DNA of 64,000 bases from contig JAHCKM010000002.1 of assembly GCA_026125795.1 (NCBI GenBank), forward strand, positions 248,001 through 312,000, given 5' to 3'. The position numbers and the translations under genes were made by a program. A model generated the notes under the pieces. That model had not been told where the DNA came from. It saw nothing but the letters and a program-made list of their open reading frames with translations, and did not search any database. This document shows, piece after piece, positions 1 to 64,000 of the stretch. The stretch's first letter is position 1. Each line of letters starts with the position of its first letter. The DNA is from Burkholderiaceae bacterium. GTDB taxonomy: Bacteria > Pseudomonadota > Gammaproteobacteria > Burkholderiales > Burkholderiaceae_C.

Positions 1-414
1 CCTTTCCTGGAGACCTTGGCCAAGGGGGTGCAGATCTACGAGTGCGTGCCCAAGCGCGGCCAGAGCGGCGTCTACGAATGGGTCTTCCGCGCGCCCGAGG
101 CCACGCTCACCGACTGGAGCGGCCGTGCGCTCGGCAAGCACTACGCCGGCCCGATGTGGGAGGCGGCCGATGGCAGCCGCGTGCTGGGCGAGGTGGCGGC
201 GCGCGATCCGGGCCCCGATCCCAAGGCGATCCCCTGGCTGCTGCTGATCGCCAAGTCCACAGCCGGCGGCGGCCTGTTCACGCCCACCACCAGCATCCAG
301 CGTGTCTCCACCGCGGGCGGCACCACGCCGGTGGAGCCGTGCGATGCATCCAACGCCCACCAGTTCTGGCGCGTGCCGTATACGGCAACCTATTACTTCT
401 ACAAGCAGCGCTGA
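1..414 (+). CDS. DUF3455 family protein, 5' end outside window
   Basis: The reading frame is open from base 1 and ends at a TGA at 412-414, so the N-terminus is missing. The visible part starts with a GVQIYEC stretch, then KHYAGPMWE, an AIPWLL segment and an SIQRV..TAGG segment near the end, which is the DUF3455 pattern. The same pattern is in the lipoprotein at 9527-10033, so the two are paralogues within 10 kb. The family has no assigned reaction and usually carries a secretion or lipoprotein signal, which would lie upstream here. It is 25 bases before the SulP gene on the same strand and could be co-transcribed with it. Confidence 0.8.
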   Translation, partial: PFLETLAKGVQIYECVPKRGQSGVYEWVFRAPEATLTDWSGRALGKHYAGPMWEAADGSRVLGEVAARDPGPDPKAIPWLLLIAKSTAGGGLFTPTTSIQRVSTAGGTTPVEPCDASNAHQFWRVPYTATYYFYKQR

Positions 415-439
415 GCCCGGCCTCCGCGCGGAGGCCGCG

Positions 440-2323
440 ATGACGGCCCTCGCCAGGCTGTTCGGCCCCTGGGTCCTTGAACTCGACGGCCGCACGCTGC
501 GCGTCGACGCGCTCGCCGGCCTGCTCGGCGCCGTGCTGGTGTTGCCGCAGGCGATCGCGTTCGCCGCGTTGGTCGGGTTGCCGCCGTCGTACGCGCTGGC
601 CACCGCCGTGCTGCCGTGCATCGTGGCGGCGCTGTTCGGCTCGAGCCGGCACGTGATGTCGGGCCCCACCAATGCCAACTCGCTGGCCATCGTGGCGATG
701 CTGGCGCCGCTGGCGGTGGTGGGCAGCCCTGAATACATCCAGCTCGTGCTGGCGGTCACCGTGCTGGTCGGCCTGATGCAGCTGGCCATCGGCGCACTGC
801 GGCTCGGCACGCTGGCGCACTTCATCTCGCCGGCGGCGTTGCGCGGCTTCACCGGCGGCGCGGCGCTGCTGATTGCCGTGCACGCGCTGGACGACCTGCT
901 CGGCATCGATCTGCCGCCCGGCCGCAGCGCGATCGACGTGCTGCTGCTGTTGTTCGAGCGGGCGGCGCAGTTCAATCCGGCGGCGCTGGTCGTGGGTGCC
1001 GGCACGATCGCGGCGGCGCTGCTGCTCAAGCGGCTGTGGCCGCGCGGGCCGCACATGCTGGCCGGCGTGATCGCCGGCGCTGTGGTGGCGGCGTTGCTGG
1101 CGCGCGCGTCGCTCGGCGGGCAGCCGGTCGAGGTGGTGGGCCACGTGCCCGAGGCCTGGCCGCGCTGGCAGCTACCCGATGTGGACTGGCGCCGCCTGCC
1201 CGAGCTGGCCGGCCTGGCGATCGCGCTCACCATCGTGTCGCTCGGCCAATCGTTCTCGATCGCCAAGGTGCTGGCGTCGCGCTCCGGCCAGCATGTCGAT
1301 GCGAACCGCGAGTTCGTCGGCCAGGGCCTGTCCAACGTGGTGGGTGGCTTCTTCTCGTGTTATCTGTCGTGCGGTTCGTTGAACCGTTCGATCCCCAACC
1401 TGGAAGTCGGTGCACGAACGCCGCTGGCGGCGGTGTTCTCGGCGCTGTGGCTGCTGGCGCTGGTGGCCGTGAGCGCCACGCTGCTGGCCGCGATCCCGAT
1501 GGCTGCGGTGTCGGGCCTGCTGCTGCTGGTGGCCTGGTCGCTGCTCGACCTGCCCGACTGGCGGCGCCTGCTGCGGCTGTCCGGCCTGGAGTTCGGCATC
1601 GCGCTGGCCACGCTGGTCGCCACGCTGGCCATCCGGCTGGAGCTGGCCATCCTGTTCGGCACGCTGCTGTCGCTGGCCGCCTACCTGTGGCGCACCGCAC
1701 GGCCGGCGATGCGCACGATGGGTTTCGACACGCCGGCGTCGCCCGGCCGCTTAGAAGGCGAACACCGCAGCGCACGGGCGCAACGGACGCCCGAGGACGC
1801 GGTCCGCCCGTTCGTGATCGTCGACGACAACCCCGACGCGTTGCCCGAATGCCCGCAACTGAAGCTGCTGCGCATGGAGGGATCGGTCTACTTCGGCGCC
1901 ACGCAGCACGTGAGCGAGCGGCTGCACGCGCTGCGCACACGGCCACAGCCGCTCAAGGAACCAAGGGCCGCTCCCGAGTTCCTTGACCCCCGAGGGGGGC
2001 GGGCCGGGCCTCAGCCAGGCCCTGGGGGCGTTCAGAAGCACCTGCTGGTGATGGCCAAGAGCATGAACTTCATCGACCTCGCCGGCGACGACCTGTGGCG
2101 CGACGAGCTGCACGCACGCCGCCGCATCGGCGGCGACCTGTACTTTCACCGGCCGCGCCCGCCGGTGACCGAGCTGTGGAACAAGACCGGCTTCCTCGAC
2201 GAGATGGGCCGCGACCACGTGTTCCCCGACAAGCGCATCGCCATCGCCACCATCGTGCCGCGGCTCGACATGGAGATCTGCGCCCGCTGCACGGTCAAGC
2301 TGTTCGACGAGTGTCCGCGCTGA
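440..2323 (+). CDS. SulP family inorganic anion transporter with interrupted STAS domain
   Basis: About 627 residues starting at ATG 440; the frame stays open upstream, but the SulP-like sequence begins here. The first about 430 residues hold the hydrophobic helices, including the early VLPQAIAFAALVGLPP motif and MSGPTNANS, both typical of SulP sulfate/bicarbonate-type carriers in the inner membrane. The C-terminal part resembles a STAS domain (EGSVYFGATQHV, then MNFIDLAGDD). Between its first strands and the NFID motif lie about 28 extra residues rich in Pro, Gly and Arg. They are encoded by a GC-rich inverted-repeat-like stretch around 1950-2035, so a small intergenic-type repeat appears to have inserted in frame. 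Substrate is unknown; sulfate or bicarbonate is the family default. Confidence 0.88.
   Translation: MTALARLFGPWVLELDGRTLRVDALAGLLGAVLVLPQAIAFAALVGLPPSYALATAVLPCIVAALFGSSRHVMSGPTNANSLAIVAMLAPLAVVGSPEYIQLVLAVTVLVGLMQLAIGALRLGTLAHFISPAALRGFTGGAALLIAVHALDDLLGIDLPPGRSAIDVLLLLFERAAQFNPAALVVGAGTIAAALLLKRLWPRGPHMLAGVIAGAVVAALLARASLGGQPVEVVGHVPEAWPRWQLPDVDWRRLPELAGLAIALTIVSLGQSFSIAKVLASRSGQHVDANREFVGQGLSNVVGGFFSCYLSCGSLNRSIPNLEVGARTPLAAVFSALWLLALVAVSATLLAAIPMAAVSGLLLLVAWSLLDLPDWRRLLRLSGLEFGIALATLVATLAIRLELAILFGTLLSLAAYLWRTARPAMRTMGFDTPASPGRLEGEHRSARAQRTPEDAVRPFVIVDDNPDALPECPQLKLLRMEGSVYFGATQHVSERLHALRTRPQPLKEPRAAPEFLDPRGGRAGPQPGPGGVQKHLLVMAKSMNFIDLAGDDLWRDELHARRRIGGDLYFHRPRPPVTELWNKTGFLDEMGRDHVFPDKRIAIATIVPRLDMEICARCTVKLFDECPR
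1950..2038. repeat. GC-rich repeat-like insertion inside STAS coding sequence
   Basis: This stretch contains CCCCCGAGGGGGG followed by GGGCC...GGCCC arms and ends in GGGGGCGTTCAG. The same GGGGGCGTTCAG end occurs in the short tctB-tctA intergenic repeat near 59241-59252. It encodes low-complexity residues with no place in a STAS fold and keeps the frame open. It is best read as an intergenic-type repeat captured by the gene. Confidence 0.5.
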
Positions 2324-2344
2324 CGGCGCCCACAACGCAAGCGA

Positions 2345-2830
2345 TCAGCGCTTCGGCGGCGCGCGACCGGCGGTCCGGCGCGCGGCGGCCGGCGCCGGCT
2401 TCACGCGTGTGTCGGCCGGACCGAGCAGGCGTCCGTCGTGCGCGCGCAGCTCGAGCCTGCGCACCGGGCGCCCGGTCTTCAGGTCGACCAGGCGCACGTG
2501 CTCTTCGCCGGCGTCGAAAAAATACTCCTCGCCCCACTGGCGCAGCGCCACCAGCAGCGGAAACAGCGCCAGCCCTTTCTTCGTGAGCACGTATTCCTGG
2601 TAGGCGCTGCCGTCGGAGGCCGGCGCGGTGTCGAGGATGCCGTGCTCGACGAGGTTGCGCAGGCGAGCGGCCAGGATGTTCTTCGCCAGGCCCAGGCTCT
2701 TCTGGAACTCGCCGAAGCGGCGCAGCCCGTCGAACGCGTCGCGCACGATCAGCAGCGACCACCAGTCGCCGATGGCATCAAGCGGGCGTGCCACCGGGCA
2801 GCTCGCGTCGCTGTGGCTGGTGCGTTTCAC
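2345..2830 (-). CDS. HxlR-family winged-helix regulator
   Basis: 161 residues. The N-terminus has the conserved Cys of the family (SCPVARPLDAIGDWW), then LLIVRDAFDGLRRFGEFQ, a recognition segment ending LAARLRNL and a wing YQEYVLTKKGLAL, in the usual HxlR order. The C-terminal about 40 residues are a basic Ala/Arg/Pro tail longer than usual. HxlR proteins are dimeric DNA-binding regulators, often redox- or electrophile-responsive. It is divergent from the alpha/beta hydrolase at 2943, and two near-identical dyads sit in the gap, so it probably controls that hydrolase, the MFS gene after it and itself. Its 3' end faces the SulP gene 21 bases away. Confidence 0.9.
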   Translation of the reverse strand: MKRTSHSDASCPVARPLDAIGDWWSLLIVRDAFDGLRRFGEFQKSLGLAKNILAARLRNLVEHGILDTAPASDGSAYQEYVLTKKGLALFPLLVALRQWGEEYFFDAGEEHVRLVDLKTGRPVRRLELRAHDGRLLGPADTRVKPAPAAARRTAGRAPPKR

Positions 2831-2853
2831 GGTGACCTTGGTGCGGGGAGGGT

Positions 2854-2909
2854 GGTTGCATCATACAACCACTTCGCGTACAAACTGCATCCGGTTGCTT
2901 GATGCAACC
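2854..2909. promoter_or_regulatory. Paired dyad operators between hxlR and hydrolase genes
   Basis: Two 17-bp dyads share the same half-sites: GGTTGCATCATACAACC at 2854-2870 (one mismatch in the arms) and GGTTGCTTGATGCAACC at 2893-2909 (perfect 6-bp arms, 5-nt centre). Their centres are 39 bp apart. On the plus strand TTGCAT (2856-2861) and TACAAA (2879-2884) are 17 bp apart and could serve as a weak -35/-10 pair for the hydrolase. On the minus strand TATGAT lies inside the first dyad. The layout fits binding and autoregulation by the divergent HxlR protein. Confidence 0.7.
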
Positions 2910-2942
2910 AGATCGTCAACACACCCGTCCTGAGGCCATGCC

Positions 2943-3803
2943 ATGACCGAGTACCACACCGTCGACGTCGACGGGCTGAAGATCTTCTACCGCGAAGCCG
3001 GCCGGCGCGACCGGCCCACGTTGCTGCTGCTGCACGGCTTTCCGGCGTCGTCGTTCATGTACCGCGATCTGCTGGCACGGCTGGAAGACCGCTTCCACCT
3101 CGTGGCGCCCGACTATCCCGGGTTCGGTTACAGCGACGCGCCGTCGCCGGCGGAGTACCCGTACACGTTCGACGCGCTGGCGCGCACGATCGAGCGCTTC
3201 AGCGAGCGGCTCGACTTGCAGCGCTACGGCCTGTACATGCAGGACTTCGGCGGCCCGGTGGGATTCCGCCTCGCGAGTGCGCAGCCCGATCGTGTGCGGT
3301 TTCTCGTGGTGCAGAACGCCAACGCCTACGACGAAGGCCTGCCCGACAGCTTCTGGGCGCCGCTGCGCGAGCTGTGGCGCGATCCGTCGGCCGCCAACCT
3401 CGCGCGCATCCGCGCGGCCGGAATGTCGGACGAGGCGCTGCAGTGGAACTACACGCACGGTGCCCAACATCCGGAACGCGTGAGCCCCGACAGCTGGATG
3501 CTGCAACAGGCGCTGCTCGCACGCCCGGGCAACAAGGACACCATGCTCGCGCTGCTGCGCGATTACGGCAGCAACCCGGGGCGCTACGCACAGTGGCAGG
3601 CCTACTTCCGCAAGCACCAGCCGCCCACGTTGGTGGTGTGGGGCAAGAACGACGTGATCTTTCCCGAGGCGGGCGCGCATCCGTACCGGCGCGACCTGCC
3701 GCGCGCCGAGGTGCACGTGCTCGATGCGGGTCACTTTGCGCTCGAGGACCATGCCGACGTGATCGCCGAGCACATCCGCCGCTTCGTGTCCGCGCTGGGC
3801 TGA
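2943..3803 (+). CDS. Alpha/beta hydrolase, haloalkane dehalogenase/epoxide hydrolase-like
   Basis: 286 residues. An oxyanion HGFP motif is at 31-34, and the nucleophile elbow reads YMQDFGGPVG, placing Asp101 where haloalkane dehalogenases and epoxide hydrolases have their nucleophilic Asp rather than Ser. The remaining catalytic residues look like Asp237 (GKNDVIF) and His264 (DAGHFALEDH). An Asp nucleophile implies attack on a carbon-halogen or epoxide centre, but the substrate cannot be read from sequence. The MFS gene starts 5 bases after its stop, so both are likely one transcript controlled by the divergent HxlR regulator. Confidence 0.85.
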   Translation: MTEYHTVDVDGLKIFYREAGRRDRPTLLLLHGFPASSFMYRDLLARLEDRFHLVAPDYPGFGYSDAPSPAEYPYTFDALARTIERFSERLDLQRYGLYMQDFGGPVGFRLASAQPDRVRFLVVQNANAYDEGLPDSFWAPLRELWRDPSAANLARIRAAGMSDEALQWNYTHGAQHPERVSPDSWMLQQALLARPGNKDTMLALLRDYGSNPGRYAQWQAYFRKHQPPTLVVWGKNDVIFPEAGAHPYRRDLPRAEVHVLDAGHFALEDHADVIAEHIRRFVSALG

Positions 3804-3808
3804 ACCCG

Positions 3809-5059
3809 ATGCCACCCGGCCACGCAACGGATGCGCCGTGGACATCGCCGGCCGACACGACGAGCGCGCCGTTGCCGCGCGCGGTGGTGTGGCTGGCTGC
3901 GCTGGCCAGCGGCCTGGCGGTGGCCAGCGTGTACTACGCGCAGCCGCTGCTCGATGCGATCGCGCACGAGTTCGGTTTCGCGCATGCCACCGTCGGCGCG
4001 GTGGTCGGGTGGACGCAGATCGGCTACGGCCTCGGGCTGCTGCTGCTGGTGCCGCTGGGTGACGTGCTCGACCGCCGGCGCCTGATCGTCGGCCAGACGG
4101 CGTGTTCAGCGCTGGCGCTGTTGGTCGTCGCCGTGGCGCCGGCCGGCTGGGTGTTTCTCGGCGCCGTGGCGCTGCTGGGCGCGCTCGCGGTGGTGACGCA
4201 GCTGCACGTGGCGCATGCGTCGTCGTTGGCCGGCCCCACACAGCGCGGACAGGTGGTGGGCATGGTGACCAGCGGCATCATCAGCGGCATCCTGCTGGCG
4301 CGCGCGGTGTCCGGCGCACTGGCCGACGTGTGGGGCTGGCGCGCCGTGTACGGTGCCGCCGCGGCCGCCAACCTGGCGATGGTCTGGGCCTTGTATCGGG
4401 CCTTGCCGCGGCAACCGCTGCACGCGCGCCGCATGCGCTACCGCGCGCTCGTTGCGTCGGTGCTCACGCTGTGGCGCGAAGAGCGTGTGCTGCGCGAGCG
4501 CGGCGCTCTGGCGCTGCTGGTGTTCGCGGCGATGACGGTGCTGTGGACGCCGATGGTGCTGGCGCTGCGCGCGCCGCCGCATGCGCTGACGCACACCGAG
4601 GTGGGCCTGTTCGGCCTGGCCGGCGTGTGCGGCGCCCTCGGCGCCACGCGTGCCGGGCGCTGGGCCGATCGTGGCGACGCGCAACGCACCACGGCACTCG
4701 CGCTCGCGCTGATGCTGCTGGCGTGGGGCGCGGCGGCACTCCTGCCGCACTCTTTGTGGGGCCTGATCGTCGCGGTGCTGCTGCTCGACCTCGGGCTGCA
4801 GGCGGTGCACGTGAGCAACCAGAGCCTGATCTACCGCACACGCCCCGAGGCGCAGAGCCGCAAGACCGCAGCCTACATGGTCTGCTATTCGATCGGGTGT
4901 GCGGTCGGCTCGATCGTATCAACGCTGGCCTACGACCGCGCGGGCTGGCCCGGCGTGTGCACGCTGGGCGCGTTCATCAGCGCAGCGGCGCTGGCATGGT
5001 GGCGGCTGACGCTGCACGCAGAGCGCGCGTCCGCATGCGAGCGCGTCGGCCGCTGCTGA
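3809..5059 (+). CDS. MFS transporter
   Basis: 416 residues from ATG 3809, 5 bases after the hydrolase stop. The protein has about 12 hydrophobic segments and an early VYYAQPLLDAIAHEFG sequence. The loop between helices 2 and 3 reads PLGDVLDRRRLI, close to the MFS motif A. It resembles YnfM/YybF-type drug or metabolite exporters of the inner membrane. With the HxlR regulator and hydrolase it forms a compact regulator-enzyme-efflux set, suggesting response to a small toxic electrophile. The substrate is not determinable. Its 3' end converges on the SARP regulator 27 bases away. Confidence 0.87.
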   Translation: MPPGHATDAPWTSPADTTSAPLPRAVVWLAALASGLAVASVYYAQPLLDAIAHEFGFAHATVGAVVGWTQIGYGLGLLLLVPLGDVLDRRRLIVGQTACSALALLVVAVAPAGWVFLGAVALLGALAVVTQLHVAHASSLAGPTQRGQVVGMVTSGIISGILLARAVSGALADVWGWRAVYGAAAAANLAMVWALYRALPRQPLHARRMRYRALVASVLTLWREERVLRERGALALLVFAAMTVLWTPMVLALRAPPHALTHTEVGLFGLAGVCGALGATRAGRWADRGDAQRTTALALALMLLAWGAAALLPHSLWGLIVAVLLLDLGLQAVHVSNQSLIYRTRPEAQSRKTAAYMVCYSIGCAVGSIVSTLAYDRAGWPGVCTLGAFISAAALAWWRLTLHAERASACERVGRC

Positions 5060-5086
5060 CGCGGCCCCGCAGCCTCGAGTCAGTGC

Positions 5087-7228
5087 CTACAGTCCGATGC
5101 GCTTGGCGCCGCGCCGCATCAGCGCCTCGGCGTCGGGCGAGAAGCGAAACGCCGCGAGGTAGTCGTCTTCGCGGTAGCCCGGCACCTGCAGCCGGATCTG
5201 CGCCGCCGTGGCGCGCGCCTGATCGTCGCGCTCGGCCAGGGCCAGGCAGTGCGCGGCGATGCCGAGCACGTGCACGTGCGCGTTGGGGCGCAGCGCCGCC
5301 TTGCTGGCCCAGTCGGCCGCTTCGTCATAGCGCCCCAGTCGCACCAGCGCAAGCGCGCGCGTGGCCAGCATCGCGAACAGCAGCGGATCAAACGGGCTCA
5401 GGTCGCGCGAATGGTCGGTCTCGCGGATCGCCGCCAGCGGGTCGCCCGACTGCGCGTGGATGAAAGCCAGCGTGTAGTGGCCGAGCGCGAAGTTCGGGCT
5501 CAGCTCCACCGAGGTGTCGAGCTCGGTCAGTGACGGGTCCACCTGGCCGCGCAGCCACAACGCGCGTCCCATGGCCCAATGCGCCGCCGGATCCTGCTCG
5601 TCGGCCAGCAGCGCATGCGCGGCCGCGCCGTAGGCGCGCTCGACCTCGTGCGTGCGCTCGCCCCAGCCGAGAAAAGCCTTCTGGAAGTGCGTGAACGACA
5701 GGCCGGCGTGGGCGCGTGCAAAGGTCGGATCGAGCTGCACCGCCTTCTCGAAGTGTTGGCGCGCGTGTTCGTTGTCCTCGCGGTTGAAGCGGTACATGTG
5801 CCACAGGCCGCGGTGGTGCGCCTCCCACGCGTCGAGCGACTCCGGCGCCTTCAGGATCGCGCGGTTGCGTTCGGCCAGCTCGATCTGGTTGGCGATCGAC
5901 GCGACGATGCGGTCGCCGATCGCCTCCAGCACGCCCAGCGCATCGCCGGCCGGCGCGCTGAACACCTCGGCCCACACGATGCGTGCGCCGCGCGTCTCGC
6001 TGAGCTGTACGTTCACGCTGACCGCGCCGCGCTCGCGGCGCAGCGTGCCGCTGGCCACGTAGTCCACGTTGAGCCGGCGGCCGGCGTCCTCGGCGCCGAC
6101 CTGCGCGGAGTCGAGCGCGAACACCGTGCCCTGAGCGATCACGAACACGCTGCGCAGCTTGGCCAGCCGCGTGATCACGTCGTGGGCCAGGCCGTCGGCC
6201 AGGCCCCCGCGCAGCGCACCGTCGCGCGTGACATCGGCAAACGGCATCACCGCGATCGACGCGCGCCGCGCCGCGGCCGCAACCGGTACCTCGGGTGGGT
6301 TGGGGTGCGACAGCACCAACGTCTCGGCTCGCGACAGCGGCACCGGCGGGCCGGCGTGGCGCGACTTGGCGGCACGCCAGGCCAGGCCGAGCGGCGCCCA
6401 GTCCTGTGCCTCGCCTTCAAAGCGGCGCGCCGTAGCGGCGAGGTGCTCGTCGCCCTCGCGCAGCTGGCCGCGGCGCGCCAGCGCGTCGAGCAGCAACTCG
6501 TGCGCGCGCCGGTCAAAGGGGGCCAGCTGCAGCCACTGCTCGAGGCATTGCACCGTTTCATCGTCACCCGGCTCCAGCAGGCGCACGCGCTGCTCGAGCA
6601 GCGCCACTTGCGCGGCGCGAAAGCGCCGGCGCTGGCCGACCACCCAGGCGCTGAACGGCGCGCTGCGTCCGATGTCCAGACCCTGCAGAAAGTCGCCGTC
6701 GAAGTGCGTCGAGAGCGTGCGCAGCGCCGCCACGTCGAGCGTGGCCAGGCCCGACTGCGTGGCGGCCAGCACCTGCAGCGCATCGACCGACACGCCCGAC
6801 AGGTCCAGCCGCACGGCGTCGCCGTCGGTGATCACGCGGCTCGGCGCGCCGGCCTGATCGACTTGGCGGCCCGTCCCGGCCGGATCGACTTGGCGGCCCG
6901 TCCCAGCCGCGTCAACCACGCCGCGCAGCTTGCTCAGGCACCAGCGCAGCTCGCCGCGCGGGTCATTGGGAAGGTCCCACAGCAGCTCGCACAGGTGGCT
7001 GCGCTGCACCGCGCGCGGCGCCAGGCTGAGGTAGGCCAGCAGCGCACGCACCTTGCGCGACGCGGGCAGCGCCACGGGCTCCTGGGCGCGCTGCACGCGC
7101 AGCGTGCCTAGCAGGTGCAGCGCCAGGGGCGGCTGCAGCCGGGCGGGCGAGCCCGCAGCGGCTCGGCCTGACCGGGCAACAGACGATTCCACGCGAGATT
7201 CCACGACGGCTTCCACGTCGGGTACCAC
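5087..7228 (-). CDS. SARP/BTAD-type regulator with TolB-like and TPR domains
   Basis: 713 residues with a GTG start at 7226-7228. Residues about 35-110 form an AfsR/SARP-like winged helix (LHLLGTLRVQ..., then KVRALLAYLSL), followed by a bacterial transcriptional-activation domain to about 270. The middle has a TolB-N/CadC-like segment (SIAVMPFADVTRDG). The last about 270 residues are TPR-like (HFEKAVQLDPTFARAHAGL and similar repeats). This arrangement is known from adenylate-cyclase-associated and SARP-type regulators and implies a DNA-binding activator with protein-protein contacts. Near residue 110 a nine-residue unit (VDxAGTGRQ) occurs three times. It is divergent from the methyltransferase gene, and matching direct repeats lie in the gap. 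Confidence 0.82.
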   Translation of the reverse strand: MVPDVEAVVESRVESSVARSGRAAAGSPARLQPPLALHLLGTLRVQRAQEPVALPASRKVRALLAYLSLAPRAVQRSHLCELLWDLPNDPRGELRWCLSKLRGVVDAAGTGRQVDPAGTGRQVDQAGAPSRVITDGDAVRLDLSGVSVDALQVLAATQSGLATLDVAALRTLSTHFDGDFLQGLDIGRSAPFSAWVVGQRRRFRAAQVALLEQRVRLLEPGDDETVQCLEQWLQLAPFDRRAHELLLDALARRGQLREGDEHLAATARRFEGEAQDWAPLGLAWRAAKSRHAGPPVPLSRAETLVLSHPNPPEVPVAAAARRASIAVMPFADVTRDGALRGGLADGLAHDVITRLAKLRSVFVIAQGTVFALDSAQVGAEDAGRRLNVDYVASGTLRRERGAVSVNVQLSETRGARIVWAEVFSAPAGDALGVLEAIGDRIVASIANQIELAERNRAILKAPESLDAWEAHHRGLWHMYRFNREDNEHARQHFEKAVQLDPTFARAHAGLSFTHFQKAFLGWGERTHEVERAYGAAAHALLADEQDPAAHWAMGRALWLRGQVDPSLTELDTSVELSPNFALGHYTLAFIHAQSGDPLAAIRETDHSRDLSPFDPLLFAMLATRALALVRLGRYDEAADWASKAALRPNAHVHVLGIAAHCLALAERDDQARATAAQIRLQVPGYREDDYLAAFRFSPDAEALMRRGAKRIGL
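6856..6909. repeat. 27-bp tandem repeat inside SARP gene
   Basis: Two copies of a 27-bp unit starting GATCGACTTGGCGGCCCGTC lie head to tail at 6856-6882 and 6883-6909 with a single change, and a decayed third copy follows. The period is nine codons, so it adds three near-identical nine-residue blocks between the winged helix and the activation domain. It probably acts as a length-variable linker. Confidence 0.75.
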
Positions 7229-7280
7229 GCAATGCCCGAACAGTGGCGGACAGCGGCGAACGCACTCTTTTCCAACGCAG

Positions 7281-7324
7281 CCGCCTCAACCACCGCCCGG
7301 GCGACCGGGTGTACCGCCTCAACC
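7281..7324. promoter_or_regulatory. Direct repeats between SARP and methyltransferase genes
   Basis: CCGCCTCAACC occurs at 7281-7291 and again at 7314-7324. The period of 33 bp is three helical turns and a multiple of the 11-bp spacing seen in SARP operators. The repeats end 19 bases before the methyltransferase ATG and 53 bases or more from the SARP start. They are a good candidate for the binding site of the divergent SARP protein. Confidence 0.5.
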
Positions 7325-7342
7325 CGTTTGTCTGGAGCTTGC

Positions 7343-8179
7343 ATGAACACCCTGACTGCCACCCCCGCCGCCACGCAGCCCGATCTCGCCGCCGTCAAGT
7401 CGCGCCAGCGCGCCGCCTGGTCCTCGGGCGACTACGCTGTCGTCGGCACCACGCTGCAACTGGTGGGCGAGGCGCTTTGCGAAGCGATGGACCTGCGCTC
7501 GACGCAGCGCGTGCTCGACGTGGCCGCCGGCAACGGCAATGTCACGCTGGCCGCGGCACGCCGCTGGTGCGACGTGGTCTCCACCGACTACGTCGGCGCG
7601 CTGCTCATGCGCGGCCGCGAACGCGCCGCCGCCGAGCGGCTGGAAGTGGAGTTCCGCGAGGCCGACGTCGAGCAACTGCCGTTTGCCGACGGCAGCTTCG
7701 ACGCCGTGGTGTCGACCTTTGGCTGCATGTTCGCGCCCAACCCCAAGCAGACCGCCAGCGAGATGCTGCGCGTGTGCAAGAGCGGCGGCAAGGTCGGCAT
7801 GGCCAACTGGACGCCCGAAGGCTTCATCGGCCAGCTGTTCAAGACCATCGGCAAGCACGTGCCGCCGCCCGCGGGCGTCGAGTCGCCGGCGCTGTGGGGC
7901 ACGCGCCAGCGCATCCAGGACCTGTTTGGCGCGCAGGCGGCGATGGTGGTGGTGGAGCCGCGCCACTTCGCGTTCCGCTACCGCTCGCCCGCGCACTGGC
8001 TCGAGATCTTCAAGAACTACTACGGCCCGGTGCTCAAGGCGTTTGCCGCACTCGACGCCAGCAAGCAGCCGGCGCTGGCCGACGACCTGCTCGCGTTGAT
8101 CGGCAAGTTCAACCGCGCCAAGGACGGCTCGATGGTCGCCCCGAGCGAATACCTCGAGATCGTGATCACGAAGAAGTGA
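7343..8179 (+). CDS. Class I SAM-dependent methyltransferase (UbiE/type 11-like)
   Basis: 278 residues from ATG 7343, chosen because a GGAG lies 7 bases upstream. The frame is open to 7232, but that part would be antisense to the SARP promoter. Motif I reads VLDVAAGNGNVTLAAARR, followed by the post-I acidic segment STDYVGALL and a motif ADVEQLPFADGSFDAVVSTFG, the standard type-11 methyltransferase order. The acceptor is unknown. It is the first gene to the right of the divergent SARP regulator and may be its direct target together with the haloperoxidase-like gene 91 bases downstream. Confidence 0.87.
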   Translation: MNTLTATPAATQPDLAAVKSRQRAAWSSGDYAVVGTTLQLVGEALCEAMDLRSTQRVLDVAAGNGNVTLAAARRWCDVVSTDYVGALLMRGRERAAAERLEVEFREADVEQLPFADGSFDAVVSTFGCMFAPNPKQTASEMLRVCKSGGKVGMANWTPEGFIGQLFKTIGKHVPPPAGVESPALWGTRQRIQDLFGAQAAMVVVEPRHFAFRYRSPAHWLEIFKNYYGPVLKAFAALDASKQPALADDLLALIGKFNRAKDGSMVAPSEYLEIVITKK

Positions 8180-8270
8180 CCGGCATCCCTAGTTCGGCGT
8201 GTCCGCGATCCCGCAGCCCTTTCGTGGTTCGGGATCGACGGATCTGCGAACCCACAACAAAGGAAATCCC

Positions 8271-9476
8271 ATGAACTGCAAGACCTTTCGCCTCGTCCTG
8301 GCCGCCACCGCGCTGGCTGCTGCCGCGCTGCACGTGCGCGCCGACGTGGTGACCGACTGGAACCAGAAGGCCGGCGAGCTCGTCGGCGAAGCCAAACTCG
8401 GCACACCGCCGGCCAACCGCGTGATGGCGATGGTGCAGACCGCGGTGTTCGACGCGGCGCTCGCCGCATCGAAGCGTGTGCCCGGTGCCCTACAGCAAGA
8501 CGCCGTGGCGGCCGCGGTGGCCGCCGCCAATCGCGTGACCCTGACCAAGCTGATGCCGAGCCAGGAGGCGACGATCCAGGCCGCCTATGGCGCGGCACTG
8601 GCCGCGATTGCCGACAGCCCGGCCAAGAGCGCCGGCATCGCGGCCGGCGAAGAAGCCGCGGCCGCGCTGCTGGCGGCGCGCCTCGACGACGGCGCGGCCT
8701 CGCCCGAGAAGTACAAGCCGCACACCACCGCCGGCGCCTACGTGCCCACCGCCACGCCGGCCGTGCCCACCTGGCCACAGCGCAGGACCTGGGTGCTCAA
8801 GAGTGCGTCGCAGCTGCGGCCTGCGGCGCCGCCGGCGCTCAACAGCGCCACCTGGGCGCGCGACTTCAACGAGGTGAAGGCGCTCGGCGGCAAGACGAGC
8901 ACGCGCCGCACGCTCGAGCAGATTGAGATCGCGCGCTTCTGGGACTACTCGTTGCCGGCCATCTACCACGGTGTGGTGCGCTCGGTGGCGCTGCAGCCCG
9001 GGCGCGACGTGCTGCGCAACGCGCGCCTGTACGCCGCGGTGACACAGGCGATGGACGACGCGATGATCGCGGTGTTCGACGCCAAGTACACCTACAACTT
9101 CTGGCGCCCGAGCACCGCGATCCGCAACGCCGAGATCGACGGCAACGAGGCCACCGAGCCCGATGCGACCTGGGCCTCGATGATCGACACGCCGATGCAC
9201 CCGGAGTATCCGAGCGCGCACAGCATCCTGGCCGGCGCGGTGGGCGCGGTGCTGAAGGCCGAGCTGGCCGGCCAGCCGACACCGGAGCTGAGCACCACCA
9301 GCCCCACCGCCAAAGGCGTGACGCGGCGCTGGAACCGCATCGACGACTTTGTGCGCGAGGTGTCGGTCGCGCGCATCTACGAAGGCGTGCACTTCCGCTT
9401 CTCGACCGACGTGGGCTCCGCCATGGGCCAGCAGATCGGCGAAGCGACGGCCGCCAAGCACCTGCCACAACCTTGA
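8271..9476 (+). CDS. Secreted vanadium haloperoxidase / PAP2-type phosphatase
   Basis: 401 residues from ATG 8271, preceded by AAAGGAA. An N-terminal signal peptide ends near ALHVRA. The vanadate/phosphate-binding residues are visible: Lys272 and Arg279 (KYTYNFWRP), the PSAH block at 314-317 in place of PSGH, and Arg368 with His374 in RIYEGVH. This is the arrangement of bacterial vanadium-dependent haloperoxidases and class A acid phosphatases. The length fits haloperoxidase-like periplasmic proteins. Whether it oxidises halide or removes phosphate cannot be decided from motifs. The next DUF3455 lipoprotein begins 50 bases later. Confidence 0.85.
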   Translation: MNCKTFRLVLAATALAAAALHVRADVVTDWNQKAGELVGEAKLGTPPANRVMAMVQTAVFDAALAASKRVPGALQQDAVAAAVAAANRVTLTKLMPSQEATIQAAYGAALAAIADSPAKSAGIAAGEEAAAALLAARLDDGAASPEKYKPHTTAGAYVPTATPAVPTWPQRRTWVLKSASQLRPAAPPALNSATWARDFNEVKALGGKTSTRRTLEQIEIARFWDYSLPAIYHGVVRSVALQPGRDVLRNARLYAAVTQAMDDAMIAVFDAKYTYNFWRPSTAIRNAEIDGNEATEPDATWASMIDTPMHPEYPSAHSILAGAVGAVLKAELAGQPTPELSTTSPTAKGVTRRWNRIDDFVREVSVARIYEGVHFRFSTDVGSAMGQQIGEATAAKHLPQP

Positions 9477-9526
9477 TGCAACCAGCGGGGCGCCCGATGC
9501 GGTGCCCCGCGCAACGAAAGACTCCG

Positions 9527-10033
9527 ATGAACCAACTCACTTCCGTGGGCCTTGCGGCCGCAACACTCTTGCTGGCCGCCTGCGCCGGCGTGCCGGCCGC
9601 GCTCAAGCCCGAAGGGCAGCACCGCCTGGCCGAGCGCGTGGCCGCGCAGGGCGTGCAGATCTATGAGTGCCGCGCGCTGCCCGACGCCGCCGGGGCGCAA
9701 TGGGCTTTTGTCGCGCCCGAGGCCGATCTGCTCGATGCACGCGGCGTGGTCACCGGCAAGCACTACGCCGGTCCGCACTGGGAATCGTTGGACGGCAGCA
9801 AGATCATCGGCGCCGTGAAAGCGCGTGCCGATGCGCCGCAAGCCGGCGCGATCCCATGGCTGCTGCTGAACGCCAAATCGGTCGGCGGGCCGGGGCGCTT
9901 TGCCGGCGTGACCAGCGTGCAGCGCATCCACACCGTGGGCGGCGCGACACCGCGCAAGACCTGCGACGGCACCACGCTGGGCGCGATCGAGCGTGTGCCG
10001 TATCGCGCCGACTACGTGTTGTTCTCGTCCTGA
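9527..10033 (+). CDS. DUF3455 lipoprotein
   Basis: 168 residues from ATG 9527. The N-terminus is a lipoprotein signal with lipobox LLAAC (Cys near residue 17), so the protein is exported and lipidated. The rest matches the gene at 1-414: GVQIYEC, KHYAGPHWE, AIPWLLLNAKS, a VTSVQRI segment and an RVPYRADYV end. Function is unknown. It lies between a secreted haloperoxidase-like enzyme and an alpha/beta hydrolase on the same strand. The spacing to the hydrolase is only 16 bases, so a common transcript is likely. Confidence 0.85.
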   Translation: MNQLTSVGLAAATLLLAACAGVPAALKPEGQHRLAERVAAQGVQIYECRALPDAAGAQWAFVAPEADLLDARGVVTGKHYAGPHWESLDGSKIIGAVKARADAPQAGAIPWLLLNAKSVGGPGRFAGVTSVQRIHTVGGATPRKTCDGTTLGAIERVPYRADYVLFSS

Positions 10034-10049
10034 GCGCGGGGAGCCCACG

Positions 10050-10910
10050 ATGCCGATCCTGCTGCACGACGGCCTGCGCATCGACTACGCCGACGCCGGC
10101 CAGGGCCCGCCGGTGCTGCTGCTGCACAGCTCGGTGAGCGGCAACCGCCAGTGGCGCAAGCTCATCGGGTTGCTGGAGCGACGTTTCCGCGTGATCGCGC
10201 CCAACTTGCGCGGTTATGGCGGCACCACGCCGTGGCGCGGCGAGCGCGCGCAGACCATGGCCGATGCCGCACGGGTGGCGCTGGAGCTCGTGGATGCACT
10301 CGCGCTCGATGGGCCGCTGCGCATCGTGGGCCACTCGTTCGGCGGCGCGGTGGCGTTGTGGACCGCGCATGTGCTCGGCGCGCGCGTGTCGCATCTGGCG
10401 TTGTACGAGCCGATGCTGCCCGGCCTGCTGCCGGCGCACGGGCGATTCACGGCCGCGCGCGAAACGGGCGCGCTGTATGCCGACGTGAAGCACCTCGGCG
10501 CCGCCGGCGACTGGATGGCACTGGGCCGGCGCTTCACCGATTACTTCAACGGTGACGGTGCCTGGGACGCCAGCCCGCCCGAGCGGCGGCAGTTGATCGC
10601 CGATCTGCTGCCGCCCAACCCGCACGAGTGGGACGCGTGCATCGCGCCGCTGCGCGCCGATGCGCTGCACGGCATCCGCGCGCGCGGCCTGCTGATGCGC
10701 GGCGGCGCGACGCGGCCGGCGCTCACCGAGATGGCGGCCCTGCTGCACGAACGCTTTGCGCACTGGCAACTCGCGGATCTGCCGGGCTGCGGCCACATGG
10801 CGCCGCTGACGCACGCCGACGCCGTGAACCGCCTTGTTCACGAGTTTCTCGGCGCCGATGAACGCGCGGATCCCACGCGCAAGACCGAGACGGCAGCGGC
10901 TTGGGCGTAG
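10050..10910 (+). CDS. Alpha/beta hydrolase (Ser nucleophile)
   Basis: 286 residues from ATG 10050, selected over an upstream in-frame ATG because it starts just after the DUF3455 stop. The nucleophile elbow is GHSFGG with Ser96, and a C-terminal GCGHMAPLTH provides the His. An LLLHSSVSG segment sits at the oxyanion position. It is a general esterase or C-C hydrolase-type enzyme with no substrate-specific signature. The last residues are a short Asp/Thr/Ala-rich tail. A GC hairpin with a short T-rich run follows at 10986-11010. Confidence 0.84.
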   Translation: MPILLHDGLRIDYADAGQGPPVLLLHSSVSGNRQWRKLIGLLERRFRVIAPNLRGYGGTTPWRGERAQTMADAARVALELVDALALDGPLRIVGHSFGGAVALWTAHVLGARVSHLALYEPMLPGLLPAHGRFTAARETGALYADVKHLGAAGDWMALGRRFTDYFNGDGAWDASPPERRQLIADLLPPNPHEWDACIAPLRADALHGIRARGLLMRGGATRPALTEMAALLHERFAHWQLADLPGCGHMAPLTHADAVNRLVHEFLGADERADPTRKTETAAAWA

Positions 10911-10985
10911 CGCGCCGCCGGTGCCCCGTGACCCCGGACGTTCGACCCACGCGGTTCTGAACGTTCGTCGGGCCGGACCGCGGCT

Positions 10986-11010
10986 GGCCCCGACGGCGTG
11001 GGGCCTTTCT
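10986..11010 (+). terminator. Possible Rho-independent terminator
   Basis: A six-base stem GGCCCC (10986-10991) pairs with GGGGCC (11000-11005) across an eight-base loop and is followed by TTTCT. The T-run is short, so termination may be weak. It would end the transcript of the hydrolase group before the next methyltransferase gene. Confidence 0.4.
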
Positions 11011-11023
11011 GGCCGAGAGGACA

Positions 11024-11944
11024 ATGTTCAGCATGGTGTCCACGGTGCGACCCGCCTGGCGCGCGACGATCGCGATCGTCCACAGTGCGCTGAAGCCCAG
11101 GCTCACGCAGCCGCGTGTGGCTGATGCGCGCGATGTTGCGCTGAACGCGCGGGTCGGCGCAGACGCCCACTGGCGCGCACTCGTCGCCTGCGTCAGCAAC
11201 GCCTATCGCGCGGCCGACGGCCACGCGGCCCGATTTGCCGCCAGCAAGCTCAAGCGCGATCCGGTGTTCCGGCATGTGTTCGAGCACGGGCTGATCCCAC
11301 CGGGGGCCACGGTGCTCGACCTCGGCTGCGGCCAGGGTCTGCTGGCTGGCTGTGCAGCGGTGGCAGCCGAGGCGCAGCGGCGCGGCGACTGGCCGGCCGC
11401 CTGGGGACCGGCACCGACGGACATCCGCATGATCGGGCTGGAGCTGAACCCGCTGCAGTTGCAGCGGGCCGCCGCGGGCGGCCTCGCCGCGGCGCGTTTT
11501 GTGCTGGCGGACATGCGCCGCGCCGACTTTCCGCGGTGCGACGTGATGACCTGCATCGACACGCTGCACTACATGCCGCTGTCCGAGCAGGACGACGTGC
11601 TGCTGCGCGCGCGCAACGCATTGCGTGCCGGCGGCGTGCTGCTGCTGCGCGTGCACGACGACTCGGCGCCGCTGCGCTGGCGCCTGGGGCTGTGGATTGA
11701 CCGCATCACGCGCGCGGTGCAAGGCGGCGGCTTCGAGCCCGTGCACGGCCGCACGCTCGAATCGTGGTGCACCGTGCTGACCCAGCTGGGCTTCGAGGTG
11801 GAGTGCCGTCCGATGAACGGGCGCCTGCCGTTCGCGAATCTGCTGCTGGTGGCGCGACAGCGCGCTTCTCGCGCATGCACGATTGATTGCGTCGATGTGC
11901 GATCCGCAGGTGGCAGCGCGTCGCAGGCGGCTCCGGGTCGTTGA
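11024..11944 (+). CDS. Class I SAM-dependent methyltransferase
   Basis: 306 residues; an in-frame ATG at 11033 is an alternative start, and GAGAGG lies just upstream of both. Motif I is VLDLGCGQGLL near residue 101, the acidic residue of the next strand is in IGLELNPLQL, and the substrate-side motif is CIDTLHYMPL. An N-terminal segment (KLKRDPVFRHVFEHGLI) is shared with methyltransferases often seen near fatty-acid-like or polyene biosynthesis genes, but no such genes are in the window. The acceptor is unknown. It faces the catabolic operon end-to-end, with the terminator at 12124-12156 between them. Confidence 0.83.
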   Translation: MFSMVSTVRPAWRATIAIVHSALKPRLTQPRVADARDVALNARVGADAHWRALVACVSNAYRAADGHAARFAASKLKRDPVFRHVFEHGLIPPGATVLDLGCGQGLLAGCAAVAAEAQRRGDWPAAWGPAPTDIRMIGLELNPLQLQRAAAGGLAAARFVLADMRRADFPRCDVMTCIDTLHYMPLSEQDDVLLRARNALRAGGVLLLRVHDDSAPLRWRLGLWIDRITRAVQGGGFEPVHGRTLESWCTVLTQLGFEVECRPMNGRLPFANLLLVARQRASRACTIDCVDVRSAGGSASQAAPGR

Positions 11945-12123
11945 GGTATTAAGGTTCCGTCGACCGAGGGTGCGCTGCGAAAGGCTGTGCCCGACCCAAA
12001 GCGGACAGACTCGGCTTCGCAAAGCGGTCGACCAGAGTTTCGAGTCGACACGACGCCGTGGCAGGCGGCCGCAGCCAGAAGTTCCAGACGCGCTGGGTGG
12101 CCGCTCGCCTCTTATGACAAAAC

Positions 12124-12156
12124 GGCGCCCCTGATGGCAAAACCATCAAAGGCGCC
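12124..12156 (-). terminator. Terminator of the 22-kb minus-strand catabolic run
   Basis: A long hairpin: GGCGCC pairs with GGCGCC, then TGATGG pairs with CCATCA, separated by a two-by-two mismatch (CC/AA) and closed by CAAAA. Read on the minus strand it is followed by GTTTTGTC. It starts 14 bases after the iorB-like stop codon, which fits a Rho-independent terminator for that strand. Confidence 0.8.
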
Positions 12157-12169
12157 GCATCAATCTGCG

Positions 12170-14473
12170 CTACGTCTTCAGTTGCTCTCGCACGGGCAGT
12201 TGCCGGATCCGTTTGCCGGTTGCCGCGAAGATCGCGTTGCAGATCGCCGGCGCGATCGGCGGCAGCGCCGGTTCGCCGACCCCACCGAGCGGTCGAGAGT
12301 AGTCGCCCGGCATGATGTGCACACGGATGTCGACCGGCGACGTGCTGATGCGCGACAGCTCGAACTCGTTCAGGTTGCTCTGCTGGACGCGACCGTTCTT
12401 GAACGAGATTTCGTTGTGCAGCGCGATGCCCATGCCCATCACGGCCGCACCCTCGACCTGCGACTCGATGCGTTCGGGATTGATGACCCCGCCGCAGTCG
12501 ACTGCCACGTCGATGCGCGGCACCTTGACGTTGCCGGCGGCATCGACCTCCACGTGCGCGACCGCGGCCACGTAGGTGACGAACGTGTAGCTGGCGGCCA
12601 ACCCCAGTCCGCTGCCCTTGGGCATCGGCTGGCCCCAGCCGCCCAGGCGCGTCGCCACCTCGATCACCCGGCGCAAGCGGCCGGTGTCCATCGGATAGCG
12701 CTCCGGATCCTCGCCGTGGTTCCAGTCGTCGCCGTGCGTGCGCGTGTCGATCAAACGCGGCGGCCCGATCAGGTCGAGCAGGAAGTCGCGATGGTCCTTG
12801 CCTGCGGCAGAGGCCATCTCGGCGATGAACGACTGGGTCGCGAACGCATGCGGCACGTTCGACACCGAGCGGAACCAGCCGATCCGCGTGTGTGCGGCGG
12901 CTTCCGGGTTCTCGATGCGCACGTTCGGGACCAGCGACGCCGCCTGCAGCAGCGTCATGCCCAGTTCGATGTTGAACTGGTTCTTCGCGCCGTCGACGAA
13001 GGTCGAGAGGATCGTCGGCGCCACCGAGCGGTGCAGCCATGCGACGCACCTGCCGCTCTCGTCCAGTCCGCCTTCGAGATGCTCCGACGACACCGTGTGC
13101 AGGTAGTCGTTGCGCAGGTCGTCCTCGCGCGTCCAGATGACCTTGACGGGCTGGCCGTCCATGGCCTTGGAGACCACCGCGGCCTCGACGCAGAAGTCGG
13201 GCTTCGACTTGCGCCCGAAGCCGCCGCCGAGCAGCGTCACGTTCACCTTGACGTTGGACGGGTCGATGCCGAGGCGCTTGGCGACCAGGTCGCGCGCCGC
13301 CTGGGGCGACTGCACCGACGACCACACCTCGCACTTGCCGCCGACGATGCGCGCCGCGGCGGCCGGCGGCTCCATCGTGGCGTGCGCCAGGTGCGGCAGG
13401 TAGTACTCGGCCTGCACCTTCTTGACCGCCTTGGCATACGCGGCATCGAAATCGCCTTCCTTGCGCACCACCTTGCCGGGGCTGCGTGCGGCCGCTTCCA
13501 TCGTCGTGCGATAGGCCGCCGAGTCGTACGAGGCGTTGGGGCCATCGTCCCAGACGATCTTCAGCGCCTCGCGCCCCTTGAGTGCGGCCCAGGTGTTCTT
13601 GGCCACCACCGCCACGCCGCCGAGCGGATTGAAGTTGGCCGGCGGCGCGCTCGGCTCGATCTGCACCACCTTCACGACACCGGGCACCTTCATCGTCGCC
13701 GACGAATCGACGCTGACCACCTTGCCGAGGTACACGGCGGGGCGTGCGACCACCGCATACAGCATGCCGGGCAGCCGCACGTCCTGGCCGTAGACGGCCT
13801 TGCCGGTCACGATGTCGCGGCCGTCGACCAGCTTGATGTTGCCCTTGCCGATGTAGCGGAACTGCGAGGGATCCTTCCGCTTGACCTGGGCGCGCGACGG
13901 CACGGGCTGCTTCGCCGCGGCCGCGGTGAGCTTGCCGTAGCCGATCCTGCGGCCGGTCTTGGCATGCACGACCTCGTGGTTCTTGGCCTGGACTTCACCG
14001 ACCGGGACCTTCCATTGCTCGGCGGCAGCGCTCTCGAGCATCATGCGCGCCGCCGCGCCGCAGGTGCGCATCGGCGTGAAGAAGTGGCGCGTGCTGCGCG
14101 AACCGTCGGTGTCCTGGTTGCCGTAGCGCTTCTCGTCGCCGGGCGCCTGGACCACCTTGACGCGCTTCCAGTCGGCCTCGAGTTCGTCGGCAACGATCAT
14201 CGGCATGCTGGTGCGCACGCCCTGGCCCATCTCGGAACGGTGGCACACGATGCTCACCGTGCCGTCCGGCGCAAGCGACACGAACACCAGTGCATCGTCG
14301 ACCCAGCCGTTGGGCATGCCGTCGGCACCGTACTTCTTCGGTTCGGCAGCCTGACCGCCGGCATAGCCAGTGACCAGGACGAGTCCACCTGCCGCAGACG
14401 CCTGCTGCAGGAAACGACGCCGACCCGCGCTGTCGAGCGCTTCGGGCTTGAAGAGATCGGTACGGGCGTTCAT
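12170..14473 (-). CDS. iorB: Isoquinoline 1-oxidoreductase-like large subunit, molybdopterin-binding
   Basis: 767 residues from ATG 14471-14473, overlapping the small subunit by four bases. A twin-arginine signal (RRRFLQQASAAGG) near residue 18 implies export of the folded complex to the periplasm. The body is an aldehyde/xanthine dehydrogenase-type molybdenum domain in IorB arrangement, with segments such as VCHRSEMGQGVRT and VTLLGGGFGRKSKPDF. With the small [2Fe-2S] subunit it should hydroxylate a heteroaromatic ring or oxidise an aldehyde. Upstream cytochrome c and PQQ dehydrogenase genes suggest that electrons from both enzymes enter a periplasmic respiratory chain. The substrate is unknown. 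Confidence 0.88.
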   Translation of the reverse strand: MNARTDLFKPEALDSAGRRRFLQQASAAGGLVLVTGYAGGQAAEPKKYGADGMPNGWVDDALVFVSLAPDGTVSIVCHRSEMGQGVRTSMPMIVADELEADWKRVKVVQAPGDEKRYGNQDTDGSRSTRHFFTPMRTCGAAARMMLESAAAEQWKVPVGEVQAKNHEVVHAKTGRRIGYGKLTAAAAKQPVPSRAQVKRKDPSQFRYIGKGNIKLVDGRDIVTGKAVYGQDVRLPGMLYAVVARPAVYLGKVVSVDSSATMKVPGVVKVVQIEPSAPPANFNPLGGVAVVAKNTWAALKGREALKIVWDDGPNASYDSAAYRTTMEAAARSPGKVVRKEGDFDAAYAKAVKKVQAEYYLPHLAHATMEPPAAAARIVGGKCEVWSSVQSPQAARDLVAKRLGIDPSNVKVNVTLLGGGFGRKSKPDFCVEAAVVSKAMDGQPVKVIWTREDDLRNDYLHTVSSEHLEGGLDESGRCVAWLHRSVAPTILSTFVDGAKNQFNIELGMTLLQAASLVPNVRIENPEAAAHTRIGWFRSVSNVPHAFATQSFIAEMASAAGKDHRDFLLDLIGPPRLIDTRTHGDDWNHGEDPERYPMDTGRLRRVIEVATRLGGWGQPMPKGSGLGLAASYTFVTYVAAVAHVEVDAAGNVKVPRIDVAVDCGGVINPERIESQVEGAAVMGMGIALHNEISFKNGRVQQSNLNEFELSRISTSPVDIRVHIMPGDYSRPLGGVGEPALPPIAPAICNAIFAATGKRIRQLPVREQLKT

Positions 14474-14937
14474 GCTGCACCTCTCTTGGTTGCGACCTCC
14501 TTGATGGAGGCACGGATTCGCGTGTAACACCCGCAGCGGCAGATGTTGCCGCTCATCGCTTGATCGATGTCCTTGTCGCTCGGGTTCTTCATCGACTTCA
14601 GCAGCACGGCCGCCGACATGCATTGACCCGCCTGGCAGTAGCCGCACTGCGGGACGTTGTTGTCGACCCACGCGTCCTGCACCATGCGGCCGATCTTGTC
14701 GGCCGCGAGTCCTTCGATGGTGACGACCTTCTTGCCGGCAACCGCGGAGACCGGCGTCGTGCACGACCGCACCGCCTGGCCACCGACGTCCACGGTGCAA
14801 GCACCGCAGATGGCCATGCCGCAACCGTACTTGGTTCCGGTCAGTCCGAACTCATCACGCACCACCCACATCAACGGGGTGTCCGGATCCGATTGAGCTG
14901 TGACGGCCTTGCCGTTGAGCAGAAATTTCGTAGCCAC
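14470..14937 (-). CDS. iorA: Isoquinoline 1-oxidoreductase-like small subunit, two [2Fe-2S] clusters
   Basis: 155 residues. The plant-type cluster motif is YGCGMAICGACTV near residues 39-51, and the second, alpha-helical cluster motif has CGYCQAG near 98-104 and CRCGCY near 135. Two [2Fe-2S] clusters of this kind relay electrons from a molybdopterin site. The gene overlaps the large subunit as ATGA, so the subunits are translationally coupled. It lacks an export signal, as expected if it travels with the Tat-targeted large subunit. A cytochrome c gene is 52 bases upstream and is a plausible electron acceptor. Confidence 0.92.
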   Translation of the reverse strand: MATKFLLNGKAVTAQSDPDTPLMWVVRDEFGLTGTKYGCGMAICGACTVDVGGQAVRSCTTPVSAVAGKKVVTIEGLAADKIGRMVQDAWVDNNVPQCGYCQAGQCMSAAVLLKSMKNPSDKDIDQAMSGNICRCGCYTRIRASIKEVATKRGAA

Positions 14938-14989
14938 CTAGACCTCCTGTTTGCTTGCAGTGAAGCGCCTGGGCGCTTCAGCTCTACTG

Positions 14990-15457
14990 TCACTTGCCGT
15001 CACCGGCTTTGCCCTTCGCATCTCGAGCAAGCTGATAGTTGGCTACGTAGGCCCAAATCGCTTCGAGATCGCTGCCCTTGATCACGGTACCCCATGCGGG
15101 CATGGCCCGCTTGCCATTGACAACAGCACTAATAAATCGTGGCTTGTCGTTGAGGGGAAAGGTCCGCAGATCGAAGAAGCCACCTCCGGGCGTCACCATT
15201 TGCAGACCATGGCACTTCATGCAGTACGCCTTGTACAAGCCCTCGCCCGGCTCGACGAGTTTCAGGTCGACGTCGGCGCCGGTCGCTGTCTGGCTGGGGG
15301 CCGGCGCAGGAACTGCATTGGGATCGAGAGGGTTGTCGGACTGCTTCGGCGCGTCTTGTGTTTTTACGGGTGCAGCCAACGTGTGTTGCACAGGCACTCC
15401 AAAGGCGCAAACCAACAGAGTCGACAGTGCCGCTCTTTGGAGCACACCGCTAGTCAC
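14990..15457 (-). CDS. Periplasmic c-type cytochrome
   Basis: 155 residues with an N-terminal signal ending near HTLAA. One heme-binding motif, CMKCH, is visible, and a likely axial Met lies in KRAMPAWG. The C-terminus has the typical IWAYVANYQ helix of class I cytochromes. A Pro/Ala-rich stretch separates the signal from the heme domain. It sits between the PQQ dehydrogenase (15 bases upstream) and the iorAB genes, so it probably accepts electrons from the PQQ enzyme and possibly from IorAB. Confidence 0.9.
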   Translation of the reverse strand: MTSGVLQRAALSTLLVCAFGVPVQHTLAAPVKTQDAPKQSDNPLDPNAVPAPAPSQTATGADVDLKLVEPGEGLYKAYCMKCHGLQMVTPGGGFFDLRTFPLNDKPRFISAVVNGKRAMPAWGTVIKGSDLEAIWAYVANYQLARDAKGKAGDGK

Positions 15458-15472
15458 TACCGCGCTCCTTTG

Positions 15473-17173
15473 TCACCTGTGAAGTGCGAAGGTCCAGACC
15501 GAACCACCCGCCGGCACTGAGGGCAACGCCGGATCACCGGCAGCGCCGGCATAGATGGACGCGGCGCCGCTGGTGACCGTCACGTACTGCTTCCCGTCCT
15601 TCTGCCAGGTGATAGGAAGGCCGGTGATTCCTGAACCGGTTTGAAATTTCCAGACCTGCTTGCCTGTGTCTGAGTCGTAGGCCAGGAACTCGCCCGTCAG
15701 GCTTCCCGTGAAGAGAAGTCCACCACCCGTGGCGAGAATGCCCGTCCACTGTGGAATCTTCAATGGCACGTCCCACACACGCTTGCCGGTCATTGGGTCG
15801 ATCGCCGACATGAAGCCGCGATTTCCATCCTCTGGTTCGGCATAGCCAGCGATGTCAACGGCCAAGAAGATCGCCGGCAGCTTGGGCTCGTCGCGAATGT
15901 TCTTGATCTTCATACCGAAATTGATGCCATTGACGTACGCCAGCTTTCGGGTCGGGTCGAACGCGATTGGCATCCAGTTCTTCACGCCCGCCCACGAGGG
16001 GAACACCACTTCGTGCTCGGCCATGACTGCCTGTGCCTTGAAGCGTCGCGTGATGTCCGAGTCGATCGGGCGACCGGTTGTCATGTCGATGCCGTTGGCC
16101 CAGTTGACCTTCTTCCCGTAGAGATTTGCCGCCAGAAGTTTGCCGTTGGTGCGATCGAGGACGTAGAAGAAGCCATTGCGGTTGGCGTTCATTAGTACCT
16201 TCGTCGGCCTGCCACCAACGTCTATGTCCGCTAGAACCATTTCAGCAACCGCGTCGTAGTCAAAAGCATCGCCTGGCGAGAACTGGTAGTGCCAAACGAT
16301 CTCACCGGTCTTCGGCCGGATGGCCAGAACGGAGCAGATGTACAGCGAGTCGCCACCGTTGGCTCTCTGTGCCGGGTTGAAGGGAGACCCGTTGCCTGTG
16401 CCCCAGTAGACCAGGTCGAGTTCGGCGTCATAGCTGCCCGTGATCCAAGTGCTCGCGCCGCCTGTCTTCCACTTATCGCTACCGTTCCAAGTCTCGGATC
16501 CCTTCTCACCAGGTGCCGGGGTGGTGAAGCGCGTCCAGAGCACCTTGCCGGTCTTTGGGTCGTAGCCTCGAATAAAGCCCCGGGTGTTGAACTCAGCACC
16601 CGACATGCCGGTGATGAGCACGTCACCCACCAGCAGCGGCGCGCTCGTGATCGAGAAGCCCTCCTTGTACTCCGCAACCTTTGTGCGCCATAGCACCTTG
16701 CCGTCCTGCGCGCTCATGGCGATTAGGTGGGCGTCGAGCGAAGGCCGATACAAGACGCCATCGCGATAGGCCATGCCGCGAGCGTGCGAACCGCAACACA
16801 CCATGGCGCTCACATCGGCCGGAAGGTCGAGCGTGGTCTTCCACTTCTGCCGGCCAGTAACTGCGTCGATCGCGACCGTGGCGTTGTAGGTTGCCACATA
16901 CATCGTGCCGCCGATCACAAGAGGCTCCGTCGATGTGTTCGCCGAGGTGTCGAGGCTCAGCGACCAGACCGGTACCAGGTTCGAAACATTGCCTCGATTG
17001 ATCTTGGCCAACTCAGAGTAGCGCCGCTGCCCTTTGTCGATCCCATAGGTGGTGACATCAACGTCTCCCGCAGAGACACCTGACGTTCCGGACTGAGCTC
17101 CCGCGCAACCTGCAAGGATCGCGGTGGCCGCCATCAGCGAAGCCGTCACAGCGCGGAGAATCGATATGTGCAT
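15473..17173 (-). CDS. PQQ-dependent alcohol dehydrogenase with Asp-Tyr-Asp metal motif
   Basis: 566 residues from ATG 17171-17173, preceded by AAAGGAG. The signal sequence ends in a possible lipobox (ILAGC, Cys23). The adjacent Cys pair typical of quinoprotein alcohol dehydrogenases is at 126-127, and metal/PQQ residues appear as Glu194 (SGAEF) and Asn261 (GTGNGSP). The catalytic-Asp region reads FDYDAV, Asp305-Tyr-Asp307. The second Asp is the position filled by Asp in lanthanide-dependent enzymes and by Ala in calcium-type MxaF. There is no fused heme domain, so the adjacent cytochrome c is the likely partner. The alcohol substrate is unknown. Confidence 0.88.
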   Translation of the reverse strand: MHISILRAVTASLMAATAILAGCAGAQSGTSGVSAGDVDVTTYGIDKGQRRYSELAKINRGNVSNLVPVWSLSLDTSANTSTEPLVIGGTMYVATYNATVAIDAVTGRQKWKTTLDLPADVSAMVCCGSHARGMAYRDGVLYRPSLDAHLIAMSAQDGKVLWRTKVAEYKEGFSITSAPLLVGDVLITGMSGAEFNTRGFIRGYDPKTGKVLWTRFTTPAPGEKGSETWNGSDKWKTGGASTWITGSYDAELDLVYWGTGNGSPFNPAQRANGGDSLYICSVLAIRPKTGEIVWHYQFSPGDAFDYDAVAEMVLADIDVGGRPTKVLMNANRNGFFYVLDRTNGKLLAANLYGKKVNWANGIDMTTGRPIDSDITRRFKAQAVMAEHEVVFPSWAGVKNWMPIAFDPTRKLAYVNGINFGMKIKNIRDEPKLPAIFLAVDIAGYAEPEDGNRGFMSAIDPMTGKRVWDVPLKIPQWTGILATGGGLLFTGSLTGEFLAYDSDTGKQVWKFQTGSGITGLPITWQKDGKQYVTVTSGAASIYAGAAGDPALPSVPAGGSVWTFALHR

Positions 17174-17341
17174 GAGGCTGTCTCCTTTAATCACTCTTGA
17201 TCGCTCGCGCCGTTGCGCGAGTCCCTCTTTGGTACGGTTTCGCGCGGCAAGCACGACATCCGCCCGGCTGAGGTCGCGTTGTCGTGACGTGCACCCTCTG
17301 ACCGGCGTCAGCGACTTTAGAAATCAAAATCGGCCTTGACG

Positions 17342-17378
17342 CGTCTCGCCCGGTCAGAACACTCGTCTAAAACGGTCA
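17342..17378. promoter_or_regulatory. 22-bp-period direct repeats upstream of PQQ dehydrogenase
   Basis: CGTCT-N4-CGGTCA occurs at 17342-17356 and again at 17364-17378, a direct repeat with a period of 22 bp (TGACCG-N4-AGACG on the gene strand). AraC-family proteins commonly bind such tandem sites on one face of DNA. The repeat lies about 170-205 bases upstream of the PQQ dehydrogenase start and about 90 bases past the araC stop. A dyad, CTGACCGGCGTCAG, lies at 17298-17311. The rest of the 294-base gap shows no gene. Confidence 0.6.
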
Positions 17379-17467
17379 ATCGGTTGGCTGGAAGGCGAAG
17401 CGCCGGTGAAGGCGCAGCGCCGCATCGTCAAGGATGCGGTTTGGACGTCCTGGCCGTCGCTCTCGAG

Positions 17468-18433
17468 TCAGTCTGGAGCGGCGTTGCCGCGCAGCAGGGT
17501 GTGAGGCAGAACACCGTAGGTGTCCTTGAACATCCTGCTGAAGTGCGATGCGCTGACGAAACCGCATCCAAGTGCGATGTCCACCACTCGACTGACGCGA
17601 CCTTCTTGCAGCGCCATGTGCCCCGCGTCCAGGCGAAGCTTCCAGAGGTACCGCATGACAGTGTTGCCCTCTGAGGCAAACGCCCGGCTCAGCGTACTTT
17701 GGGAGACATGCAGAGAGTTTGCGATGGACTCAACCTCAAGATCGGGATCATCAAGGCGGGTCTGCATGAACTCCTTGGCACGATGAAGAAGAGCGGCCTG
17801 CCGATCGCGAAGGTCGCGCCGGTCGGCAACATCTACCTCAAACGCGGCCGAGATGAGCTCCAGCATTGACGTTCCCACCTTGGCCGCCGGACCGGTTTCC
17901 TCGTGATTCGGCATTGTGCTTGCCGATCTCATGAGTCGAGCGGCCATCGATCCGATATACGAGTCCGACCCCAGCGCCACGGCAGTCATCCGCTCGGCAT
18001 CGGGCAGACGACTCAGCAGCGTTCGACGCGGGATGCGAACCAACAGAATGCGATATGGCTTGATGAAGTTGTAGTCGAACCGGTGCGCCGCGCTGTAGAG
18101 CACCATGTCGCCGGGGTTCTGCATCGCAAGTCGACCATCCTGTTCCAGACATGCCTGGCCATCCAGCATCAGCGTCAACAGGAAGTCTTCGTTCGGGTCG
18201 AGTCGAAGGTCCGTGCTACGGCGATCGTAGCGCAGCGCGGCACACCGAATGTCGCTGATGGTGAGGGTACCCAGCACGCGTCGCTCAAAGTCAGCGAAGA
18301 ACGGCTGGTCGCGGTCGTTGCGATGAGCTTCTGCACGCGCGTAGAAGCGACAGATGACCTCGTGCCAGTACGCGTAGCGATCGCGCTCCCGTGCGTCGGA
18401 GCCACCGCTGGATGTTGCAACTTTCGTAGCCAT
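17468..18433 (-). CDS. AraC-family transcriptional regulator
   Basis: 321 residues from ATG 18431-18433, with GAGGTGG just upstream; a TTG six codons earlier is the alternative. The N-terminal half matches the AraC-binding-like sensor of benzoate/feaR-type regulators (FLLTLMLDGQACLEQDGR, then MVLYSAAHRFDY). The C-terminal about 100 residues hold two helix-turn-helix units, the first around VESIANSLHVSQSTLSRAF and the second around VVDIALGCGFVSASHFSRMFK. It lies between the CoA-transferase and the PQQ dehydrogenase. Direct repeats at 17342-17378 suggest that it controls the PQQ dehydrogenase, cytochrome and iorAB genes. Confidence 0.9.
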   Translation of the reverse strand: MATKVATSSGGSDARERDRYAYWHEVICRFYARAEAHRNDRDQPFFADFERRVLGTLTISDIRCAALRYDRRSTDLRLDPNEDFLLTLMLDGQACLEQDGRLAMQNPGDMVLYSAAHRFDYNFIKPYRILLVRIPRRTLLSRLPDAERMTAVALGSDSYIGSMAARLMRSASTMPNHEETGPAAKVGTSMLELISAAFEVDVADRRDLRDRQAALLHRAKEFMQTRLDDPDLEVESIANSLHVSQSTLSRAFASEGNTVMRYLWKLRLDAGHMALQEGRVSRVVDIALGCGFVSASHFSRMFKDTYGVLPHTLLRGNAAPD

Positions 18434-18469
18434 GACCACCTCGTCGACCAAGAATTCGCGGATCGGAAA

Positions 18470-19111
18470 TCAGTGCGCGTCAGGGACCACCAGCCGCGCT
18501 CCGGTTGCATCGAGCACCTGCTGGACCGAGACGCCGGGTGACGTCTCTAACAGCACCAGGCCATCTGCCGTAGGCTCGATCACAGCGAGCTCGGTCACGA
18601 TAAGGTCTACCCGCCGCACTGAGGTGATCGGCAGACTGCAACGTCGGACGATCTTGGGCCCTGTCGGAGCGCGGTGCGTCATGGCAACGATGACCCTTCG
18701 CGCACCGGTGACCAGATCCATCGCGCCACCCATGCCAGGAACCATCTTCCCCGGCACCATCCAGTTGGCAAGTTGTCCTCGTTCGTCCACTTCGAGGCCG
18801 CCGAGCACCGTGACATCCAGATGGCCACCACGGATGATTCCAAAGGAGAAGGCCGAGTCGAAAGCACATGCGCCGGGTAGCGCACCCACAGGCCTTCCAC
18901 CCGCGTCTGTGAGATTGAGGTCCTCGTAGCCTTCACCGGGCAGCGGACTCATGCCCATGATCCCGTTCTCTGAATGAAAGATGACATGGATTGACGGTGG
19001 CACATGGGCCGCTACGAGCGTGGGTAGTCCGATACCGAGATTCACGCAGTCACCGTCCTGCAGCTCCTGCGCCACGCGGCGCGCGATGACGTCCTTCGCA
19101 TCCAAGCTCAT
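18470..19111 (-). CDS. 3-oxoacid CoA-transferase subunit B
   Basis: 213 residues. The catalytic Glu motif is HSENGIMGM near residues 47-55, which forms the glutamyl-CoA thioester in class I CoA-transferases. VNLGIGLPTLV and GGHLDVTVLGGLEVD are typical beta-subunit segments. With the alpha subunit, whose stop overlaps its start by four bases, it would move CoA from succinyl-CoA or acetyl-CoA to a 3-oxoacid. The nearby fumarylacetoacetase releases acetoacetate, the usual substrate of this family, so acetoacetate activation is the simplest role. Confidence 0.92.
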   Translation of the reverse strand: MSLDAKDVIARRVAQELQDGDCVNLGIGLPTLVAAHVPPSIHVIFHSENGIMGMSPLPGEGYEDLNLTDAGGRPVGALPGACAFDSAFSFGIIRGGHLDVTVLGGLEVDERGQLANWMVPGKMVPGMGGAMDLVTGARRVIVAMTHRAPTGPKIVRRCSLPITSVRRVDLIVTELAVIEPTADGLVLLETSPGVSVQQVLDATGARLVVPDAH

Positions 19112-19767
19112 GCCGCACCCCTCTTTACCAAGTGCTGCACCAGCACACCTGGCGTGCCGACCACGTCCGGCGGAATCACACCGACCGCGACGATGTCTTC
19201 TGCTTCGGCGATCGTGGTGGTCGACGCCATCGCCATCAGCGGATTGAAGTTCCGCGCTGTCAGCGCGTACTCGAGGTTGCCGTAGTAGTCGGCGCGCTGA
19301 GCGCGAATCAGAGAGAAGTCACCCTTCAGCGACGTCTCGAGCAGATACTGCCGGCCTTCGAGCTCGATTGTCTGCTTGCCCTCCTGGACACTCGTGCCGA
19401 CACCTGTCGGCGTCAGCACGCCGCCGAGGCCCACACCCCCGGCGCGGATTCGCTCGGCCAGGGTTCCCTGCGGCACAAGGGTCACGTTGAGTCGACCCGC
19501 AAGCATCAACTGCTGCGTCTCGGGGTTCGTGCCGATGTGGCTGGTGATGAGTGTGCTGACGAGGCCCGCCGAGATCAGTTTGCCGACCCCGACTCCTGGC
19601 CGTGCCGTGTCGTTTGAGATGACGGTAAGGCCGCGCCGACCTTGTCGTACGAGTTCGTCGAGTAGTCGACGCGGTGAGCCGACTCCCATGAAGCCACCGA
19701 TCATCAGGCGTGCCCCATCGGGAATGAGCGCCACCGCATCAGCGACAGCAATCGCTTTACGTTTCAT
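19108..19767 (-). CDS. 3-oxoacid CoA-transferase subunit A
   Basis: 219 residues. The N-terminus has the MIGGFMGVGSPRRLL segment with the alpha-subunit GGF-G-G pattern. VISNDTARPGVGVGKLI follows and then GVGTSVQEGKQTIELEGRQYLLE. It overlaps subunit B by ATGA and the EamA gene upstream by ATGA, so the three are translationally coupled. A decayed homologue of the segment around residues 30-70 lies at 47026-47145, behind the second fumarylacetoacetase gene. Confidence 0.92.
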   Translation of the reverse strand: MKRKAIAVADAVALIPDGARLMIGGFMGVGSPRRLLDELVRQGRRGLTVISNDTARPGVGVGKLISAGLVSTLITSHIGTNPETQQLMLAGRLNVTLVPQGTLAERIRAGGVGLGGVLTPTGVGTSVQEGKQTIELEGRQYLLETSLKGDFSLIRAQRADYYGNLEYALTARNFNPLMAMASTTTIAEAEDIVAVGVIPPDVVGTPGVLVQHLVKRGAA

Positions 19768-20660
19768 CGCTTAGCTCCGAGAAACGATCCGGTCAGCACC
19801 GCGGCCAGTCCCAGCAGGTGCCAAGCAGTCAGGGGCTCGCCAAGCGTCACGACCGCAAACGCAACGCCGAAGATCGGCACCCAGTAGAGTGCGATCGTCG
19901 TTCGAGCGGCACCGATTGAGGCGATCGCGCGATTCCAGATCACGGCGCAGAGCGCCGTGGCCACGATCCCCGAGAAAAGTACAAGCGCCCAGGTTCGCCA
20001 ACTCGAAGTGATCAGCTGCTGCGCGGCGGACTCGGCGGACCAAGCCGTGTGAAACAAGAGCAAGGCTGTCCCGGCGACGTGAACTGCCCAACTGATGGCA
20101 AGGGGGTCGATGCGGTCCGCAAGGCGTTGCACCGCAACGCCACCCGCTGCGAAGGAGGCGACGCTGCACAACAGCAGCAGGTCACCCAGGCCGCCGGACA
20201 CCAAGGTCGCACTTGGGCGGTGCAGTACAACCGCTGCCACGCCAGCAAATCCCAATACGATGCCGGCGGTCCGCGTTGGCGACAGTCGCTCACCAAAGAC
20301 GAGCGCCGTCAGCAACGACGAGATCATCGGACTGAGCGCCATGATGAGTGCCGCATGTGTCGCGGTAGATCGCTCGAGACCCGCAGCAAAGAGAATCTGA
20401 TTGCCGTAAACCATCAGGACCGCGCATCCAGCAACGCCGACGAGCTGTCGTCGGCTAAGTCTGGGCAGGTGGCCACAGCGCCAGCCGATCAGCACGGTCA
20501 GTGCCGCCACTGCGACGACCATGCGGACGCTCGCAAGTGTCATCACGTCAAAGTTTTCGGTCAGGGCCTTCACGGCCGACAGATTCAGCCCCCAGACGGC
20601 CATGGCGGCAAGCAGCAGCCACTGAATCGGCAGCATTGTTGGACGCACCTGCGAACTCAT
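19764..20660 (-). CDS. EamA/DMT-family transporter
   Basis: 298 residues from ATG 20658-20660. It has ten hydrophobic segments in two homologous halves, with the first EamA repeat beginning AMAVWGLNLSAVKAL and the second at the LLLLCSVASFAAGG region. Such inner-membrane proteins export or import small metabolites. It overlaps both neighbours by four bases (MFS upstream, CoA-transferase A downstream), so it belongs to the same catabolic operon and probably moves a pathway acid or intermediate. An upstream in-frame extension exists but would overlap the MFS gene extensively. Confidence 0.85.
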   Translation of the reverse strand: MSSQVRPTMLPIQWLLLAAMAVWGLNLSAVKALTENFDVMTLASVRMVVAVAALTVLIGWRCGHLPRLSRRQLVGVAGCAVLMVYGNQILFAAGLERSTATHAALIMALSPMISSLLTALVFGERLSPTRTAGIVLGFAGVAAVVLHRPSATLVSGGLGDLLLLCSVASFAAGGVAVQRLADRIDPLAISWAVHVAGTALLLFHTAWSAESAAQQLITSSWRTWALVLFSGIVATALCAVIWNRAIASIGAARTTIALYWVPIFGVAFAVVTLGEPLTAWHLLGLAAVLTGSFLGAKR

Positions 20661-21835
20661 GCGGCCACCTGACGCATCGAGAGATGACCGCGCAACTGCA
20701 GAGCAAAGTAAGCACCGAGCGCCAACAGAAGCGGAGCTGCCAGGACGAACCAAAACGCGGTTGATAGCCGGCCGACGATGATCGACGCAGCAGCAATGCC
20801 GCTCGACTGGCCCAGGAACAGCGCGCAAGCAAACATCGACACCCCAGTACCACGTGCACTCGTCGACAGTTGGGTGGCGCAGGTCTGCAATGTGTTGTGC
20901 AGCATGTAGAAGCCCAGACCTGCGAGCAGACATGCCGGCAGCGCGAAGGCCGCGTTGGGCATCACTGCCAGAGTCCCGATGGCAAGCGCAAGAGCGGTCG
21001 CGCCAGCGCCAGCCAACAGAGGCATACCCAACGCTCGAACCAAGGTCCCGGCAATGCGGCTGTACAAGAGACCGCCAAAGCCGAACAAGGTCGTCACGGC
21101 ACCGGCCTCAAGTAGAGAAAGTTGGAACCTATCGTGCAACGCGGTCGGAACGAACGCGAGCACGCCAAAGACAAGGGCACCTTCGATGCAGACGACGGTG
21201 AACACCACGCGGGCCCACGGCGTCGCCAATAGCTCTTTGACTTGGGTCAGGTAACGACCCGTGGCGCCTGCGGCAGTTGCTGGAGGTGCTTCGCGAGCCG
21301 CACGCGCAACACCGCCAGCCGACAGAAGAAAGAGCAGTCCAACAGCAACAAACGCGGTTCGCCAGCTCACGACCTGCGCGATAGCGCCACCCGCCCAAGA
21401 CCCCAGCATCATGCCGAGCACCGTATAGGTGAGCAGCCGAGCCAGCACTTCTTGACGCTGTTCGTGTGGCACACGGTCGCCTATCCAGGCCATCGTCAGC
21501 GGGATGACGCCCGCAGCGAACGCGCCCATCAAAGCCCGACCGACGCTCAGCAACACGAGCGACGGCGCGAGTGCGGCAACGAGCGAGGTGACGGCACATC
21601 CACATGCCGCCAACATGATCACCCGCGGTTTGCCGAAACGGTCACCCAAGGGTCCGTACACGAGCTGCATCAACCCGTAGGCAAGCGCGAATGCGGACAC
21701 CGTTTGCGCAGCATCAGCCGGTTGTCTTCCGAACGCTTGCCCGAGTGCCGGGAGCATGGCATCGCACATGCGCATCGACGTCATGCTCGCAAAACCCGCG
21801 CAAGCCAGCGAGGGCAACGCGCGAAGATCGTTCAT
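20657..21835 (-). CDS. MFS transporter
   Basis: 392 residues with about 12 hydrophobic segments. The loop after helix 2 reads YGPLGDRFGKPRVI, a clear MFS motif A, and FALAYGLMQ precedes it. It resembles DHA1-type drug or metabolite exporters. It starts six bases after the fumarylacetoacetase stop and overlaps the EamA gene by four. Two different transporters inside one catabolic operon suggest uptake of the substrate and export of an intermediate, but direction cannot be read from sequence. Confidence 0.86.
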   Translation of the reverse strand: MNDLRALPSLACAGFASMTSMRMCDAMLPALGQAFGRQPADAAQTVSAFALAYGLMQLVYGPLGDRFGKPRVIMLAACGCAVTSLVAALAPSLVLLSVGRALMGAFAAGVIPLTMAWIGDRVPHEQRQEVLARLLTYTVLGMMLGSWAGGAIAQVVSWRTAFVAVGLLFLLSAGGVARAAREAPPATAAGATGRYLTQVKELLATPWARVVFTVVCIEGALVFGVLAFVPTALHDRFQLSLLEAGAVTTLFGFGGLLYSRIAGTLVRALGMPLLAGAGATALALAIGTLAVMPNAAFALPACLLAGLGFYMLHNTLQTCATQLSTSARGTGVSMFACALFLGQSSGIAAASIIVGRLSTAFWFVLAAPLLLALGAYFALQLRGHLSMRQVAA

Positions 21836-21841
21836 CGCGCC

Positions 21842-23149
21842 CTACGCAGGCAGCATGGTGCCTCGGACCTCCCCGAAGCCGATGCGGACTGCACCTTGGC
21901 GCTCACACCAGCCACGGAAGATGACTGCATCACCGTCCTCGAGGAAAATACGCGTTTCGCCATCGCCGAGATCGACTCGCTCCTTGCCACCCTTGGTGAG
22001 TTCTAGGAGCGATCCCGCCTCGTCAGCCGCGGGGCCCGACAACGTGCCGCTGCCGAAGAGGTCGCCAGGGCGCAGGCTGCAACCGTTGACCGTGTGGTGT
22101 GTCACCAGCTGAGCGAAGGTCCAGTAGGCGTGCCGGTAGCTGGTACTCGACATCCGCGCCGGGGGCGCCTTGCGTTCACGCATCTGCTGCGTCTCGATCA
22201 ACACCTCGAGATTCACATCGAGTGCGCCGCGCTCGCTGTTGGCTTGTGAGTCGAGATATGGCAGAGGCTTGGGGTCGTCCCCTGTGCGCTTCCACGCCGT
22301 GCGATACGGCGCGAGAGCCTCTGACGTGACGATCCACGGTGACAGCGTCGTCGCAAAGTTCTTCGACAGGAACGGACCCAGCGGCTGGTACTCCCAGGAC
22401 TGGATATCCCGGGAAGACCAGTCATTCAGCAGACACAGACCGAAGACATGCTCCTCGGCGGCATCGATGCTGATCGGTTCACCGATCTCGTTGCCACCTC
22501 CGATAAAGATGCCGAGCTCCAGCTCGTAGTCCATGCGTCTGCTGGGGGACAGCTCCGGCATCTGCGCGCCAGGTGCCGACAGCTGCCCCCGCGGCCGCTT
22601 GAACGACTGACCGGAGACTCCTAGCGTCGACGAGCGGCCGTGATACCCGATCGGCACCCACTTGTAGTTGGGTAGCAAGGGATTGTCCGGTCGGAACAGA
22701 CGTCCAACGCTCGTGGCGTGGTGGATCGAGGTGTAGAAGTCGGTGTAGTCACCGACCTCTGCTGGGACTCGGTAGTCGGCCTCCGCCTGCGGCACCAGAA
22801 ACGAGCGCCATGAGGTCGCTTGGGGCGCACCCTCGCGAAGCGCACGCGAGAGTGCGCGTCTCAGCTCGGACCACGCTGCCGGACCCATGCTCATGAAACC
22901 ATTGAGGCGTGGCAGCGCCGCGGCGTCCACGGCTTCCTTGGCCACGCCCGACAGTTGCCCGTTCGCTGACACCTGAGCGAGATCGACGATCTGGTCACCG
23001 ATGGCAACCCCACCGCGCCAAAACTCATCGCTACCCCGTCGGCGGAAGACCGCGAACGGCAGGTTCTGGATCGGAAAGTCGCTGTGACCGTTCGCAGAGC
23101 CGACCCAACTCTGCAGCTTCGGGTCGTGCGTTTCGTTTAATGAAGTCAT
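21842..23149 (-). CDS. fahA: Fumarylacetoacetase, full-length (copy 1)
   Basis: 435 residues from ATG 23147-23149, the length of the complete enzyme with its N-terminal SH3-like domain rather than the short FAH-fold proteins. Catalytic and metal residues are visible in VGDYTDFYTSIHHATSVG (metal Asp and catalytic His), DYELELGIF (two Glu), LLNDWSSRDIQSWEYQPLG (Asp, Arg) and LSKNF (Lys). GSGTLSGP and SLLELTKGG complete the site. It hydrolyses fumarylacetoacetate, or a close homologue, to fumarate and a 3-oxoacid. A paralogue is at 45682-47019; both follow a VOC gene, here with 16 bases between. Confidence 0.92.
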   Translation of the reverse strand: MTSLNETHDPKLQSWVGSANGHSDFPIQNLPFAVFRRRGSDEFWRGGVAIGDQIVDLAQVSANGQLSGVAKEAVDAAALPRLNGFMSMGPAAWSELRRALSRALREGAPQATSWRSFLVPQAEADYRVPAEVGDYTDFYTSIHHATSVGRLFRPDNPLLPNYKWVPIGYHGRSSTLGVSGQSFKRPRGQLSAPGAQMPELSPSRRMDYELELGIFIGGGNEIGEPISIDAAEEHVFGLCLLNDWSSRDIQSWEYQPLGPFLSKNFATTLSPWIVTSEALAPYRTAWKRTGDDPKPLPYLDSQANSERGALDVNLEVLIETQQMRERKAPPARMSSTSYRHAYWTFAQLVTHHTVNGCSLRPGDLFGSGTLSGPAADEAGSLLELTKGGKERVDLGDGETRIFLEDGDAVIFRGWCERQGAVRIGFGEVRGTMLPA

Positions 23150-23165
23150 TGCGGCACCCGCGCGT

Positions 23166-23699
23166 TCAGTGGGCGCTGCCGTCGTGCATCCACGCCGCGT
23201 GCTTGGGCGCACGCTTCGTCTTCGACCACTCGTCGAGCATGTCCCATTTCACGTCGTCGAGCTTCGAAAGCATCTCGGGCGACGCGGTGTTGGCGGCCAG
23301 CTCCAAACGGTGTCCGTTCGGGTCGAAGAAGTAGATCGACTTGAAGATCGTGTGGTTGGTCGGGCCGACTACTTCGATCCCGGCCGCCTCCAGCTTTGCC
23401 TTCGTCGCCAGCAGCGTCTCGACTGAATCGACCTCCAATGCGAGGTGTTGCACCCACACCGGCGTATTGCCGTCGCGACCCATCGGGGCGCGAGTGGGCA
23501 GCTCGAAGAAGGCCAGGACGTTACCTTGACCTGCGTCGAGGAACACATGCATGTACGGGTCCGGCTCTTTGGTCGAGGGCACCTCGTCCTCGGCGATCGC
23601 GAGAACGAACTTCATGCCCAGGTGCTTCTGATACCACTCGACCGTTTGCTTTGCGTCGATGCAGCGATAGGCGACGTGGTGCACTTTTTGGATCAACAT
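23166..23699 (-). CDS. VOC-family protein, putative ring-cleavage dioxygenase (copy 1)
   Basis: 177 residues forming two betaalphabetabetabeta modules. Likely metal ligands are His8 (VHHVAYR), Glu66 (LAFFELP), His85 (WVQHLAL) and Glu133 (HRLELA), the positions used across glyoxalase and dioxygenase VOC proteins. The C-terminus ends KWDMLDEWSKTKRAPKHAAW, shared almost exactly with the copy at 45140-45685. It precedes fumarylacetoacetase directly, as an HmgA-type ring-cleaving enzyme would. No HmgA is in the window, so a ring-cleaving or isomerase role is inferred. A four-ligand His/Glu set is more typical of isomerases and lyases than of extradiol enzymes, which leaves the reaction open. Confidence 0.8.
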   Translation of the reverse strand: MLIQKVHHVAYRCIDAKQTVEWYQKHLGMKFVLAIAEDEVPSTKEPDPYMHVFLDAGQGNVLAFFELPTRAPMGRDGNTPVWVQHLALEVDSVETLLATKAKLEAAGIEVVGPTNHTIFKSIYFFDPNGHRLELAANTASPEMLSKLDDVKWDMLDEWSKTKRAPKHAAWMHDGSAH

Positions 23700-23719
23700 G
23701 GCTTACTCCTTGTCATCGT

Positions 23720-24406
23720 TCACTTGACAACATGGGTCTCGACCAGGAAGGTCGTGATCTCGCCGATGAACTCGCGCGCATGCGTCATCAAGGTCACGCC
23801 TTGCGGCGTGGCAAATGCGGCATCGAGCGACGCCGCATCGTCGAACCACAGCTCGACGATGCCGTCAATCGGCAGCCCTTCGTAGCCGACCACAGTGCCC
23901 TTCGGCGCCTCGCGGTGAACGATCAGGTTCTGCCGGTAGCCCTTGACACCGGACACCCGCTTAACCAGGCGCGCGTGCTCCTCGCGCCACTCGTGCTTGA
24001 AGCGCTCAGGCGAGACATCGGGCAGCCGCCTCAGCAGCGACATGCGCTTCAGGAGCGGTCGGTCGGTGGCGGGCGGGATCACCTCCAACTGGTCGATCGC
24101 GACGATGCGCAGGTCGCCAATGAAATGATTCTCGTCGGCAACCAGCGCACGGCCGGCTTCAGTGGCGATAGCCGCCTTCATTGCGTCCTCGCTGTCGAAC
24201 CACAGCATTGAAAAACCGTCGAGTTGCTCGGCTCCACGCTTGTACGTGATCCCGCGTTGGACGCTGTCAACCACGTGGTTCTGCTGGTAGCGCCTAAGTC
24301 CGGGCAGCTTGGAGGCGAGCGCACCGTGGTTCTCGCGCCAGTAGCGACGGAACTCGGCGGTGCTCCAGTCGGGCTTCTTTTGGATCAATCCACTTCGAAC
24401 AATCAT
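23720..24406 (-). CDS. EthD-domain protein, tandem domains
   Basis: 228 residues made of two EthD-like ferredoxin-fold halves. The first begins MIVRSGLIQKKPDWSTAEFRRYWRENHG and the second KRMSLLRRLPDVSPERFKHEWREEH; both have the E/HGxL pattern of the family. I know EthD-like domains from ether and polyketide-type aromatic catabolism, where they often act as small dimeric enzymes or stability factors. It lies between the MBL and VOC genes, with 20 and 4 base gaps, so it is in the same operon. The reaction is not assigned. Confidence 0.85.
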   Translation of the reverse strand: MIVRSGLIQKKPDWSTAEFRRYWRENHGALASKLPGLRRYQQNHVVDSVQRGITYKRGAEQLDGFSMLWFDSEDAMKAAIATEAGRALVADENHFIGDLRIVAIDQLEVIPPATDRPLLKRMSLLRRLPDVSPERFKHEWREEHARLVKRVSGVKGYRQNLIVHREAPKGTVVGYEGLPIDGIVELWFDDAASLDAAFATPQGVTLMTHAREFIGEITTFLVETHVVK

Positions 24407-24410
24407 GACT

Positions 24411-25367
24411 TCATCCTTCCAGTGACTGCCACATCTGTTGATCGCGCTCGGCGGTCCAGATGCGTGGATGTGGGAACCGCGTCGCCTCGTCGTATGCTCG
24501 CGTCACATCAAAAGGCATGCAGTGGTCAAAGATGACCCACTTGCCATACTTGGGCCTGAGCTTGTCGAAGGTCTCGCGGTAGACCGTCCGCAAGTCCTTG
24601 CCGCCCGCGGCGCCAGCCTTAACGCTCGCGAAGAGCTCGGAAACAAACCCCTTCGTCCCGGCGAGCCCGGCGGCTACGTTGGCCTCACCAACCAAAGCCG
24701 GGCCGCGTCCCGGTACCAGCGCCAGAGGATTGAGCGCGGCGATGTTGTCCAGGGTTTGCGGCCAGTCTTGAAAGTAAGCGTCGCCGGCATATGGCGTGGC
24801 ATCGAACTCGACCAGGTCGCCGCTCAGAAGGACGCGGTCCTGTGGCAGCCAGACGACGATGTCACCCTTCGTGTGGCCACGGCCGAGTTGCAGGATCTGC
24901 ACTTCCAGCTTGCCGAGCCAAAGCGTCATCCTTCCGGTGAACGTGATCGTTGGCCATGTGACTCCGGCGGGCACGGTCTCGACGTTCTGGAACAGCCGGG
25001 GGAAGCGCCCGATTTCGCTGGCCTTGTCTGCCTCACCGCGTTCAACGATGAGGTCGTAGGTGTCTTGGCTGGCGATGATCTGTTGCGGCTTGTACGCCGA
25101 CGCGCCAAGCACACGCACCGCGTGGTAGTGCGTCAGGACGACGTACTTGATCGGCTTGTCGGTGACCTCGCGAATGCGGCGGATGACGTCGGCCGCCATC
25201 GCCGGCGTCGCCTGGGTATCTGCCACGAGCACGGCGTCGTCGCCAACGATGATGCCGGTGTTCGGATCGCCTTCAGCGGTGTACGCGTAGGCGTGGTCCG
25301 AGAGTTTCGTGAAGGTGACCTGCTTCTCTTCGAGGTCGGCGTGCGAAGCGAATTTCTTCGTCGTCAT
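24411..25367 (-). CDS. MBL-fold metallo-hydrolase with HYHAVR in place of HxHxDH
   Basis: 318 residues with a metallo-beta-lactamase fold. The zinc motif reads THYHAVRVLG: His80 and His82 are kept but the Asp and His of the usual HxHxDH are Val84 and Arg85. Further ligands may be the His in GRGHTKGD and the Asp in LLSGDLVE. With the second-metal residues lost it could bind one metal only, or the family may use another arrangement. It is nested between the DUF2783 and EthD genes in the monooxygenase operon, so a hydrolytic step on a ring-cleavage or thioester intermediate is plausible but unproven. Confidence 0.85.
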   Translation of the reverse strand: MTTKKFASHADLEEKQVTFTKLSDHAYAYTAEGDPNTGIIVGDDAVLVADTQATPAMAADVIRRIREVTDKPIKYVVLTHYHAVRVLGASAYKPQQIIASQDTYDLIVERGEADKASEIGRFPRLFQNVETVPAGVTWPTITFTGRMTLWLGKLEVQILQLGRGHTKGDIVVWLPQDRVLLSGDLVEFDATPYAGDAYFQDWPQTLDNIAALNPLALVPGRGPALVGEANVAAGLAGTKGFVSELFASVKAGAAGGKDLRTVYRETFDKLRPKYGKWVIFDHCMPFDVTRAYDEATRFPHPRIWTAERDQQMWQSLEG

Positions 25368-25493
25368 GTGGATTCTCCGTGTTGATCAGTGGCTTGCTGG
25401 GCGCTGTGCGCTCAGAAGCGGGTTGCCTGTCAATCCAGGCGGACGTTGTTGGCCTTCAGTTTGGTCATCGGCAAATATCCTTCGGTGGTTGGT

Positions 25494-25691
25494 TCACGCT
25501 TGGCTGCCCTCGCGCGCAGCCTGCAGTGCCTCTCGCAGCACTTCTTGTGAGCCAATGTGATTGGCCAGCAGAAGAACGAGCCGCGCATTGAGTGAATGGC
25601 TGTCGTTGCTCGACAAGTCACGATGGGCATGGATCAACGCCTCGTAGAAGTCGTCGGGCGAGGTGAGGTTGGGCGCAGTGACCAGATGCAT
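25494..25691 (-). CDS. DUF2783 small protein
   Basis: 65 residues from ATG 25689-25691, which has AAGGAA upstream; an in-frame start five codons earlier is possible. The sequence has NLTSPDDFYEALIHAHRDLS and ARLVLLLANHIG, the DUF2783 pattern. These proteins are known mainly as small partners next to FAD-dependent aromatic hydroxylases, as here, where the monooxygenase stop is 11 bases upstream. A helper role for the hydroxylase is an inference; no catalytic residues are evident. Confidence 0.82.
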   Translation of the reverse strand: MHLVTAPNLTSPDDFYEALIHAHRDLSSNDSHSLNARLVLLLANHIGSQEVLREALQAAREGSQA

Positions 25692-25702
25692 GGCGGGTTC
25701 CT

Positions 25703-27430
25703 TCACTTCAGAGCGAGCGCCTGACGGATCGCCGCGGCGACGGCTTCCGTCTTGAGAGTTCGCCAGCGCGCGCAGACATGCTGGTCCGGACGGAGCAGCA
25801 CCGCAGTGCCAGCTCGCAGGTCGTAGCGCTGGGCGACCAGGCCTTCGACATCAAACAGCGTCTCGGTGGCGGGGACGGCGCCATTGGAGCCGGGCGGCGC
25901 GATCAGCAACGTCTTGATCGACAGCGGGAAAGACCGCGCAGCCAAGGTATCGGTCAAACGCGCAGTGTTCTCGTCCGCCACAAGCAGGAGGGTGAAGCCA
26001 TCTCCACATTGGCGCAGCAGCCAAGTGTCAGTGCCGTCGGCCATCCGGACCGGGGCATCGACTGCCGGCGCGCCCGGGCGCAAGCGGCCCGTGAAGCTGT
26101 CGCTGTCGTCGGTGTTGAGGCTGGACGCGTGCAGCGTAGCCGGGACCGACAGCCGTCCGCTGTTGACAATCGTCCGCGCGAAGGAGTGGCGCTTCGAAAG
26201 CGTCAGCACGGCATCGCGGAACAAGCGGCTGATTTCGCTCTTGGGCGTGATGAAGTCCGTGGCACGCGTCGAGTTCAGAATGTTTTCGTCGGCTGCGAAC
26301 TCGCGCTCCTCGGCATAGGTATCGAGCAGCGCATCCGTCGCAGCACCGCGCAGCACGGCGTCGAGCTTCCACGCCAGGTTCTCAGCGTCCTGGACACCCG
26401 AATTGGCGCCGCGCGCTCCGAACGGCGAAACGCCGTGGGCGGAGTCGCCGGCGAACAGCACCCGCCCATGGCGGAACCGATCCATGCGCAGGCAGGCGAA
26501 CGTGTAGACGCTTGCCCATTCCAACTCGTAGGGTACGTCGCGGCCAATCGCGGCGCGCATCATCGCGTCCACCCGAGGCTTGATGTTCTCGGGCTTCTTC
26601 TCCTCATCGGGGTTGGCGTCCCAGCCGAGTTGGAAGTCAATACGCCATACGCCGTCGGGCTGGCGATGCAGCAAGACGCTTTGGTTGCGATGGAAGGGAG
26701 GGTCGAACCAGAACCAGCGCTCGGCGGGAAAGTCGGCCTGCATGCGCACGTCGGCGATCAGGAAGCGATCGCGGAACACGCGCCCCTTGCTCTCCTGTCC
26801 GAGCAGGGCTCGCAATGTCGAGCGCGATCCATCGCAGGCGGCGACATAGTCGGCGCGCATGTTGTAGCGACCGTCTGGCGTCTCGATTTCCAGGTGGACG
26901 CCCTCGCCGTCCTGCTGCAGCCCGACGACGTTGTTCTTCCAGCGGATCTCGATGTTCGGCAGCTCAGCGGCGCGAACGGCCAGGAAGGCCTCGGCGTAGT
27001 ACTGCTGAAGGTTGATGAAGGCTGGTCGTTCGTGACCGGGCTCGGGCAGCAGATCGAAGCGGTACAGCTGCTCGCTGCCGAAGAAGACCTTGCCGACACT
27101 CCAGCCGACGCCCTTGGCACACATCGCGTCGCCTACCCCCAGGCGGTCCCAGATCTCGAGCGTGCGCTTGGCGAAGCAGATTGCACGCGAGCCTGTGGAG
27201 AGCTTGCTGTCGTTGTCGAGCAGCAGCACACGTCGCCCGCGCTGCGCCAGATCGATGGCAAGGCTCAATCCCACAGGTCCAGCACCCACAACGACGATGG
27301 CGTGATGTGCCTTCGCCTGCACATCTTGGTCCGCTGAGCGGCGGTAGACGAATTCGTGCGACTGGATTGCGCTACCGTCACTCTCGTAGCCGAGCGGCGG
27401 GTTGGTGCGCGTCGCCGTTTGCGCGGTCAT
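25703..27430 (-). CDS. FAD-dependent aromatic monooxygenase (MhpA/PheA class)
   Basis: 575 residues. The dinucleotide-binding motif is VVVGAGPVGLSLAIDLAQRG near residues 46-65, the DG motif is YVAACDGSRSTLR, and the GD motif is VLFAGDSAHGVSPFGARG. The C-terminal about 150 residues form the thioredoxin-like domain of class A hydroxylases such as MhpA. These enzymes use NAD(P)H and O2 to hydroxylate a phenolic ring. Followed by DUF2783, MBL, EthD, VOC and fumarylacetoacetase genes, it likely makes a dihydroxylated ring that is then cleaved. Flavonoid- and phenylpropanoid-degrading loci have similar sets, so the substrate is open. Confidence 0.9.
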   Translation of the reverse strand: MTAQTATRTNPPLGYESDGSAIQSHEFVYRRSADQDVQAKAHHAIVVVGAGPVGLSLAIDLAQRGRRVLLLDNDSKLSTGSRAICFAKRTLEIWDRLGVGDAMCAKGVGWSVGKVFFGSEQLYRFDLLPEPGHERPAFINLQQYYAEAFLAVRAAELPNIEIRWKNNVVGLQQDGEGVHLEIETPDGRYNMRADYVAACDGSRSTLRALLGQESKGRVFRDRFLIADVRMQADFPAERWFWFDPPFHRNQSVLLHRQPDGVWRIDFQLGWDANPDEEKKPENIKPRVDAMMRAAIGRDVPYELEWASVYTFACLRMDRFRHGRVLFAGDSAHGVSPFGARGANSGVQDAENLAWKLDAVLRGAATDALLDTYAEEREFAADENILNSTRATDFITPKSEISRLFRDAVLTLSKRHSFARTIVNSGRLSVPATLHASSLNTDDSDSFTGRLRPGAPAVDAPVRMADGTDTWLLRQCGDGFTLLLVADENTARLTDTLAARSFPLSIKTLLIAPPGSNGAVPATETLFDVEGLVAQRYDLRAGTAVLLRPDQHVCARWRTLKTEAVAAAIRQALALK

Positions 27431-27448
27431 GGGCCGTCTCTCAGAGGA

Positions 27449-28159
27449 TCAGTGCGCGCCCAGGTACGCAGCGCGCACCTTCGGGTCGTTGAGCAGTTCC
27501 CGTCCCGAGCCCTGTGCAGTGATGCGACCGGTCTCTAGCACGTAGGCGCGGTCCGCGACCGCCAGTGCCTGCTTGGCCATCTGCTCGACAAGAAGGATCG
27601 TCAGCCCGGACTCGCGCAGGCTGCGGATCGCGCGAAAGATGTCAGCGATGATCAAGGGGGCAAGGCCAAGCGACGGCTCGTCCAGCAACAGCAAACGCGG
27701 CTTGCTCATCAGCGCGCGCGCCATCGCGAGCATCTGCTGCTCGCCACCCGATAGCGTTCCGGCGTACTGGTGCTCACGTTCCTTCAGGCGAGGAAAGCGC
27801 TTGAACTCGCCATGAAGCGACTCTTCGACTCCCGCATCCCGCGCGCCGCGCGTATAGGCGCCGAGCAAAAGGTTGTCGCGAACGGTTTGGTCAGGAAAGA
27901 CACCACGTCCTTCAGGCGACAGTGCGACCCCGACGCTCACACGCTTGTGCGCTGGCACGTCGGTGCAGTCCTTGCCGTCAATGACCACGCGACCGCTGGC
28001 GACCTTTTCGAGGCCGGCAATGCCCTTGAGCAAGGTGCTCTTGCCAGCGCCGTTCGCGCCGATGATCGTCACCACCTCGCCGGAGCGGACCTCAAGGTCC
28101 ACTCCCTTGACCGCCTCGATCGCACCGTAGGAAATGTGCGTCGATTCAAGTTTCAGCAT
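27449..28159 (-). CDS. livF: Branched-chain-type ABC transporter ATPase
   Basis: 236 residues. Walker A is IGANGAGKSTLL, the signature is LSGGEQQMLAMARAL and Walker B is LLLLDEPSLGLAP, with the H-loop region at LLVEQMAKQAL. It is the LivF-type ATPase of a hydrophobic amino acid uptake (HAAT) system. It lies 13 bases after the fused LivM-LivG gene and 18 before the monooxygenase gene, so substrate import and first attack are co-transcribed. In such loci Liv-type importers often carry aromatic acids rather than leucine. Confidence 0.92.
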   Translation of the reverse strand: MLKLESTHISYGAIEAVKGVDLEVRSGEVVTIIGANGAGKSTLLKGIAGLEKVASGRVVIDGKDCTDVPAHKRVSVGVALSPEGRGVFPDQTVRDNLLLGAYTRGARDAGVEESLHGEFKRFPRLKEREHQYAGTLSGGEQQMLAMARALMSKPRLLLLDEPSLGLAPLIIADIFRAIRSLRESGLTILLVEQMAKQALAVADRAYVLETGRITAQGSGRELLNDPKVRAAYLGAH

Positions 28160-28172
28160 GGCGCAGCTCCTC

Positions 28173-29978
28173 TTACGCAGCCTGCGGCAGGTCGGCGTCT
28201 TCGCCGGTGCCCAGGTAGGCCTCGATGACGCGCGGATTGGCCTGCACTTCGGCGGGCTTGCCCTCGGCGATCTTGATGCCGTAGTCGAGAACGATGACGT
28301 GATCGGAGATCGACATCACCAGGTCCATGTGGTGCTCGACCATCAGGATGGTCACGCCGCGCTTGCCGATCTTCATCAGCAGTTCGCCAAGCTCGGCCGT
28401 TTCCTGAGGGTTCAGGCCAGCCGCGGGTTCGTCGAGCAGAAGCAGCTGGGGCTGTGTCGCCAGCGCACGAGCCAGTTCGACGCGTCGCTGCAAGCCGTAG
28501 GGCAGGCTGCCAGCCGGTGTGTCGACGTGGCGGCCGAGGCCCACCAAGTCGAGCAGGGAGAGCGCGTGCTCGCGGGCGTCCAACTCACTGCGCCGTGCCC
28601 AGGGCGTACCGCCAAGTGAAGACCAGAAGCCGTTGCGCATGCGGGTGTGCCGGCCGAGCATCACGTTGTCCAGAACCGAGAGGTCACCGAACAGACGGAG
28701 GTTTTGGAACGTGCGTCCCATGCCCAGCGTGCAGATCGCGTGAGCCTGCGCGCCGGAGATCTCCTGACCGACGAAGCGGATCGAGCCGGCGCTCGGTTCA
28801 ACCACACCCGTCAGCATGTTGATCATCGTCGTCTTGCCGGCGCCGTTCGGACCGATCAGGGCGTGGATGTGGCCGCGCTGCAGTCGGAAGGAGACGTTCT
28901 GCGCCGGCTTGACGCCCCCATAGTTCTTGCTGACGTCTTTGACCTCGAGCAGGTCACCGCCACCGCCCTCGCACAACTTCACGCTGGCACCACCGGTGAC
29001 GGCGTCGCCGCCTTGCGGCACCTTGCCGCGGCGCCACAACTTGTTGAACAGTCCGACCACGCCGCCGGGCATCACATAGAGCGCGAACAGCAGGATCGCG
29101 CCGTATGCGAAGTGCTGAACCGCTGGCCAGCGGGCAAGCAGCGCATCCAGCAACGTCAGCAGGACTGCGCCTACCACCGGGCCCATCAGCGTGCCGGAGC
29201 CGCCGAACAGGACCATCAGGAGAATGAAAATCGACAGGTGGAAGGTGATGAAGTCCGAGTTGATGTACTGATTCTGTTGCGCGACGAGGGCGCCCGCGAT
29301 GCCGCAGGTCACCGCGGCGACCACGAATGCCATCACCTTGGCGCGATACACACGAACGCCCACCGACGAAGCCGCGATCTCGTCTGCCTGCAGCGACAAC
29401 AGCGCGCGCCCGAAGCGACCCTTCAGCAGATTGCGCAACAGGAGGTGCGTGCCGACCGCGAGCGCGAGTCCGAACCAGACCCACTGCTGACTGGTGAACG
29501 GCTTGCCATCCCACGTCAGCGGCTTGATGCCGTACAGGCCCTGCGCACCGCCAAACACCTCGGTCCATTCCGCAACCAGCCGCTCGACGACGACCCCGAA
29601 GGCCAACGTCACCATGGCCAGGTACGGTCCCTTCACGCGCAGCGATGGCAGGGCGATCAGCACCCCACACACCGCAGCGATCACGGCGGCGAGCGGCAGC
29701 GCCAGCCAAGGCGACAGATCAGCGCGCGAGGTGAGCAGCGCGACGCCATACGCGCCAGCGGCGAACAGCCCCGCCTGGCCGAGCGACTTCTGTCCTGCAT
29801 AGCCGACCAGGACGTTCATCCCAGCAGCACACAGGTAGTAGATGCACATCGTGAATGCGATGCGCAGGTAGTAGTCATTGCCGAGCTGGCCGACGACAGC
29901 GGCGACCACCGCTGCGACGAGCAACACCCCGAGCACGTGCTGGAAGCGCCCCAGCGTAGCGTTCTTGCCGGAGCTCAT
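28173..29978 (-). CDS. Fused LivM permease-LivG ATPase
   Basis: 601 residues from ATG 29976-29978, overlapping livH by four bases. Residues about 1-325 are the LivM-type permease (several hydrophobic helices, with MNVLVGYAGQKSLGQAGLF). After a Gly-rich linker, residues from about 345 are a LivG-type ATPase with Walker A IGPNGAGKTTMIN, the signature-like YGLQRRVELARAL and Walker B LLLLDEPAAGLNP. Fusion of these two subunits is a known but less common form of HAAT transporters. It fixes their ratio and position in the complex. The partners livH, livF and the binding protein flank it. Confidence 0.92.
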   Translation of the reverse strand: MSSGKNATLGRFQHVLGVLLVAAVVAAVVGQLGNDYYLRIAFTMCIYYLCAAGMNVLVGYAGQKSLGQAGLFAAGAYGVALLTSRADLSPWLALPLAAVIAAVCGVLIALPSLRVKGPYLAMVTLAFGVVVERLVAEWTEVFGGAQGLYGIKPLTWDGKPFTSQQWVWFGLALAVGTHLLLRNLLKGRFGRALLSLQADEIAASSVGVRVYRAKVMAFVVAAVTCGIAGALVAQQNQYINSDFITFHLSIFILLMVLFGGSGTLMGPVVGAVLLTLLDALLARWPAVQHFAYGAILLFALYVMPGGVVGLFNKLWRRGKVPQGGDAVTGGASVKLCEGGGGDLLEVKDVSKNYGGVKPAQNVSFRLQRGHIHALIGPNGAGKTTMINMLTGVVEPSAGSIRFVGQEISGAQAHAICTLGMGRTFQNLRLFGDLSVLDNVMLGRHTRMRNGFWSSLGGTPWARRSELDAREHALSLLDLVGLGRHVDTPAGSLPYGLQRRVELARALATQPQLLLLDEPAAGLNPQETAELGELLMKIGKRGVTILMVEHHMDLVMSISDHVIVLDYGIKIAEGKPAEVQANPRVIEAYLGTGEDADLPQAA

Positions 29979-30898
29979 ACCTTCTCCACCAACTTGCCGC
30001 CGAACAGCCCGGTCGGGCGGAAGGCGAGGACCAGGATGACGAGAGCGAAGATGGCGACATCGCGCCACTGCGCCTGCCACAGGTTGACCATCGACTCCAG
30101 CACGCCGAGTGCGAAGCCACCGATGACGCAACCGCGCGGGTTGTTGAGCCCGCCGATCATGGCGCCCGAGAAGCCCTTGAGGCCCACGGCCAAGCCCATG
30201 AACAAGGAGGCCTGCGCGATCGGCGCAAGCAGGAAGCCCGACAACCCGGCCAGCGCGGAACTGAAAACGAATGCCCCGATCATCAGCGCGTTGACGTTGA
30301 TGCCCATGAGGCTGGCATTGGCGGGGTTGTGCGCCACCGCCCGCATGGCCTTGCCGAGCATCGTGCTGCGCATCACGCGGTCGAACACGACCATGATGAC
30401 CACCGCCACGCCCAGCATGAGGATCTCCTGCGGACGCATGCCGATGCCAGCCAGGCGGATCACCTCGTCACCCGCCGGGCCCGGCACGACGACCGGCTTG
30501 GGGCCCCAGATGGCCAGGCCGAGGCTTTGCAGGATCACGCCGAAGCCGAGTGTGCTCATGACCCAGGCCATGCCGGGACGACCGGCGAACGGCCGCACGC
30601 CGAGCGTGTAGAGCAGCCAGCCGAGCAGACCCATCACGCCCAGGGCGCCGACCAATGCCAGCAGCTGTCCGGTACCTCCAGGAATGTCAGAGCCGAACGA
30701 GGTGGACGTGAGGGGCTTGCCGAGCACGAGGAACAACACGCTCATGCCAATGAAGGCACCCGCGGACACGAACTCACCGTGCGAGAAGTTCAGCGTCTTG
30801 GTCGTCGTAAACGTGATGCTGAAGCCGAGGGCGACGAGCGCGTAGGCTCCGCCCACTGCCAGGCCGCTTACCAGCGCCTGCAGGAGTGCCTGTGACAT
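29975..30898 (-). CDS. livH: Branched-chain-type ABC transporter permease
   Basis: 307 residues from ATG 30896-30898. The N-terminus reads LVSGLAVGGAYALVALGFS and the family loop LNFSHGEFVSAGAF follows. The EAA-like segment is AHNPANASLMGINV. It forms the membrane pore with the LivM half of the fused protein. The stop overlaps the start of that gene as ATGA. The binding protein is 65 bases upstream on the same strand. Confidence 0.92.
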   Translation of the reverse strand: MSQALLQALVSGLAVGGAYALVALGFSITFTTTKTLNFSHGEFVSAGAFIGMSVLFLVLGKPLTSTSFGSDIPGGTGQLLALVGALGVMGLLGWLLYTLGVRPFAGRPGMAWVMSTLGFGVILQSLGLAIWGPKPVVVPGPAGDEVIRLAGIGMRPQEILMLGVAVVIMVVFDRVMRSTMLGKAMRAVAHNPANASLMGINVNALMIGAFVFSSALAGLSGFLLAPIAQASLFMGLAVGLKGFSGAMIGGLNNPRGCVIGGFALGVLESMVNLWQAQWRDVAIFALVILVLAFRPTGLFGGKLVEKV

Positions 30899-30963
30899 GG
30901 TTTCCTCCGGTGACGGCGCCCCGCGCGCCCCTTGCAAAGGTGGCCGTGTGCCGCGTCGGTGAT

Positions 30964-32157
30964 TTACTGCTTGAAGTCGGTGGCGGTGAGGCCCTTGATG
31001 ACGGCGTCGCTGTAGGGTGCGAGCTTGCCGTCCTTCCACTTGATCCAGACGAAGTCCTTCGCCGTCAGCGCTTCACGCTGGTTCTTCGAGAATGGCTTCT
31101 CGTAGGTCTTCAGCAAGCCATTGACTGGTGCCTTGAGATCCTCGAGCGCGGCGCGGACTGCAGCGCCATCGGTCGAGCCCGCCTGCTTGATTGCGGCCGC
31201 GACGATTTGCACTGAGTCGTAGCCGTGCAGCGCAAACGAGAACGAGCTGGGTGCCTTGAGCTGGCTGCCCACGCGATCAAACAGCTTCTGCTGGGCGGGA
31301 GTCTTGCTTTCGCTGACCGTGCGCATGAACAAAGGCTTCTCGGCCAGAGTCTTGCCCGCAGCGTCGTAGAAGGTCACGTTGTCCGCGGCCCAGGAGCTGA
31401 GAGTGGCCGGGAAATAGTTGATCTTCTCCATGCTGCGCATCAGTTGCGCGATTGGCGTGCCCTGGGCCCAGACAACGATGGTGTCGACATTCGCCGCCTT
31501 CATCTTGTTCAGTTGGGAGGTCATGTCCGTGTCGCCCACTGCGAATCGCTCAACGGCGACCGGCTTGATGCCCTGCAATTCGGCGATCTCCTGCATGTCC
31601 TTCAGGCCACCGGAGCCATAGCCGGTGGTTTCAGCCATCAGGCCGACAACCTTGCTCGACGTGTTCTTCTTGACATAGGCCATGAGCGCGCCGACCTGGT
31701 CGCGGTCGACCATCGACACGCGGAACATGTAGTTGTCGACGCCAGGGCTCAGCGGCTTGGTGATGTCGGTGCCGGAGCCGACGTTGCCGATCACCGGAAT
31801 CTTCTTCTGGTTCGGGATGTGCTTCCAGGCCATCGCGTTGCCGGAGTTCGTCGGGCCGAACACCGCGACAACCTTCTCGTTGTCGATCAGGTCACTCATG
31901 TTTTGGATCGACTTCGGAGGCGCCGACGTGTCGTCGCGGACGACCAGCGCAAGCTTCTTGCCGTTGATGCCGCCTGTGGCGTTGATGTCGTCAATCGCGG
32001 CTTGCATGCCCAGCACGGCGGCCTGGCCGCTCTGTGCCGACGGTGAAGCAGACAGGTCGCCGTTGTAGCCCAGCTTGATGTCTTGCGCCTGCACAGCAGC
32101 GGCGAGCGCAAAGCCAGCCAGCGCTGCAGCGACGGCGTGGATCTTGGGGAAGGTCAT
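30964..32157 (-). CDS. Branched-chain-type ABC transporter substrate-binding protein
   Basis: 397 residues with a signal peptide ending near ALAAAVQA and a mature start of QDIKLGYNGDLS. The type I periplasmic binding fold is seen in AVLGMQAAIDDINATGGINGKKL and VFGPTNSGNAMAW. It captures a ligand in the periplasm for the Liv-type importer. Related proteins next to aromatic-degradation genes bind aromatic acids, which fits the operon, but the ligand is not determined. It is 66 bases upstream of livH in the same direction; 68 bases separate it from the SDR gene before it. Confidence 0.9.
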   Translation of the reverse strand: MTFPKIHAVAAALAGFALAAAVQAQDIKLGYNGDLSASPSAQSGQAAVLGMQAAIDDINATGGINGKKLALVVRDDTSAPPKSIQNMSDLIDNEKVVAVFGPTNSGNAMAWKHIPNQKKIPVIGNVGSGTDITKPLSPGVDNYMFRVSMVDRDQVGALMAYVKKNTSSKVVGLMAETTGYGSGGLKDMQEIAELQGIKPVAVERFAVGDTDMTSQLNKMKAANVDTIVVWAQGTPIAQLMRSMEKINYFPATLSSWAADNVTFYDAAGKTLAEKPLFMRTVSESKTPAQQKLFDRVGSQLKAPSSFSFALHGYDSVQIVAAAIKQAGSTDGAAVRAALEDLKAPVNGLLKTYEKPFSKNQREALTAKDFVWIKWKDGKLAPYSDAVIKGLTATDFKQ

Positions 32158-32225
32158 GGATGCTCTCCTTGGAAAATGCTGCCGCTTGGCGTCGGTCTCA
32201 TCGACGCCGTCACGGGGGTGAAACT

Positions 32226-33008
32226 TCAGATTGCGAGAAAGCCGCCGTCGACGGCCAGGGTGATGCCGGTGACGTACTCAGACATCGCCGACGAAAGAAA
32301 AACGACTGGACCGATCAGCTCGTTCGGTTGTCCGACGCGACCCATCGGGATGCGCGACATGAACTTTTCGAGCCGTTCGGGGTTCTCGCGCGTGGCTGCG
32401 GTCATCGGCGTTTCGATGACACCGGGAGCCAGCGCATTGACGCGCACGCCGTCCTTCGCGAGTTCGGCGGCAAGCGATTGCGTGTACAGGCGGATCGCGC
32501 CCTTCGACGGCGAGTAACCGAGGCTTCCGCCTTGGCCCGCGTAGGCGGCGATAGACGCCACGTTGACGATGGTCCCGCGCTTCGCGCGCACCGCGGGCAG
32601 GAAAGCCATCGTGACGTTGAACGTGCCATTCACGTTCACGTCCATGGTGCGTTGGAAGTTTCGTGAGGCGTTCGGACTGTCGCTGCCCTCGCGGATGATG
32701 ATGCCGGCGTTGTTCACCAGCAAGTCGACTTGACCGATCTCGCTGCCGACGCGCTCGGCCAGCGACTGACACGCTTCGGACTGCGTGACATCGAGCTTGA
32801 ACGCCCATGCCTTGCCGCCGTCCTTGTTGATGGTGTTGGCGGTCTCGTTGACGGCCGCGTCGTTGACATCGGTGACGATGACTCGTGCGCCTGACTTGTG
32901 CAGTCCGATCGCGATCTCGCGACCGTTGCCTTGGCCTGCTCCAGTAATGAACGCCAGTCGGTTCTCGAGCAGACGGGGAATCGAAGTGGTGTTTGCCATG
33001 GTGATCAC
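32226..33008 (-). CDS. SDR-family NAD(P)-dependent oxidoreductase
   Basis: 260 residues from a GTG at 33006-33008 that overlaps the previous stop; an ATG three codons later (33 bases of context without strong SD) is the alternative. The cofactor motif is AFITGAGQGNGREIA, the NNAG motif is VDLLVNNAGII, and the catalytic YxxxK is GYSPSKGAI with Ser in VNVASIAAY. The C-terminal ITLAVDGGFLA is typical of FabG-like enzymes. It should oxidise a hydroxyl group or reduce a ketone. Its coupling to the KstD-like gene suggests consecutive steps on a cyclic ketone. Confidence 0.9.
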   Translation of the reverse strand: MITMANTTSIPRLLENRLAFITGAGQGNGREIAIGLHKSGARVIVTDVNDAAVNETANTINKDGGKAWAFKLDVTQSEACQSLAERVGSEIGQVDLLVNNAGIIIREGSDSPNASRNFQRTMDVNVNGTFNVTMAFLPAVRAKRGTIVNVASIAAYAGQGGSLGYSPSKGAIRLYTQSLAAELAKDGVRVNALAPGVIETPMTAATRENPERLEKFMSRIPMGRVGQPNELIGPVVFLSSAMSEYVTGITLAVDGGFLAI

Positions 33009-34753
33009 GCCGCGTGCGGGAGTTCAGTAAAGACCGGAGGGGCTACTTTTGCTTCGGCGGCCGCCTGTGCCAGTGCAATGCCAGCGACGTAGCCGAACGT
33101 CAGCGCTGGGCCCAGCGTGATGCCGGCACCCGGGTAGTTGCCACCCATGACGCTGGCCGCGTCGTTGCCGACGGCGTGGAGACCCTTGATGGGTTGCTTG
33201 CGAGCGTCGAGCACGCGAGTTTGTGCATCCACCGCGAGACCCGCGAAAGTGCCGATGTCGCCGATCACGAGCTTGATGGCGTAGAAGGGGCCGGTCTCAA
33301 TCGGTCGAACGCACGGGTTCGGCGTGTTCAGCGCATCGCCCTGATAGCGGTTGTAGGCCTTGCTGCCGCGCGCGAATGCCGCGTCATCGCCCTTGCGAGC
33401 GTCCTTGTTGAAGATGTCGACGGTCGACTTGAGCGCCGCGGGATCAACACCGATCTGCCGGGCGAGGTCCTCGAGGGTCTTGCCTCGCTGGAGGTAACCC
33501 GTGCGCAAGTGACGTCCGATGGGCAGCGGGAACGGCGCAACGCACCCCATGCCGTACTCCCGCAACGTCTTGTGGTCGCAGATCTCCCATGCGAAGACTT
33601 CCTTGTCTCCCTTGGTGACCTTGACCAGGTCCTGCACGAAGTCGTGGTACGAGTTCGCTTCGTTGGTGAAGCGCTTGCCGTGGCGGGTCACCACGATCAC
33701 GCCGGGCTTGGCACGATCGATGAAGTGCGGCATCACACCGTGTGAGCCGTCCGGACGGGTCGTCACCGACGTCGGGACCCATGCCGCTGCGTTCGGAATC
33801 GTCGGATCGACCGTGGCGCCGACCGCTTCGGCCATGCGCAGGCCGTCGCCGGTGTTCGCGGCAGGCGACGGCGTGTAGTGCTCCTTGCCGGTCGGCGCGT
33901 GCGGAAACAGCGCCTTGCGGCGTTCGACGTCGTGCGGAAAGCCGCCGCAGGCCAGCACCACCCCGACGCGCGCCGTGACCTGCGTGCGCTTGCCTTCGCG
34001 TTCCACCCATGCGCCTGCGATCCGGTCGCCTTCGACGAGAAGCTTGCGCACCGGTGAGTTGAGCCACACCGGAATGCCGAGGTCCATGCCGGCCTTGGCC
34101 AGGCGGCCAGCCAATGCGTTGCCGTTGGTCAGCGTCATGCCGCGGCCGTGGCGCAGCACGTCGAGCATGTGCCGGCTCAGGCGCTTGGTGACATAGATGA
34201 AGGAGGTCAGCGAGCGGAACGCCCGCATGAAGTGCCAGATCTCCTTGCCAGAGCCCAGCATCATCCCGAACACAGTCAGCTCAGGCAGCGGCGGCGCGAG
34301 CTGCTTGATACGGGGTCCGAGTTCGCGGCCATCGAAAGGCCGGGCAACCATTGAGCGACCGCCCTGCGCACCGCCAGGTGCTTCGGCGTGGTAGTCCGGG
34401 AAGACCGCCGGCATGTCGAACTGCACCGGTGTCTTGCGGGTGAAGAACTCGATTGCCTTCGGCCCGTTCTCGATGAAAGCGTCGACCCGGGCGGCGTCGA
34501 AGTGAGTGGTGGTCTCGTGCTGCAGGTAGATGCGCGCGGCGCCCGGCTTCTCGTGAATCCCCTGCTCGGTCGCGAGCCGGGTTCCCGGGATCCACAGCCA
34601 GCCGCCCGAGCGGGCGGTGGTGCCGCCGTAGCGCGGCTCCTTTTCGACCACGAGCACCTTCAGTCCTTGGGAAGCAGCGGTCACTGCCGCCGCCATCCCC
34701 GATGCACCGGTTCCGACCACCAGCACATCGCACTCGACATCACGCTCATTCAT
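33005..34753 (-). CDS. FAD-dependent dehydrogenase, 3-ketosteroid delta1-dehydrogenase-like
   Basis: 582 residues. The N-terminal FAD motif is VLVVGTGASGMAAAVTAASQG with VVEKEPRYGGTTARSGG. The C-terminus has VMGGNYPGAGITLGPALTFGYVAG, the flavin-contact segment typical of KstD and related fumarate-reductase-like dehydrogenases. Family members introduce a C=C next to a ring ketone. It is the first gene of the catabolic run, 107 bases from the divergent IclR gene, and shares a GTGA overlap with the SDR gene. A steroid substrate is not implied by the rest of the locus; a simpler cyclic enone is as likely. Confidence 0.88.
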   Translation of the reverse strand: MNERDVECDVLVVGTGASGMAAAVTAASQGLKVLVVEKEPRYGGTTARSGGWLWIPGTRLATEQGIHEKPGAARIYLQHETTTHFDAARVDAFIENGPKAIEFFTRKTPVQFDMPAVFPDYHAEAPGGAQGGRSMVARPFDGRELGPRIKQLAPPLPELTVFGMMLGSGKEIWHFMRAFRSLTSFIYVTKRLSRHMLDVLRHGRGMTLTNGNALAGRLAKAGMDLGIPVWLNSPVRKLLVEGDRIAGAWVEREGKRTQVTARVGVVLACGGFPHDVERRKALFPHAPTGKEHYTPSPAANTGDGLRMAEAVGATVDPTIPNAAAWVPTSVTTRPDGSHGVMPHFIDRAKPGVIVVTRHGKRFTNEANSYHDFVQDLVKVTKGDKEVFAWEICDHKTLREYGMGCVAPFPLPIGRHLRTGYLQRGKTLEDLARQIGVDPAALKSTVDIFNKDARKGDDAAFARGSKAYNRYQGDALNTPNPCVRPIETGPFYAIKLVIGDIGTFAGLAVDAQTRVLDARKQPIKGLHAVGNDAASVMGGNYPGAGITLGPALTFGYVAGIALAQAAAEAKVAPPVFTELPHAA

Positions 34754-34811
34754 GGGTCCAGCTCCGTCTCAAAGTGGTGCGGACTGTATGCCCCTTTGCA
34801 TGCATAGTCAA

Positions 34812-34854
34812 ATGCGTTTGATATCCTCTATCCATTCGAGGTTATCTAACGCAT
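34812..34854. promoter_or_regulatory. 43-bp dyad operator between iclR and catabolic operon
   Basis: Two 17-base arms at 34812-34828 and 34838-34854 are complementary at 15 of 17 positions around a nine-base centre. The outer part is ATGCGTT/AACGCAT and the inner part GATATCCTC/GAGGTTATC. It lies 58 bases from the KstD-like start and ends 6 bases before the first possible iclR start, in the divergent promoter region. It is the natural binding site for the IclR regulator, which would control both directions. Confidence 0.75.
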
Positions 34855-34860
34855 CTGCCT

Positions 34861-35709
34861 ATGTCAGTAGAAACCCTGATAGCTATACTTCCGGCACCCT
34901 CCACGCCGATCCCGGTTCCTCAAATGGAAGAGAAGTCCCGCCGCGGCATTCAGTCGTTCGAAGTCGGGACCCAGCTACTGGTGGAGTTGGCGCGCCACGT
35001 CAAGCCGATGGCGCTGAAGGATCTGGCCAAGGTGACTGGCATGTCGACGGGCAAGGCTCACCCCTACCTGGTGAGCTTCCTGAAGGTCGGCTTCGTCACC
35101 CAGGACGCATCGGGAAGCTATGAACTGGGACCGTTGGCGCTTCAGTTGGGCTTGGCGCGTCTGCAGCGTCTCGATGCGGTCAAGGAAGCGACGCCGCTGA
35201 TCGAGGAGCTGGCCGCTCGAACTGAACAGAGCGTCGCGGTTGCGGTGTGGGGCAACCTGGGCCCTACGATCGTGCGACTAGAGGAGCCGATTCAGGCTCT
35301 GCACGTGAACCTGCGTACAGGCACGGTCATGTCGTTGGCGTACACAGCGACCGGCCGACTGTTTGCTGCCTACATGCCACCGAAGGTCGTCGAAAAGCTG
35401 ATTCGCGAGGACGTTGCTCGCCAGGGTGGGCGATCGGACGGAACGGTGCTGATCACTCGAGCGCAGGTTGATGACGCGATAGCAGAAACACGTCGCCACG
35501 GCATTTCGCGCACCATCGGGCAGCCAATCCCGGGCATCAACGCGTTCTGTGCACCGGTTTTCGATGCAGCTGGGCATCTGGTGCTCGGCATCACCGCAAT
35601 GGGACCGGATGCGACGTTCGATAACGAGTGGAACGGCAAGGTCGCGAAGCCATTGCGCGAGTGCGCGCTAGAGGTGTCGCGCCGCTTGGGTTACCTCGAG
35701 GCGGCGTAG
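34861..35709 (+). CDS. IclR-family transcriptional regulator
   Basis: 282 residues from ATG 34861; the ATG at 34924 gives 261 residues and a more typical N-terminus (MEEKSRRGIQSFEVG). Neither start has a clear ribosome site. The winged helix covers MALKDLAKVTGMSTGKAHPYL and YELGPLALQLG. The effector domain follows, with SVAVAVWGN and PIPGINAFCAPVFD near its end. IclR proteins sense a pathway metabolite and either repress or activate a divergent catabolic operon. Position and the 43-bp dyad point to control of the run beginning at 34753. Confidence 0.9.
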   Translation: MSVETLIAILPAPSTPIPVPQMEEKSRRGIQSFEVGTQLLVELARHVKPMALKDLAKVTGMSTGKAHPYLVSFLKVGFVTQDASGSYELGPLALQLGLARLQRLDAVKEATPLIEELAARTEQSVAVAVWGNLGPTIVRLEEPIQALHVNLRTGTVMSLAYTATGRLFAAYMPPKVVEKLIREDVARQGGRSDGTVLITRAQVDDAIAETRRHGISRTIGQPIPGINAFCAPVFDAAGHLVLGITAMGPDATFDNEWNGKVAKPLRECALEVSRRLGYLEAA

Positions 35710-35712
35710 CGT

Positions 35713-35751
35713 CCGCTTCTGGCCGGCAGCGGCAGTGACCGCTTCTGGCCG
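35713..35751. repeat. Short direct repeats in intergenic region
   Basis: CCGCTTCTGGCCG occurs at 35713-35725 and 35739-35751 with a period of 26 bases. The remaining gap to 35958 has no gene with protein-like composition. Similar short motifs of this type are scattered in intergenic DNA of related bacteria, and this looks like a decayed intergenic repeat. Confidence 0.5.
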
Positions 35752-35958
35752 TGAGCGGACTGACGAGTCCAGCGTCGCAATCCGGCCGTTGGGACTGGAC
35801 CGGCGAACTGAAGGTGGCGTCGTAGCCCTTGAGTTCACCGATGCGGACCTGTCGTTCGGCTCGAGCAGCAGTTCGAGGTTTGGATGCGAGCGCGCCGCTT
35901 CCGCAACGAACGCACCGTCGTTGTGGCGCACCGATCCGAGGCGGTCATCGTCGCTTCC

Positions 35959-36957
35959 TCACTCCAGCGGCTGACTCGGCTGCAGCACCTGCAGTACGAC
36001 GCGGCCCTGGACCTCGCGACGGCGCAGAAGGTCCAGCGCGACGGCGAAGTGCTCCCAGGACATCGTGCATCCGACGTGCGGGCGCAACTCTCCGGTCCCC
36101 ACCAGGCGCATCAGTGCTTCGTCGGCCGCGGCACTCTCGCGCGGATGGCGCTCGGCCCATGCGCCCCAGTAGGCGCCGACGACCGAGTAGTTCTTCAGCA
36201 ATGGCAGGTTGGCCGCGACGCTCGGGATATGCCCGCAGGCGAAGCCCAAGGGCACCAGGCGGCCGCCCCAGGTCATCGAGCGTGCCATGGCGGCGAACAC
36301 GTCGCCGCCGACGTGATCGAGGCACACATCCACACCGCGGTCGCCGGTCAGCGACCGGATGCGCTCGCGCAGGTCTTCCTCGGTGTAGACGATCACGTGC
36401 TCGGCGCCGCGGTCGCGCACGACAGCAGCCTTGTCACGCGAACCCACGCCAGCAATCACCCGTGCGCCGAGATGGCGGCCCAGGTCGACAGCAGCCAGCC
36501 CAACGCCGCCGGCCGCTCCTGTCACGAACAGCGTTTCGCCGGCCTGCAGACGGGCCTGCGTGACGAGCGCATAACGCGCCGTCCCGTAGGCGTAGCGAAC
36601 GGCAGCGGCCGTTTGGAAGTCGACGCCCGCCGGCAGCGGCACCGTGCTGCTTTCCGGGGCCACCATCCTCTCGGCCCATGCGCCGTGCCAGTTGCCGCAG
36701 GCGACGCGATCGCCGACGTGAAAGCGCGTGACCTCGGCACCTACCGACACGACCACGCCGGCCGCATCGGTGCCGGGCACGTAGGGAAGTTCCGGCCGCA
36801 TCTGGTAACGCCCCTGGGCCATCAGCAAGTCCATGAAGCTGACCGCGGCGGCATGCACCGTGACCTCGACGTCATGCCGCCCGGGCGTGGGGGCTGTCGT
36901 CTCGCCAAGCTGCAGTTGCGGTTCGGCGGCGAAGCTGGCGCAAAGGATCGCCTTCAT
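35959..36957 (-). CDS. NADPH:quinone oxidoreductase / zinc-free MDR alcohol dehydrogenase
   Basis: 332 residues of the MDR superfamily. The N-terminal fold has VEVTVHAAAVSFMDLLMAQG and YVPGTDAAGVVVSVG. The nucleotide-binding motif is LFVTGAAGGVGLAAVDLG, and a lower SLTGDRGVDVCLDHVGG follows. The Cys/His zinc ligands of true alcohol dehydrogenases are absent, as in quinone oxidoreductases. It reduces quinones or enones with NADPH. It is four bases from the thioesterase gene, so the two form a pair. The relation to the IclR operon is unclear. Confidence 0.88.
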   Translation of the reverse strand: MKAILCASFAAEPQLQLGETTAPTPGRHDVEVTVHAAAVSFMDLLMAQGRYQMRPELPYVPGTDAAGVVVSVGAEVTRFHVGDRVACGNWHGAWAERMVAPESSTVPLPAGVDFQTAAAVRYAYGTARYALVTQARLQAGETLFVTGAAGGVGLAAVDLGRHLGARVIAGVGSRDKAAVVRDRGAEHVIVYTEEDLRERIRSLTGDRGVDVCLDHVGGDVFAAMARSMTWGGRLVPLGFACGHIPSVAANLPLLKNYSVVGAYWGAWAERHPRESAAADEALMRLVGTGELRPHVGCTMSWEHFAVALDLLRRREVQGRVVLQVLQPSQPLE

Positions 36958-36961
36958 CGGG

Positions 36962-37420
36962 TCACCCCATGGCGGCGACGCGCACCGTCACCACCTCGGC
37001 CGTTGCGCATTCGCTGCCCCGCTGCAGCACGCGGCACGCGACGGTGGCCCGACGCGGCCCCGCGTCGACCACCTTCGCCCGCAGCTCCAGCGGCTGGTCG
37101 ATGACGGCCGGCGTGAGAAAGCTCACGCTGAGGCGGCCGGTCACCACCGCAAAGGGCGGGGCACCATGCGCCAGGTCGATGCCTTCATCGCGACAACGGG
37201 TTGCCAAGGCGGTCCAGACCGCGTGGCAATCGACCACCGACGCGATCGTTCCTCCGTAGACGATGCCCGGATGGCCGATGTGATACGGCTGCGGCTGCCA
37301 GATGCACACCAGTTCGTCGCCGCCGTCCCAGCGGCTCTTGATCTGCATGCCGTGCGCATTCAGGGCACCGCATCCGTAGCACTGGACCTTCAGAACATCC
37401 TGCAGCGGGCGTCCGTCCAT
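36962..37420 (-). CDS. Hotdog-fold PaaI-type thioesterase
   Basis: 152 residues with the hotdog fold: YHIGHPGIVYGGTIASVVDCHAVW holds the catalytic acid and Gly-rich helix, and VTGRLSVSFLTPAVIDQPLELRA the long strand. The Asp in VVDCHAVW is the likely general base. Such proteins hydrolyse aryl- or acyl-CoA thioesters. An N-terminal CYGCGALN segment has two Cys near residues 14-17. It is tightly spaced with the quinone oxidoreductase and 120 bases from the alpha/beta-hydrolase-LuxR gene. Confidence 0.85.
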   Translation of the reverse strand: MDGRPLQDVLKVQCYGCGALNAHGMQIKSRWDGGDELVCIWQPQPYHIGHPGIVYGGTIASVVDCHAVWTALATRCRDEGIDLAHGAPPFAVVTGRLSVSFLTPAVIDQPLELRAKVVDAGPRRATVACRVLQRGSECATAEVVTVRVAAMG

Positions 37421-37540
37421 GTTAGTTCTCCGCAGTCTCCGTGCCGCGAGTCTGCGACGGGTCGCCGCGCGAGCGACAGTCGGCCGACTACGGTAGCCGG
37501 TCTGGTGGATACCGGGGCATCCCGGTAGGGCGGTGGAGCG

Positions 37541-38611
37541 TCAGGCCACGAACATGCGGCGCTCGGACGCACGTCCCACCGCCTCGGCGCGGGTTCGGCA
37601 GCCGAGCGCCTGCAGGGCTCGCGCCGCGTGCATCTCCACGGTGCGCGGGCTCAGGCCCAGCGCCGCAGCGATCTGCTTGTCGGACTGGCCGAACGAGATC
37701 CGGCGCAGCACCTCCAGCTGGCGTTCGGTCAAGCGGATCTCAGCGCGCCCGGCCGGCTCGTCGTTCGTGCCGAGAAAGCGCCGGGTCTCCCGCACAAAGC
37801 CTTCCCAGGCCGGCTCGTCGGGGAACGGGATGTGGTTGCGACCCTCCAGGGGCACGAAGCGCGCGCCGGGAATGAGCGATGCAAGACGTCGTCCCTGCTC
37901 GAACCTGACCATCTCGTCGTCCTTCGGATGCAGCACCAGCGTCGGGCAGCGCACCCGCGCGGCCGCCTCCTTGACGTTCATGCCGTACATCGCCCGCAGG
38001 TAGCGCACCGCCACGTCGGGCGTCGCGGTCGTGCGCTGCTTCTCATCGAAGGCCATCCACTGCGCCTGCGTGGCAGCGGGCAGAAAACGCGAGACGAAGA
38101 CCTGCCGGAACGCGGGCGAGCTGTTGCCCCAGCCCAGCTCGGCCAGCTCGATCATCAGGTCGCCTTCGCGGCGAATTGCCGGATCGGGATGGCTGGTACT
38201 GTGATACGAGGTCGCGAACCCGCCGAACAAGATCAGCCGGCTCACGCGCTCGGGATGCCTGGCCGCGTATTCGACCGCGACGCCGGCCGCACAGGTGAAT
38301 CCCAGCAGCGTGAACGGCTCGCGGCCGTGTGCGTCCGCCACGGCTTCCAGGTCGTGCACCCAGGCCTCGAAGGACAGTTCGTCCACCCGGCGCTGCGACA
38401 GGCCGCAGCCGCGCGTGTCGTATTCGACGTAACTGAATCGAGGAGCGAACTCGTCGATCAACGCCTGCTGGATCGTTCCGGGCGCGGCACGTTCGATGTG
38501 CGTAAGCCACGTTGCCGCCTTGATCAACGTCGGGCCTGCGCCGTAGCGCGCGGTGGCGAGCTGGACCCCGTCCCGAGACGAGACGAACTCGATGTCGCGC
38601 GCATGCCCCAT
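37541..38611 (-). CDS. Alpha/beta-hydrolase-fold sensor fused to LuxR HTH
   Basis: 356 residues. Residues 1-280 are an alpha/beta-hydrolase fold and residues about 290-350 a LuxR-type HTH (EVLRRISFGQSDKQIAAALG, then RTVEMHAARALQAL). The nucleophile elbow reads LLGFTCAAG: the position of the usual Ser is Thr106 and the second Gly of GxSxG is Ala108. The acid (KDDEMV) and His (GRNHIPF) appear kept. The hydrolase part is therefore likely a ligand sensor with little or no catalysis. It may control the thioesterase/quinone reductase pair downstream on the same strand. Confidence 0.85.
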   Translation of the reverse strand: MGHARDIEFVSSRDGVQLATARYGAGPTLIKAATWLTHIERAAPGTIQQALIDEFAPRFSYVEYDTRGCGLSQRRVDELSFEAWVHDLEAVADAHGREPFTLLGFTCAAGVAVEYAARHPERVSRLILFGGFATSYHSTSHPDPAIRREGDLMIELAELGWGNSSPAFRQVFVSRFLPAATQAQWMAFDEKQRTTATPDVAVRYLRAMYGMNVKEAAARVRCPTLVLHPKDDEMVRFEQGRRLASLIPGARFVPLEGRNHIPFPDEPAWEGFVRETRRFLGTNDEPAGRAEIRLTERQLEVLRRISFGQSDKQIAAALGLSPRTVEMHAARALQALGCRTRAEAVGRASERRMFVA

Positions 38612-38926
38612 AGAGTTCCTTCCTGGCCCACCACTCGTCAGCCGGGCCGACTCATCGCCGCAGTGCTTCTGCGCCCAGTCTCCCGCTCGACTCTACTGCC
38701 AAAGCCGCCTGAGGCAAGAGCGCCAGATTCGGGACCGGTGTCGGCACGTTGGCCAAAACGCACGTCGGCCAACGACCGGTCCTGACCTGGTCCACCAGCA
38801 GCAATGGGTCGACTACGCGCGTTGACGAACGGCTGCTTCCGGAAGACTCAACTTCAAGGGCCGCTTTTCGGCAGTGAACTCGAGAAGGGGTCGGTCAGAT
38901 CCCGACCCGGACCGGCCGGTCGGTCT
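38612..38926. other. Intergenic stretch without recognised gene
   Basis: About 315 bases between the LuxR fusion gene and a pseudogene. No reading frame with family features was found. GC-rich inverted segments occur near 38890-38935. It looks like decayed DNA beside the pseudogene. Confidence 0.5.
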
Positions 38927-39304
38927 TCAGCGACAGCGGTCAGTCGCTGCTCGATAGGTCTGCCACCGCAAGACACTCGGCCCTGCCAGCAGCGGCGACC
39001 GTTGATCCGCCGTGGTCGCGAGCGCCCGCACCTTCCCGCCTTTGACTTGAGCGCTGCCGGGCGCGATCGTCACGAACGCGCCCTGCAGGTCGCCGGCGAA
39101 AATCGCCATAACTGCATCGCCGGTCGAGCGGTAGTGGATCGACTCGATCTTTGAAGCCACCCGCCTCCGCGAACAACAGCCGTTTGTGAACAGCAGGCCC
39201 CGGCGCGGCCATGTGGTCGAGGTGCGGTGACACCGAGCGATCCTCACCGGATCCGCATAGCTGAGGTCGTCGGCCAAAATGAGGACGAAGTTCGGGCGCT
39301 TCAA
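38927..39304 (-). pseudogene. Chimeric remnant of sulfatase N-terminus and Bug receptor
   Basis: A 125-codon frame begins MKRPNFVLILADDLSYAD, the start of sulfatases. It continues, after compensating frameshifts (one nearby frame reads VSPHLDHMAAPG), to GLLFTNGCC, a sulfatase segment before the active site. From about residue 55 it becomes IHYRSTGDAV...GDLQGAFVTIAPGSAQVKGGKVRALATT, which is the middle of a Bug/TctC receptor. It therefore joins pieces of two unrelated families and cannot be a working protein. Intact members of both families lie just upstream, at 39309-40289 and 41713-43176. It probably arose by deletion of a duplicated sulfatase-Bug pair. Confidence 0.75.
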
Positions 39305-39308
39305 GAGG

Positions 39309-40289
39309 TCAGTCCTCGGCCTTGTACCCCGTTTCCTTCACAACCTTGCCCCAGCGCTCGTAGTCAGCCTTTAGGCGCGCGCTGACTTCGGCCGGCGGCA
39401 GCGTGAGCTGTTCGAACCCCGCCTTCTCCAGCGCATCTTTCACCGTAGGCGTGGCGCTTGCGGCAGCAAGAGCCGCGGCCAGCTCCTTCTGCAGTGGCTC
39501 CGGCGTCTTCGAATTGACGACGATCACGAACATCTCCCCCATCGTCAGCCCAGGGTAACCGGCTTCCTTGAAGGTCTGCACCTCCGGGATGGCCTTCGAG
39601 CGCACTTCGCCAGAGTGTCCCAGGATGCGTAGCTTGCCGGCCTTATGGGGCTGGATCAGCAGGGGCAGTGTGGTGAAGATGGATGGCACCTGCCCACCCA
39701 TGAGGTCCGACATCGCGGGTGCTCCGCCGCGATAGGGGACATGCTGAAACTCGAACTTGCCCGCTCGGCCCAGTTCGATGCCGATGAAGTGCATTGCGGT
39801 GCCGCCGCCTGGCGAGCCGAACTGCGCCTGCTTGGGATTGGCCTTGGCCCATGCGACAAAGTCAGGAACCGACTTCACGCTCGCCGGTACCGCAGGACCG
39901 ACGGCCACGCCGAACTTGAACTCTCCGGCGGCGGCCAGCGGCGCGAAGTCGCTTTGCGGATCGTACCGGAGCTGCTTGTAGATGTGCGGGTAGATGGTCA
40001 GAACCCCGGCCGGCACGATCATGATGGTGCTGCCGTCGGCCGGCGCTGCCTTCAACGCGTCGGCCGCCAGACGACCGCCGGCTCCACCCTTGTTTTCCAC
40101 GATGGCGGTGTAGTTGCCGGCCCGCAGGCCTTCAACCAAGGCACGGGCGACTGTGTCCGGAGCACCTCCTGGAGGGAAGCCGACAATGATCGTGAGCTTC
40201 TTTGCCTGAGCTTGAGCGGCCAGTGGCAGGCAGGCGGCCATTGCGGCGACCCCAGCGACCTTGACGATCTGTCTCCTGTTGAACTTCAT
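39309..40289 (-). CDS. Bug/TctC-family periplasmic binding protein
   Basis: 326 residues with a signal sequence (MKFNRRQIVKVAGVAAMAACLPLAAQAQA), partly Tat-like at its start. The mature protein has IIVGFPPGGAPDTVARAL, the carboxylate-binding first loop of Bug receptors, and HVPYRGGAPAMSDLMGGQV. Bug proteins bind small carboxylates for tripartite tricarboxylate transporters, and many lack their own permease, as here. It sits between the FAD-linked oxidase (105 bases upstream) and the pseudogene, and likely delivers a carboxylate linked to the sulfatase/oxidase genes. Confidence 0.9.
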   Translation of the reverse strand: MKFNRRQIVKVAGVAAMAACLPLAAQAQAKKLTIIVGFPPGGAPDTVARALVEGLRAGNYTAIVENKGGAGGRLAADALKAAPADGSTIMIVPAGVLTIYPHIYKQLRYDPQSDFAPLAAAGEFKFGVAVGPAVPASVKSVPDFVAWAKANPKQAQFGSPGGGTAMHFIGIELGRAGKFEFQHVPYRGGAPAMSDLMGGQVPSIFTTLPLLIQPHKAGKLRILGHSGEVRSKAIPEVQTFKEAGYPGLTMGEMFVIVVNSKTPEPLQKELAAALAAASATPTVKDALEKAGFEQLTLPPAEVSARLKADYERWGKVVKETGYKAED

Positions 40290-40393
40290 CTCTTGCCTTT
40301 CGGTTTCGGTTTGCTGTGAGTCAATTCTTGAAGGTCTGCCGCGGGTGGTCAGTCACCCGGGGTACAGAGCAGAAGTTTTTGCCGGGGCAAAAC

Positions 40394-41716
40394 TCAGTCG
40401 ATCACCCGGCCCGGATTGAGCGTCTGGCGAGGGTCCAGCACATCCTTCAAGCGCTTCAGCAGCGCAACCTCCGATGGGCTGCGTGTGTGGTGCAGGTACG
40501 GCTTCTTGATGAAGCCGATCCCGTGCTCGGCGCTCACGGTTCCGTGCCGGCCCGCGAGCTCGGCATAAACGATGTTTTCGACCGCGTTGTGTTCCTGCGG
40601 CGCGTGCGGACCGGTCATCAGGTGGATGTTGTTGTCACCGAGGTGGCCGAAGAAGAGGTGTTGGGCTTGCGGATATCGTGCCTCCAGCGACGCTCCGACG
40701 CGCTCGATGAAACCGGTCGTCTGCGACCACGGCAGCCCGACGTCGAAGTTGATGGTCGGTTTCAGATGCGTGAGCAGCTCTGGGATGCTTTGACGAATGC
40801 GCCAGAAGTCCTCACCATCGGCCAGGCTTGCCGCGACCGCGCAGTCGTTGATGAGCCCCGCCTCCAGCGCCTGCTCGAGCGCTCCTTGCACGGCGTCTTC
40901 CACTTGTTGCCCGGCAGCGCCGCGGGCCTCCATCAGCACGAACCAAGGCGCGGAGGCGTCCACGGGACAGCGCAGCCCGCAGAGCGTGACGGCCTGATCG
41001 ATGAACTGCTTCGACATGAATTCGTAGGCGCTGAGCAGCGCCCCCATCGTCCGCTTGAGCTCGCGCAGCAGCTTGGCGACCGAGGGAAGGTCAGGCAACG
41101 CCACAAGCGAAGTCACCGCAGGGCCAGGCATGGGCTGCAGCTTCAGGACCAACCGAGTGATCACACCCAATGTCCCTTCCGAGCCGATGAACAGGAAGCG
41201 CAGATCGAGACCCGAGCTGTTCTTCACCAGGCGGGTGGTCGAGTCCAGCACACTGCCATCGGGCAGCACCGCCTCAAGGCCCAGCACGGAGTCGCGCATC
41301 GTGCCGTAGCGCAACACCCGGTCGCCGCCAGCGTTCGTCGCCGCATTGCCGCCGACCTGGCAAGTTCCGCGCGCGCCAAGGTCGACCGGGAAATACCAGC
41401 CAACCCGATCCGCCTGCGCCTGCACCTGCTCCAGCGTGGCCCCGGCCTGCACGATCATGATGCCCTCGAGCTCGTCGATGAGCTCGATCGCGTTCATGCG
41501 CTCGAGGTTGAGCACCACGTCGCCGTCGGCCGGAACGGCCCCGCCGGCCAGACCCGTGAGGCCGCCCTGCACAGTGATCTTTCGCCGTTCGTCGTTGCAG
41601 CGGCGTACCAGTTCAGCCACCTCTGCGGTGTCGCGCGGCCGGTGCAGCTCTGCGGGCGTGCCCCGGACCAGTCCGCTCCAATCGCTGAGGTACTTCGGGT
41701 CGATCGGGGAGTTCAT
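40394..41716 (-). CDS. FAD-linked oxidase, D-2-hydroxyacid dehydrogenase (GlcD) family
   Basis: 440 residues, start overlapping the sulfatase stop by four bases. The FAD-binding PCMH domain includes ITVQGGLTGLAGGAVP and GTCQVGGNAATNAGG. The C-terminal FAD-oxidase domain holds HLFFGHLGDNNIHLM and VSAEHGIGFIKKPYL. Family members oxidise D-lactate, glycolate or D-2-hydroxyglutarate. The coupling to a sulfatase suggests that the hydroxyacid is released from a sulfated or related compound, but this is an inference from position. Confidence 0.88.
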   Translation of the reverse strand: MNSPIDPKYLSDWSGLVRGTPAELHRPRDTAEVAELVRRCNDERRKITVQGGLTGLAGGAVPADGDVVLNLERMNAIELIDELEGIMIVQAGATLEQVQAQADRVGWYFPVDLGARGTCQVGGNAATNAGGDRVLRYGTMRDSVLGLEAVLPDGSVLDSTTRLVKNSSGLDLRFLFIGSEGTLGVITRLVLKLQPMPGPAVTSLVALPDLPSVAKLLRELKRTMGALLSAYEFMSKQFIDQAVTLCGLRCPVDASAPWFVLMEARGAAGQQVEDAVQGALEQALEAGLINDCAVAASLADGEDFWRIRQSIPELLTHLKPTINFDVGLPWSQTTGFIERVGASLEARYPQAQHLFFGHLGDNNIHLMTGPHAPQEHNAVENIVYAELAGRHGTVSAEHGIGFIKKPYLHHTRSPSEVALLKRLKDVLDPRQTLNPGRVID

Positions 41717-43176
41717 GTCGGCTCCCCAGGCTTGCCGACTTTCGGCGCCGGTGTCGCCCCCTTGGAGCCCATCTTTGACGCCTTCTCGACGCCGCCGTAG
41801 CGCTCGATCATGGCGCGCTGGTCCTTCTTGGCCATCGCGTCGATCGCTTCGGGGTCGCATATCCGGCGCAGTTCCGCCACCATCGCGCGCAGCACGTCGG
41901 CATACGCCGGGTCTTGAGCCAGGTCTTTCAGCTCCTCCGGGTCAGTCTGCAGATCGAACAGTTCTGGGCGAAAGCGGACGTAGTGGTGGTACTTCCAACG
42001 TCCCTTGCGCAGCATGAAGGCGGCGGTGTTGCTGCCCGCGGCGTGGTACTCGCTGAAGATCGGGCGTTCCAGATCATCCGCGGCAGCGGCCACTTCGAAC
42101 AGGGAGCGGCCGGGGCGTCCGTCCATCTCGGGCGCCGGGTCGATGCCGGCTCCTGCCAGGATGGTCGGGAACAGGTCCAGCAGGTCGACCGGCGTCTCGC
42201 ACACGCTGCCGGATGCGAGACCAGGGCCTGCCGCGATCATCGGCACCGCCACGGACTCCTGGTAGAGGGTGGACTTGCCCCAGACCCCGCGGGCGCCCAG
42301 GTTGTCGCCGTGGTCGGACGTATAGATCACCAGCGTGTCCTCCACCAGGCCGTTGGACTCGAGCGCTTGCACCAGCCGCCCGACGTTGTGGTCCTGGAAG
42401 CTGCACAGGCCGTAGTACGCGGTGAAGGCCGCGCGGCGTTCTTCCGGGCTCTCGAAATTCTCTTCGTTGAGCTCGAATTCGGCATACGCCTGCACCCACG
42501 GATGCCGGACGTAGCCCGTACTCGGATGCAGCTTTGGCTCTGGAATCTCCTTGTCGGCGTAGAGATCGTAGAACTGCGGGGGTGCGATCAAAGGGAAGTG
42601 CGGCGCGACCAGGCCGACGTAGAGGACGAAGGGTTCGTCCCGGCGCTCGGCCGCATCTTGCAGCCACTGCACGGCTCGGTCCGTCACCGCGGTGTCGTAC
42701 TGGGTGTAGGGCGACTCGCCGCGACCGACGCGTTCGCCGAGCATTCGCGTGACGCCCTCGCGCTTCAGGTACGGGTCGCGGATCGACGCCCAGACCATGC
42801 CGTAGCCGCCCACCACGTGCATCGGCAGGTGCTCCACGTCGAAGCCCGCAGGGTCTTCCTCGGCTCGGTAATGCAGCTTGCCGATGCTCTCCACCCGGAT
42901 GCCGCGCCGCTGTAGAGCGTGGCCCCAGCCCTTGGGCGTCCCCGTGTACGGGCTCGCGTTGTCCCAGTGGCGTGTCTCGAAGACGCGTTGCCCCGTGGCG
43001 AAGGCCGCCCGCGCGGGAACGCAGATCGGGCTCGGCGTGTAGGCGTTTGGGAAGCGCACGCCCCGGGCGGCTAGCCGGTCCAGGTTGGGCGTCTGTACGA
43101 TCCAGTTGCCCGAGCACCCCATGTAGCGAGGGTCGTGCTCGTCCGACATGATGATCAGTACGTTGCGTGCGCTCAT
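41713..43176 (-). CDS. Type I sulfatase
   Basis: 487 residues from ATG 43174-43176. Metal-binding residues appear early as IIMSDEHDPRYMGC, and the formylglycine motif is PICVPARAAFATGQ with Cys52. A second metal segment is IYTSDHGDNLGARGVWGKSTLY. This is the full type I sulfatase/choline-sulfatase-like set, so it should cleave a sulfate ester. No signal peptide is visible in the chosen start, so it may be cytoplasmic. The divergent Crp/Fnr gene is 86 bases away and may regulate it. Confidence 0.92.
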   Translation of the reverse strand: MSARNVLIIMSDEHDPRYMGCSGNWIVQTPNLDRLAARGVRFPNAYTPSPICVPARAAFATGQRVFETRHWDNASPYTGTPKGWGHALQRRGIRVESIGKLHYRAEEDPAGFDVEHLPMHVVGGYGMVWASIRDPYLKREGVTRMLGERVGRGESPYTQYDTAVTDRAVQWLQDAAERRDEPFVLYVGLVAPHFPLIAPPQFYDLYADKEIPEPKLHPSTGYVRHPWVQAYAEFELNEENFESPEERRAAFTAYYGLCSFQDHNVGRLVQALESNGLVEDTLVIYTSDHGDNLGARGVWGKSTLYQESVAVPMIAAGPGLASGSVCETPVDLLDLFPTILAGAGIDPAPEMDGRPGRSLFEVAAAADDLERPIFSEYHAAGSNTAAFMLRKGRWKYHHYVRFRPELFDLQTDPEELKDLAQDPAYADVLRAMVAELRRICDPEAIDAMAKKDQRAMIERYGGVEKASKMGSKGATPAPKVGKPGEPT

Positions 43177-43262
43177 GTTGCTTGCTCCAAAGCAGGTGCC
43201 ACCAACGAATGATCGGCACGACAACGCGCCAAGTCAGTCTCTTCGGTCACAGAGAGGACACC

Positions 43263-43958
43263 ATGAGCTCCGCGCCCCGCCACCATGACCGAAGGGAGAG
43301 CCGCGAAATCAGCAGGGAGCTGGCGCGGCGGCTCTCCGAGCGGCTGGGAGTCTCCGCGCGGCCGGTCCAGCAGGCGGTGGCCGGCGCGACCCTGCTGAGG
43401 GCGGGGGACCTGGTCACTCGATTGCCGTTCGTCGTGCAGGGTCGCGTCGACAGCGTGCTGCACATGCATGGCGGCGACGGCGGGCGCATCATCCCGGTGT
43501 CCTGGGGCGATGGCGAGATCGTTCTCCTCTCGCATCTCTTCATCAACCGCCCTAGCTTCGTCGACCTGGTTGCCGGTGCGAGCTTGTCGTTGCGCTGGGC
43601 TTCGGTGGCCGAGATCGAGCAATCGCTGCTCGACGACAACGAGCTGCTCGTGCTGCTGGTGAGGTTCCTGGCGCAGAGGCTGCGCGAAGTGCAGACGCGC
43701 GAGCGAGGATGGGTGGAGCGCGGCGTGCACGAGCGTGTGTGCGCCACACTGGCCCGGCTGGCCCAGCAGTCCATACGGGACGCGGCAGGCCATGCGCTGA
43801 TCGTCGCCACCCATGAAGAACTTGCCGAGCGCAGCGGGGTCAGCCGACCCAAGCTGTCGAAGGAGCTGAAGCGCCTGGAAACCGAAGGTCGTTTGAAACT
43901 CGAGCGCAAGGCCATCCGGATCGTCGATCTGAAGGACCTGTTCGACCCGGCCGGTTGA
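43263..43958 (+). CDS. Crp/Fnr-family transcriptional regulator
   Basis: 231 residues from ATG 43263. The N-terminal cyclic-nucleotide-binding-like barrel covers about residues 35-130 (GATLLRAGDLVTRLPFVVQGRVD). A long helix follows, and the C-terminal HTH is THEELAERSGVSRPKLSKELKRLE near 185-208. No Cys cluster for iron-sulfur sensing is present, so it is not an oxygen sensor of the FNR type. It is divergent from the sulfatase and lies 93 bases upstream of hpd on the same strand, so either or both may be its targets. Confidence 0.9.
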   Translation: MSSAPRHHDRRESREISRELARRLSERLGVSARPVQQAVAGATLLRAGDLVTRLPFVVQGRVDSVLHMHGGDGGRIIPVSWGDGEIVLLSHLFINRPSFVDLVAGASLSLRWASVAEIEQSLLDDNELLVLLVRFLAQRLREVQTRERGWVERGVHERVCATLARLAQQSIRDAAGHALIVATHEELAERSGVSRPKLSKELKRLETEGRLKLERKAIRIVDLKDLFDPAG

Positions 43959-44051
43959 GGAGCCCTGTCACCGCAGGAACTGACGGCGGCCCGCCAGGGG
44001 CCGAAACTCTGGCCACGCAATCGCTTCGTGCATTCACGGTGGAGAACAGTC

Positions 44052-45134
<1,083 letters not shown>

Positions 45135-45139
45135 CGACC

Positions 45140-45685
45140 ATGAAGATCGACCGCATTCACCACGTCGCGTACCGGTGCAAGGACGCCAAGGAAACCGTGC
45201 TCTGGTACCAGCGGATGCTGAAGATGGACTTCGTGCTCGCGATCGCCGAGGACTTCGTGCCGTCGACGAAGGCGCCGGACCCCTACATGCACGTGTTCCT
45301 CGACGCCGGCAGCGGCAACGTGCTCGCGTTTTTCGAGCTGCCGACGCAGCCGCCGATGGGCCGCGATCCGAACACGCCGGCCTGGGTGCAGCACATCGCG
45401 TTCCGCGTGAAGGACCGCGAGACGCTGCTCCAGTTCAAGGACCACCTGATCGCCCAGGGCGTGGACGTGCTCGGCATCACCGACCACGGCGCGTTCCACT
45501 CGATCTACTTCTTTGACCCGAACGGGCACCGCGTCGAACTGGCGTGTCCCGATCCCGCCGAGGAGGAGATGATCCGCCGCCTCGACGCCGTTAAGTGGGA
45601 CATGCTCGACGACTGGACGAAGACCAAGCGCGCGCCCAGGCATGCGGCCTTCCTGCACGCAAACGAACTGGGAGGACAGGCGTGA
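45140..45685 (+). CDS. VOC-family protein, putative ring-cleavage dioxygenase (copy 2)
   Basis: 181 residues, 5 bases after hpd. It aligns along its whole length with the protein at 23166-23699, including FVLAIAEDFVPSTKAPDPYM and the end KWDMLDDWTKTKRAPRH. Candidate metal ligands are His8, Glu66, His85 and Glu133 at the same positions. It stands in the place of homogentisate dioxygenase between HPPD and fumarylacetoacetase. If it cleaves homogentisate, the product would need to reach fumarylacetoacetate without a separate isomerase, which is also absent here. A different role such as ring-product isomerase is possible. Confidence 0.8.
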   Translation: MKIDRIHHVAYRCKDAKETVLWYQRMLKMDFVLAIAEDFVPSTKAPDPYMHVFLDAGSGNVLAFFELPTQPPMGRDPNTPAWVQHIAFRVKDRETLLQFKDHLIAQGVDVLGITDHGAFHSIYFFDPNGHRVELACPDPAEEEMIRRLDAVKWDMLDDWTKTKRAPRHAAFLHANELGGQA

Positions 45686-47019
45686 CGACGACGCGGGAGG
45701 TCCAAGCGACGAACGACCCGTCGCTGCAGAGCTGGTTGGACTCGGCCAACGATCCGACCACTGACTTTCCGATCCAGAACCTGCCGTATGGCGCGTTCCG
45801 CCGCAGCGGCAGCGGCGAGCCGCTGCGCATCGGCATCGCGATCGGCGACCAGGTGCTCGACCTGCGGCTCGCCGTGCAGCGTACCGACTGGCCAGCGGAC
45901 GTCGCGGCGGCGCTCGTGCCGCTCGCGGCAGGCGACCTGAACGCCTTCATGGCGCTCGGTCTCCCAGCCCGCCACGCGGTGCGCATTGCGTTGTCGGCAG
46001 CGCTAACCGCGGGCAGCCGGCAGCGCGAGGCGCTGGCCGGCTGCCTCGTGCCGCAGACGCAGGCGGAAATGGCGCTGCCTTGCCGCATCGGCGACTACAC
46101 CGACTTCTACATCAGCGTTCACCACGCCACGACGATCGGCAAGCAGTTTCGCCCGGACAACCCGCTGCTGCCGAACTACAAGTGGGTGCCGATCGGCTAC
46201 CACGGCCGCGCCTCGTCGATCCAGGTCAGCGGGCACGCGTTCCACCGCCCCGTCGGCCAAACCCGCGCGCCTGATGCCGCGGTGCCGGCCGTCGGTCCCA
46301 GCGGGCGCCTGGACTACGAGCTTGAGATGGGCATCGTGATCGGGCAGGCCAATGAGCAGGGCCATTCGGTACCTATCGAACGCGCCGAGGACCACGTCTT
46401 CGGCCTCACGCTCTTCAACGACTGGAGTTCACGCGACATCCAGGGCTGGGAGTACCAGCCGCTGGGCCCGTTCTTGTCGAAGAACTTCGCGTCGACGCTG
46501 TCGCCATGGGTCGTGACACTCGAGGCGCTCGCACCGTTCCGCCGCCCGTTCGTCCGCCCCGAGGGCGACCCGCAGCCGCTGCCTTACCTCGATTCAGCGC
46601 GCAACCGCGAGGTTGGGGCGCTCGACATCGAACTCGAGGTGTGGATCCAAACCGAGGCGATGCAGCGCGCAGGCCATGCGGGCGACCTGCTATCGACGTC
46701 GAACCTGGCCGAGGCTTACTGGAGCATCGCGCAACTTGTCGCTCACCACACGATCAACGGCTGCAACCTCAATCCAGGGGATCTGCTCGGCACGGGCACC
46801 CTTTCTGGACCAAAGCCGCAGCAGGCCGCGTCGCTAATGGAGCTGACCTCGAACGGCAAGCAGCCGGTGACGCTGTCGAGCGGCGAGGGGCGCGCGTTCC
46901 TCGAGGACGGCGACACGATCACCCTGAAGGGTTACTGCCAGCGGCCGGGCCAGCGACGGATCGGCTTCGGCGAGTGCCGTGGAATGGTGATCCCGGCGCG
47001 CACGACGCAACGCGCCTGA
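45682..47019 (+). CDS. fahA: Fumarylacetoacetase, full-length (copy 2)
   Basis: 445 residues from GTG 45682, overlapping the VOC stop as GTGA, with GGAG seven bases upstream. The catalytic blocks of copy 1 are all present: GDYTDFYISVHHATTIG, DYELEMGIVIG, FNDWSSRDIQGWEYQPLGP and LSKNF, with SLMELTSNGK for the last Glu. The N-terminus (SLQSWLDSANDPTTDFPIQNLPYG) matches copy 1 closely, so the pair is a duplication. It ends the tyrosine-type pathway at fumarate and acetoacetate. A decayed CoA-transferase A follows, where copy 1's cluster has an intact one. Confidence 0.94.
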   Translation: MTTTREVQATNDPSLQSWLDSANDPTTDFPIQNLPYGAFRRSGSGEPLRIGIAIGDQVLDLRLAVQRTDWPADVAAALVPLAAGDLNAFMALGLPARHAVRIALSAALTAGSRQREALAGCLVPQTQAEMALPCRIGDYTDFYISVHHATTIGKQFRPDNPLLPNYKWVPIGYHGRASSIQVSGHAFHRPVGQTRAPDAAVPAVGPSGRLDYELEMGIVIGQANEQGHSVPIERAEDHVFGLTLFNDWSSRDIQGWEYQPLGPFLSKNFASTLSPWVVTLEALAPFRRPFVRPEGDPQPLPYLDSARNREVGALDIELEVWIQTEAMQRAGHAGDLLSTSNLAEAYWSIAQLVAHHTINGCNLNPGDLLGTGTLSGPKPQQAASLMELTSNGKQPVTLSSGEGRAFLEDGDTITLKGYCQRPGQRRIGFGECRGMVIPARTTQRA

Positions 47020-47025
47020 CGACAG

Positions 47026-47145
47026 CGAGGCCGGCGCCTGATCGACGGACTCGTGCGGCGGTGGGCTTACCGTCCTCGCGAACGACACGGCGCGGCCGGG
47101 AGTGGGCATCGGCAAGCTGATCGCAGCGCGCTCGGTGCGGCGGCA
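47026..47145 (+). pseudogene. Decayed CoA-transferase subunit A fragment
   Basis: In one frame from about 47026 the sequence reads RRLIDGLVRR, and after a one-frame shift near 47060 GGLTVLANDTARPGVGIGKLIAA. This matches the intact subunit at 19108-19767 (RRLLDELVRQ, GLTVISNDTARPGVGVGKLI). Upstream and downstream parts of the gene are gone, and the homology fades after 47145. It lies directly behind the second fumarylacetoacetase, so the second cluster once carried its own CoA-transferase. Confidence 0.7.
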
Positions 47146-47713
47146 AATCGGCCAGCGCGTCCGTCCAAAGTTTCGCTCGCCGAACGGCCGAATGACCGGA
47201 TTCGGTGCCGTCGTGACGGGCAGCTCATGGCCGAGTCGAGCCAAGCAGAGTCGAACTCGGTCGCCAGAAACCTGACGTTCGCCGCTGATCCGTGACTCGA
47301 TTTCTGAGCGCGTCGGGAAGGACGGCTTGTGGCCGTCACTGAGGTCCCGAGCTTCGCTGACAGCTGATCTCGATCGGCAAGGGCGCGCTTCGTGGATCAG
47401 CTTCCTAGCCAGCCCGCGTACTCACGTGCCCGGCCGGGAACGACCGTGGCGACAGGCAGCTTGCAGCGATCTCCGCCGCTGACCTCTAATCAGAGGCAAC
47501 CGCGAGGTGATCACCACAAGCGGGCCCGCAGGGTGGGCTCGCACATTGGTAGGTGGCTGTAGTGGTCGATTGAGCCGAGACGCGCAGATTGAGACCGTCC
47601 GAGGGTACCTCGGCAGTCTCGCGCGCCATTCGCCAGGAGCTATAGCGGAGTTCGGATGGCGCCTTGCGCAGTGACCTGTTCGCTGGGGTATGTCGCCAAT
47701 GTGTTGCACGCGG
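47146..47713. other. Long intergenic stretch without recognised gene
   Basis: About 570 bases. Short frames on both strands lack family features and consistent codon bias. It follows a decayed CoA-transferase and is likely degraded coding DNA. Confidence 0.5.
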
Positions 47714-48577
47714 CTACCGGTGTCGGTGAGGCAAGTGCTTCTTGATGAATGGTTCCTGTGCAACCCCAGTCGAGTAGACGTACTGGTCCGCTGTCTGGCA
47801 GATGTGCAGGTTCAGTTCCTTGACGATGGCTCTGTCGGTCAGCCCCGCGATGTTGTTCCACGTCTCGCGCGGCTTGACCGCGAAGAACGCCATCTGCGGG
47901 GCAATGGGCAACGCGACGATGAACCCTTTATCCAATGTGCCGACGTAGATCAACGGCCTATCGGACATGAGCAGATCGTGGGGTGCGGTCGACAGGCGCC
48001 GGGTGGCCCAAGTGCAGCCGTTGAGGAGCGGCAGGTTCAGCTTCTGCGAGAACACTAACTCCGGCAATGCCAGCACGGCCAAGTCGTCCAACTGGTCAGG
48101 GTGGTGCTTCTCGATCCAGGCGCGCAGCGTCGGAGCAGCATCGTCGCCACGCACCGCCTGGTACTCGTCTGGGGCCTCGTCGAGGCCGGCACCAAGAATC
48201 GCCCGGCCGCGTGCGCGCATGTGGAGCATCATCGAATGGCCGCGCAGCATCAACGAAACGAGGAATGCTGACCAAGTCTGCTTGCCTTCGTCGGTGAGCG
48301 ATCGCACGCCGCTCCGTAGGATCTCCTTGTGCACGAGCGCGGCGGGGTCGTCTACCAGCGGACCCAGGAAGTCGCGCTCGGCGCGCACGTCGGGTGTCAC
48401 CCTCGACCGCTGCATCGAATAGATGTGCCTGGCCTTAGCAACGCTTTTCGCCTTGAAGCGCGAACTTCGAAGCTTGCCGTTGGCCCAGCGAAATGCGCTC
48501 AGCTTCTCGTCGGCGCCGCGATGCCAATGCTTGAGCAGAAATTGAGGGACGATGTGTTGGTCAGCATGCCCGGACAT
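47714..48577 (-). CDS. DUF4238 family protein
   Basis: 287 residues from ATG 48575-48577. It begins SGHADQHIVPQFLLKHWH, the hallmark of DUF4238, and continues with SFRFKAKSVAKARHIYS-like segments and LLMSDRPLIYVG further on. Family members are scattered, often in mobile or defence-related regions, and their biochemical role is not assigned. It lies alone between two long non-coding stretches, which supports recent gain. The upstream in-frame extension to 48781 lacks family features and is not included. Confidence 0.75.
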   Translation of the reverse strand: MSGHADQHIVPQFLLKHWHRGADEKLSAFRWANGKLRSSRFKAKSVAKARHIYSMQRSRVTPDVRAERDFLGPLVDDPAALVHKEILRSGVRSLTDEGKQTWSAFLVSLMLRGHSMMLHMRARGRAILGAGLDEAPDEYQAVRGDDAAPTLRAWIEKHHPDQLDDLAVLALPELVFSQKLNLPLLNGCTWATRRLSTAPHDLLMSDRPLIYVGTLDKGFIVALPIAPQMAFFAVKPRETWNNIAGLTDRAIVKELNLHICQTADQYVYSTGVAQEPFIKKHLPHRHR

Positions 48578-49071
48578 GCTTTGATGGTAGTCATCCGCAT
48601 GCTCTGTGACCGCTCTGAGACGGTCAACTTGACGTGGCGAACAGCGGGAGTGGGTCGTGACGGGGAAGTTCGTGTTGGGGGGAAGCGGCCGCCGGCGCCG
48701 CGCGAACGGCCTCGTCGAGGTCCTATGGCTGCAGTACCTTGAAGAGCTGTCGTTCGGGACCGCGCTTGTGGCGGTACTCAACGACTGCTTTGTAGCGGTC
48801 AGCGTGAGTACGACTGCCGGGGCCCACCGACAGCAACCGCTGCTGAGCAGCCTGTCCCATCTGCTGGATCGTTAGATCGTTCGGCTCAAGGCGTCGGTAC
48901 GAGCAGACTGATCGCTGCCCGCGGCGCTGCGCAGCCGTCATGACCCGGCAGATCGCGACTCGATTCCACTGTTTTGGGCGCTGACCACGCGCAGCAGCTT
49001 GACCAGCCTGCCCTGGACCTGCTGGCGCCTGTCCGCTGCGGTCTTGGAACAGGGCATGGCCCCGGCCGGGG
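48578..49071. other. Intergenic stretch with one doubtful small frame
   Basis: About 490 bases between the DUF4238 gene and the MalT-like regulator. A minus-strand 72-codon frame at 48723-48941 is listed separately. A perfect GC dyad, CCCCGGCCGGGG, lies near 49056-49067 just past the regulator stop but without a T-run. Nothing else recognised. Confidence 0.5.
48723..48941 (-). CDS. Small hypothetical protein
   Basis: 72 residues; not recognised. The second half (DLTIQQMGQAAQQRLLS, then DRYKAVVEYRHKRGPERQLFKV) is helix-forming and has fair codon use, which is the only support. It may be a fragment of a larger lost gene. The start is uncertain because no ribosome site is evident. Confidence 0.2.
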   Translation of the reverse strand: MTAAQRRGQRSVCSYRRLEPNDLTIQQMGQAAQQRLLSVGPGSRTHADRYKAVVEYRHKRGPERQLFKVLQP

Positions 49072-51696
49072 TCAGCGCAACCGCGTGTGGTACCAGGCCG
49101 CGGCTTGGCTGCGCGACGCGAGGTCGAGTTTGTCGAGCACGTGCGCCACGTGGCGCTTGACGGTGTGCGGGCTCAGTTTGAGCTCGCGCGCGATCAGCTT
49201 GTTGCTCATGCCGCGCGCCATCAGTGCGACGACCTCGGTTTCGCGCGCGCTGAGCGTGTCGTCGAGCCGCTGGGAACCGCGCGCGGGCGGCTCGCCACCT
49301 GTGCCCTCCGACGGCGCTGGGCCGGCGGCCCAGGCACGCAGCGTGGCCTGCGCCGCGTCATCGAGTCGGCCGCCCCAGGCCGCGTCTGCCAGCTCGCGCA
49401 GCGCGGGGAGCGCGAACAGCGCGCCACGCGGTCCGTCGGCCGCCTGCTCGAGCATCGGCCGCAGCCAGGCCGCGGCGTCGGCTGGCGCGCGCTCGCGCAG
49501 CCGCTGCAGCGCCAAACGCGTGCGCAGCTCGTGCGCCAGGCCGTACAGGTCGCACGCCTCCTCGTGCTGCAGCGCCTGTTGCCACAGCGCAGCCGCCTCG
49601 GAGGCGCGGCCCTCTAGCAAGGCCAGGTGTCCGCGCAGCCCCAGCACTGGCTGCAGACGCAGCGGCGTCGCCTCGGGGATGAGCGCCTCGGCCTGGTCGA
49701 GCCGAGCGAGCGCGTCGCGCAGCAGCGCCACGTCGCCGCAAGCCATCGCCACGCGGCCCATCAGGTTTAGTGAGTAAGAGGGCCCACGCCCGCCGTAGCT
49801 GGCCGGGAACTCGTAGCCATGCGCGCGGGCCGCCTCCAAAGCGGGCGCGTGCCGGCCGAGGGCCATGTGCACGACCGCGGTGAAGGCGAGCCGGTGGCTG
49901 TGCACGATCGGCGGGTGGCCGACCCAGCGTTCATCGGTTTCGCTGCGCCGCAGGCCCTGCTCGGCTTCGTCGAGGCGGCCCGCCCAGAGCGCGCGCCAGC
50001 CCCGGGTCATCGGGGCCAATGCACTCAGCAGCAGCGGGCTCTCGGCCTCGGCCAGGCTCGCCGCGTCGGCCCATCGCAGCAGCATGGGACCCACGCCCGG
50101 GCAGGCGGTGAGGCGGGGCGAGGGGACCATGACCGCCCAGTGCTCGGGCTGCTGCGCCTGCTCGATCTCGCCCAGCAGCGCGTCCAGGCAGGGCGCCACG
50201 CGACGGAAAGCGCCTTCCTCGAGCGCGATCCAGAGGTGGCACAGCCGGACGTTGATCCGAGCCTCGACCTCGTCGGGTCCGGGCTCGCCGATCTGCTGCA
50301 GCGTTTCGCGCGCGGCGGCGGGGCGGCCGATGCCGGCGAGCATCGCCGCGCGGCGCAGCGCCGCAAGCCGTGCCGACCGCTCGTCGCCACGCTCGCGGTG
50401 CAGCCGCTCGGCAGTTTCCAGGTGTCGAGCCGCCTCGGCATTGCGCCACAAGCGCCACTTGGCATAGCCGGCCACGTCCTGCAGATCGGCGTTGCCGCGC
50501 GCGAAATCGGGGGGAAACTGCTCGACCAGGCGCACCACCGTGCGCACGCCCCCCTCGAACAGCAGCCGCAGGCTGCGTTCGCGCAGCCGTGCAGCGGCCT
50601 CCTCCGGGCAACCGGCGGCCAGCAGCAGCGACTGGCTGCGCACGAGGTCGGTCTCGATGTCGGCCGCCCGCGCCAGCAGCGCGATGAACTCGCGGTGGCG
50701 CTCGACCTTCATCCGGTGCTGCAGCGCGTCGCGGAACAGGTCGTGCAGCTTCAGCGTGCGCGGGTGCTCATCGACGACCGTGACAAACAGGTCGAGGCGC
50801 TCGAGCACATCCAGCCGAGCCCAGGCGCGCGCGTCACCGGTGAGCGCCTCGCAGCGCGCCGCGTCGAGCTCGTGCAGCACGCTGGTCTGCAGCAGGAATT
50901 CGCGCAGCCCGGGTTCGAGATGCTCCAGCACCTCGGAGGTGAGGAAGTCGAAGGCCTGACGGTCGATCGCGCCGCCGGGCCGCGCGCCGCCGGCGCCGCC
51001 GAGCGCAAGGCGCAGGCCGGCCGGCCAGCCTTGCGTGCGCCGGTGCAGCGCCTCGGCCGTTGCCGCATCCAGCCCGGCCGGAACCAACATCGCCAGTGCC
51101 TCATCGCGCGAGAACTGCAGATCCGCCGTTCGCAGTTCGGTCAGCAGCCCGGCCGCACGCAGGCGCGCCAGGCGCAGCGCCGGCTCGTGTCGCGTGGCGA
51201 TGGCCAGTGTCCAGCGCTTGCCCAAACGCGACAGCAGCCGGTCGAGGAAGGCCAGCGACTCCGGATCGTCCACATGGTGCAGGTCGTCGAGCGCGATCAC
51301 GCCGTGTTCGAACTCGCAGGCCTCGAGCGTGTTCACCAGGGCGTCGGTGGCTTCGCGCTGCTGCTGCGGCTCGCGGCTCGCGGCCATGGCCGACAGACCC
51401 TCGGGCGAGATGCGCCAGGGCAGATCGAAGGGCTCGAGCGCGTGCCACAGGCACTGCAGCAGGCGGTCCAGGTCGTCGCCGTCGTCCAGCGTCACCCAGG
51501 CCACGCCGTGGCCGGCGGGCAGTTGATCGAGCGCACGCACCAGCAGCGCCGTCTTGCCGCAACCACCCGGTGCGCACAGCAGCACCAGACGCTGATCGGC
51601 GAGCGCGCGCACCAGGCGTTGCTCGAGGGCCGGGCGCGACATCGTCAGGCCGGTGCGCGGTCGTGGTCGCTGGACCTTGGTGCTGGCAACGTTCAC
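49072..51696 (-). CDS. MalT/LAL-like LuxR-family ATP-binding regulator
   Basis: 874 residues. An N-terminal P-loop reads LLCAPGGCGKTALL near residue 38, followed by a VIALDDLHHVDDP Walker B region. The middle is a long helical repeat area typical of STAND/MalT proteins. The C-terminal LuxR HTH is LMARGMSNKLIARELKLSPHTVKRHVAHVLDKLDL. Such regulators bind an inducer and ATP, then activate adjacent genes. The next gene on the same strand upstream is a MBL-fold protein 70 bases away, a likely relation. The effector is unknown. Confidence 0.9.
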   Translation of the reverse strand: MNVASTKVQRPRPRTGLTMSRPALEQRLVRALADQRLVLLCAPGGCGKTALLVRALDQLPAGHGVAWVTLDDGDDLDRLLQCLWHALEPFDLPWRISPEGLSAMAASREPQQQREATDALVNTLEACEFEHGVIALDDLHHVDDPESLAFLDRLLSRLGKRWTLAIATRHEPALRLARLRAAGLLTELRTADLQFSRDEALAMLVPAGLDAATAEALHRRTQGWPAGLRLALGGAGGARPGGAIDRQAFDFLTSEVLEHLEPGLREFLLQTSVLHELDAARCEALTGDARAWARLDVLERLDLFVTVVDEHPRTLKLHDLFRDALQHRMKVERHREFIALLARAADIETDLVRSQSLLLAAGCPEEAAARLRERSLRLLFEGGVRTVVRLVEQFPPDFARGNADLQDVAGYAKWRLWRNAEAARHLETAERLHRERGDERSARLAALRRAAMLAGIGRPAAARETLQQIGEPGPDEVEARINVRLCHLWIALEEGAFRRVAPCLDALLGEIEQAQQPEHWAVMVPSPRLTACPGVGPMLLRWADAASLAEAESPLLLSALAPMTRGWRALWAGRLDEAEQGLRRSETDERWVGHPPIVHSHRLAFTAVVHMALGRHAPALEAARAHGYEFPASYGGRGPSYSLNLMGRVAMACGDVALLRDALARLDQAEALIPEATPLRLQPVLGLRGHLALLEGRASEAAALWQQALQHEEACDLYGLAHELRTRLALQRLRERAPADAAAWLRPMLEQAADGPRGALFALPALRELADAAWGGRLDDAAQATLRAWAAGPAPSEGTGGEPPARGSQRLDDTLSARETEVVALMARGMSNKLIARELKLSPHTVKRHVAHVLDKLDLASRSQAAAWYHTRLR

Positions 51697-51766
51697 TCGT
51701 CAGATCATAGGCGGCGTCCTTTGCCGTTGCCGGGTGAGAGACGATCCGGACTGCGCGGTCGCGCGC

Positions 51767-52597
51767 TCAGCCCGCCGCCTCGGCCAGCGTCGTGGCAAGC
51801 AGCGTGTCGAGCAGCTCCTGGCCCGGCGTCGGGATGATCGGCGAGCCGGCCAGTCCGCGCAGCCGGTCGAAGGCGTCGTCGAGCGCGCCGCCGCGCAGCA
51901 CCGGGCCGTGTGCCGAGGCCACAGTCGTCGCACCCAGTGCTTCGACGGCGTCGACATGGCGGCCGTAGCTCACGCGGTCGAGCCAGGCGTGCCACGGCGA
52001 GACGGCACTGTTCATCGCCGACATCGACGCGAGCGCCTCGGCCGACAAGGCGTCGGCGTCGAGCGGGCCGGGCGTCAGGCAGGCGAAGCTGTCGACGATC
52101 CACATCGCGCCGCTCTTCGAATCGAACAGGCCGCGCGTCGTCGGCCCGTCGAAGATCGGCGGGCGAAACAGCTTCAGCACGCGGTCGCCGATGTCGAGGC
52201 GGTCGCCGGGCTCGAGCCAGCGCATGCGTTGCAGCGGCAGCGCCGGCTTTTCGAGGGCGAGCCGCTCGACGGCGAAGAAGTTGGTCACGAGCGTGGCTTG
52301 CGGGCAGCGCTCGAGCACGTCGAGCAGGGCGCCGGTGTGGTCGCCGTCGTCGTGCGACAGGAAGATCCAGCGCACGTCCTCGGGCTCGACCACAGAGAAC
52401 GCCTTCTCGATCCACAGCGCGCGGTGCAGCGGCGCTCCGGTGTCGACGATCACCGGCTCGCGGCCGCGGATGACCATCGAGTTGACGGGCAGGAACATTC
52501 CGTCGCCGGCCGAGGCCAGATTCGGGATCAGCCACGTGTCGGGCGCGATCCGTTCGGGGTGGGTGGCGGGGATGTCGGGGAGCAAGGTGGGCTTCAT
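51767..52597 (-). CDS. MBL-fold protein of the diiron (ODP/flavodiiron-like) type
   Basis: 276 residues from ATG 52595-52597. The metal motif is FLSHDDGDHTGAL (HxDxDH), the pattern of flavodiiron and oxygen-binding diiron proteins rather than zinc lactamases. Further ligands may be in MWIVDSFACL and ASAHGPVL. There is no flavodoxin or rubredoxin domain, so it is a stand-alone fold with a possible role in O2 or peroxide reduction or in diiron hydrolysis. It is upstream of the MalT-like gene in the same direction. Confidence 0.82.
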   Translation of the reverse strand: MKPTLLPDIPATHPERIAPDTWLIPNLASAGDGMFLPVNSMVIRGREPVIVDTGAPLHRALWIEKAFSVVEPEDVRWIFLSHDDGDHTGALLDVLERCPQATLVTNFFAVERLALEKPALPLQRMRWLEPGDRLDIGDRVLKLFRPPIFDGPTTRGLFDSKSGAMWIVDSFACLTPGPLDADALSAEALASMSAMNSAVSPWHAWLDRVSYGRHVDAVEALGATTVASAHGPVLRGGALDDAFDRLRGLAGSPIIPTPGQELLDTLLATTLAEAAG

Positions 52598-52963
52598 GGC
52601 GACACTCGTTGGGTTGCGGTGACGGCCATCGTGTCGCGTCGCATCGGCGGTGGCATCGACCAAGAAGAGCCACGGTGCCGGTGGCGACGGGCCATGGCAT
52701 GGCCCGGCCCGGGTGCTCGACGACCTCGTGAGTGTCAGCAGCACCTCACCGGTCAATTGCGTGGCACCTCGGCGTAGCGCCTCAGCCCACTACGCCTCCG
52801 CGCGCACACGTCGCCGACGTTGATCGCAGCGAGGACGCGATGCTCCCGGTAGACGCAGCGCCCTCGACGTCGAGGTTCCCCGGCGCCGTGGATGACCAGT
52901 ACGACTTGTCGAGACGGTCGAAAGCTACACAGGTTGATCTGCGCAGAGCAAGACGACCGAGCG
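52598..52963. other. Intergenic stretch without recognised gene
   Basis: About 366 bases between the MBL gene and the beta-hydroxyacid dehydrogenase. Frames here are short and their composition follows the general GC bias. No dyad with clear operator form was seen. Confidence 0.5.
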
Positions 52964-53842
52964 CTAACCAGGCGCCTTCTCGCCCGTCGCCTGCAGGAAC
53001 AGCGCGCAAGAGTCGAGCTTGCCGAGCTGGGCACGTCGCGCGGCATGGAACTGGCTGCGCACGAGCGCGGCCAGCGGCACTGCGCGGTCGACCTCCTGGG
53101 CGAGCGCGACAAAGTAGCGCAGGTCCTTCTCCATCAGCTCGAGCTGGAACTGCGGCGTGAAGTCGCGCTGAAAGATCTTGGGCAACTTGGTCTTCACCAG
53201 GCGCGAACCCGCTGCCCCCTCGCCGAGGATCTCCGAGACGGCGGCGCGATCGAGCCCGGCGGCCTCGGCGACCTGTGCGGCTTCGACGAGCGCCGCCGTG
53301 ACACTGCCGGTCAGCATGTTGTTGACGAGCTTGAGCGTCGCCCCCGCCCCCGAGGGCCCCACGCGCCGTGTCAGGCGCCCCATGGCGGCAAGGACGGGCT
53401 GCGCCTGGTCGAAAGCCGCTTGCTCGCCGCCGACGACGAAGACCAGCTCGCGGTTCTGCGCCTGTGCGATCGAGCCGAGGACCGGAGCGTCGAGGTACGC
53501 AACGCCACGCCGGGCCGCGGCCGCGGCGATCTCGCGCGCGAGCGCCGGCGAATTCGTGCTCGAGTCGATGACGATCGCGCCGGGCGCGGCCGCACCCACA
53601 ACACCCAATGCGCCGAGCATCACCTCGCGGCTCGCGATGTCGTCCGCGACCATCGATACCACGAGTTCCGCGTCGCGCGCCACCGCGGCTGGCGAATCGG
53701 CGGGCGCGATGCCTTTATCCAGCAATGGAGTCAGCTTCGTGCGATCGCGGTTCCAAACGCACAGCTTGTGACCGGCCTGATGCAGGTTCAGTGCCATGCG
53801 CGATCCCATCGCGCCCAATCCCACAAAACCAATCGTGCTCAT
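52964..53842 (-). CDS. Beta-hydroxyacid dehydrogenase (3-hydroxyisobutyrate dehydrogenase family)
   Basis: 292 residues. The NAD(P) motif is TIGFVGLGAMGSRMALNLHQAG at residues 3-24. The substrate-binding segment DAPVLGS (family DAPVSGG) and the catalytic-Lys region GATLKLVNNML follow in the expected order. Family members oxidise 3-hydroxyisobutyrate, glycerate or tartronate semialdehyde. It is not adjacent to genes that name the substrate. Length and motif order are normal. Confidence 0.9.
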   Translation of the reverse strand: MSTIGFVGLGAMGSRMALNLHQAGHKLCVWNRDRTKLTPLLDKGIAPADSPAAVARDAELVVSMVADDIASREVMLGALGVVGAAAPGAIVIDSSTNSPALAREIAAAAARRGVAYLDAPVLGSIAQAQNRELVFVVGGEQAAFDQAQPVLAAMGRLTRRVGPSGAGATLKLVNNMLTGSVTAALVEAAQVAEAAGLDRAAVSEILGEGAAGSRLVKTKLPKIFQRDFTPQFQLELMEKDLRYFVALAQEVDRAVPLAALVRSQFHAARRAQLGKLDSCALFLQATGEKAPG

Positions 53843-53997
53843 GGCCGCCCCTTGTCCGCTCGTGCACCGCCGATCCTAGCGCCGCCGCCGGCGTCGAGCT
53901 CCGATGCCGGCGGGCACGAGGTCTGGCATCGGCTACAAGCAGGCGGCGACGGGCGACTGCTGCACGGCACCTCTGTAGACATTTCACGGCAACGACG

Positions 53998-54038
53998 TTG
54001 ACGCGCGTCAAGATCGAGCCGCGGGGCAAAACTACACT
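53998..54038 (+). promoter_or_regulatory. FNR-like box with class II promoter geometry
   Basis: A perfect 14-base dyad, TTGACGCGCGTCAA (53998-54011), has the TTGAC-N4-GTCAA form recognised by FNR/FixK-type regulators. A -10-like TACACT lies at 54033-54038. If transcription starts about seven bases later, the dyad centre falls near -41, the position of class II FNR sites. The truncated OTC-like gene starts at 54067. Confidence 0.6.
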
Positions 54039-54066
54039 GCCGTCGCCTCGCAGTGCTTCCCGCGCA

Positions 54067-54615
54067 ATGCACACGCACACCCGCGCATCATCACCGGCCA
54101 CTCCGTCGTCGCCGGCGGACGCCGAGGCCATCCTGGCCTGGGCACGTGAGCTGGCGCTTGCGACGGAGGCTGGGCCATTGCCTCCCTTTCTGCGTGGCAT
54201 GAACCTCGGTCTCCTTGGCGATGCCGAGGCCAGCGAAGGATCACGGCTTTTTGAGCGTGCGGCAACGGCGCTCGGCGCCAGAGTCACCGCCATCGTTGCC
54301 AATATTGCCGAGCTCGGTGCGGCAGGCCACGATAGCCTGATGAAAACCGCTCACATCCTCGGCCGTCTGTACGACGGCCTCGAGTGCCAGGGCTTGGAAC
54401 CCGCTCTGGTCGAGCGGCTTCGACGCACTGCGGGTGTTCCCGTGTTCAACGGCCTGGCCTTGCCGGGCCATGCCACGGCCGCACTGGCCGACAAGCTCAC
54501 TGGGTCCGCATCGACCGACGTCAAACGGCTCTTGATCCTGCAGGGATCTCTCCTTTTCGCGCTGCTGAATCATGCCCCCGCGAGCGGCAGCGTGCCGCCG
54601 GAACAAGCGCCGTGA
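54067..54615 (+). CDS. Truncated ornithine-carbamoyltransferase-like protein, catalytic motif lost
   Basis: 182 residues from ATG 54067. Residues 41-145 follow the carbamoyl-phosphate domain of ornithine carbamoyltransferase: FLRGMNLGLLGD, SRLFERAATALGARV, KTAHILGRLYDGLECQG and PVFNGLALPGHATAALADKL. The carbamoyl-phosphate motif STRTR is replaced by SEGSR (56-60), and HPxQ by HATA (135-138). The ornithine domain is missing altogether. It cannot be a working transcarbamylase. A scaffold or sensory role is suggested by the FNR-like promoter and the kinase-like neighbour; this is inference. Confidence 0.72.
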   Translation: MHTHTRASSPATPSSPADAEAILAWARELALATEAGPLPPFLRGMNLGLLGDAEASEGSRLFERAATALGARVTAIVANIAELGAAGHDSLMKTAHILGRLYDGLECQGLEPALVERLRRTAGVPVFNGLALPGHATAALADKLTGSASTDVKRLLILQGSLLFALLNHAPASGSVPPEQAP

Positions 54616-54751
54616 AGGTGCGGCGACCCTGTCGAGTGCGAGGCGCCTACGCGCCGAGTTCAAGTGCTAGGATCGATGCGCGTCAACGGGAATATGTCTG
54701 CCAAGGACGTGGCTTGTTGACATTCATGAGAGGCAGGCCGCGCAGGTTTCG

Positions 54752-55324
54752 ATGGAGACATCTCCTAACGTGACTAAGGGCGAGCAGGCCTTTGCCACCG
54801 ACGCCGCTCGGGCGTTGGAAACGGTCGTCGCAGATCTGAATAGCGCCGTCGAGCGGTTGCGCCGAGCACGGCCTGCAGGCAACGACGAGTTTGTCGAACA
54901 GCAAATGACGTCAGTGGTCGACCGCGCCGCCCGCTTGGCGACCTTGCTCGAGTGCGGCCAGCAGTCGCTCCGGCCCGATGTAGCGGGCAAGCAGGATTTC
55001 GCGGCCGACGCTGCCCGGGCATTGGAGACAGTTGTCGCGGACATGCGTAGCGCAGCCGAGCGCGTGCGCCAAGCACGACCGGCAGAAAACGACGATTTCG
55101 TCGAAGTCCAACTGAGGGCGATAGTCGCTGGTGCGGGCCAACTTGCGACCCAGTTGCTCGCGTACGCCGGCAAGCAGTCGCTCCAGCCCAAGCGACTGGC
55201 ACTGCTTCCGTTTTTGCGCGAGTTTGCGTTTCGGTTGCGTCAGGCCCTGGATCCGCGAATCGTTGTGTCGGTCGACCTCGCGCACGACTGCCCGGCCTGC
55301 AAGCCCCGAGCACGACCGATCTGA
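54752..55324 (+). CDS. Duplicated histidine-kinase-dimerisation-like protein
   Basis: 190 residues made of two copies of an about 69-residue unit (14-80 and 83-150), each starting FAxDAARALETVVAD and ending in KQSL-like QSLxP. The second copy continues LAYAGKQSLQPKRL, then LLPFLREFAFRLRQALDP, which resembles the end of the HisKA domain of hybrid kinases. The phosphoacceptor His and the ATPase domain are missing. The protein ends soon after the point where the kinase domain would begin. It may be a dimerisation fragment or a decayed kinase. Start codon choice is weakly supported. Confidence 0.6.
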   Translation: METSPNVTKGEQAFATDAARALETVVADLNSAVERLRRARPAGNDEFVEQQMTSVVDRAARLATLLECGQQSLRPDVAGKQDFAADAARALETVVADMRSAAERVRQARPAENDDFVEVQLRAIVAGAGQLATQLLAYAGKQSLQPKRLALLPFLREFAFRLRQALDPRIVVSVDLAHDCPACKPRARPI

Positions 55325-55471
55325 CCTAGCGAGGAGCGGGCCCACGCGGGCGAGCCGGCGTGAGAGTGTCGCCGGCGCGCGGCCCGCCCAAACCCCGGCC
55401 CGGCATCGATTGCGCCGCGTCGGCGCCTGCCGCACCATGGCGCCGGCGTTCGCCCGCCTCACCCAACTCCC

Positions 55472-56152
55472 ATGCGCATCCTGCTCGCCGAAGACGAACG
55501 AGAACTTGCGAACTGGCTGGTTCGCGCGCTGCAGCAGAGCGGCTTCCAGGTCGACTGGGTCGACGACGGCCGCATGGTGCGGCGCTGCCTGAAGGCCACG
55601 CGCTACGACGCGCTGGTGCTCGACCTCGGCTTGCCGGGTGTCGGCGGCCACGACGTGCTGTCGGAGCTGCGCGAGGCCGACCAGCGCCTTCCGGTGCTGA
55701 TCCTGACCGCGCGCGACTCGCTCATCGAGCGGGTCAGCACGCTCAACGAAGGGGCCGACGACTTTCTCGCCAAGCCCTTCGAGCTGGCCGAGCTGGAGGC
55801 GCGGCTGACGGCGCTGATCCGGCGTGCGCGCGGCAGCGAGCACCCGCGGCTGGCCTGCGGGCCGCTGGTCTACGACCCGTCGAGCAAGCAGTTCACCCTC
55901 GGGCATGAGGCGCTGGTGCTGACGCCGCGCGAGCATGCGGTGCTGCGCGTGCTGGTCCAGCACAGCGGCGAGCCCTTGTCGAAGCAGGAGATCATCGAGC
56001 GCGTGTTCTCCGACGAGCGCGACGTGAACCCCGAGGCGGTCGAGGTGCTGGTGCACCGCCTGCGCAAGCGCCTGGGCCGCAGCGCGGTCCAGATCACGAC
56101 GCTGCGCGGCCTGGGCTACGTGCTCGAAAGCGGGCCCGAAGGCAGCCCTTGA
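55472..56152 (+). CDS. tctD: OmpR-family response regulator
   Basis: 226 residues. The receiver has RILLAEDERE at its start and the phospho-acceptor Asp51 in DALVLDLGLPG, with LILTARD and FLAKPFELAE giving the Thr and Lys. The C-terminal winged helix has EHAVLRVLVQHSGEP and VHRLRKRLGRSAVQI. It overlaps the sensor gene as TTGA and precedes tctCBA, the TctD/TctE/TctCBA arrangement known from tricarboxylate-uptake loci. It should activate the transporter genes, and direct repeats at 57592-57608 are a candidate site. Confidence 0.9.
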   Translation: MRILLAEDERELANWLVRALQQSGFQVDWVDDGRMVRRCLKATRYDALVLDLGLPGVGGHDVLSELREADQRLPVLILTARDSLIERVSTLNEGADDFLAKPFELAELEARLTALIRRARGSEHPRLACGPLVYDPSSKQFTLGHEALVLTPREHAVLRVLVQHSGEPLSKQEIIERVFSDERDVNPEAVEVLVHRLRKRLGRSAVQITTLRGLGYVLESGPEGSP

Positions 56153-57561
56153 AGCTCGAGAGCTGGCATGCGCTGAGCCTGCGCCGCACACTGCTGCTGG
56201 TGCTGTTTCCGGGGCTGCTGGTGGTGGTCGCCGCCGAGCTCTGGCTGACCTGGCGCACCGCCGTCGACGCCGCCAACGCGGCCTACGACCGCTCGCTGCT
56301 GGGGGCGATCAAGTCGATGGATGCCAACGTCTCCACCGCGAGCGGCGGTCTCGGCGTCGAGCTGCCCTACCGCATGCTCGAGTTCTTCGAGCTCACCGCC
56401 AGCGGCAGCGTCTACTACCGTGTCGCCACCGAGGACGGCCTGGTCGAGATCGGCAATGCTGACCTGCCGCCGCCGCCGCGGCCGCTGGTGACCGGGCAGC
56501 CGCAGTTCAGCGACGCGACCTACTTCGACGAGCCCGTGCGCGTCGGCTCCTACGCACGCACGCTCGAGCGGCCGCTGGGCGGCAATCCGGTGCCGCAGCG
56601 CCTCGTGATCCAGGTGGCCGAGACCCTGCAGTCGCGCCAGGCGTTCACGCAGGCGCTGGTCTGGCAGGCGATCGCGCGCGATCTGGTGCTGGTGGTTGCG
56701 GCCACCGGCCTGCTGGTCCTTGCCGTGGCTTGGGCGCTGCGACCGCTGGCGCGCCTGCGCAGCGAGGTGCTGGCCCGGCGCCCGCAAGACCAAGGCCCGA
56801 TCTCGCCGCAGGGCATTCCGGCCGACGTGCGGCCGCTGGTCGAGGCAATCAACCACCATGTCGAACGCAACCGCCTGCAGACCGAGGCGCGCCGGCGCTT
56901 CATCGACGACGCCTCGCATCAGCTGCGCACGCCGCTCACGACGCTGGCGACCCAGGTCGGCTTCGCGTTGCGCGAGACCGATGCGCGTGAGCAGCACCGG
57001 GCCCTGGTGGCGATCCAGTCGCAGCTCGACGAGGCGGTGCGCCAGGCGAACCAGATGCTGGCGCTGGCGCGCACCGAAACGGCCGAACTCGCTCCGGAAC
57101 CGGTCGACCTCGACGCGCTCGCGCAGGCGGTGACGCGCCAGTGGTGGCCCGAGGCGCGCAGCGCCGGCGTCGACCTCGGGCTGGAGTCGGCCGCCGGCGG
57201 TGCCTGGGTGCTGGCGCAGCCCGCGCTGCTGAAGGAGGCGCTGTCGAACCTGCTGCACAACGCCATCCGATATGCGGCGCGCGGCGGGCATGTGACGGTC
57301 AAGGTGGAAGCGGGCGAAACACGCGCCCGCATCGAAGTGGTCGACGACGGTCCGGGCATCCCGCCGGACGAACTGGCGCGCGCCGGCGAGCGCTTCTTCC
57401 GCGGCAGCAATGTGCAGCAGAGCGGCACGGGGCTGGGGCTGGCGATCGTCAAGTCGATCGCCGAGCGCCTGGACGGCGAACTGCAGCTGGCTGCGGGTCC
57501 CGGTGGGCGCGGGCTGAGTGCGGCGATCGACCTGCCCGCATTGCGCACGAACACGCCCTAG
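56149..57561 (+). CDS. tctE: Sensor histidine kinase
   Basis: 470 residues from TTG 56149 overlapping tctD. Two membrane segments (residues about 12-30 and 175-200) flank a periplasmic sensor. The H-box is FIDDASHQLRTPLTTLA, the N-box LSNLLHNAIRYAARGG, and the ATP lid VVDDGPGIPPDEL with GTGLGLAIVKSIA. All catalytic blocks are present. It should sense a carboxylate outside the cell and phosphorylate TctD. A TTG start is unusual, but the 4-base overlap supports it. Confidence 0.9.
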   Translation: MKLESWHALSLRRTLLLVLFPGLLVVVAAELWLTWRTAVDAANAAYDRSLLGAIKSMDANVSTASGGLGVELPYRMLEFFELTASGSVYYRVATEDGLVEIGNADLPPPPRPLVTGQPQFSDATYFDEPVRVGSYARTLERPLGGNPVPQRLVIQVAETLQSRQAFTQALVWQAIARDLVLVVAATGLLVLAVAWALRPLARLRSEVLARRPQDQGPISPQGIPADVRPLVEAINHHVERNRLQTEARRRFIDDASHQLRTPLTTLATQVGFALRETDAREQHRALVAIQSQLDEAVRQANQMLALARTETAELAPEPVDLDALAQAVTRQWWPEARSAGVDLGLESAAGGAWVLAQPALLKEALSNLLHNAIRYAARGGHVTVKVEAGETRARIEVVDDGPGIPPDELARAGERFFRGSNVQQSGTGLGLAIVKSIAERLDGELQLAAGPGGRGLSAAIDLPALRTNTP

Positions 57562-57591
57562 GGTTACCCCTTACCTTCCGCCGATTTTTCT

Positions 57592-57608
57592 GAAAGCGGC
57601 CCGAAAGC
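57592..57608 (+). promoter_or_regulatory. Direct repeats upstream of tctC
   Basis: GAAAGC occurs at 57592-57597 and 57603-57608 with an 11-bp period (CTGAAAG-like and CCGAAAG-like half-sites). OmpR-family response regulators often bind direct repeats of about one helical turn. They lie about 77-93 bases before the tctC start, so they are a candidate TctD site. The remainder of the gap, to 57684, shows no gene. Confidence 0.45.
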
Positions 57609-57684
57609 ACCCGTTCCATAGAGTGCCTCCATCCCTGCCGTAGCACGCCGCGGGGGCCGATCCTCAAACGATGGAGACACACTG

Positions 57685-58668
57685 ATGAAGCTCATTTCCC
57701 CCCTGCTGTCGCTCGCCCTGGCCTGCGCGGCCGCCACCGCATCGGCCGCCGGCCCGCTCGAGAAGAGCGAGTGCATCGCGCCGGCCAAGCCGGGAGGCGG
57801 TTTCGACCTGACCTGCAAGCTCGCGCAATCGGCGCTGATGGACGGCAAGTTCATCGCCGACCCGATGCGCGTGACCTACATGCCCGGCGGCATCGGCGCG
57901 GTGGCCTACAACGCCGTCGTCGCGCAGCGGCCGGCCGAGAACAACACCATCGTGGCCTTCTCGGGCGGTTCGCTGCTGAACCTCGCCCAGGGCAAGTTCG
58001 GCCGCTACAACGAGGCCGACGTGCGCTGGCTGGCCGCGATCGGTGCCGACTTCGGCGCCATCATCGTCAGCGACAGCTCGCCCTTCAAGTCGCTCAAGGA
58101 CGTGCTCGCCGCCGTGAAGGCCGATCCGACCAAGGTCGTGTTCGGCGCCGGTGGCACGGTGGGAAGCCAGGACTGGATGAAGGCGGCGCTGACCGCCAAG
58201 GCCGCCGGCCTGGACCCGAAGGCGATGCGCTTCGTCGCATTCGAGGGCGGCGGCGAGGCGATCACCGCGCTGCAGGGCGGCCATGTGCATGTTTACTCCG
58301 GCGACGCGTCGGAGGCCGTGCAGCAGCAGAAGGCCGGCTCGAAGATCCGCGTGCTCGCCGTGATGGCCGACAAGCGCCTGCCCGGCGACCTGTCGAGCAT
58401 CCCCACCGCCAAGGAGCAGGGTGTGGACATCGAGTGGCCGATCATCCGCGGCTTCTACATGGGCCCGAAGGTCAGCGACGCCGACTTCAAGGTCTGGAGC
58501 GACACCTTCAAGAAGATGATGGGCACGCCGGCCTACGACAAGCTGCGTGCCGAGCGCGGCCTGTTCCCGTTCGACCTGGTCGGCGCCGAAGCCGATGCCT
58601 ACATGAAGAAGCGCGTCGGCGAATACCGCAAGCTGGTGCAGGACTTCGGCCTGCCGGTCGCCAAGTAA
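57685..58668 (+). CDS. tctC: Tripartite tricarboxylate transporter receptor
   Basis: 327 residues with a signal peptide ending near ATASA. The mature protein has PGGGFDLTCKLA, the receptor carboxylate loop, and YMPGGIGAVAYNAVV; the far end is KRVGEYRKLVQDFGLP. It binds a tri- or dicarboxylate in the periplasm and passes it to TctAB. GGAG is placed nine bases upstream. It is the first transporter gene after tctDE and is followed by tctB and tctA on the same strand. Confidence 0.93.
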   Translation: MKLISPLLSLALACAAATASAAGPLEKSECIAPAKPGGGFDLTCKLAQSALMDGKFIADPMRVTYMPGGIGAVAYNAVVAQRPAENNTIVAFSGGSLLNLAQGKFGRYNEADVRWLAAIGADFGAIIVSDSSPFKSLKDVLAAVKADPTKVVFGAGGTVGSQDWMKAALTAKAAGLDPKAMRFVAFEGGGEAITALQGGHVHVYSGDASEAVQQQKAGSKIRVLAVMADKRLPGDLSSIPTAKEQGVDIEWPIIRGFYMGPKVSDADFKVWSDTFKKMMGTPAYDKLRAERGLFPFDLVGAEADAYMKKRVGEYRKLVQDFGLPVAK

Positions 58669-58755
58669 CGCGAGCTGCGTGACCCGCCGTGCCCGGCTGG
58701 CACGGCCGGGTGCCCCTTGCCGCGCGGGACGCGGCGCCAAGCGACGGAGACTCCC

Positions 58756-59202
58756 ATGAGTGATCGCATCCTCGGTGCGGTGTGCGTGGTCGCGGCCGCG
58801 GGCATGGCCTGGGCGGCGCAGAGCTACGCCCCGGCCATCTCGTACGAACCAGTGGGTCCGCGTGCCTTTCCGCGCCTGCTGGCCGGGCTGATGGCCATCG
58901 GCGGTGCCTGGCTGGTGATCCGGCCGAGGCTGGCCGGCCATGCCTTCCAGGCCGGCGCGCTCAAGCTGATCGGGCTGAGCGCGCTCACCGTCTTCGTCTA
59001 CGCCTTGCTGTTCCAGCTGCTCGGCTTCACGCTGGCCACCGCCTTGATGGCGGTGCCGGTGGGCATGGCCTTTGGCGGTACCTGGAAGCAGTCGCTGCTC
59101 GGTGGCGCGGGCCTGGGCCTGGGCCTGTTCCTGCTGTTCGACAAGGCGCTCGACGTGGTGCTGCCTACCGGGCTGTTGAGCTTCATCCTCGGAGGCCGCT
59201 AG
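58756..59202 (+). CDS. tctB: Tripartite tricarboxylate transporter small membrane subunit
   Basis: 148 residues from ATG 58756. It has four hydrophobic segments and the GPRAFPRLLAGLMAIGG segment of TctB. It pairs with the large TctA subunit in the inner membrane. GGAG lies seven bases upstream. A GC-rich repeat-like stretch separates it from tctA. Confidence 0.85.
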   Translation: MSDRILGAVCVVAAAGMAWAAQSYAPAISYEPVGPRAFPRLLAGLMAIGGAWLVIRPRLAGHAFQAGALKLIGLSALTVFVYALLFQLLGFTLATALMAVPVGMAFGGTWKQSLLGGAGLGLGLFLLFDKALDVVLPTGLLSFILGGR

Positions 59203-59210
59203 ATGAAACG

Positions 59211-59279
59211 CGCACGCTCTCTTCGTTCGCTGCCTCCCAAGGGGGCGTTCAGTACCTTCGGAACGGCCGGGCGGTACTG
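59211..59279. repeat. Repeat-like inverted element between tctB and tctA
   Basis: The gap contains TCGCTGCCTCCCAAGGGGGCG followed by CAGTAC (59250-59255) and its complement GTACTG (59274-59279). It shares GGGGGCGTTCAG with the insertion in the SulP gene. It resembles the short intergenic repeats common in Burkholderiales. In this place it could act as an mRNA stem that affects the tctB/tctA ratio. Confidence 0.55.
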
Positions 59280-59281
59280 AG

Positions 59282-60790
59282 ATGGAGACCCTCGAACACC
59301 TGGTCAGCGGCTTCGGGGTCGCACTGGCGCCGATGAACCTGCTGGTGGCCGCCTTGGGCGCATTTCTCGGCACCGTGGTCGGCATGCTGCCGGGCCTCGG
59401 GCCGATCAACGGCGTTGCGATCCTGATGCCGCTCGCCTTCGCGCTCAAGCTGCCGCCCGAGACGGCGCTGATCCTGCTCGCCGCGGTCTACGTCGGCTGC
59501 GAGTACGGCGGCCGCATCTCGTCGATCCTGCTCAACGTGCCGGGCGACGCCGGCGCGATCATGACCACGCTCGACGGTTATCCGATGGCACGCAAGGGCC
59601 TGGGCGGCGTGGCGCTGTCGATCTCGGCCTGGAGCTCGTTCATCGGCTCGATGGTCGCGACGGTCGGCATCGTGATGTTCGCGCCGCTGCTGGCGCGCTG
59701 GGCGCTCGCCTTCGGGCCGGCCGAGTACTTCGCGCTGATGTGCTTCGCCTTCGCCTGCATCGCCGGGCTGATGGGCGATGCGCCGATGAAAGCGGGTCTG
59801 GCGGCGGTGATCGGGCTGTCGCTGTCGACGGTGGGGCTGGACTCCAACTCGGGTGTCTACCGCTTCACCGGCGGCGACGTGCACCTGTCCGACGGCATCC
59901 AGTTCATCGTCGTCGTGATCGGCGTGTTCTCGATCAGCGAGATCCTGCTGATGCTCGAGCACCAGCACAGCAGCGCCGGGATGATCAAGGAGACCGGCCG
60001 CAAGCTGTTCAGCTGGGCCGAGCAGAAGCTCAGCTGGTGGCCGTCGCTGCGCTCGAGCGTGGTCGGCTTCGTGGTCGGCGTGCTGCCGGGTGCCGGCGCC
60101 ACGATCGCCAGCGCGATGACCTACTCGATGGAAAAGCGCCTGGCCGGTGCCGGCGGCACATTCGGCGCAGGCGACATCCGCGGCGTGGCCGCACCCGAGG
60201 CGGCAAACAACGCGTCGGCGGCCGGCTCCTTCGTGCCGATGCTCACGCTCGGCGTGCCGGGTTCGGGCACCACCGCGGTGATGGTGGGCGCGCTGGCGCT
60301 CTACAACATCACGCCGGGGCCGGCGTTGTTCACGCAGCAGCCGGTGCTGGTGTGGGGCCTGATCGCCTCGCTGTTCGTCGCCAACGTGATCCTGCTGGCG
60401 ATCAACATCCCGCTGGTGGGCGCCTTCATCAAGGTGCTGAGCGTGCCGAACTGGCTGCTGGTGCCCGGCATCCTGGCGGTCAGCACCGTCGGTGTGTATG
60501 CGGTGCATGCGACCACCTTCGACCTGATGCTGATGGCCGGCTTCGGCTTTGCCGGCTATCTGCTGCGCAAGCAGGGCGTGCCGATGGCGCCGCTGATCCT
60601 AGGCTTCGTGCTCGGCGACCTGATGGAGCAGAACCTGCGCCGCGCGCTGTCGATCACGAACGGCGAAATCGGCATCCTGTTCGAAAGCCCGATCTCGATC
60701 GGCCTGTGGATCGGCGCCGCGGCGATGGTGATCGTGCCGCCGCTGATGCGGGCGCTCGTGCGCCACAAACCGGCGGTCGCGCCCGCCTGA
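59282..60790 (+). CDS. tctA: Tripartite tricarboxylate transporter large membrane subunit
   Basis: 502 residues with about 12 hydrophobic segments. The conserved TctA loops are GTVVGMLPGLGPINGVAILMP near residues 35-55 and VVGVLPGAGATIASAMTYSMEKR near 260-282. It forms the carrier of the secondary transporter with TctB, coupled to the TctC receptor. Its stop is 15 bases before the ACL-like small gene, so uptake and the CoA-ligase-like enzyme are co-transcribed. Confidence 0.94.
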   Translation: METLEHLVSGFGVALAPMNLLVAALGAFLGTVVGMLPGLGPINGVAILMPLAFALKLPPETALILLAAVYVGCEYGGRISSILLNVPGDAGAIMTTLDGYPMARKGLGGVALSISAWSSFIGSMVATVGIVMFAPLLARWALAFGPAEYFALMCFAFACIAGLMGDAPMKAGLAAVIGLSLSTVGLDSNSGVYRFTGGDVHLSDGIQFIVVVIGVFSISEILLMLEHQHSSAGMIKETGRKLFSWAEQKLSWWPSLRSSVVGFVVGVLPGAGATIASAMTYSMEKRLAGAGGTFGAGDIRGVAAPEAANNASAAGSFVPMLTLGVPGSGTTAVMVGALALYNITPGPALFTQQPVLVWGLIASLFVANVILLAINIPLVGAFIKVLSVPNWLLVPGILAVSTVGVYAVHATTFDLMLMAGFGFAGYLLRKQGVPMAPLILGFVLGDLMEQNLRRALSITNGEIGILFESPISIGLWIGAAAMVIVPPLMRALVRHKPAVAPA

Positions 60791-60805
60791 ACCTGGAGAG
60801 ACGCG

Positions 60806-62086
60806 ATGCAACTCACCGGACTGCTGCATGGCGCGCCGCTGCTGCGGCATGTCGACTTCCCGACCGCCGAGGTGCTGGGCCCCGATGCCTCCGAAGACCA
60901 GATCGCCGAGCTGATCAAGCGCCACGGCCAGGTCTTCGTCAAGCCGCTGTTCAAGGGCGGCGTCGGCAAGAAGGGCAAGTCGGGCCTGATCGGCCGCGCC
61001 ACCGACCTGCGCGGCGCGCTGGCCGAGAAGGAGCGGCTCTACTTCGCCGAGCATCGCCACGGCAACGTGCGCGCCAAGGCCAACGGCGTCACCTTCGAGG
61101 GCGGCGTGCCGGCCGAGCACGAGGTCTACTTCTCGATCACCGACGACACGCGCTTTCGGGCGCCGACGATCACGATCACGCACCGCGGCGGCGTGGACAT
61201 CGAGGAGCTCGACAAGTCCGAGATCGTCACCGTGCCCTTCGATGCGCTGACCGGGCTGAAGGCCTTCGTCGTCGCCAACGCACTCGGCGACATCGGCGCG
61301 CCGCGCGAGATCGTCTCGCCGCTGGTGCAGCACCTGCCCAGGCTGTGGGAGCTGCTGCACCACTACGGCATGACGACGCTCGAGCTGAACCCGATCCGCA
61401 TGCGCCCGGACGGCAAGGGCCGGCTGACGCCGGTGGCCTGCGACTTCAAGTGCGGCTTCGACCGCGACGACCCGCGCGTCGCGCGGCTCGGCCTGCCGGC
61501 GCACCTGTTCGCGGCCGACGTCGGCGCCTTCGAGCAGGAGGTCAACGAGCTGCGCACGCACCAGGGCCAGTCGGACGTGTTCGTCATCAACGAGCGCGGT
61601 ACCATCCTCGCGCCGACCTTCGGCGGCGGCGCGAACAGCCTGGTCACCGAGGTGCTCGGCGAAGCGGCCAGCATCAGCTCCGACTTCGGCGGCAACCCGC
61701 CCTACGAAAAGATGAAGGAGGTGGCGCGCATCTGCTACCGCCACTTCCTGAAGCAGTCGAACGTGCTGTTCATCATCGGCGGCAAGTCGAACAACACCGA
61801 CATCCACGAAACCCTGCGCGCGATGGGCGACGCGCTGCGCGAGCATTTCTCCACCCAGGGTGCGACGCCGCTGTACGTGGTGGTCGGCCGCGGCGGGCCC
61901 AACCTGATCCGCGGTTTCGGCGCGCTCGCCGACACCTGCGATGCGCTCGGGCTGCCCTATCGCTTCTTCGGCTTCGACAGCGCGATCTCCGAGGTCGTCA
62001 ACTACGCCAAGAGGATCGACGACTGGATGAGGGCCGGTGGCCGCGAGGCCGTCGCACGCCGGCTCGGCCTGCAGGCCGGCGCCTGA
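60806..62086 (+). CDS. ATP-grasp CoA-ligase-type subunit resembling ATP-citrate lyase small subunit
   Basis: 426 residues from ATG 60806 with GGAGAG upstream. The N-terminal half is an ATP-grasp domain (QVFVKPLFKGGVGKKGKSGLI, then TTLELNPIRMRPDGKGRL). The C-terminal half resembles the citrate-binding domain of ATP-citrate lyase (ILAPTFGGGANSLVTEVLGE, then GGKSNNTDIHETLRAMGDAL). The length fits AclB-type subunits of about 400 residues. It should form an acyl-CoA from a tricarboxylate with ATP. The linkage to tctCBA suggests that the imported tricarboxylate is the substrate; citrate itself is not proven. Confidence 0.8.
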   Translation: MQLTGLLHGAPLLRHVDFPTAEVLGPDASEDQIAELIKRHGQVFVKPLFKGGVGKKGKSGLIGRATDLRGALAEKERLYFAEHRHGNVRAKANGVTFEGGVPAEHEVYFSITDDTRFRAPTITITHRGGVDIEELDKSEIVTVPFDALTGLKAFVVANALGDIGAPREIVSPLVQHLPRLWELLHHYGMTTLELNPIRMRPDGKGRLTPVACDFKCGFDRDDPRVARLGLPAHLFAADVGAFEQEVNELRTHQGQSDVFVINERGTILAPTFGGGANSLVTEVLGEAASISSDFGGNPPYEKMKEVARICYRHFLKQSNVLFIIGGKSNNTDIHETLRAMGDALREHFSTQGATPLYVVVGRGGPNLIRGFGALADTCDALGLPYRFFGFDSAISEVVNYAKRIDDWMRAGGREAVARRLGLQAGA

Positions 62087-62098
62087 GGAGGACCCACG

Positions 62099-64000
62099 AT
62101 GAATGCACAAGGCCTGCCCGGCTTCCCCTACTACCTCGGCGTCGACTCGCTGACCGAGCTGGCCAGCCGCGGCGACCGCGTCTGCGTGCTCAACATCCTG
62201 GGCGGCGAGTCGCGCCAGGTCACGCCGACCAGCCACGCCTTCTCGGGCGGCAACGTCGTCTTCGGCACCTCGCCGGGCCGCGGCGGCCAGAAGCTCAAGA
62301 CCAGCGTCGGCGACATCCCGGTGTTCAACAACGTGCGCGAAGGGCTGAACGCCGGCCATGCCTTCAACACCGGTGTGGTCTACCTGCCACCCTCCGGCGT
62401 GCGCGACGGCGTGGCCGAGCTCATCCGCGTCAACCCGGCTCTGAAGAAGATCGTCATCGTGACCGAGAAGATCGCGGTGCACGACGCACGCGAGATCCGC
62501 GCGATGGCGCAGGGCGCCGGCGTCGACATCATCGGAGGCAACTGCCTCGGCGTGGCGGATTCGTGGAGCCGGGTGCGCATCGGCGGTGCGCTCGGCGGCG
62601 ACCATCCGGAGGAGACCCTGATCCAGGGCACGGTGGCGATCTTCTCCAACTCGGGCGGCTTCACGACGACGATCGCGCAGTATCTGGCCACCGAGGGCTG
62701 GGGCACGACGACCCTGGTCTCGTCGGGCAAGGACGTGTACATCCACTACGCCGCACGCGACTTCGCGCATGCACTGCGCAACGACGGCCGCTCGCGCGCC
62801 GCGGTGCTGTACTGCGAGCCCGGCGGCTACTACGAGCGCGATGTCGACTGGGCCAAGCCGGTGGTGGCCTGCGTCGTCGGCCGCTGGAAGAGCAAGCTCA
62901 CCCGCGCCGTCGGCCACGCCGGCGCGATGGCCGGCAGCGGCGACAGCGCGCAGGACAAGGAGCGCTGGTTCATGCAGGCCTTCGGCGTGGACGCGATCTA
63001 CACGCCCGAGAACCCGGTGGTCTCGAAGAAGGGCGCGGTGGTCACCAACATCGCGCACATTCCGGCCGCGCTGACGGCGGTGCTGGCCGCCGGCGGCGCG
63101 AAGCCCGACTTCGCACCGCGCGGCAGCCTGACGCTCAAGCCGTGGATGGCCAACGACCAGGGCATCGAGCTGCCGGCCCAACTGGCGCGCAAGCCGGTGG
63201 CCGCGCCCGAGCCCTATGCCGCACAGCTGGCCGCGCTCGCGTCGCAGGTCGGCGCGGTGATCGCACGCCAGAACATGAAGGACCGCTCGGGCGCGTCGCA
63301 GATGGACCCGACGACGCAGGTCACCTCGGTGCACGGGCATTCGGTGCTCGAACTCGCGCTGCAGCCGCTGCAGGCCAACTTCGCCTTGCCGCTGGTGCAC
63401 GAAGGCGCCGGCCCGAACGACCGCGCGATGCTCGACATCGCGGTGGCCGCCGAGGTCAACCTGGTCGGCGATCCGGTCCTGGTGGCGGTGGATGCCGCGC
63501 GCCAGGCCGGCAACTCGCCGAACACGGTGATGGCTGCGGCCGCCGCGATCGTCGGGCCGAAGCGTGTGGAGCGGGCCCTGGCGTGCACGCGTGCGCTGAT
63601 CGACCTGTTCGCCGGCTCGGGGCTGCGCGAAGGGCATCACGTCGAGTTCGACCATTCGGGCATCCGCGCCGATGCGGCCACGCGCGCGCTGTTCATGGCG
63701 CGCGACGACGAGTCGGGCGACACCCACCCCGAGGCGATGCTCGAGGCGGTGAAGGCGCGCGGTGCGAAGTCGGTGTTCCTCGACTTCTTGCTGCGGCTCG
63801 ACGGCCGGCTCTCGCGCGACGCGATCCTGGCGGCGATCGCGACGACGATCGCCTGGGGCCCCTTGATGCGCAAGCGCATCAGCCGGCTCACCGCCGAAAC
63901 CCTGCCCTGGTATCTGCGCCTGTACGGCGTGATGGTCGGCGCGACGATTCCCGCCGAGCGCCACCAGTGGGGCATGCTCGCCGGCATCCCCCAGGCCGAA
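62099..64000 (+). CDS. SucD-like/citrate-synthase-like subunit resembling ATP-citrate lyase large subunit, 3' end outside window
   Basis: At least 634 residues from ATG 62099, preceded by GAGGAG, open to the end of the window. Residues 1-290 are a SucD-type CoA-ligase half: IFSNSGGFTTTIAQYLATEG, the Glu in LYCEPGGYYE (Glu240), and His273 in VGHAGAMAGSGDSAQ as the phosphohistidine. From about 390 the sequence looks like the citrate-synthase-like lyase half of ATP-citrate lyase, although its expected His region reads LPLVHEGAGPND and the late Asp lies in LRLDGRLSRDAI. The divergence leaves the acid specificity open. It forms a pair with the gene 12 bases upstream. Confidence 0.75.
   Translation, partial: MNAQGLPGFPYYLGVDSLTELASRGDRVCVLNILGGESRQVTPTSHAFSGGNVVFGTSPGRGGQKLKTSVGDIPVFNNVREGLNAGHAFNTGVVYLPPSGVRDGVAELIRVNPALKKIVIVTEKIAVHDAREIRAMAQGAGVDIIGGNCLGVADSWSRVRIGGALGGDHPEETLIQGTVAIFSNSGGFTTTIAQYLATEGWGTTTLVSSGKDVYIHYAARDFAHALRNDGRSRAAVLYCEPGGYYERDVDWAKPVVACVVGRWKSKLTRAVGHAGAMAGSGDSAQDKERWFMQAFGVDAIYTPENPVVSKKGAVVTNIAHIPAALTAVLAAGGAKPDFAPRGSLTLKPWMANDQGIELPAQLARKPVAAPEPYAAQLAALASQVGAVIARQNMKDRSGASQMDPTTQVTSVHGHSVLELALQPLQANFALPLVHEGAGPNDRAMLDIAVAAEVNLVGDPVLVAVDAARQAGNSPNTVMAAAAAIVGPKRVERALACTRALIDLFAGSGLREGHHVEFDHSGIRADAATRALFMARDDESGDTHPEAMLEAVKARGAKSVFLDFLLRLDGRLSRDAILAAIATTIAWGPLMRKRISRLTAETLPWYLRLYGVMVGATIPAERHQWGMLAGIPQAE

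Follow-up and report, generated by a model that had tools for sequence, protein, structure and literature searches.

A type II ATP-citrate-lyase-like gene pair beside genes for tricarboxylate sensing and import in a Burkholderiaceae bacterium

In the 64,000-nucleotide stretch of DNA analysed here (the window), genes for a two-component sensor, a tripartite tricarboxylate transporter and a CoA-ligase/lyase-type enzyme lie side by side, and we think it rather probable that this cluster senses, imports and cleaves an external citrate-like tricarboxylate by means of a type II ATP-citrate-lyase-like enzyme. The most likely job of the enzyme pair after import would be the conversion of citrate, ATP and CoA to acetyl-CoA and oxaloacetate. 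An earlier note on this DNA had proposed an ATP-citrate-lyase (ACL)-like pair tied to tricarboxylate uptake, which is now supported by scores for citryl-CoA synthetase (CCS) above those for succinyl-CoA synthetase (SCS), by the homology of the C-terminal part of the large subunit, and by the presence of at least one tricarboxylate transport or conversion gene near the pair in 48 of 89 related loci.

The locus and its proposed function

All seven genes lie on the plus strand. The first encodes an OmpR-family response regulator (55472..56152, 226 aa, Pfam Response_reg and Trans_reg_C), named TctD-like because its best NCBIfam model, TctD NF012023, scores 257.5 bits, under the cut-off of 337. It overlaps by 4 bases the gene of a TctE-like sensor histidine kinase (56149..57561, 470 aa, TTG start), in which Pfam finds the sensor domain 2CSK_N, HisKA and HATPase_c. 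The transporter is complete by Pfam, with the periplasmic substrate-binding protein TctC (57685..58668, 327 aa, PF03401, 69.6 bits), the small membrane subunit TctB (58747..59202, 151 aa, alternative TTG start at 58717, PF07331, 72 bits) and the large permease TctA (59282..60790, 502 aa, PF01970, 500.6 bits). The small subunit of the enzyme (60806..62086, 426 aa, PF16114 and ATP-grasp_2) starts after a gap of 15 bases, and the large subunit (62099..64000, open at the window end; ORF, Pfam CoA_binding and Succ_CoA_lig, and profiles) after a further 12. The large-subunit gene runs 810 bases beyond the window, to position 9810 of L006, a 20-kb stretch with this locus, and encodes 903 residues in full. 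The open reading frames thus confirm the shared direction and short gaps first described. The two enzyme frames are not due to chance, since their relatives neighbour each other in 82 of the 88 loci retrieved; in the other six, a contig end lies no more than 555 bases from the start of the large gene, and the pair is adjacent in all 82 loci long enough for both genes. The cluster may be co-transcribed and induced by citrate; a scan of L006 2500-10000 for promoters and terminators found nothing, so an operon is neither backed nor ruled out.

We propose that the TctDE-like pair would sense the external tricarboxylate and TctCBA would import it, with cleavage then taking place in the cytoplasm. 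The small subunit would bind ATP and citrate, phosphate would be relayed by His273 in the large subunit, giving citryl phosphate and then citryl-CoA, and the C-terminal citrate-synthase-like domain would split citryl-CoA into acetyl-CoA and oxaloacetate. TctC proteins bind varied carboxylates, so the substrate cannot be read off from the importer.

Domains and conserved residues of the two subunits

The small protein had been read as an ATP-grasp part joined to a citrate-binding part, and Pfam agrees, with PF16114 Citrate_bind at 50.4 bits (cut-off 26.8) and ATP-grasp_2; the second Pfam family looked for as a mark of type I ACL, PF24948 Citrate_synth_N, reaches 32.6 bits, under its cut-off of 83. 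Its closest solved relative is 6hxq_B, a CCS (100.6 bits), followed by Methanothrix ACL (67.8), human ACLY (48.3) and the best SCS (35.8), and 6hxq_B is also the top Foldseek match of the predicted model (pLDDT 77.6). Alignments show that the small subunit has presumed citrate-site motifs in common with CCS (ANNT) and with ACLY and Methanothrix ACL (ANFT, RGGPN), which we take to touch citrate. Asn329, Asn330, Thr331 and Arg362 of this site are invariant in 85/85 small subunits, counted without the small gene of G379, whose ORF has only 276 codons.

The large subunit consists of a SucD-like ligase part (residues 1-345), a diverged citrate-synthase-like middle domain (~395-612) and a citrate-synthase-like lyase domain (~612-903). 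The SucD-like part, the phosphohistidine His273 (invariant in 89/89 large subunits) and the citrate-synthase-like end all stand as the earlier note had them. The window, however, covers 634 of the 903 residues and the last domain lies almost wholly beyond it, so the "lyase half" seen at that time was mainly the middle domain. The window part scores 126.8 bits against CCS, 92.4 against the best SCS and 47.7 against Chlorobium ACL, the sole type I large chain among the matches listed. A predicted model of one relative (L022) was run through a fold search, and the CCS chain 6hxq_A is the nearest solved relative of the ligase part; a viral fold library gave no match at E <= 0.001.

The C-terminal 569 residues matched nothing in Pfam or, by sequence, in the PDB, which made profile comparison necessary. 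Against a profile of citrate synthase (CS), citryl-CoA lyase and ACLY, the C-terminal third scored 90.2, and 100 column shuffles reached at most 23.8; by this comparison it is homologous to these enzymes, and the lack of such homology, which would have undone the original claim, was not observed. Single-sequence comparisons were weak with ACLY, CS or CCL1 alone, and CCL2 alone gave 65.3%. For the middle domain, the matches to citryl-CoA lyases (25.3, equalled by 1/100 column shuffles) and to citryl-CoA lyases, CS and ACLY together (26.6, reached in 0/100) are weak, and its assignment is therefore based on how it resembles the C-terminal domain (52.4, shuffle maximum 26.9). In control comparisons, the reversed alignment of the C-terminal domain matched the domain itself at 41.1 (68.8% probability, over 28 columns), and scores near 40 may thus be artefacts for this domain, while the middle domain scored 14.3 against the reversed C-terminal domain. 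Its resemblance to the C-terminal domain suggests that the middle domain is probably the partner of the catalytic one in a built-in pseudo-dimer.

Asn672, His779 and Asp835, all encoded outside the window, are invariant in 89/89 large subunits and occupy the places of ACLY His900, His975 and Asp1026 in the putative lyase site (human positions checked on PDB letters), so that the canonical ACL triad was not found. Asn672 replaces one of the three catalytic residues of citrate synthase, a histidine, which we count against citrate cleavage. The earlier note had taken differing lyase residues as a hint of another substrate, a step that does not hold: Asn672 is also present in 7/7 rows linked to, or grouping with, reverse-TCA gene clusters, and hence does not separate substrates. 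That the enzyme works with a single-chain citrate-synthase-like pseudo-dimer and an asparagine for the catalytic histidine, as part of the joint reading, is a possibility we advance only tentatively.

Relatives, neighbourhoods and alternative readings

Type II ACL was named for tubeworm symbionts and Magnetococcus (excerpts of PMC3522073, PMC6315080 and PMC6783814), the naming being credited to Hugler and Sievert 2011 (via excerpts of PMC3522073 and PMC6783814). The passages available call the enzyme itself "putative" or "postulated"; for Magnetococcus MC-1, citrate cleavage was detected and type II ACL only postulated (PMC6783814). As far as could be tested, gene layout and reverse-TCA relatives suggest that the pair fits this postulated family. 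The unusual version of ACL envisaged earlier is then an enzyme type already known from those excerpts, and what may be new here is the recurring link to uptake genes together with the probable tandem citrate-synthase-like module; our literature search found no report of a repeated link between type II ACL and uptake genes, nor of such a module.

The large subunit is 58.8-58.9% identical over residues 11-903 to those of three presumed members of the class Gammaproteobacteria (G264, G379 and G477), whose stretches carry aconitase, IDH, Kor and Fe-S plus flavoprotein (TfrBA-like) genes, in G477 by Pfam also. Citrate cleavage is a step needed in such clusters, and the 59%-identical large subunits there therefore count in favour of it. 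Within the stretch covered, L106 has no IDH and L107 no Kor, and a slice of L090 compared with Pfam to check its isocitrate dehydrogenase gave no match. The best sites of the tubeworm primers acl2F1/acl2R1 lie 1282-1309 bases apart in 42 of 60 loci among the matches listed (96 scanned), with at least 7/43 mismatches in total. The window's own gene has the reverse site at the matching place (3/21 mismatches) and its best forward match elsewhere, while G477 has the forward site (2/22 mismatches) and no match to the reverse primer. The primer peptides VAKEEWF and NGFEAIA recur in similar form, with NGFEAIA exact in L007 and AKEEWF in G477.

Among the 89 loci, the scored neighbours were TctA (34), TctC (32), a kinase like the window's (31), a YciA-like thioesterase (22), the 4-oxalomesaconate-tautomerase family (18), the tricarballylate dehydrogenase TcuA (6, five at 75-100% and one at 35%) and a citrate:cation symporter homologue (5); as each query was taken from one of these loci, its count includes that locus itself. 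This genome of 6.57 Mb has 6 TctA matches, so that the chance of finding one in 20 kb picked at random from it is roughly 2%. None of the scored tricarboxylate genes was found in 41/89 loci, which we count against the citrate uptake link, or in 28 of the 74 loci that span 12 kb or more; three of those 28 (L088, L090 and L100) have reverse-TCA genes, and some loci of the family carry ABC transporters, MFS or DctA. L079, L087 and L090, in which the large gene is incomplete, were left out of the large-subunit tree and counts, and L018, with a stop in the range used, out of alignment A1. Seven annotated plasmid records label the large subunit "CoA-binding protein" or "hypothetical protein" and the small one "ATP-grasp domain-containing protein" or "ATP citrate lyase citrate-binding domain-containing protein".

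Aerobes equipped with a TCA cycle have no need of such an enzyme to oxidise citrate, and the genome encodes citrate synthase, which also counts against our reading. Since the ordinary cycle handles citrate, a dedicated enzyme suggests something else, and it could be, though we consider it unlikely, that the same chemistry cleaves an imported citrate analogue such as 2-methylcitrate, homocitrate or hydroxycitrate; the lyase residue that departs from citrate synthase and the neighbours that differ from locus to locus fit this. However, the presumed citrate-site residues are retained, and merely four large-subunit columns, and none in the small subunit, are fixed differently in the reverse-TCA rows (7/7 versus at least 80/82 rows). 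The citrate symporter and TcuA neighbours also argue against an analogue, as TcuAB makes cis-aconitate, hence citrate. Tricarballylate as the host's own substrate was rejected, as the genome has no TcuA orthologue (best 32%). A tautomerase homologue (47%) lies ~0.3 Mb from the locus.

It is distinctly less probable that the pair is a ligase only, making citryl-CoA or another tricarboxyl-CoA for a YciA-like thioesterase or other enzyme, with inactive lyase domains. The invariant asparagine, the diverged middle domain and the thioesterase neighbours (that of Gemmobacter at 138.4 bits, under the YciA cut-off of 162) would fit, but His779 and Asp835 are just as invariant, the thioesterase query has no match in L006, and reverse-TCA use requires cleavage. 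We give still less credence to the view that the host is a facultative autotroph and uses the pair to fix CO2 by the reverse TCA cycle, the importer being incidental. The genome does contain a RuBisCO large subunit (782.6 bits, cut-off 438), CbbX and two 2-oxoacid:acceptor oxidoreductase alpha subunits, so the host cannot simply be called a heterotroph, as had been assumed, and bacteria with both RuBisCO and type II ACL are reported (an excerpt of PMC6315080). Queries for Kor, Tfr, aconitase and monomeric isocitrate dehydrogenase, however, had no match in the 20 kb of L006, and in the tree that includes the reverse-TCA relatives, the window protein falls in the other main clade from those seven rows, next to Tct-linked Burkholderiales loci. 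An ordinary SCS with an unrelated C-terminal extension, the grouping that could have overturned the original claim, is rejected with near certainty on Pfam, NCBIfam and PDB scores: SCS models are the best NCBIfam matches and SCS chains come close behind CCS and ACL in the small-subunit fold search, but their 51.5 and 118.5 bits are far under the equivalog cut-offs of 370 and 336 (no NCBIfam model exceeds its cut-off for the small subunit or the window part of the large one), PF16114 is over its cut-off, CCS outscores SCS for both subunits, and a separate SucCD-like pair, 30% and 25% identical, lies on C4 of this genome.

Significance and comparison with known systems

ACL genes are used as markers of the reverse TCA cycle. 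A family in which many members stand beside genes for the uptake of citrate or tricarballylate would lead such assignments astray, above all where the genome also has RuBisCO. If citrate import and cleavage are indeed the function of this cluster, type II acl genes do not mark autotrophy, and the joint presence of RuBisCO and type II ACL, as in this genome, need not mean that there are two CO2-fixation pathways. The enzyme family is little studied and has so far been tied to CO2 fixation, and here it stands beside uptake genes instead. A type II pair from a cultivable bacterium would make its function directly testable, and the tandem module would add a new element to the evolutionary history of citrate synthase and ACL.

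Like the type II ACL of tubeworm symbionts, Thioflavicoccus mobilis and Magnetococcus (Mmc1_3638/3639), the enzyme is encoded by two adjacent genes, the primer peptides turn up at matching places across its family, and its 59%-identical relatives lie in Acn/IDH/Kor/Tfr clusters as described for those bacteria (an excerpt of PMC6315080), but the window pair is linked to tricarboxylate sensing and import, not Kor/Tfr. Canonical type I ACL (human ACLY, Chlorobium AclAB, Methanothrix ACL) follows the same order of ATP-grasp, citrate-binding, SucD-like and citrate-synthase-like parts, and its presumed citrate-site motifs and lyase-site His and Asp are retained here, whereas the window enzyme has an extra diverged domain (903 residues versus 617 in 6hxj_B), an Asn at the place of catalytic His900, and a large chain that scores lower with type I than with CCS among the matches listed. 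Hydrogenobacter CcsAB with citryl-CoA lyase provides the nearest solved relatives of both ligase parts, but in the window enzyme the SucD-like subunit and the lyase form one chain. Salmonella citrate-utilisation loci have TctCBA and TctDE, and thus the same kinds of sensor, regulator and importer; in contrast to those loci, which depend on the TCA cycle or the CitDEF citrate lyase, the window locus carries what is probably its own CoA-dependent citrate-cleaving enzyme.

Gene cluster and small subunit

In the ORF listing of the window, seven consecutive genes lie on the + strand, and Pfam identified a TctD-like response regulator (55472-56152, +), a TctE-like kinase (56149-57561, +), TctC (57685-58668, +), TctB (58747-59202, +), TctA (59282-60790, +) and a small subunit of 426 aa (60806-62086, +). 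The regulator scored 257.5 bits against the NCBIfam TctD model, not reaching its cut-off of 337. The seventh gene, encoding the large subunit, starts at 62099 (+) and exits the window; its ORF of 903 codons was read in L006, a 20-kb stretch of the same 6.57-Mb genome. With gaps of 15 bases between tctA and the small gene and 12 bases between the small and large genes, this bears out the earlier note, which had described a tricarboxylate sensor, an importer and two CoA-ligase/lyase-type genes in one direction. The next ORF downstream that reaches 180 codons without overlapping is encoded on the opposite strand (L006 9948-10553), and a simple scan of L006 2500-10000 detected no terminator or promoter. 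Upstream of tctD, a 190-aa ORF (window 54752-55324, +) contains, by eye, two near-copies of a ~65-residue stretch (AARALETVVAD...).

The small subunit, alone in its genome, matched PF16114 Citrate_bind (50.4 bits, cut-off 26.8), and it also matched ATP-grasp_2, so that the Pfam search proposed in the earlier note recovered both the ATP-grasp and the citrate-binding-like parts claimed there. The closest solved structure was the Hydrogenobacter citryl-CoA synthetase (CCS) large subunit (100.6 bits), followed by Methanothrix ATP-citrate lyase (ACL, 67.8), human ACLY (48.3) and succinyl-CoA synthetase (SCS, at most 35.8), and a profile from 35 relatives left the order of CCS and ACL unchanged. The fold model (pLDDT 77.6) had 6hxq_B as its top match with SCS chains close behind, so the fold cannot by itself tell the protein from SCS. 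In the alignment, the family NNT motif falls over ANNT of CCS and ANFT of ACLY, and RGGPN over RRGGPN of ACLY; from ACLY structures, we take residues of both motifs to contact citrate. Asn329, Asn330, Thr331 and Arg362 are invariant in all 85 small subunits.

Ligase-like and lyase-like parts of the large subunit

Residues 1-345 are SucD-like, scoring 126.8 bits with the CCS small subunit and 92.4 with the top SCS, and all 89 large subunits keep His273, the phosphohistidine described earlier as intact. CCS is therefore ahead of SCS for both proteins, and the grouping with ordinary SCS considered in the earlier note was not seen. The C-terminal 569 residues had no match in Pfam or among PDB sequences. 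Residues 612-903 scored 90.2 against an alignment that combined citrate synthase and two small citrate synthase-like proteins from this genome with three further relatives and human ACLY. The maximum in 100 column shuffles was 23.8, in support of the proposed citrate synthase-like end. The two small proteins, which are citryl-CoA lyase-like, are encoded at L110:1321-2121, beside dioxygenase-like and CoA-transferase-like ORFs, and at L111:1333-2160, beside a CitE-like lyase (neighbors named by eye).

The middle part (395-612) scored 52.4 against the C-terminal part (shuffle maximum 26.9) and faintly against the lyases (25.3 and 26.6, shuffle maxima 25.7 and 22.3, respectively), suggesting that it is likely a diverged tandem copy of the citrate synthase-like domain. 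A reversal control counsels caution, as the C-terminal part scored 41.1 over 28 columns against its own reversed alignment. An AlphaFold model of a relative (L022; pLDDT 80, pTM 0.60) was mostly helical in the middle and C-terminal stretches and had CCS, ACL and SCS as its top Foldseek matches, which leave the tandem arrangement unproven as the output gives no residue ranges. Our searches of open-licence papers turned up no such tandem module.

Profile alignment matched Asn672 with the lyases' catalytic His (ACLY His900), His779 with the GxGH histidine (ACLY His975) and Asp835 with the NVD position (ACLY Asp1026), with ACLY numbering checked on PDB sequences; the three ACLY residues presumably have catalytic roles in the lyase site. 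Each of the three family residues is invariant in 89/89 large subunits.

Spread and neighbors of the pair

A plasmid tblastn search matched 125 records, 19 of them with at least 80% query coverage (Sinorhizobium, Gemmobacter, Polymorphobacter, Aminobacter, Microvirga, Caballeronia and Paraburkholderia), the others being largely partial and SCS-like. In genome contigs from 84,980 species, 489 stretches matched and 471 encoded a relative (tblastn E <= 1e-3). The distribution is patchy, with members of the protein family in 7 of 150 genomes of the window's taxonomic family and 4 of 369 of its class, the window's own genome counting in both. We examined 89 loci, comprising 80 from the contig scan, 8 from plasmids and L006; as the 80 are the best of the 471, the sample is biased to close relatives. 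In 82 of 88 loci the small gene directly precedes its large partner, and in the remaining 6 the large gene starts at most 555 bases from a contig end.

Neighbor genes were called with tblastn at E <= 1e-10 and a query coverage of 60% or more (for the symporter, E <= 1e-15 and 50%), using queries drawn from members of the set, so that self-counts are included. TctA was found in 34 of the 89 loci, TctC in 32, a window-like kinase in 31, a YciA-like thioesterase in 22, a 4-oxalomesaconate tautomerase family member in 18, TcuA in 6 (75-100% in five, 35% in the sixth) and a citrate:cation symporter in 5. At least one tricarboxylate gene was present in 48/89 loci, and in 46/74 of those of at least 12 kb; none of these genes was scored in the other 28, among which L088, L090 and L100 have reverse-TCA genes in their place. 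The window's genome has 6 TctA matches, which puts chance linkage within 20 kb at about 2%, a figure for this one genome only. Several loci have MFS, DctA or ABC transporters, and in L009, L054, L077, L092 and L095 a symporter homologue was found with no TctA scored, so there the enzyme is constant and the importer different.

The fullest locus, in Gemmobacter fulvus, has the pair, thioesterase, TcuB, TcuA, GntR, tautomerase, TctA, TctC, regulator and kinase; TcuA, TcuB and the tautomerase exceed an NCBIfam cut-off and the thioesterase is below its own (138.4 vs 162). On the conjugative plasmid pUSP3 of Aminobacter sp. MSH1 (L007:15465-18210), the pair adjoins annotated CBASS phospholipase and nucleotidyltransferase genes. 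In the MAG contig L090 (10001-11122), the large-subunit ORF stops after 374 codons and the match continues beyond, indicating a broken gene or an assembly error. The large subunits of L072 and L075, one on a contig filed as Anaerolineae (Chloroflexota) and the other from an alphaproteobacterial MAG, are very similar (branches 0.019 and 0.038), and a binning error is a more probable cause than transfer.

Substrate, role and relation to type II ATP-citrate lyase

Three further class-level matches (59% identical) all come from one family, f117, where the stretches carry monomeric isocitrate dehydrogenase (IDH), aconitase, Fe-S and flavoprotein subunits and KorA/KorB-like genes (by Pfam for G477), with no IDH in L106 and no Kor in L107 within the stretch examined; the labels TfrB/TfrA were borrowed from a cluster in PMC6315080. 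The G379 small gene is an ORF of 276 codons only. KorAB, IDH or aconitase homologues also lie near the pair in L088, L090, L100 and L101, extending this linkage to MAGs filed as Nitrosomonadales, Betaproteobacteria and Rhodospirillales. The type II primers of PMC3522073 translate to VAKEEWF and NGFEAIA, and similar family peptides occur at residues ~284 and ~717, the DNA sites having many mismatches. From these clusters and peptides, rather than from the named proteins themselves, we assign the window's pair to the type II ACL family.

In a quick tree of the 89 large subunits (SH-aLRT support alone, midpoint root for drawing), seven reverse-TCA-linked or grouping rows (L088, L094, L100, L101 and three from the other genomes) form one clade; the flank of L094 is too short to reveal its neighbors. 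This clade is nested in a 24-row clade that also contains Tct-linked Microvirga, and the window's protein falls with Burkholderiales in the other main clade. The reverse-TCA rows also have Asn672, so this residue is no argument for the other tricarboxylate that the earlier note had considered possible from the differing lyase residues.

TcuAB and the tautomerase convert tricarballylate and trans-aconitate to cis-aconitate, which aconitase converts to citrate, and loci with these genes could funnel both compounds to citrate. As the window's genome has no TcuA orthologue (top match 32%), citrate is the simplest substrate for its pair. The gain could be acetyl-CoA without decarboxylating steps, in an ATP-driven counterpart of citrate lyase.

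The organism had been called a heterotroph, a label put in doubt by its genome, which encodes the large subunit of RuBisCO (782.6 bits, cut-off 438), CbbX (497.1, cut-off 459) and, likewise above cut-off, two 2-oxoacid:acceptor oxidoreductase alpha subunits. The RuBisCO gene adjoins the CbbX gene in L122 (G000:C4, around 812532-813455), and on these two genes the organism may be a facultative autotroph. A genome with RuBisCO and type II ACL would be easily misread as having two CO2-fixation pathways, and the neighbor genes make two pathways less likely here.

The type II ACL family is already known by name, and its link to tricarboxylate uptake genes was not found in searches of open-licence papers. 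For Magnetococcus, PMC6783814 terms the type II ACL postulated and says citrate cleavage was detected in the organism. In tubeworm symbionts and Thioflavicoccus mobilis, PMC6315080 lists korABCD and tfrAB alongside type II aclAB, whereas the window's pair adjoins tricarboxylate uptake genes.
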